Shown here: one piece after another, positions 1 to 18,399 of the stretch
Layout: every line of letters starts with the position of its first letter
Numbering within the stretch: position 1 is the stretch's first letter
Assembly (NCBI RefSeq): GCF_018613065.1
Contig: NZ_JAGGQW010000097.1
Location: 1 to 18,399 of the forward strand
Direction of reading: 5' to 3'
Source: Bacillus sp. ISL-7
GTDB taxonomy: Bacteria; Bacillota; Bacilli; Bacillales_B; DSM-18226
Length of the DNA stretch: 18,399 bases
Notes under the pieces: model-generated
What the model saw: the letters and a program-made list of their open reading frames with translations, nothing else
What the model was told of the DNA's origin: nothing
The model's database searches: none
Made by a program: the position numbers and the translations under genes

Positions 1-42
1 TTCTATTAGTTGATTTTGTTTGTCTTGCATTTTAAAATTCAT
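1..42 (-). CDS. 5' end of a gene running off the window (14 codons)
   Basis: A minus-strand reading frame starts with ATG at 42 and stays open to the window edge, beginning MNFKMQDKQNQLIE. A clear AAGGAGG ribosome binding site lies at 53-59, about ten bases before the ATG, which is why I call a real start. Too little is present to name the product. A possible promoter lies at 93-121. Confidence 0.5.
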   Translation of the reverse strand, partial: MNFKMQDKQNQLIE

Positions 43-92
43 AGTAGGGCTTCCTCCTTAAGATTCTGAGTTAGAGTGGTATCTATACTCAT

Positions 93-121
93 ATCTTACT
101 GAGGGGCTTTATTTTTTTCAA
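93..121 (-). promoter_or_regulatory. Candidate sigma-A promoter for the gene leaving the left edge
   Basis: On the minus strand TTGAAA (116-121) and TAAGAT (93-98) are separated by 17 bases, and the ribosome binding site and ATG of the edge gene follow. The -10 matches the consensus at four of six positions, so this is tentative. Confidence 0.4.
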
Positions 122-154
122 ACCTGATATTTAACGATCTACAGGAATGCTATC

Positions 155-230
155 CTGCCCCGTTAGTGCCATAAGAAAAAGGCTGCCTCAGCACCCCCCC
201 TTATAGAAGTTAAGCACCCGTTAGTTTAAG
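155..230 (+). repeat. Dispersed CCGTTAG repeat, copy 1 (left and right boxes)
   Basis: Left box CTGCCCCGTTAGTGCCATAAG at 155-175, then an A-run and GGCTGCC, then right box CACCCGTTAGTTTAAG at 215-230. The same left box, middle and right box order recurs at 1820-1903. The right box contains the stop codon (226-228) of the kinase gene next to it, so the repeat and the gene end overlap. Confidence 0.75.
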
Positions 231-1095
231 AAGGAATAATGAGTTTCCAATATTCCCACGCTTTAAGGTAAGCCTCTAAATCGTGTGGATGGACCTTTAC
301 ACAAATTCCGATGCGTGTATATAACTGAACCACTACTTCTTCTATAAGTCTTGATTTTTCAATAGGTACATTATTAAGCAAAGCGAATGAAGCAAGTAGT
401 GTTTCTAAATCCAAATCATCTGGAGATGAACAGAAAGCATAAGTGAAGTCGTAAATTACAGGTCCAATTATCGGTGAAGGATCGATTATTCCAGTTAAAA
501 CTGAATTGTTAAAAACGAAATTGTGGACACCTGTGTCACCGTGAAGTAGGTACTTTTCTTCATTATTTTCATCTTTTCCTATTCGATCAACAATTGATTT
601 CACTTTGAAATAATCTTCAATTGGCAGTAAATCACCTATATTTATACACGCTGATTCCACACTTATTGTATTGAATTCATACCAGGATTGTCTCGGTATC
701 CCTAACCTGCCCCATTTTGCTTCCTGATCGTATTTTTTGTAATGATTGAATAGTTCTTTAGCCAAAGTAATCATCCAGTTAATTTTGGACCCACGATTGT
801 AATGAGTTGTTCCTGTAATAAAAGAATACACAATAAATTCCTTTTCAGGATCGGTATAAAGTAGTTTAGGTAACAAACTAACATTCTGGTAAGCTTGAAG
901 AAATTTTTCCACAAAATCTATCTGTTCTGAGTGATCAAGTTTCAAAACGTATTTTGGTGTACCTTTTTCTGATAAAGTATAAACGAGTCCATCAGTAGTT
1001 CCCTTCATCATATTAATATCTTGATCATTCAGATTAATAATCCCCTTGTCTAGAAGATTCTTGATGATATTTTCAACTTCTAATTTCACTGGCAT
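226..1095 (-). CDS. APH-like phosphotransferase (aminoglycoside/choline kinase fold)
   Basis: The protein carries the signature of the aminoglycoside phosphotransferase (APH, PF01636) superfamily. The catalytic loop HGDTGVHNF has the HxDxxxxN pattern, and GIIDPSPIIGP with YDFTYAF follows as the metal-binding Asp segment. The N-lobe segment YVLKLDH supplies the likely ATP-binding Lys. These enzymes transfer a phosphate from ATP to a hydroxyl of a small molecule; the substrate cannot be told here. I start at ATG 1095 (MPVKLE), which has AAGGGG about ten bases upstream. The frame can extend 15 codons to an ATG at 1140 with a weaker, more distant site. The stop codon falls inside the right box of repeat copy 1, and a further repeat box lies upstream at 1158-1189, so the gene is a single unit between two repeats. 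Resistance cannot be claimed from sequence alone. Confidence 0.8.
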   Translation of the reverse strand: MPVKLEVENIIKNLLDKGIINLNDQDINMMKGTTDGLVYTLSEKGTPKYVLKLDHSEQIDFVEKFLQAYQNVSLLPKLLYTDPEKEFIVYSFITGTTHYNRGSKINWMITLAKELFNHYKKYDQEAKWGRLGIPRQSWYEFNTISVESACINIGDLLPIEDYFKVKSIVDRIGKDENNEEKYLLHGDTGVHNFVFNNSVLTGIIDPSPIIGPVIYDFTYAFCSSPDDLDLETLLASFALLNNVPIEKSRLIEEVVVQLYTRIGICVKVHPHDLEAYLKAWEYWKLIIPS

Positions 1096-1157
1096 TTTAA
1101 ATGTTCCCCTTTTATTAATTATCCTATATAATTCTCCCATCTAATTACAGAATCCTT

Positions 1158-1189
1158 CTTTAACTAAACTGCCCCGTTTGTTCAATAAG
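1158..1189 (+). repeat. Dispersed CCGTTAG repeat, copy 2 (left-type box only)
   Basis: CTTTAACTAAACTGCCCCGT followed by TTGTTCAATAAG forms an imperfect hairpin whose loop is the CTGCCCC segment. The core GTTAG has drifted to GTTTG. It lies between the divergent kinase gene (minus) and tubby-like gene (plus). Confidence 0.65.
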
Positions 1190-1259
1190 AAATGATACTA
1201 TAAATGTCTCCGACGTGTTATATAATATAAATGTTCAATTGAATGTGCTGGAGGATACT

Positions 1260-1793
1260 ATGGAACAGTTTACTTATCAAGTACCTGAAAAGGTGCATAT
1301 TTCAACAATAATACCAATAATAAACGAACAAGGAGATGCTGTATTCGAAATAAGAAAACAACAACATAAATTCCTTGCCCGTATCGTCCACAACTCATTA
1401 CGTGGTGGCATTCCCTATAGTTATAAAATTGCTAATGCGTTTGGGAAACCACTTTATACCATAGACTGCCTGTTTCCAGGCTTTAGGTACAAATTGATTG
1501 ACCATTTATCCTCACAAACCGTGCAGATAGCTTCCAATAGAGTTCAACTAATTGAAAAGGCATATCGTTTTAGATTAAATAACCACGAATATTTTTTTGA
1601 AAAAGATTATACGAGTGCTGGTTACTTAAAATGCGACAATAAACAAGTAGCCAGTGTTTCGATGCCTATTAAAACAAATATTTCGTTGTTCAAAAAGTCG
1701 GAATTAGATACTATTATTATAAAATCAACGACGCAGGAAGTCGCAGGTCTTGCTGCCGTTTTATATCATACGTTCTATTATTACGGTGCTTAA
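1260..1793 (+). CDS. Tubby C-terminal-domain-like small protein, 177 aa
   Basis: The start is ATG at 1260, with GGAGG six bases upstream; an in-frame GTG at 1215 lacks a site of its own. The protein begins MEQFTYQVPEK and is a run of short beta-strand-like segments with recurring aromatic and charged residues (YTIDCLFPGFRYKLID, YRFRLNNHEYFFEKDY). It ends with a hydrophobic helix, VAGLAAVLYHTFYYYG. That arrangement resembles the bacterial tubby C-terminal-like (LURP-one-like scramblase) proteins of bacilli, which have a 12-stranded barrel round a final buried helix. The assignment rests on shape rather than on a diagnostic motif. It has no signal peptide and is probably cytoplasmic or membrane-associated. 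It stands alone between repeat copies 2 and 3. Confidence 0.7.
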   Translation: MEQFTYQVPEKVHISTIIPIINEQGDAVFEIRKQQHKFLARIVHNSLRGGIPYSYKIANAFGKPLYTIDCLFPGFRYKLIDHLSSQTVQIASNRVQLIEKAYRFRLNNHEYFFEKDYTSAGYLKCDNKQVASVSMPIKTNISLFKKSELDTIIIKSTTQEVAGLAAVLYHTFYYYGA

Positions 1794-1819
1794 AATTAAT
1801 GTACAAAAATCAAACTTTT

Positions 1820-1903
1820 GTTCAACTAAACTGCCCCGTTAGTGGAACAAGAAAAGGGCTGCCGTAGCAACCCAATTTGTACTTGTGTACCCGTTACTTT
1901 AAG
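1820..1903 (+). repeat. Dispersed CCGTTAG repeat, copy 3 (best full-length example)
   Basis: The left box at 1820-1851 is a near-perfect hairpin: GTTCAACTAA pairs with GTTAGTGGAAC across the loop CTGCCCC. A second short hairpin follows (GGGCTGC-CGTA-GCAACCC, 1856-1873), then the right box ACCCGTTACTTTAAG at 1889-1903. It has the same arrangement as copy 1. Confidence 0.75.
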
Positions 1904-1943
1904 TACACTATTATATATTTCTCTATTTGTTTATATAACTTTT

Positions 1944-2177
1944 TTAGAAGGAATGTTGTCCAATTGTAAAAACCAGGATTAACAATACTAATCCAACACC
2001 GTCTACTATAATATCCTTCTTTGTTGGTTTTCCAAAAATAAAGCCTTGTAAAAAAATCAATAAAGCCATTAAATAAAGCCATATTATAGAATGTGTTACA
2101 GAAAACAGCCCTACTGATATACCTACCACAACACCTAGATACAAAAATTCCTTTTTTGAAGTCATTTTACGAAACAA
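1944..2177 (-). CDS. Small integral membrane protein, 77 aa
   Basis: I do not recognise this family. The protein is mostly hydrophobic, with likely membrane segments near residues 11-28, 29-48 and 57-73 separated by a short basic loop (GKPTKKD). The probable start is TTG at 2177, because GGAGG sits about seven bases upstream of it; the first ATG (2165) would be about 19 bases from that site. It lies alone between repeat copies 3 and 4. A frame shifted by one across the same bases is a shadow. Confidence 0.55.
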   Translation of the reverse strand: MFRKMTSKKEFLYLGVVVGISVGLFSVTHSIIWLYLMALLIFLQGFIFGKPTKKDIIVDGVGLVLLILVFTIGQHSF

Positions 2178-2244
2178 TCAGTTCCCTCCAAATAAAAACG
2201 GATAGATATATTGTATCATTCGTTTAGAGTATTGAATATTCTTT

Positions 2245-2275
2245 CTTTAACTAACCTGCCCCGTTAGCTTAAGTA
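2245..2275 (+). repeat. Dispersed CCGTTAG repeat, copy 4
   Basis: CTTTAACTAAC and GTTAGCTTAAG form an imperfect inverted repeat round CTGCCCC. It continues into TACATTGCTTCACAAT, and that same downstream run (TTAAGTACA...TTCACAATC) recurs after 15144 and, more weakly, after 3760. The repeat therefore has an extended right-hand variant. Confidence 0.7.
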
Positions 2276-2301
2276 CATTGCTTCACAATGCCCTATGTTT
2301 A

Positions 2302-2345
2302 CTAAAATAAAAAGGATGTAACCATTGAGGTTCCATCCTAAAAAA
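2302..2345 (-). terminator. Rho-independent terminator, minus strand
   Basis: AGGATGTAACC (2313-2323) pairs with GGTTCCATCCT (2329-2339) over a five-base loop with one mismatch. Read on the minus strand, a T-rich run follows (complement of 2302-2312). By its place it may originally have ended the 160-aa membrane protein gene, which is now separated from it by an IS110 scar. Confidence 0.6.
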
Positions 2346-2436
2346 TTATTAATTTAATCCATTCTACAAATGATGGATTCTGCAGAAAACCAACTTTTGT
2401 TAGGTTCCTTAACTTGCATTGGTTAATAAACACCAA

Positions 2437-2534
2437 CGATCAGACGCTCCTCCCCTTTTTAAAAAGATGAATGAGCTGCGTCTATTTAAGAATTGCCATT
2501 TTTCGGGTCTCACAGAAGTTAATTTTCATGGTAG
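2437..2534 (+). mobile_element. Scar: solo right end of an IS110-family element related to IS-A
   Basis: This stretch matches the non-coding right end of IS-A (about 13437-13527) over roughly 95 bases, including the run CTCCCC plus T and A tracts, GAGCTGCGTC and ATTGCC. Its last 23 bases are identical to those of IS-A and end in CATGGTAG. No transposase or left end remains. The sequence just after it, TGCAATAAAAAAAGCTG, resembles the bases after CCGTTAG in repeat copy 1 (TGCCATAAGAAAAAGGCTG). The lost element therefore sat at the same point of the repeat as IS-A does. Confidence 0.7.
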
Positions 2535-2600
2535 TGCAATAAAAAAAGCTGTTAAAATGACAACTTGACCTGCACCACTTTGCAACCGTTAATTCAAGAA
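2535..2600 (+). repeat. Dispersed CCGTTAG repeat, copy 5 (left box cut by IS110 scar)
   Basis: The middle part and right box (CAACCGTTAATTCAAG, 2583-2598) remain. The left box is replaced up to its GTTAG by the IS110 right end. The stop codon of the adjacent 160-aa gene (2594-2596) lies in the right box, as for the kinase gene and copy 1. Confidence 0.6.
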
Positions 2601-3076
2601 GATACTTTTACTAGCTTTTTAGTAGTAATTTTTTTGAAGAACCACGGAAAAAAGAATCTATAGATAATAAAATAAACAGGTAGCCCATACCATGTTTCCC
2701 AGTTTTTGTTTACCATGTATCCGACTTTAACTAAGCCTAATTCTAAGAAAAAAGACAATAACGTAAAGGTAAATGCAAAAATCCAGCTTTTTGAAGAGTT
2801 ATAAAAATTAACATAAATTACCGATATACAAGCAGGAACAAAGCTAAGTAGAAAGGAATCGCTAAGCTCGGTAGTATTACTCTTTGCAAGGTCAAATAAA
2901 TCAAATACCGACCCTGCAATAGAATCAGAGATCCAAGTTAAATGTCCAGCTACACCTAATGTAACTAATATCCCTGCCCATGTTAGATTTTTTTTAGGCA
3001 TAAATATCACAATTAATATCGAAATAAGGAATAATATCCAAACATACCATTCACCTTGGTACTTCATAAATTCCAT
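2594..3076 (-). CDS. Multi-pass membrane protein, 160 aa, possibly CBO0543-like
   Basis: About five hydrophobic segments are visible, near residues 11-27, 31-48, 75-92, 97-114 and 130-150, with a basic tail (FKKITTKKLVK). The layout of the second half, with an aromatic loop ending in WETWYGLPVYFIIY, recalls the CBO0543-type proteins of bacilli, and the gene at 17663-18142 shows that type more clearly. The match here is weaker and the function is unknown. The start at 3076 is supported by AGGTGA seven bases upstream. It is a stand-alone gene between repeat copies 5 and 6, and its stop codon lies inside copy 5. Confidence 0.65.
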   Translation of the reverse strand: MEFMKYQGEWYVWILFLISILIVIFMPKKNLTWAGILVTLGVAGHLTWISDSIAGSVFDLFDLAKSNTTELSDSFLLSFVPACISVIYVNFYNSSKSWIFAFTFTLLSFFLELGLVKVGYMVNKNWETWYGLPVYFIIYRFFFPWFFKKITTKKLVKVSS

Positions 3077-3196
3077 AATAAATCACCTAATCCTCTTTTG
3101 CCCAATTAAATTATTTCTAACCATTCTTATCTTTTGTAAATTGGTTCTAAACTATTCAGTTCCTTTCGCCGCAGCAATCCCCGTAGTTCAACTCAA

Positions 3197-3216
3197 GCAC
3201 CCGTTAGCTTAACAAG
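3197..3216 (+). repeat. Dispersed CCGTTAG repeat, copy 6 (right box)
   Basis: GCACCCGTTAGCTTAACAAG preceded by GCCGCAGCAATCCCC, which corresponds to the middle section of copies 1 and 3. A left box cannot be recognised. It lies just past the stop of the hypothetical gene at 3224-3691. Confidence 0.6.
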
Positions 3217-3223
3217 GAAATTC

Positions 3224-3691
3224 TTAATCTTTGTTCAGTTCAATTACATCACAATGATTTAATTTGTGTTTGTTTATAACTTCAAATGCATTTGTTGAAA
3301 CTACTAATTCTAAGTTTTGTGACAAACAAAAGTCTTCTTGGGACCAACCAGTATACTTACCATTCCCCACAAAAACTTTGCCCATCGGTATTAGCCGTTT
3401 AAAATTAGGAAGTATTTTGTTAGGATAAAGTTCTTTAAACAAATCTGAAACAGTTACCTCAACTTCATTAAACATAAAACCATTCAATTCACTGCTTTGA
3501 ATTGAGTCTGCAAGGTTTTCTGTAACAATGAAACAGGGGGTTGATTCGAGTAATTCATCACCAAGCCAACCTTGGAACTCAAAATTAAGATGAGATATCT
3601 CCTTAATTCCATTTGCATATGTATTATTTGAAAAAGTAGTTTTTTCCCCTATTTCTCCTGCTACTTCAGGTTCTAATAAAATAAGTATCAT
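3224..3691 (-). CDS. Hypothetical protein, 155 aa, resembling immunity-type proteins
   Basis: The start is ATG at 3691, because GGGAGG lies seven bases upstream; an in-frame GTG at 3709 would include that site and is rejected. The soluble protein begins MILILLEPEVAG. It contains GWLGDELLESTPCFIVTE, a segment NGFMFNEVEVTVSDLFKELYP, and ends near HKLNHCDVIEL. The combination of a GDxLLES-CFIVTE block, an F-x-DVEV-like strand and a closing LNHCD strand is one I associate with small proteins of the Imm11/Imm43 kind, which protect against toxin domains. No toxin gene is next to it, so this stays a resemblance. It is a single gene between repeat copies 6 and 7. Confidence 0.65.
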   Translation of the reverse strand: MILILLEPEVAGEIGEKTTFSNNTYANGIKEISHLNFEFQGWLGDELLESTPCFIVTENLADSIQSSELNGFMFNEVEVTVSDLFKELYPNKILPNFKRLIPMGKVFVGNGKYTGWSQEDFCLSQNLELVVSTNAFEVINKHKLNHCDVIELNKD

Positions 3692-3739
3692 TTTGGTACC
3701 TCCCTTCACTATTAATACAATAATACTTCAGATACCTTT

Positions 3740-3769
3740 CTTCCACTAACCTGCCACGTTAGTTTAAGT
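3740..3769 (+). repeat. Dispersed CCGTTAG repeat, copy 7
   Basis: CTTCCACTAAC and GTTAGTTTAAG form the inverted repeat round CTGCCAC. It is followed by GTGAAAATATTCACAATC, the same downstream variant as copies 4 and 8. Confidence 0.7.
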
Positions 3770-4139
3770 GAAAATATTCACAATCTATTCACGCTTACCA
3801 AATTACTTTAAATGTGTTTTTCCACAATCTGGCCCTTAACATAAAAAAGAACACAATCCTTACTACAGAATTGCGCCCTATTCTTGAATAATCGACAAAC
3901 TTAGGATATTGGGGAATAAGAAAAGAACATTTCTTTGTCTACCTATTTTACATAGTAACAATTATTAGAAATTATAAAACCCCTCAGAATCGGATGGCTA
4001 TTGAATGCAACAAAATAGCCATTAGGTTTGTCTTTCTTAAGAACCTTAAAAATTTTCTAAAACATGTAAAACTTGTAGAAAAAGAGAGAAAGAAAGAGAA
4101 AAACACCGATTACATATAAAAATCTAATTTTTTTGAATA
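3770..4139. other. AT-rich intergenic stretch, no gene seen
   Basis: No credible reading frame on either strand. It holds a weak hairpin near 3843-3890 that could terminate minus-strand transcription. A 9-bp perfect inverted repeat, ATGGCTATT (3994-4002) and AATAGCCAT (4014-4022), lacks a T-run. A purine-rich run lies at 4080-4105. Confidence 0.5.
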
Positions 4140-4168
4140 TTTACAATAATAAGATTACTAAATATAAT
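4140..4168 (+). promoter_or_regulatory. Strong sigma-A promoter with no obvious gene
   Basis: TTTACA (4140-4145), a 17-base spacer and a consensus TATAAT (4163-4168). Transcription should start near 4175 and run to the terminator at 4556-4608. Confidence 0.6.
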
Positions 4169-4174
4169 AAGGAC

Positions 4175-4608
4175 AAGCAATCAAACGATACACAAAAAGT
4201 AGATAACAGATTAGACTAATTTGAAAGAAGGTGATTCCAATGAAATGAGTTAGGCGAAAGCGTTTTATACATAACGCTGGGTATTAACATGATCACATTT
4301 TTCCTAAGAGAAACCATCTTCTTTTTCTGAATCAATCTGTTAGATAAAAAACTGTTTTTTGTATGATAAGTACAAGCTATAGTAATTTATATAAAATAGA
4401 GGGTGATACCACAAGACTAGCGAAAGCTGAAGGCATATTAATCAATAGGTATTATTTAGGTTTTAAAACTCTAGTATGAGTTCATTATTAAGCCCCCTTA
4501 AAATAAGTTTTTTATAATGAAAGGATTAGTAAAAAATAATGAGTGAGGAAATAAGATAAGCGACCATGTCATTCTGATTAGGATGAACATGGTCGCTTAT
4601 TGTTTTTC
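4175..4608 (+). ncRNA. Candidate untranslated transcript of about 430 nt
   Basis: The stretch runs from the promoter at 4140-4168 to the strong terminator at 4556-4608 and contains no usable ORF. It holds two similar ribosome-binding-site-like leaders about 170 bases apart. GGTGATTCCAATGAAATGAG near 4230 opens a two-codon ORF (ATG AAA TGA), and GGTGATACCA near 4400 has no start codon. Each is followed shortly by GCGAAAGC. A small stem AGCGTT/AACGCT lies near 4258-4280. It could be a regulatory or antisense RNA of the plasmid, a pair of very short peptide genes, or a decayed gene. Sequence alone does not decide. Confidence 0.35.
4556..4608 (+). terminator. Strong rho-independent terminator
   Basis: A perfect 14-bp stem, ATAAGCGACCATGT (4556-4569) with ACATGGTCGCTTAT (4587-4600), then TGTTTTTC. 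It is the strongest terminator in the window, yet no intact gene precedes it. Confidence 0.85.
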
Positions 4609-4661
4609 TATTTTACAGTTATCAATCACCTCTAGTTTGTGTATATGATATGCAATTTCAG

Positions 4662-4903
4662 TTAACTCAAGGTACCCCGATTACAATTGACCAAAAGAAA
4701 GTAAAAAAAGTATTATTTTCTATTGAAGATGTTAAAGATATTCACGATTTACACATTTAGGCAATAACATCAGGATTAGATTCTTTAACTTGTCATTTAC
4801 TTAAAAAATAATGAAAAATGAACAAAACATCTTACAACAAGCAATAAAACTAATTGAAAACAACTTTGGAATTACTCATACAACGATCCAAATAGAAAAA
4901 TGA
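4662..4903 (+). pseudogene. C-terminal fragment of a CDF cation-efflux protein (CzcD type)
   Basis: The reading frame from about 4668 gives QGTPITIDQKKVKKVL, then a segment ending DVKDIHDLHI, then AITSGLDSLTCHLL. These correspond to the cytoplasmic zinc-binding domain of cation diffusion facilitators (EGTP, V-DLHIW-ITSG-LS-H). The conserved Trp after HI is replaced by TAG. A second stop and a frameshift follow near 4809. The last segment, ILQQAIKLIENNFGI then THTTIQIEK, is readable in another frame to the TGA at 4901-4903. The transmembrane half is absent. This is clearly dead, and shows that older gene debris fills the region. Confidence 0.75.
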
Positions 4904-4911
4904 GCTGTCTG

Positions 4912-5028
4912 AACAGTCCATCGGTTCTTCAATTATTGCGCCCGATTGATGAAGATCGCAATATTATAAAGGGTAGCTGAGTATACTCGCGAATATTGAA
5001 CTAAAGAACCCGTTTTAAATGGACTGTT
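4912..5028. repeat. MITE-like imperfect palindrome, about 117 bp
   Basis: The ends AACAGTCCAT (4912-4921) and ATGGACTGTT (5019-5028) are perfect inverted repeats. Inside them GGTTCTTCAATTATTGCG (4923-4940) faces CGCGAATATTGAACTAAAGAACC with good pairing. The structure has no coding capacity and begins within ten bases of the dead CDF gene's end. I see no clear target-site duplication, so mobility is inferred from shape only. Confidence 0.5.
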
Positions 5029-5040
5029 GAAACCATATAG

Positions 5041-5097
5041 TCAAAGAGCCAAAGACGATACTTCTAAATTGCTTCCGCAATAAGGGCACGTTTTCAT
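5041..5097 (-). CDS. Tiny ORF with a CPYCG zinc-ribbon start, probably truncated
   Basis: ATG at 5097 opens an 18-residue frame beginning MKTCPYCGSNLE. CxxCG is half of a zinc ribbon. The frame stops at 5041, close to the palindrome at 4912-5028, so the remainder of a zinc-ribbon protein may have been lost there. A GGAG motif is about 14 bases upstream, which is rather far. It may be meaningless. Confidence 0.25.
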   Translation of the reverse strand: MKTCPYCGSNLEVSSLAL

Positions 5098-5274
5098 TTT
5101 TAATTCATCCTCTCCTCTGTTCATTAATTGGACTCCCCAAAGGGAAGCTTTTAATGTTTTCCATCTTTTTGGGTTTCCTCCTTCGAACTTTTTTCCCTTT
5201 TGACTTGCGAAGCGATTCGGTTCCCCAAAGGGGGATTATTTTTCCCCTTTTGCAAGTAGAACGAAAAACACGCA
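5098..5274. repeat. Gene-free stretch with imperfect direct repeats
   Basis: CCCCAAAGGG occurs at 5135-5144 and 5223-5232, each followed by a pyrimidine run ending in CCCTTTTG (near 5195 and 5246), which makes two imperfect direct repeats of about 60-90 bases. No ORF was seen. The stretch adjoins the large palindromes that follow. Confidence 0.4.
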
Positions 5275-5369
5275 TAGTCAATGGGTCAAGGGCGCTCTTA
5301 GCATAAAAGTTTTTTATGTTGCGATAGCGCCCTTAATAAAAAAGTTTTTGCCCCTTGACCCATTGACTA
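5275..5369. repeat. Nested perfect palindromes, candidate origin element
   Basis: Outer arms of 18 bp, TAGTCAATGGGTCAAGGG (5275-5292) and its exact complement at 5352-5369. A second, overlapping perfect 9-bp pair lies inside them, AAGGGCGCT (5288-5296) with AGCGCCCTT (5326-5334). Inside that is CATAAAA/TTTTATG round a two- to three-base loop. The two outer stems compete for the AAGGG bases, so two alternative folds exist. Such structures are typical of plasmid transfer or single-strand origins, but I cannot assign a type. Confidence 0.5.
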
Positions 5370-5429
5370 GCCGTCTTAGTTTTCAGCCGGAAAGGTTCGG
5401 GTGTCCTACCGGCTGGAAGCTTAGTCGGC
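5370..5429. repeat. Second palindrome of the candidate origin region
   Basis: Arms 5370-5390 and 5409-5429 pair at about 17 of 21 positions, with a solid core CAGCCGG (5384-5390) and CCGGCTG (5409-5415). It directly abuts the nested palindromes on its left. Confidence 0.5.
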
Positions 5430-5760
5430 TTGCGCTGTTTTACGATTCAGAAGGCAAAAGGGAAAAATATCAATCAAAGCAGGCGTTAGCCTGGTATCCT
5501 TTAATCTTTTAATCCTTTAATAATTTATTCTTTTTATTTTTTTAGGTTTTCGGCTCGTTCGGTATGGCCGATAGGTAAAGGAAATCGGAACCTAGGGGGA
5601 GTTTGACCAGAGGGAATTACTCCCCCTGGTTAGCCTTTCCTTTAATGCCGAAGCGACACGTAAGCGTAGCGTCAGAATGACAGAAAGCGTTCTTTGCTTT
5701 CTGATCAGTCTGTAGTGCTGCCGCGCTCATGCTCTCATTAATTATTCTTTTATTACTTAT
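5430..5760. other. Non-coding plasmid-type region with a third large palindrome
   Basis: An AT-rich run with repeated CCTTTAAT units lies at 5490-5545. A long interrupted palindrome follows, with TAAAGGAAA (5576-5584) facing TTTCCTTTA (5636-5644) and GGGGGAGT (5595-5602) facing ACTCCCCC (5619-5626). The pairing extends weakly outwards to TTCGG/CCGAA. A smaller perfect stem is CAGAAAGC (5681-5688) with GCTTTCTG (5696-5703). No reading frame is credible. AT-rich repeats beside cruciform-capable sequence suggest a replication or transfer origin, but no initiator or relaxase gene is in the window. Confidence 0.45.
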
Positions 5761-5810
5761 ATATTTACTATAAACGCCTTAAAATCGCGTTCAAATAAAT
5801 AATTCAAGTA

Positions 5811-5846
5811 AAAAACTCCAACACCTTATCAGGTATTGGAGTTTTT
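5811..5846 (-). terminator. Terminator of the abrB gene
   Basis: AAAAACTCCAACACC (5811-5825) and GGTATTGGAGTTTTT (5832-5846) pair with one mismatch over a six-base loop. The stem carries A and T tracts at both ends, so it can work in both directions. It begins two bases past the abrB stop codon. Confidence 0.8.
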
Positions 5847-5847
5847 A

Positions 5848-6129
5848 TTACGCTAATTGGAATGATTGTTGAATTTCTTTTAATAATTTTTCTGCACCTT
5901 CGCGAGAAAGGATTAATTTACCCTCAGCAAGAGTAAAATTTTTATCAGAAACTTCACCTGTTACTACACAAGTCATATTTGGTTTATATTTTTTCAAGAT
6001 GATCTGATCCCCATCAACGTAAATTTCAAGAGAATCTTTTTCTGCAATATCAAGTGTACGTCTTAATTCGATAGGAATTACTACACGACCTAATTCATCA
6101 ACCTTACGAACAATTCCAGTAGATTTCAT
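5848..6129 (-). CDS. abrB: AbrB-type transition-state regulator, 93 aa
   Basis: The N-terminal DNA-binding half is classical AbrB: MKSTGIVRKVDELGRVVIPI followed by ELRRTLDIAEKDSLEIYVD, which forms the swapped-hairpin dimer. The C-terminal half has KPNMTCVVTGEVSD, with the conserved Cys of the AbrB multimerisation domain. The length is close to chromosomal AbrB (about 94-96 aa), so both domains are intact. AbrB represses many stationary-phase and virulence genes and also itself. The ATG at 6129 has AAGGAG nine bases upstream. The gene has its own promoter (6209-6238) and terminator, so it is monocistronic even though it follows the transfer genes on the same strand. As an accessory copy it may alter host AbrB control or silence nearby genes; that is inference. 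Confidence 0.92.
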   Translation of the reverse strand: MKSTGIVRKVDELGRVVIPIELRRTLDIAEKDSLEIYVDGDQIILKKYKPNMTCVVTGEVSDKNFTLAEGKLILSREGAEKLLKEIQQSFQLA

Positions 6130-6208
6130 TTAACTATTCTCCTTCTTATAAATCATAAAAATATATCTCTATTAATAATCGTCATTTTTCGACATGTTCT
6201 TTAAAAAT

Positions 6209-6238
6209 ATAATACTAGTTAATTTCCATATTCGTCAA
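6209..6238 (-). promoter_or_regulatory. Sigma-A promoter of abrB
   Basis: On the minus strand TTGACG (6233-6238) and TATTAT (6209-6214) are 18 bases apart and about 80 bases before the abrB start. The intervening AT-rich leader is the kind of DNA AbrB itself binds, so autoregulation is plausible but not shown. Confidence 0.65.
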
Positions 6239-6308
6239 TTTGTATTAATATCCATTTATTTAACCCTTATTCTCTTCCTTTTTTTAACCTTTCAATATAC
6301 GATTAATT

Positions 6309-6842
6309 TTACTCTCGACCTGTTAATTGTCCGACAAACTCAACATCATCTATTTTCCAGCCTTGCTCTTTCACATAGATCAAGGACGTTTTGACAATGA
6401 CTGTTTCCGTGTTGGTAACATTATTAAATTCTGTGCTTAGCTTAAATTCATTGAAAAATTCAGCTTCTGTCTTTGAGGATTGATATTCAAAAGGCTTTAA
6501 TCCTACCATTGAAGATTGAACTGATTGGTCCGAATTCGGAAGTTCTATTCCCGAAGGGTGGGTCGCCTTATATCCCTGATCGGTCATAAAGGGCTTAATA
6601 TTCTTATATCGTTCAGCGGTCGTTTTGTAGGTGAAGAAGTTTTTTAGAAATTTTCGGTTTACCTCTAAAGTTTCCGTGTTTTGGATAGATGATAAGGAAG
6701 CGATCTTCTCTTCATAGTTGCGTTGGTTCGCTCTGACTTCTTGTAATTGTGTTCTTAAACTGAAAGCATACACAATAAAAACGACAGCAGCGATAAATCC
6801 AAGCATTAGTAAAATGTAATTTTTCTTTTTATTTGGTTCCAT
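6309..6842 (-). CDS. VirB8-like conjugation protein, 177 aa
   Basis: A short basic start (MEPNKKKN) is followed by one membrane helix at residues 9-28, a coiled-coil-like stretch at about 29-55 (LRTQLQEVRANQRNYEEKIA), and a soluble extracellular domain. This N-in, single-helix layout with an NTF2-like outer domain is that of Gram-positive VirB8/TcpC-type components, which sit at the core of the transfer channel. I see no diagnostic motif, so the call rests on layout and place. It is the last gene of the transfer block, 16 bases after the cell-wall hydrolase gene, with AGAGGTGAAAAGG as its ribosome site. Confidence 0.65.
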   Translation of the reverse strand: MEPNKKKNYILLMLGFIAAVVFIVYAFSLRTQLQEVRANQRNYEEKIASLSSIQNTETLEVNRKFLKNFFTYKTTAERYKNIKPFMTDQGYKATHPSGIELPNSDQSVQSSMVGLKPFEYQSSKTEAEFFNEFKLSTEFNNVTNTETVIVKTSLIYVKEQGWKIDDVEFVGQLTGRE

Positions 6843-6858
6843 GACCTTTTCACCTCTA

Positions 6859-7896
6859 TTACTGAATCCGTCTAAAGCCTAAAAAGGGATAGAAGCTTTT
6901 CCATTGTTCAACAGAAGAATAGGACGTTCCATCGCCGCTATTCGAATTAATAAATTTCCCATCTCCCACATACATTCCAACATGGGAAGCTCCTGGTTTG
7001 TAGGTAGAAAAGAAAACTAAATCGCCAGGCTTAATTTGATCTTCAGGAACGGGTATCGTTTTGTCGTATTGTGATTGAGCTGTCCCGGACAGATCAATTC
7101 CAACTTGTACGAAGGCATATTCTATTAACCCTGAACAATCAAATCCTCCTGCTGCTGGTGTTCTACCACCCCACACATAAGGTCGGCCAAGAAACTGATT
7201 CATAATAGCAAGGACTTCCTCCACATCAAAGCGTTGGGTACCATCACCTACAACGACAACAATGTCATTTCCACCATTATAATAGCGAAGCACATGTTCC
7301 ACATAATCCACGTCACCGTATCGGGACCATCCCATTTTAGCAGCCATCAACTGACTAAATTCACTAGCTGTTTCTTTGGAATATCCCCCGCGCTGTAATG
7401 CGTAATCAATAAAGCCATTTCCGAAGTTGTACGATTGCAAAGCTAGGTTTATGTCGCCTTTGGCTTGCTTCATCACCTTTGCAAAATGTTCCACTCCGAT
7501 TTGAATCGAATATTCAGGGTCAGTTATGGTTCCAGGAGGAAGTCCGATTGATTCCGAAGATTGCATCACATCTAACTGCCGTCCACCGGACTCCTGTTGA
7601 ATGAGGGCCATGATCAATCCGACATATTCTCCAACTCCATTTTGTTCGGCATACTTCCGAATTAAAGGCTCGTATCTCAAAACATCAGCTGACACTTTAG
7701 CTGTGCCCCCGGATCCTTCTCCCGACATTCCTCCTTCAAACTGATTCTCACCCCCCAAGCTAATAGAAATAAATAAAGCGATTCCGAAAATAGATGTGAG
7801 AAGAAGAAGGATACCAGCAATAATCGAAGTCAAAGGGTTTTTAAGAACGGCTATAGTTCTAGCAACTTTTACACCTTTCTCTAAAACACCTTGCAT
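6859..7896 (-). CDS. CwlT-like bifunctional cell-wall hydrolase, 345 aa
   Basis: One membrane segment (residues about 22-47) and a glycine/serine linker lead to two catalytic domains. Residues about 70-205 form a lysozyme-like domain with the likely catalytic Glu102 in LIQQESGG and ALQSYNFGNGFIDYAL, as in the muramidase half of CwlT. Residues about 222-345 are an NlpC/P60 DL-endopeptidase with Cys254 (GGFDCSGLIEY), His305 (ASHVGMYVG) and a third polar residue, Asn317 (FINSNSG), 12 positions later. Such proteins, like CwlT of ICEBs1, open the peptidoglycan so the conjugation channel can pass (VirB1 role). The start is ATG 7896 with AAAGGAG. It lies between the VirB6-like and VirB8-like genes. 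Both active sites look intact although the operon is broken upstream. Confidence 0.92.
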   Translation of the reverse strand: MQGVLEKGVKVARTIAVLKNPLTSIIAGILLLLTSIFGIALFISISLGGENQFEGGMSGEGSGGTAKVSADVLRYEPLIRKYAEQNGVGEYVGLIMALIQQESGGRQLDVMQSSESIGLPPGTITDPEYSIQIGVEHFAKVMKQAKGDINLALQSYNFGNGFIDYALQRGGYSKETASEFSQLMAAKMGWSRYGDVDYVEHVLRYYNGGNDIVVVVGDGTQRFDVEEVLAIMNQFLGRPYVWGGRTPAAGGFDCSGLIEYAFVQVGIDLSGTAQSQYDKTIPVPEDQIKPGDLVFFSTYKPGASHVGMYVGDGKFINSNSGDGTSYSSVEQWKSFYPFLGFRRIQ

Positions 7897-7988
7897 AGGC
7901 TCTCCTTTCTAAAAGCAGTTCTGACGCAGTGAAACAAGCATTGTTCATGAAATAAAATGTAATTGCGTCATAATACTTTTCTCCAACA

Positions 7989-9926
7989 TTATTTTCGCTG
8001 TTTAGTGCTTGGGTTTCTACTTTCTGATCTTTTGACATTTTCAGTAGATGGATTCGCATTTCTCGATTTAATTTGTTGTTGAGCTTCCCATTGAGTGAGA
8101 TGTTTGTCCGATTCTCTTGAAGCTGCTACTTCATTTTTACTGTCCATTCTTCCTGACGGACTACAGTGAGAGGAAGGTTTAACCTCTTCGTTTTTTCTAG
8201 CTTCTCGATTGGAATTTCGAGCCGCCTGACTAGAATGACTACTCTTACTAGCCTCTTCACCTTTTCCACTTTTGTAATCATCTAAATGCACAATACCAGC
8301 ATTTCGTGAAGCTGAACGTGGGGCTGCTCCTGCTGCCAATCTAGCAGCTGCAGTTTTCCCACTTTTACCAATAACTTGTTGCCCTATATTGTTGCTAGAT
8401 TCTTGTTTTTGAGGGGTATTTTCTCCCCCTGCATTTCGGTGTTTTGATCGGGTTCCACTCGTTACTATACCAGGTGTAGCAGTTGAAGCCATTTTCTGTC
8501 CTGCTCCTTCTTCACCTAATGGAAACCCTTCTTGACGTTTTTTATACTGATGATTTTTATAAACCTGCCCCACCATTCTTTTTGCCCCTTTGAACCCTTT
8601 TTCGCCAGCGTCACCCATCTTACTAAAGGAGTTTGTTGTCACTCTCTCGACGACTTGCTGACCTTGTATCATCCCTGCTGAAGCAACTTCGAATAGTTCA
8701 GATCGGTATTTAAATAAGCCCCACATGGTAATACAGATCAAGAAAACGACAAATGCATAGCCTTCTACTCCATTCGTGACTTTGACCGACTCGTAAAGCA
8801 AGCTAACAATTCCCGTAATGACAGCGATTAAAAGCACCAATCCTGCTTTCATCAGTAACACGCCTACGATCTTTTTTCCGTGGTTTAGCGCACTTTCACT
8901 ATAAGAGGGGATTAACGAAAGAACGAGTGGAATTCCCGTGAAGATCACTAAGGCTAGGAACCATACTTGAAGCAAAAACTTAAAGATTCCTAACAACAAA
9001 ACAGGAATCGAAAGGGCAATGGTGGAAATGATCGTAACGATTAAATACCCAAATCGTTCACCGCTAAAATCCGGTGTCATTTGCTTGTTGTCAAAATTGG
9101 CTACTTCATCACTTACAATAACTTTTCTTTTCTCTTTTCCTTCCTTTGTATAAGGCTTAATTTCCAAAAGTTTATCTACTCGGTTTGGATCCTCACTTAC
9201 AATATCCGCTTCCTTCGTTGAGCCATAATTTAAAAGTAAATACGGACGCTTGACCATAAGATTAAACAATTGATTTTCTAATACCGCCATTCCTTCTTTG
9301 GGATTATAGGCTGCGTTGCTGTCAAATCCATCAGAACTAACAAGAACGTTTACCGAGCTGGCAATCCCTTCTAGTTCCGCCCCTCTGTCATTCAGCCATT
9401 TGATATTTCCTGTTGCATCTGAATAAAACCAAAAGGTGAGAACCATGATAGCCAAAGCGCCGACGATTGCTTTTACTGCATGACCGACTTGTTGATTGAC
9501 AAAATAACGCCATGCCGCAGCTCCTCCTACAAAAATGACAAACAAGGATAAGAAAGTCCCTGACATAATTTCATAGATTCGTTGACTCATAATGCCTGCT
9601 TCGCTTGCAATGATACTAATTAAATCGAAAGACATAAGCTGATCAATAGAATAAAGGGTAAAGCTAGCAACTGTTTTATTAAAACCCCACATTCCTTGAT
9701 TAATGGCATGTAAGGCATTATCACCAGTATCTTTAAGACCGTCCCCAATATTCGCTTCCATCCTGTAATGTTCGAGAGGATATTCCTTGCTTTCCAATGT
9801 CACACGGCCAACGGTTACTTCTTTTTTCTGAATAGTTGGTGAGATATCATCGGCAAGTGAAGCTGTTGGCATAAGGAGAAAAAGTATCGCAAAACATATC
9901 CCTATTCCCCGTTTCAGGAATTTCAT
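7989..9926 (-). CDS. VirB6/TrbL-like conjugation membrane protein, 645 aa (CD3337/EF1877 type)
   Basis: A signal-peptide-like start (residues 1-25, ending ASLADD) is followed by an extracytoplasmic stretch. Membrane segments lie at about 124-140, 152-168, 294-314, 317-338, 354-378 and 389-404. A long, very polar tail (about 420-645) is rich in Ser, Asn, Lys, Arg and Glu. This matches the CD3337/EF1877 family of mobilome membrane proteins, the polytopic inner-membrane channel part of Gram-positive type IV secretion (VirB6/TrbL role). The tail is low-complexity and probably cytoplasmic. The start is ATG 9926, with AAGGAGG eight bases upstream and overlapping the end of the lipoprotein gene. The next gene (cell-wall hydrolase) begins 92 bases after its stop. 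Confidence 0.85.
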   Translation of the reverse strand: MKFLKRGIGICFAILFLLMPTASLADDISPTIQKKEVTVGRVTLESKEYPLEHYRMEANIGDGLKDTGDNALHAINQGMWGFNKTVASFTLYSIDQLMSFDLISIIASEAGIMSQRIYEIMSGTFLSLFVIFVGGAAAWRYFVNQQVGHAVKAIVGALAIMVLTFWFYSDATGNIKWLNDRGAELEGIASSVNVLVSSDGFDSNAAYNPKEGMAVLENQLFNLMVKRPYLLLNYGSTKEADIVSEDPNRVDKLLEIKPYTKEGKEKRKVIVSDEVANFDNKQMTPDFSGERFGYLIVTIISTIALSIPVLLLGIFKFLLQVWFLALVIFTGIPLVLSLIPSYSESALNHGKKIVGVLLMKAGLVLLIAVITGIVSLLYESVKVTNGVEGYAFVVFLICITMWGLFKYRSELFEVASAGMIQGQQVVERVTTNSFSKMGDAGEKGFKGAKRMVGQVYKNHQYKKRQEGFPLGEEGAGQKMASTATPGIVTSGTRSKHRNAGGENTPQKQESSNNIGQQVIGKSGKTAAARLAAGAAPRSASRNAGIVHLDDYKSGKGEEASKSSHSSQAARNSNREARKNEEVKPSSHCSPSGRMDSKNEVAASRESDKHLTQWEAQQQIKSRNANPSTENVKRSESRNPSTKQRK

Positions 9927-9937
9927 CCAATCCCTCC

Positions 9938-10369
9938 TTATTTACAGTGGATACAAGCTTCCCGTTCAAATTTCTGTTTAATTTCATCACGGTTAACATT
10001 CAAACTTTTACTTGTATCAACTTTCCACATATCTGCTTTTTTACGAAAAACAATATTATCCTCTACCGCATTATCACCCTTTGGATTATCGAAATCTGCA
10101 AAAACATAGTAGTTCTCTAATTCTTCGTCATAGTAAATTTCAAAACGTATATCTTTATATTCCAACCCTGAATCTACCTTCTTTGCAGTTTTATCAACCT
10201 CATAAGAACCTTTTTTATAAATAAATTCTTGCTGTTTGTCATACTCATTATCAAAATTTGCTTTTTCCCACTCATATGCGATTTTTGCAATTTCTTCAGG
10301 AGAAGTTCCCTGATTGCACCCCGCTAATAGTGCAATCAAAGCAATAATTAAGATTAATAGTTTTTTCAT
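9938..10369 (-). CDS. Small lipoprotein of the transfer operon, 143 aa
   Basis: The first 17 residues form a short basic start and hydrophobic core ending in a lipobox, LLAGC, with Cys18 as the lipidated residue. The mature part is a small acidic domain (about 25-135) with many Tyr and Asp residues, ending CIHCK, a CxxC pair that could form a disulfide or bind metal. The family is unknown to me. The start is ATG 10369, not the TTG just before it: AGGAGG lies ten bases upstream, and the ATG overlaps by one base the TGA that ends the original virB4 frame (TGATG). That overlap means translational coupling in the ancestral operon. The premature TAG in virB4 may weaken it. Confidence 0.75.
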   Translation of the reverse strand: MKKLLILIIALIALLAGCNQGTSPEEIAKIAYEWEKANFDNEYDKQQEFIYKKGSYEVDKTAKKVDSGLEYKDIRFEIYYDEELENYYVFADFDNPKGDNAVEDNIVFRKKADMWKVDTSKSLNVNRDEIKQKFEREACIHCK

Positions 10370-11898
10370 CAAATAAATGCCTCCTCGGTTTCTGCTCTGC
10401 CTCGGTCCTTTTCTTTTGTATTGAAGGCACTAATCCATTCGTTAAACAACACATCAGTTTGAATTTTGGCAGTACGACCCTACATGTCTTCTACAATACA
10501 CTGACCTTCTGTCAGATTTTTCAGCATATCCCGATTCTCTTTGTTATCCTCCATGCCAAGAAACTCAATGATATTGGCTGCTTCTTCTGTCGTCTTTGCT
10601 TTAAAAGCAAATTTCGTTCCTATATTTTCTTTAATTTGTGGCTTGTTATATTCATAAGTGGACTGTGTAATGATATAAACGGCTGACCGTAAGGAACGGC
10701 CAGTACGCAACAATTCATTAATGAGTCGATCACCGGCGCCTGTATTCATCAGCATCCACGCTTCTTCGAAAATGGTTAACTTCACGACCGAATCATCACG
10801 AGCAAATTTCGTGGCAAATTTCGCTAATGGCTGCATGAGTGCAACGGCAATGTGTTCGTCACGAGTGGCAGCCTTCTCGCCTTCATCTGGAAGATTCAAG
10901 TTTTGAATCTGCAAGATATTCACTTGTTCATTAAGACTTATCCCTTCCACATCCCCCTCTGAAAACATTAACTTTGCAACCCCATTTGTGCCGATTTCAT
11001 AAAGCAAGTCGCCTACATTTTGAACATCCTGATCGTCAGAATCTTGTAAATAGCGCACAACTTTTAAAAGCCCTGGCTTTTTATCCTGCTGCATAATATA
11101 ACAGACATCTTTATAAATGGCCGTTTTCACATTCCGTTCATTCGACTGAAGCTCGGATAAATATTCAAGAACACCCACGGCTGCATCCTGAGCTTCTTCC
11201 CCTTCAAGGAAGGTAAGGGGGTCAAGTTTCCCTGCATCCTTCTTTTCACTTGATAGAGTAATATAGTTAAAGCTTTCAATTAACTCTTTAAAAAATGGGG
11301 CTTTACGCTCCATTTCAGGCGTAAGCGCCTCTTTGAATTTCTTTTCGAGTTCGTTTTTGGGGTCCGTCATCAGGATTTTGGCCCCAAAAAAGACGGAATT
11401 CAGTAAGATATCTTTTAACATATAAGATTTCCCCATCCCCGTTGGTCCCGAGATCGTAACATGGGGAGAAGAGTACTTGGAACCTTTTAGGCCCAAATGA
11501 GCTAAAAAGGGATGATAAAAAACAAGAGATTGAGAGCTTTCAATGCTTTCTCCTTCATGAGAGATGTTTTTCCCTAAATAAAAACCTACCGTATTACCAA
11601 TTTTGCGTGTAAGAGAGAAAAGGGATTCCGCGAACGATTCAGGAGTAAGAACTTGTTCCCAATCTTCCGCTACGATTTTAGCTGCTGGTAACGATTGATG
11701 GAATAAAAGGAGTTGATCGGCTAATGGCTGCACAATTTCAATTTGTTGGTCTTTAAAATCGATGATGAGCCTTCTGGCTCTTTTTCGGACTTCTTCTTTC
11801 GTCTTACCATATACAACAAAATGGATGTGAGTTCTAAGAAGTGGTTTTCCTTGATTTTTAATTTGATTTTCTAATTCATGTAAAAGCTCTCGCCCTGT
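10369..11898 (-). pseudogene. VirB4/TraE-type conjugation ATPase, N-terminus lost and internal TAG
   Basis: VirB4 ATPases power pilus or channel assembly and substrate transfer in type IV secretion. Walker A (ISGPTGMGKSY, codons near 11448-11425) and Walker B (LTIFEEAW, near 10773) are intact, followed by GRSLRSAVYIITQS. The frame is open from 11898, where it reads GRELLHELEN; upstream of the Arg-Gly codons it enters a CCGTTAG repeat and stops. About 250-350 residues of N-terminus are missing compared with usual members. Near the C-terminus, GQCIVEDM is followed by TAG (10480-10482). The same frame then continues GRTAKIQTDVLFNEWISAF for 36 codons to a TGA at 10369-10371. Family members have Tyr-Gly-Arg there, so the TAG most likely replaced a Tyr codon. 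Two independent lesions make it a pseudogene. Confidence 0.85.
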
Positions 11899-11918
11899 TC
11901 AACTAACGCACCCGTTAG
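11893..11918 (+). repeat. Dispersed CCGTTAG repeat, copy 8, left half (IS-A target)
   Basis: GTTCAACTAAC followed by GCACCCGTTAG, ending at 11918 where IS-A begins. Its right half (TTTAAGTACAATATTTCACA) is found 3.2 kb away at 15144. Joined, they make a standard copy like those at 2245 and 3740. The repeat also marks the exact point where the virB4 frame is broken. Confidence 0.75.
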
Positions 11919-11977
11919 CCATCCATGAAGCGCAAAAATCAGCGCTTCACCACAGAGAATGAAAATGGGTTAGAACC

Positions 11978-12141
11978 GTCAATACTGATTCTACGGCTGG
12001 GAGAGGAAGGTCGCTGAACTATGGTGCGTTAGAGCCCATCCGTTAGTCTGACTCCACCGACCACGGTGCACCACTGACTGTCGCTCCCTTACGGGAAGCA
12101 CACATGGTAGATTAATCCTATTCTGGTTGTTGCACCAGCCT
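11978..12141 (+). ncRNA. Bridge-RNA candidate of IS-A
   Basis: The region aligns with 13601-13763 of IS-B as a conserved scaffold. Shared blocks include GTCAAT, TACGGCTGG, GGAAGGTCG, GAACTATGGTGC, CGACCA, GGTGCACCAC, GATTAATC and GTTGCACCAG, with variable bases in two loops. In the first loop (enclosed by GGTGC/GCACC) ATCCGTTAG at 12038-12046 matches the insertion site ACCCGTTAG, with the one difference a G-U wobble to the bottom strand. In the second loop CATGGTAG (12103-12110) equals the IS-A right end. These are the places of the left target guide and left donor guide in the IS621 bridge RNA. The shorter right guides are not clear to me. Ends are approximate. Confidence 0.75.
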
Positions 12142-12177
12142 CTAATTATAATGATCGCCGTAGAAAGGATGTTTTCA

Positions 12178-13401
12178 ATGGATGTAGTCATTGAACGAGC
12201 ATGCGGTATGGATGTCCATAAGGACAATATTACTGCCTGTATTTTGACACCTGAAGGAAAGGAGATTCAAACGTTCTCTACTAAAACTGTATTTCTTTTA
12301 CAGTTGGTTGACTGGATTAAACAACATAATTGTACCCATGTCGCCATGGAAAGCACGAGTGTTTATTGGAAGCCTATTGTGAATTTACTGGAAGCTGAGG
12401 ATATCGAGTTTTTAGTGGTGAATGCCCAACATATGAAGGCTGTTCCAGGACGAAAGACAGATGTGAAGGATGCAGAATGGATTGCCAAACTTCTTCGCCA
12501 TGGATTACTTAAAGCCAGTTATATCCCTGACCGAAATCAACGTGAATTGCGTGAACTCGTTCGATATCGTCGAAGTATTATCGAGGAGCGTGCCAGACAA
12601 CATAATCGAATCCAAAAAGTGTTAGAAGGCGCGAACATTAAGTTGGGATCTGTGGTCTCAGATGTGTTAGGTGTTTCAGCACGAGAAATGCTTGATGCCA
12701 TTGCCGATGGTGAAGAGGACCCTGAAAAACTAGCAAACTTCGCCCGACGCAGCATGAAAAAAAAGAAAGAAGAACTGGAACTCGCCCTAAAAGGCTACAT
12801 TAATTCACATCAACTCCTCATGTTAAAAACCATTTTAGGTCATATTGATTTTCTTACTGAGCAAATCGAGATGCTTGATAAGGAAGTTGCGGACAGAGTC
12901 AGTTCCCATCAGGAAGATGAATCACGATTGGATTCGATTCCTGGTATAGCGACCAGAATGGCTGAGCAAATTCTATCCGAAATTGGGACTGATGTAAAAA
13001 AACAATTCCCCACTGCAGCTCATATGTGTTCTTGGGCAGGATTAGTTCCTGGGCAAAATGAAAGTGCTGGAAAAAGAAAATCAGCCAAAACTAAAAAAGG
13101 AAATAAGTATTTAAGATCGGCGTTAACAGAAGCAGCTCATTCAGTAAGAGGATCCAAAAACTATCTCGGAGCACTGTATAGACGTACAGCATCCCGAAAA
13201 GGTAAGAAACGTGCTGGTATTGTAGTCGCTCACGCAATGTTACGTATCTCTTATTATCTCTTAACCCGAAAAGAAATGTATGTAGACTTAGGCGAAGACT
13301 ACTTTGATAAGCAGAGACAACAATCTATCGTTCGACATTCACTGAGACGACTCGAAAGTTTAGGATACACCGTTACGTTAGAAGAACCTAAAGCCTCTTA
13401 A
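12178..13401 (+). CDS. IS110-family transposase/recombinase of IS-A, 407 aa
   Basis: The N-terminal RuvC-like DEDD domain (PF01548) has Asp12 (GMDVHKD), Glu58 (AMEST), Asp95 and Asp98 (KTDVKDAEW). The C-terminal Transposase_20 domain (PF02371) runs from LDSIPGI to the serine motif PGQNESAGKRKS, with the catalytic Ser296. The start is ATG 12178, eight bases after AAAGGA; the frame is open further upstream but that part is bridge-RNA sequence. The enzyme joins target and donor DNA under guidance of the bridge RNA just upstream. All catalytic residues are present and the frame is unbroken, so it may be active. Confidence 0.95.
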   Translation: MDVVIERACGMDVHKDNITACILTPEGKEIQTFSTKTVFLLQLVDWIKQHNCTHVAMESTSVYWKPIVNLLEAEDIEFLVVNAQHMKAVPGRKTDVKDAEWIAKLLRHGLLKASYIPDRNQRELRELVRYRRSIIEERARQHNRIQKVLEGANIKLGSVVSDVLGVSAREMLDAIADGEEDPEKLANFARRSMKKKKEELELALKGYINSHQLLMLKTILGHIDFLTEQIEMLDKEVADRVSSHQEDESRLDSIPGIATRMAEQILSEIGTDVKKQFPTAAHMCSWAGLVPGQNESAGKRKSAKTKKGNKYLRSALTEAAHSVRGSKNYLGALYRRTASRKGKKRAGIVVAHAMLRISYYLLTRKEMYVDLGEDYFDKQRQQSIVRHSLRRLESLGYTVTLEEPKAS

Positions 13402-13600
13402 TCCAGTTACTTTCTAAACCATAGATCAATGAATCTGGCGCTCTCCCCTTTTTTAAAAAATGATTGAGCTGCGTCCTCTTTAGTATTGCCTTTTTCTCTG
13501 TGTTACAGAAGTTAATTTTCATGGTAGACAACCATGCCGCGTTGCGGCACCATCAAATGAATGAAAATGTTTTTATACTAGTCTAGTTCCCCTTCCTCCT

Positions 13601-13763
13601 GTCAATCCTGATAATACGGCTGGCGAAGGAAGGTCGATGAACTATGGTGCTTTTAAGCCCGCATGGTAGACTGATTCACTACGACCAGGTGCACCACAAA
13701 TTGTTGCTCTCGAATGAGAAGCACGCAGGATAGATTAATCTTATATGGTTGTTGCACCAGCCT
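13601..13763 (+). ncRNA. Bridge-RNA candidate of IS-B
   Basis: It has the same scaffold as 11978-12141 with different loop bases. The first loop has GCATGGTAG (13661-13669), of which eight bases equal the IS-A right end where IS-B sits. The second loop has CAGGATAG (13726-13733), equal to its own right end. A hairpin just 5' (CCTTCCT with AGGAAGG, 13591-13633) and GCTCTC/GAGAAGC in the middle support a folded RNA. The 3' part has ATGGTTGT, complementary to the left end ACAACCAT, but the same block is also conserved scaffold in IS-A, so I do not count it as a guide. Confidence 0.75.
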
Positions 13764-13795
13764 TAATTTACTTCAGCCTAGGAAGGGGTTTACTA

Positions 13796-15022
13796 ATGGA
13801 TGTTGTATATAATCGCTGTTGTGGACTTGATGTTCACAAAAAGAGTATTACCGCTTGCGCGATTACTCCAAAAGGAAAAGAAATTGAAACATTTGGTACG
13901 ATGACACACGAACTTTTCCAATTGGTGGATTGGATTAAAAGCAAACGCTGTACTCATGTTGCCATGGAAAGTACAGGTGTGTATTGGAAGCCAATCTACA
14001 ATCTACTAGAACTTGAAGAAATACAACCGATGGTTGTAAATGCTGCTCATATCAAGGCTGTTCCGGGGCGTAAAACTGATGTTAAAGATGCAGAATGGAT
14101 TGCGAAATTGCTTCGCCACGGTCTTCTTCAACACAGTTATATCCCTAATAGGGAACAAAGAGAACTACGTGAGTTAGTTCGATACCGTCGTAGTCTAATT
14201 GAAGAAAGGGCTAGGGAGATTAGTAGAATCCAAAAGGTTCTAGAAGGTGCTAATATTAAACTTTCTTCAGTTGCGACTGACATTATGGGTGTCTCAGGTC
14301 GAGCAATGATTGAAGCGATTATTAACGGTATAAATGATCCACAAACATTATCAAGCCTAGCTAAAAGAAGTTTGAAGAAAAAAAAGGATGATTTAGAACG
14401 TGCTTTAGTAGGATCCGTTGGACCCCATCAAAAGATGATGTTAAAAACTCAACTTTCACACATTGACTTTATGGATCAACAGATTGCACTGTTAAGTGAA
14501 GAAGTCCAGCAACGCATGCAGCCTTATGAAGAAGATATTGAATTGCTTGATTCTATCCCTGGAATTGGCAGAAGTCACGCCGAACAACTTTTGGCTGAAA
14601 TCGGTATTGGCATAGATATTTCAAACCAGTTTCCTTCGGCTCCTCATTTATGTTCATGGGCTGGTATGGTTCCAGGTAACAATGAAAGTGCTGGCAAAAA
14701 AAAGTCCGGAAAAACGAGAAAAGGTAATAAAAAATTGCGAGCCGCACTGGTTGAAGCAGCACATTCGGCAGCTAGGACAAAAAACACCTACCTATCTTCC
14801 CAATACCAACGTTTGGCGGCAAGAGTTGGTAAAAAACGCGCAGCAGTTGCGGTTGGACATACCATATTAACAATTGCATATCACATGTTAAAGAGAAGAG
14901 AACCCTATATTGAGTTGGGCGCAGATTACTTTGACCGACGAAAGAAAGAAATCGTGATCAAACAATCTATCAAACGGTTAGAGACTCTTGGTTGTAAAGT
15001 AACAGTTGAAGCAATAGCATAG
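13796..15022 (+). CDS. IS110-family transposase/recombinase of IS-B, 408 aa
   Basis: It has the same domain plan as the IS-A enzyme, with the acidic residues at identical positions (Asp12, Glu58, Asp95, Asp98) and the catalytic Ser298 in PGNNESAGKKKS. The start is ATG 13796, with AAGGGG eight to ten bases upstream. Long blocks such as AVPGRKTDVKDAEWIAKLL are shared with IS-A, while the middle (about 160-280) has diverged. The frame is intact. Its target site on IS-A suggests it can follow IS-A to any place IS-A moves. Confidence 0.95.
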   Translation: MDVVYNRCCGLDVHKKSITACAITPKGKEIETFGTMTHELFQLVDWIKSKRCTHVAMESTGVYWKPIYNLLELEEIQPMVVNAAHIKAVPGRKTDVKDAEWIAKLLRHGLLQHSYIPNREQRELRELVRYRRSLIEERAREISRIQKVLEGANIKLSSVATDIMGVSGRAMIEAIINGINDPQTLSSLAKRSLKKKKDDLERALVGSVGPHQKMMLKTQLSHIDFMDQQIALLSEEVQQRMQPYEEDIELLDSIPGIGRSHAEQLLAEIGIGIDISNQFPSAPHLCSWAGMVPGNNESAGKKKSGKTRKGNKKLRAALVEAAHSAARTKNTYLSSQYQRLAARVGKKRAAVAVGHTILTIAYHMLKRREPYIELGADYFDRRKKEIVIKQSIKRLETLGCKVTVEAIA

Positions 15023-15143
15023 CTATGGTCATAAAAATATAGTTAAAATTAGAACCCCAGATCTTTTTAAAAAAAATCGATCTTACAGGGTTTAGTTTCG
15101 TATTGCCAAAAATGCCCTTTACCCATTACTATTTTCAGGATAG

Positions 15144-15168
15144 TTTAAGTACAATATTTCACAATCTT
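15144..15168 (+). repeat. Dispersed CCGTTAG repeat, copy 8, right half
   Basis: TTTAAGTACAATATTTCACA and on to AATC match the downstream part of copies 4 and 7. The left half is at 11893-11918; IS-A and IS-B lie between. Confidence 0.75.
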
Positions 15169-15174
15169 TCCTGT

Positions 15175-15215
15175 AAAAAAGAAAAAGGCGACCTCCTTCT
15201 TGAAGAATCGCCCCT
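15175..15215 (-). terminator. Terminator downstream of the germination permease gene
   Basis: Read on the minus strand, the stem GGCGA/TCGCC (15208-15212 with 15187-15191), extended inside by TTCTT/AAGAA, is followed by TTTTTCTTTTTT. It lies 60 bases past the gerB-type stop codon. Confidence 0.7.
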
Positions 15216-15275
15216 TTAGTTTACTAACTATGTTGTTTTTTGGGTAACCAAGCCTACTTCTTCATTTAGATTAGT

Positions 15276-16370
15276 TTATAAAGAATTTAATCGTTTCCGA
15301 ATCCAGTGAACTACAACAAGTAACACGGGAATCGCAACAAAGAATATAGGCAAGAGGAACTTTATAACCCATTCCCCTTCTTTAAAGTGCTCTGAAATAT
15401 TACTTGCCATTATTAAGGAGCTTAAAAGAGCTATGAATGCAATAGGAACTGTTAACTTTTGTTTATTTTCAACATTAAATATGTCCGATATAATATTAAT
15501 CGCGGCTAATAAATAAATAGATATTTTAAAAAATACGCAAATAATCAGTGCAATAATCGCGAAAATATCTAGACGTTCTAATAATTCTCCTATGTGGGCT
15601 TTTTGTATCATTCTTAATAGAGGGAAAGCAGAAGTGCTATAACTAGTTTCTCCAAGAACGGATATTTCAAGAGCGTGAATAAAGCTTAAAATTAAGGTAC
15701 TAACCGTTAATGCTGCTACTCCGACTTTTCTTCCGGATTGAGTTTTATTTAAATTAGGAAAAATGGTTGAGAAACAAAAGATTTCACCGAACGGAAACAT
15801 TAATATATTGGGATAAGCTGACTTTAAGACAGGTTTCCATCCATTTTCAAGAATTGGTTGGAAATTGCTGATGTTAACTATACCGGATAATAACACAGAA
15901 GTACTCCCCAATAAACCAAAACAAATTAAAACCACAAAGTATATCTCTGCTGTTCTAGCTAAAACTTCTAGACCTTTGTATAGTGCATATATTATTACTA
16001 TAATTAACATCGTTTCAATAACCATAAGGGGTGTCTGGTTATATACGCTAGACACTAGTAATCCCCCAGTTTCCCTTAAATCTCTAGAAGCGGTATAAAT
16101 GAAAAGAATTGCATATAATAAGCTAACTATCCAGCCTAAATTTCTTCCAAGAATCTTTCGGACATACCCACTTAAAAGAAAATTTGGATACTCACGAAAA
16201 AGGTAATCGTACAGAAGGAATAAAAGGATTCCCCCAACAGAGGCAATTAATATTGAAAGCCAGACATCTTTATGAGATGAAAATCCAATTGGAAGTACAA
16301 GTGCAGTACCCATTTCAAACAAAAAAATCAAAATGAAAAATTGTCCGGAGCTAATTTTTTCTATTTCCAT
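15276..16370 (-). CDS. GerB-type spore germination permease, 364 aa
   Basis: This is a polytopic inner-membrane protein with about ten hydrophobic segments. Its N-terminal signature (MEIEKISSGQFFILIFLFEMG) is the one GerAB/GerBB/GerKB proteins start with (APC superfamily). In spores these B subunits bind germinants such as amino acids and act with an A and a C subunit in the inner spore membrane. The start is ATG 16370, with GGAG nine bases upstream; an in-frame ATG at 16385 has AGG directly against it and is less likely. The gene is alone: neither a GerA nor a GerC partner is next to it, and a repeat box lies on each side. An orphan B subunit could exchange into a chromosomal receptor; that is inference. 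Confidence 0.9.
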   Translation of the reverse strand: MEIEKISSGQFFILIFLFEMGTALVLPIGFSSHKDVWLSILIASVGGILLFLLYDYLFREYPNFLLSGYVRKILGRNLGWIVSLLYAILFIYTASRDLRETGGLLVSSVYNQTPLMVIETMLIIVIIYALYKGLEVLARTAEIYFVVLICFGLLGSTSVLLSGIVNISNFQPILENGWKPVLKSAYPNILMFPFGEIFCFSTIFPNLNKTQSGRKVGVAALTVSTLILSFIHALEISVLGETSYSTSAFPLLRMIQKAHIGELLERLDIFAIIALIICVFFKISIYLLAAINIISDIFNVENKQKLTVPIAFIALLSSLIMASNISEHFKEGEWVIKFLLPIFFVAIPVLLVVVHWIRKRLNSL

Positions 16371-16492
16371 CCCTATTAACTCCATCCTAGGTCAATATCA
16401 TTTAACTAGTTAATTACATAATGCTGCAAGGTAAATTTATAATGATTATTCTTTGCGAAATTATCCATTTTATCCATTTAATTAAAAATTCC

Positions 16493-16525
16493 TTATTCAA
16501 CTAACCTGCCACGATAGTTCAATAT
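16493..16525 (+). repeat. Dispersed CCGTTAG repeat, copy 9 (drifted core)
   Basis: ATTCAACTAACCTGCCACGA followed by TAGTTCAATATC is an inverted repeat with the core changed to CGATAG. It lies between the gerB-type gene and the recombinase gene, which diverge from it. Confidence 0.65.
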
Positions 16526-16593
16526 CTGCACGTTTCCATTTCAATAATCAAGACAATAATTCCTCTTATTTAACTGAAAAGGAGGAAATTTTT

Positions 16594-17434
16594 TTGTTAT
16601 TATCAAAAGCCTGGGAACTTTATGAATCAGATAAAAGGATTGAAGGATTCTCTCCTCATACATTAAAAGCGTATAGGCTCCAATCTAAGCTACTTATCCA
16701 ATTCTTTAACGATGTGAATATTGAATCATTGACGACTGATCAGCTGAAAGGATACTTAGCAAAATCCAGTGAACACCTAAAACCATCAAGTTTGGCTCAT
16801 CGAATTCGATTTATTAAATCGATATTTCGTTGGTCACACGAGGAAGGGCATATGCCAAAAAATCCAGCTGCCAAAATTAAAGAACCTAAACAAGGAAAAC
16901 GGATTCCAAAATTTTTAACGGAGAGAGAAATTGAACATTTGAGGGAAGCGTGTTTTACTCCAATGGAAAAGGCATTATTCGAATTTATGTTTTCAACTGG
17001 TTGTAGAATAGGTGAAATTGTTTCTCTTGATAAAAATTGCATTAATTGGTCAAATCATTCTGCCATTGTGCTTGGAAAAGGTGATAAGGAAAGGGAGGTC
17101 TACTTTAATATACGGTGTGAAAATCTGGCTCAAGCGATACTTAGACCTTCGCCAGGATAAAGACCCAGCTATTTTTGTTACTGAACGGCACCCACATAGA
17201 ATGAGTATTGGGCAGATGAGGTACATCATAAAAAGAATATCAAGTCGGGCAGGGATCAACAAAGAAATTCATCCACACCAACTACGCCATAGCTATGCCA
17301 CACACCTATTGAACAACGGAGCTCCAATTGATGTAATTCAAAGTTTACTTGGTCACGAAAAAAGCGAGACCACTAGGATTTATGCTCAGTTAAGTGGAAA
17401 CCTTAGAAGAGAATTTTATAAAAAATATTTTTAA
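16594..17434 (+). pseudogene. Tyrosine recombinase (XerC/D-like), broken by one frameshift
   Basis: The N-terminal SAM-like core-binding domain (SPHTLKAYRLQ, residues about 1-90) and the catalytic domain are both readable but in two frames. The first frame has the first catalytic Arg in STGCRIGEI and the beta-hairpin Lys in GKGDKERE, then runs into a stop at 17158-17160. The second frame, shifted by one base, continues KIWLKRYLDLRQD and has HPHQLRHSYATHLL (His, Arg), LLGHEKSETT (His) and IYAQ (the nucleophile Tyr). One extra base near 17117-17121 explains the shift. Restored, the protein would be about 280 aa, normal for the family. The start is TTG at 16594 with AAGGAGG upstream. These enzymes cut and join DNA at specific inverted-repeat sites; the CCGTTAG repeats beside it are a tempting but unproven substrate. 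Confidence 0.9.
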
Positions 17435-17447
17435 AAATGGATTGGTA

Positions 17448-17474
17448 AAAGGCAACGGACGCTCCGCTGCCTTT
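17448..17474 (+). terminator. Hairpin after the recombinase gene
   Basis: AAAGGCAACGGA and TCCGCTGCCTTT pair with one mismatch round a CGC loop. The T-run is only three bases, so termination may be modest. In the repeat family this place is taken by the middle hairpin (compare GGGCTGC/GCAACCC in copy 3). Confidence 0.6.
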
Positions 17475-17480
17475 CACTAT

Positions 17481-17501
17481 TGCCCCCGTTACTGGAATAA
17501 G
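17481..17501 (+). repeat. Dispersed CCGTTAG repeat, copy 10 (right box)
   Basis: TGCCCCCGTTACTGGAATAA followed by G, directly behind the middle hairpin at 17448-17474. It is in the same orientation as all other copies. The 160 bases between it and the next gene are AT-rich with no other feature I can support. Confidence 0.6.
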
Positions 17502-17662
17502 CAACAGACTTTTATTGCTTAAAATCATCGTATTGTGAATACACACTCTTTGTGTTTTTGTTGTGTTTTTCGTGCCTTGGTCGAATTATAATTTTATCCT
17601 CAAACTAGAATTGCATTAATCAATTCAAGGAGTAAAGACTATTTAATAAAGGAGGATAATTA

Positions 17663-18142
17663 ATGAAATACAAAGCAGAGAAAACGATCGAAATTTCATC
17701 CTGGATAATTGTGTCACTATTATTAATAAAATTGACACCAAAAAATAAAATTCGTGAAACAATAGTTATATTTTTATTTAAACAAGCACTAACATGGATT
17801 TTTGGATTACTAGTGGTACAAAAAAACTTAATTTCCTATCCATATCGATTATTTTTCAAAAAGGCAAATAAAGCTAATTTTTCATTCGAATACTTTATAT
17901 ATCCTGGACTGTGTGCTTTATTTAGTTTGTACTACCCAAAAAATAAATCTAACCTTTTAAAAACCCTACATTACTTTATTAGTACTTCAGTAATAGTCAT
18001 CTTTGAAATTATTGCAGTGAAATATACAAAATTAATTAAATATAAAAAATGGACTTGGTATTGGAGCTTTATAACAATTTGGATAACAGATTACTTATCA
18101 CAAGCTTTTCACAACTGGTTTTTTAAAACTAAATTTCATTAA
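17663..18142 (+). CDS. CBO0543-family membrane protein, 159 aa
   Basis: It has four or five hydrophobic segments (about 11-24, 31-53, 78-92, 103-121, 130-146). The motifs are typical of the CBO0543 group of bacilli and clostridia: YPYRLFFKKANKANFSFEY followed by FIYPGLC, then a segment IAVKYTKLIKYKKWTWYWSF and ITIWITDYLSQAF. The function of the family is unknown. The start ATG follows GGAGG by eight bases, and the gene ends two bases before its own terminator. It is again a single gene next to a CCGTTAG repeat. Confidence 0.8.
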   Translation: MKYKAEKTIEISSWIIVSLLLIKLTPKNKIRETIVIFLFKQALTWIFGLLVVQKNLISYPYRLFFKKANKANFSFEYFIYPGLCALFSLYYPKNKSNLLKTLHYFISTSVIVIFEIIAVKYTKLIKYKKWTWYWSFITIWITDYLSQAFHNWFFKTKFH

Positions 18143-18323
18143 TAAAAAGGGGCAGGTGGACTGCCTCTTTTTGTATTAATTTAAATACACGATAAGAGTC
18201 AAAAACGACATTAGTCTTGTTGAACTCCCTCAGCTTGATACGAATATCTCTTGAATGCTCACTTATTCGCAGGATTTCATAACCTCTATAAATAGAATGA
18301 CGGGTAATTGGAATGAATTCAGA
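18129..18323 (-). pseudogene. Open frame without a start, possible gene fragment
   Basis: A 64-codon minus-strand frame is open between TGA (18324-18326) and TAG (18129-18131). It reads like protein (YEILRISEHSRDI, then RIKLREFNKTNVVFDSYR) but has no ATG, GTG or TTG start and runs through the terminator of the neighbouring gene. I do not recognise the family. It could be the tail of a lost gene or chance. A hairpin GGAGT/ACTCC follows near 18357-18374; the rest to the window end shows nothing. Confidence 0.2.
18144..18172 (+). terminator. Terminator of the CBO0543-family gene
   Basis: AAAAAGGGGCAG (18144-18155) and CTGCCTCTTTTT (18161-18172) pair over five bases with one G-T wobble and end in a T-run. 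Confidence 0.85.
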
Positions 18324-18399
18324 TCATTTGGCTTCGTGAAGGCATAGTTAAATAAAGGAGTTAGCTAATACTCCATATTTTACCATATAATGTACATCT

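Follow-up and report, generated by a model that had tools for sequence, protein, structure and literature searches.

The 18,399-nt stretch of DNA analyzed here (the window) contains two insertion elements lying end to end within one copy of a dispersed repeat, and the question raised by this locus is what directs each of them to its place. Judging by sequence comparison, we consider it very probable that each element selects its insertion site through a bridge RNA with two loops, for which its own left end codes, the first element (IS-A) being aimed at the repeat and the second (IS-B) at the end of IS-A. All features described below are on the forward strand.

IS-A (11919..13527, 1609 bp) follows CCCGTTAG at 11911-11918, as read from the window, begins with CCATCCATG at 11919, and ends with CATGGTAG (13520..13527), which doubles as the left target of IS-B. 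Its left boundary was set from the target repeat and from relatives, and its right end from direct reading and relatives; the insertion site reads CACCCGTTAG on the left and TTTAAGTACA on the right. IS-B (13528..15143, 1616 bp) starts exactly at the IS-A right end, as do its relatives L111, L112, and L183 behind IS-A-type right ends, and it finishes with CAGGATAG (15136..15143, read directly and in relatives), followed by TTTAAGTACA. The recombinase of IS-A (12178..13401) contains the DEDD_Tnp_IS110 and Transposase_20 domains that characterize the IS110 group (Pfam PF01548 and PF02371, NCBIfam NF033542, and structure relatives), and the IS-B recombinase (13796..15022), assigned by Pfam, NCBIfam, and protein comparison, is 63% identical to it. 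The only relatives of solved structure at E 0.001 are IS621 and ISCro4, with which the GID, EAT, KTDxxDA, and ESG stretches are aligned; we take these stretches to hold the catalytic residues. In IS-A, 259 nt precede the gene, whose ATG is at 12178, and 126 nt follow its stop; a non-coding left end of this length before the gene, combined with a short right end, fits the IS110 group and not IS1111. Both elements look like autonomous members of the IS110 group from Bacillaceae.

An alignment of 90 RNAs and its consensus fold place the predicted bridge RNAs, with approximate borders, at 11978..12141 in IS-A and 13601..13764 in IS-B. The consensus fold has 31 pairs, five of which show changes on both sides; folded as single sequences, the two RNAs are no more stable than shuffles (z -0.72 for IS-A and -0.34 for IS-B). 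No sigma-70-like promoter reading into the IS-A RNA was found in 11890-12200, and no Rfam match at gathering score anywhere in the window. The left ends of both elements probably give rise to RNAs with ends close to these borders, and the elements themselves may be active.

The first-pass annotation of this DNA had proposed that the first loop of the IS-A RNA pairs with the insertion site if one G-U wobble is allowed, and that the second loop equals the IS-A right end. Both proposals were borne out. The left target guide ATCCGTTAG (12038..12046) differs from the site ACCCGTTAG solely in its second base, a U facing G on the bottom strand, and the left donor guide CAUGGUAG (12103..12110; in DNA letters, CATGGTAG) is found again at 13520-13527. 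In IS-B, the left target guide GCAUGGUAG (13661..13669; in DNA letters, GCATGGTAG), read directly and identical in L111, L112, and L183, spells the right end of IS-A, whereas the left donor guide CAGGAUAG (13726..13733; in DNA letters, CAGGATAG), read directly and in relatives, spells the right end of IS-B itself. On this aim of IS-B at the IS-A end the annotation had been silent. In both elements, then, loop 1 spells 7-9 bases of the left flank, among them the presumed core AG, and loop 2 the element's own right end.

The assignment of the loops to the IS621-like roles of left target guide and left donor guide agrees with the relatives, in which both loops change together with the DNA they spell. 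Over 7 nt, loop 1 is identical to the left flank in 75 of the 84 usable elements (the window's two included) and pairs with it, G-U allowed, in 78; moreover, 23 of the 26 elements with a variant guide carry the matching change in the flank, as expected if the bases before the element covary with the loop, a check that the annotation had suggested. The 13 distinct variant guides include CCTATAG, CCTTTAG, CAGTTAG, CATTTAG, AGGTTAG, GCGTTAG, CCCGCAG, and CGGGCAG, each before its own elements. This loop-flank agreement is evidently more than chance: 12 of the 14 distinct guides match fully, and none of 20,000 re-pairings in a permutation test was as good. Among the six failures, L073 and L123 have damaged-looking left ends, L082 and L102 show one mismatch each, and the misfit of L044 and L129 results from one changed guide base, not from a different site. 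The circumstance that the annotation had named as refuting its proposal, the same loop at other sites, applies to L073, L123, L082, and L102, four of the 84 elements. Over 8 nt, loop 2 pairs with the right end in 76 of 84 elements (71 identical, five with G-U); 27 donor guides are variant, 20 of them identical to and 25 paired with the right end, and the right-end variants tracked in this way include CATAGTAG, CATGGGAG, CAGGGTAG, and variants of CAGGATAG. Five of the eight failures are apparent mistakes of the right-end finder; the others are a one-base deletion in L059 and one mismatch in L070/L071. Six of the 90 aligned elements had been dropped before the guide count (L004, L037, L077-minus, L097, and L105, for which no left end could be located, and L013, which lacks the guide through a deletion) and six before the donor count (L033, L036, L044, L077-minus, L079, and L080), and the right ends of L111 and L112 were entered by hand. 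As the left-boundary score gave one point for a terminal AG and the right-end finder required AG, these counts are no test of AG itself. Guide-target covariation across orthologues is already published for the bridge RNA of IS621 and the IS110 group, according to excerpts of Durrant et al. 2024 (PMC11208160), and IS-A adds one more case.

The right-hand guides are assigned in part and as weak candidates. The candidate right target guide of IS-A, GACU (12050..12053), occupies the place homologous to GACUCCU in L054, L055, and L062, the only elements with a seven-pair right target guide (GACUCCU:AGGAGTC); in IS-A itself, the possible pairing with AGTT is weak, with three pairs and one G-U. The alignment also suggests UGGUU (12124..12128) as a candidate right donor guide, facing AGCCA at the core and left end, with mismatches in those relatives that have UGAUU. 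The right-hand guides of IS-A would comprise 3-4 pairs. Right flanks start with TT in 51 of 75 cases, which leaves too little variation for a test of the right guide. For IS-B, a right target guide (GAUU or ACU) was considered and is not claimed, nor is a long pairing of a right donor guide (AUGGUUGU with ACAACCAT), which lies in sequence common to relatives and fails in L112.

IS-B appears to be programmed to the right end CATGGTAG of IS-A-type elements, and it sits there. Of the ten IS-B-type left ends whose start is readable, nine come after CATGGTAG or a variant differing from it in one base, and eight lie directly behind a confirmed IS-A-type right end, their hosts ranging from full IS-A to derivatives of ~200 bp. 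Left ends at such a site belong either to elements with a recombinase gene (the window, L111, L112, and L183, the last interrupted by ~2.3 kb before its right end) or to miniatures of 57-59 bp (L106, L139, L141, L184, and L306). The left flank is CATGATAG in L183, with a G-U against the guide, and CAAGGTAG in L139, with one mismatch. When the last 8 bases are left out, the ~100 bases before eight of nine IS-B left ends match right ends of IS-A relatives elsewhere (E 7e-9 to 1e-43), the exception being L141; in L053/L187, CATGGTAG followed by ACATCCAT is found at a contig edge. The tenth left end (L115, the same as L134) has the left flank AATGAAAG, which does not match its guide GCGTGGTAG; this copy is rearranged, with an internal deletion and flanks belonging to different things. 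L140 and L143, weak matches to the IS-B left end whose starts are degenerate and which no IS-A-type right end precedes, were not counted and lend no support. Some places are represented twice or more (L115/L134, L106/L136/L320, L112/L137/L150/L301, L111/L138/L149, L184/L304, L141/L314, and L144/L306). Among 45 CATGGTAGTTNAA sites found in seven genomes, 30 were inspected, as were 30 of the 33 matches in another set; 13 of the former 30 are unrecognizable as IS-A right ends, and because such sites exist, the preference of IS-B beyond the sequence itself is modest. Wide occurrence of IS-B with its guide in other families found no support: among 397 sampled genomes of the order, GCCCGCATGGTAGACTGA has no exact match, and matches with one or two mismatches occur in 16.

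IS-B could lie beside IS-A merely since both target the same repeat, or since repeats are safe places where elements collect. Many elements are indeed located in the target repeat, and the right flank TTTAAGTACA is common to both elements in the window; however, loop 1 of IS-B spells CATGGTAG and not CCGTTAG, and the confirmed IS-A-type right ends described above also make this already disfavoured explanation very unlikely. We give just as little credence to the idea that IS-B reached the IS-A end via its donor loop, owing to the likeness of the right ends CAGGATAG and CATGGTAG: although six of eight bases are common to the two, and a figure legend describes donor-like off-targets for IS621, it is the target loop that matches CATGGTAG at eight of eight bases, and the donor loop does not.

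The annotation had regarded the target of IS-A as a dispersed repeat, in accordance with the uninterrupted copies now found in the window and in related genomes. The left half of the interrupted copy (11893..11918) ends in CAACTAACGCACCCGTTAG, the last 7 nt being the IS-A left target, and its right half, TTTAAGTACAATATTTCACAATCTTT (15144..15169), was assigned by direct reading and joined-flank comparison. Uninterrupted copies in the window are CTGCCCCGTTAG/CTTAAGTACA, with CGTTAG at 2262, and CTGCCACGTTAG/TTTAAGTG at 3757 (the slash marks the junction), close to the places named when excision of both elements was predicted to restore a normal copy; four further places, 161, 219, 1837, and 3202, have CGTTAG preceded by this left context. 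With up to three mismatches, CGTTAGTTTAAGTA has eight matches in the window, compared with a mean of 2.84 in shuffles, one of 200 of which reaches eight. Joined flanks match uninterrupted copies at 17 of the 74 junctions tried (IS-B copies and self-matches not counted), for instance at L055, whose repeat is CCCGCAG/GAGTC, and for the flanks in the window, where one extra IS-A base in the query appears as a one-base gap. Read against these paralogous copies, insertion is scarless, without target duplication, and at the L016 site, homologues without the element keep the repeat. Because uninterrupted copies carry the motif, the left flank is target and not element. That the motif belongs to the element, loop and flank agreeing through joint copying, is very improbable, since the constancy of CCCTATAG before the left end in the near-identical copies L015-L017 is outweighed by the motif-bearing uninterrupted repeats in the window, the 17 matching junctions, and the retained empty site. 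IS-A appears to be aimed at CCCGTTAG/TTNAA, a palindrome-like dispersed repeat of Bacillus relatives.

The nesting has a parallel in IS4321 and IS5075, which, as Partridge and Hall are said to have reported in 2003, are aimed at the terminal inverted repeats of the Tn21 family. There, too, an IS of the superfamily uses the end of a second mobile element as its insertion site; however, those are IS1111-group elements in a Tn21-family transposon, whereas here both host and guest are IS110-group, and the host end is what the host donor loop reads. With IS621, as far as excerpts describe it (PMC11208160), the elements share a DEDD/Transposase_20 recombinase, an RNA in the left end, a first loop for the target and a second for the donor, a core inside all pairings, guide-target covariation, and repeats as natural target (REP for IS621); they differ in the presumed core (AG instead of CT), in the repeat, and in that the IS-B target is the end of another IS110. 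Natural re-direction between relatives is likewise described for ISEc21 and the IS1111-group seekRNAs (ISEc11/ISXne4) in excerpts of Siddiquee et al. 2024 (PMC11187229), where, unlike in IS-A and IS-B, the RNA lies downstream of the gene and the targets named are attC, REP, and linear sites. Specific insertion into dispersed palindromes is shared with the REP-targeting ISs of Tobes and Pareja 2006 (PMC1525189), which occur in other phyla and other repeats, and whose abstract does not mention RNA.

Elements of ~380 bp with a bridge RNA and without recombinase were also found: within one genus, 14 of 61 genomes together have at least 32 copies (27 two-ended), copy numbers being lower bounds (best 2 candidates per genome in one search, best 11 in another). 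Their RNA part is fivefold less variable than the tail. Among the two-ended elements, the guide misfits are L222 (one mismatch) and L260 (three), and L219 needs G-U. The right end (CATGGGAG and variants) is visible in 29 recombinase-free elements, and no IS-B-like left end lies behind any of them.

We suggest that IS-A, or a short derivative of it, would have entered the repeat first, and that IS-B would have inserted at its right end second. IS-B would thereby replace the target-derived bases to the right of IS-A, and formation of the IS-A circle should stop; ISEc11 of the IS1111 group was shown to require bases derived from the target at its left and right alike, according to excerpts (PMC11187229). 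A bolder proposal, which we make tentatively and hold to be somewhat more doubtful than probable, is that IS-B is an IS110 element specialized on other IS110s, its target guide being the donor sequence of IS-A-type elements, which may at some time have been copied from a donor loop into a target loop, and that it immobilizes its hosts. Right-end variants like CATGGGAG, changed together with the donor guide, could then be escapes, and RNA-only elements under selection could borrow recombinase, so that autonomous, RNA-only, and end-only members would make up a small food chain.

In Bacillaceae, the elements supply a natural set of guides matched to their targets, in which some close relatives have been re-aimed through changes of one or two bases, and these pairs could be used directly, as recombinase, RNA, donor, and target, when assays are set up in laboratory Bacillus. 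An RNA-guided element that looks to have been led by its guide into the end of a second one is a testable case of conflict between programmable recombinases, and the recombinase-free elements, with their conserved bridge RNA, would mean that guide RNA and recombinase can be separate players in nature.

Two IS110-group elements, as read from the sequence, adjoin in the same direction in the window: IS-A (11919-13527, plus strand) and IS-B (13528-15143, plus strand), with 0 bases between them. Both recombinases match the Pfam families DEDD_Tnp_IS110 and Transposase_20 and the NCBIfam model of IS110 RNA-guided transposases, and share 63% identity; at an E-value of 0.001, the only solved-structure relatives of the IS-A recombinase are the IS621 and ISCro4 recombinases. 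Together they interrupt a single copy of a dispersed repeat, between ...CAACTAACGCACCCGTTAG (ending at 11918) and TTTAAGTACAATATTTCACAATC (from 15144), and unbroken copies in the window carry CGTTAG at 161, 219, 1837, 2262, 3202, and 3757. Both loops of the predicted bridge RNA in the IS-A left end were found where the first-pass annotation had placed them: loop 1, the left target guide, is ATCCGTTAG, and loop 2, the left donor guide, is CATGGTAG, identical to the IS-A right end. Sequence comparisons make it very likely that the left-end bridge RNA chooses the insertion site, directing IS-A to the dispersed repeat and IS-B to the right end of IS-A-type elements. Elsewhere in the window, 5848-11733 holds an AbrB-like protein and, on the minus strand, a remnant of a conjugative element, with a TcpF-like ATPase ORF that misses the first ~380 profile positions, a CD3337/EF1877-type membrane protein, and a lysozyme/NlpC hydrolase; a tyrosine recombinase gene at 16594-17434 lies in two overlapping frames and is therefore apparently broken.

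Guides and insertion sites were compared in the best 80 loci among the matches listed for relatives of the IS-A recombinase, from many Neobacillus and other Bacillaceae and also from Paenibacillus and others, with more loci added later; the resulting RNA alignment contains 90 distinct left-end RNAs, including the two of the window. Variable guide bases played no part in either boundary call: on the left, the call used a CATG motif located five bases inside the element together with its surroundings, with one point given for a preceding AG; on the right, it used the sequence just ahead of the final eight bases, and a terminal AG was required. The covariation of left flank and loop 1 that the first-pass annotation had proposed to seek in other copies of IS-A was indeed observed. 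The last seven bases of loop 1 are identical to those directly before the element in 75 of 84 usable elements, and pair with the site in 78 if G-U is included. In 26 elements the guide differs from the common CCGTTAG; the flank carries exactly the same seven bases in 23 of them (24 if G-U counts), and in two the flank fits the common guide instead. Since the elements are related, the count of distinct guides is a fairer measure: after collapsing, 12 of 14 match fully, a number reached in 0 of 20,000 re-pairings (mean 0.99). Loop 2 equals the right end over eight bases in 71/84 elements (76/84 including G-U). Among the eight failures, five look like right ends misplaced by the finder, one base is lost in L059, and one mismatch is present in L070 and L071. 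One IS-A relative (L013), located at CCCGTTAG, has a partly deleted target guide and is probably a dead copy. In L124, which has two IS-A-type copies in tandem, ~37 bp appear to be missing from the start of the left end of the second copy.

The first-pass annotation also held that excision of both elements rejoins a normal repeat copy; the outer flanks of the pair, when joined, match repeats in two other loci (L033 and L039). Leaving out IS-B copies and self-matches, joined flanks match an unbroken repeat across the junction in 17 of 74 junctions tried. For L055, whose guide is CCCGCAG, the match is to CTTCCCGCAG/GAGTCTTCGTC at another position within that locus. Sequence lying left of the L016 element is present in 27 of the 61 genomes from the genus, and several copies of this site retain the repeat without the element, such as ...GCACCCGTTTG/TTTAAGTGTAG (L190) and ...GCACCCGTTAG/TTGAATA (L203). 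These empty sites, which indicate that the left flank is part of the target and not of the element, are paralogous or homologous copies rather than proven orthologues, and their 7-mers vary. A second kind of repeat, CCCGCAG/GAGTCT or CCCATAG/GAGTCT, is targeted by IS-A relatives guided by CCCGCAG or CCCATAG (flanks of L054, L055, and L062). At L015:4323-4372, two tandem copies of the final 25 bp of an IS-A-type right end precede the right half of the target, perhaps as the scar of a past insertion and excision.

The right-hand guides were partly resolved. In the elements at the second kind of repeat (L054, L055, and L062), the RNA has GACUCCU opposite AGGAGTC, seven pairs including the core. 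The homologous place in IS-A of the window is GACUCCA, of which only GACU could face AGTT, with three pairs and one G-U. For the donor, UGGUU could lie opposite AGCCA, but a mismatch persists in relatives that have UGAUU.

Loop 1 of IS-B, GCATGGTAG, equals the IS-A right end, and its loop 2, CAGGATAG, equals the right end of IS-B itself. Full-length copies of IS-B occur in at least two of 193 family genomes, for which two candidates per genome were scored (L111, 96% identical; L112, 92%); L183, from a partly overlapping set of 33 genomes, has IS-B bases 1-1494 at 87%, with the right end ~2.3 kb off. In all three, IS-B starts directly after an IS-A-type right end. Five miniature copies of 57-59 bp (L106, L139, L141, L184, and L306), consisting only of a left-end hairpin of ~41 bp followed directly by ~17 bp from the right end, are preceded by CATGGTAG or CAAGGTAG, with an IS-A-type right end confirmed in four. 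When the final eight bases are left out, the ~100 bases before IS-B continue to match the right ends of IS-A relatives in eight of nine cases, the window included; in L141 the same stretch matches nothing except a ~25-nt look-alike. Thus, the IS-A-type host is confirmed in eight cases and unconfirmed in one. The hosts in L106, L112, L139, L183, and L184 each occupy a target of their own, CCGTTAG or CATTTAG, and lie at separate sites; they therefore represent independent nestings. One of ten readable IS-B left ends counts against this pattern: L115, with an internal deletion and unlike flanks, is preceded by AATGAAAG, which its guide does not match. Not counted were L053/L187, which breaks off at CATGGTAG/ACATCCAT, where ACATCCAT is the first bases of IS-B; the degenerate matches L140 and L143, which have no IS-A-type right end before them and so lend the pattern no support; and remnants with the right part only (L113, L114, L116, and others). 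Among 30 inspected CATGGTAGTTNAA sites (45 found, seven genomes), 17 resemble IS-A right ends, so the eight confirmed cases exceed what supply alone would give, though not by much. Another repeated sequence, spread over three genomes (G575, G576, and G417), ends in CTCCCATGGTAG/TT(G/C)AA (L266, L267, L272, L274, L280, L284, L289, and L293) and may represent the terminus of yet another element.

Elements of ~357-389 bp consisting of a left end, a predicted bridge RNA, and a right end, with no recombinase gene, were found in at least 32 copies, of which 27 show both ends, across at least 14 of the 61 genomes of a single genus (for instance, L104:1419-1799, with a second copy from about L104:2765; L105; and L012 near 2133). 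CCGTTAG forms the last seven guide bases in all 27 and precedes 24; the other three flanks are CCGTTAA (L219), TCGTTAG (L222), and GGTTTAG (L260), of which the L260 site counts against the guide rule. Loop 2 is mostly CATGGGAG, their right end. Over the 32 copies, the mean minority-base share is 3.0% in the RNA and 3.6% in the right end, with 18.1% in the adjoining spacer and 14.6% in the tail. The low RNA variation is most plainly read as selection acting on the RNA, or as copies with a working RNA moving more often than others, although these elements may also have arisen repeatedly from autonomous parents.

Published work already describes bridge RNAs in IS110 elements, covariation in nature, and repeats as targets (PMC11208160, PMC11187229, PMC1525189); a pair of IS1111-group elements that target transposon ends is also on record, as cited in two of these papers (PMC11187229, PMC11208160). 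A search of titles and abstract beginnings, with most subscription papers and all preprints outside its range, returned none on an IS110 element that targets the ends of other IS110 elements, or on elements that carry a bridge RNA and lack the recombinase; both may be new to the literature. For ISEc11 of the IS1111 group, replacing the target-derived bases that flank the element, on one side or the other, is reported to stop circle formation (PMC11187229). By analogy with this need for target bases on both sides, insertion of IS-B at the right end of IS-A would immobilise its host.
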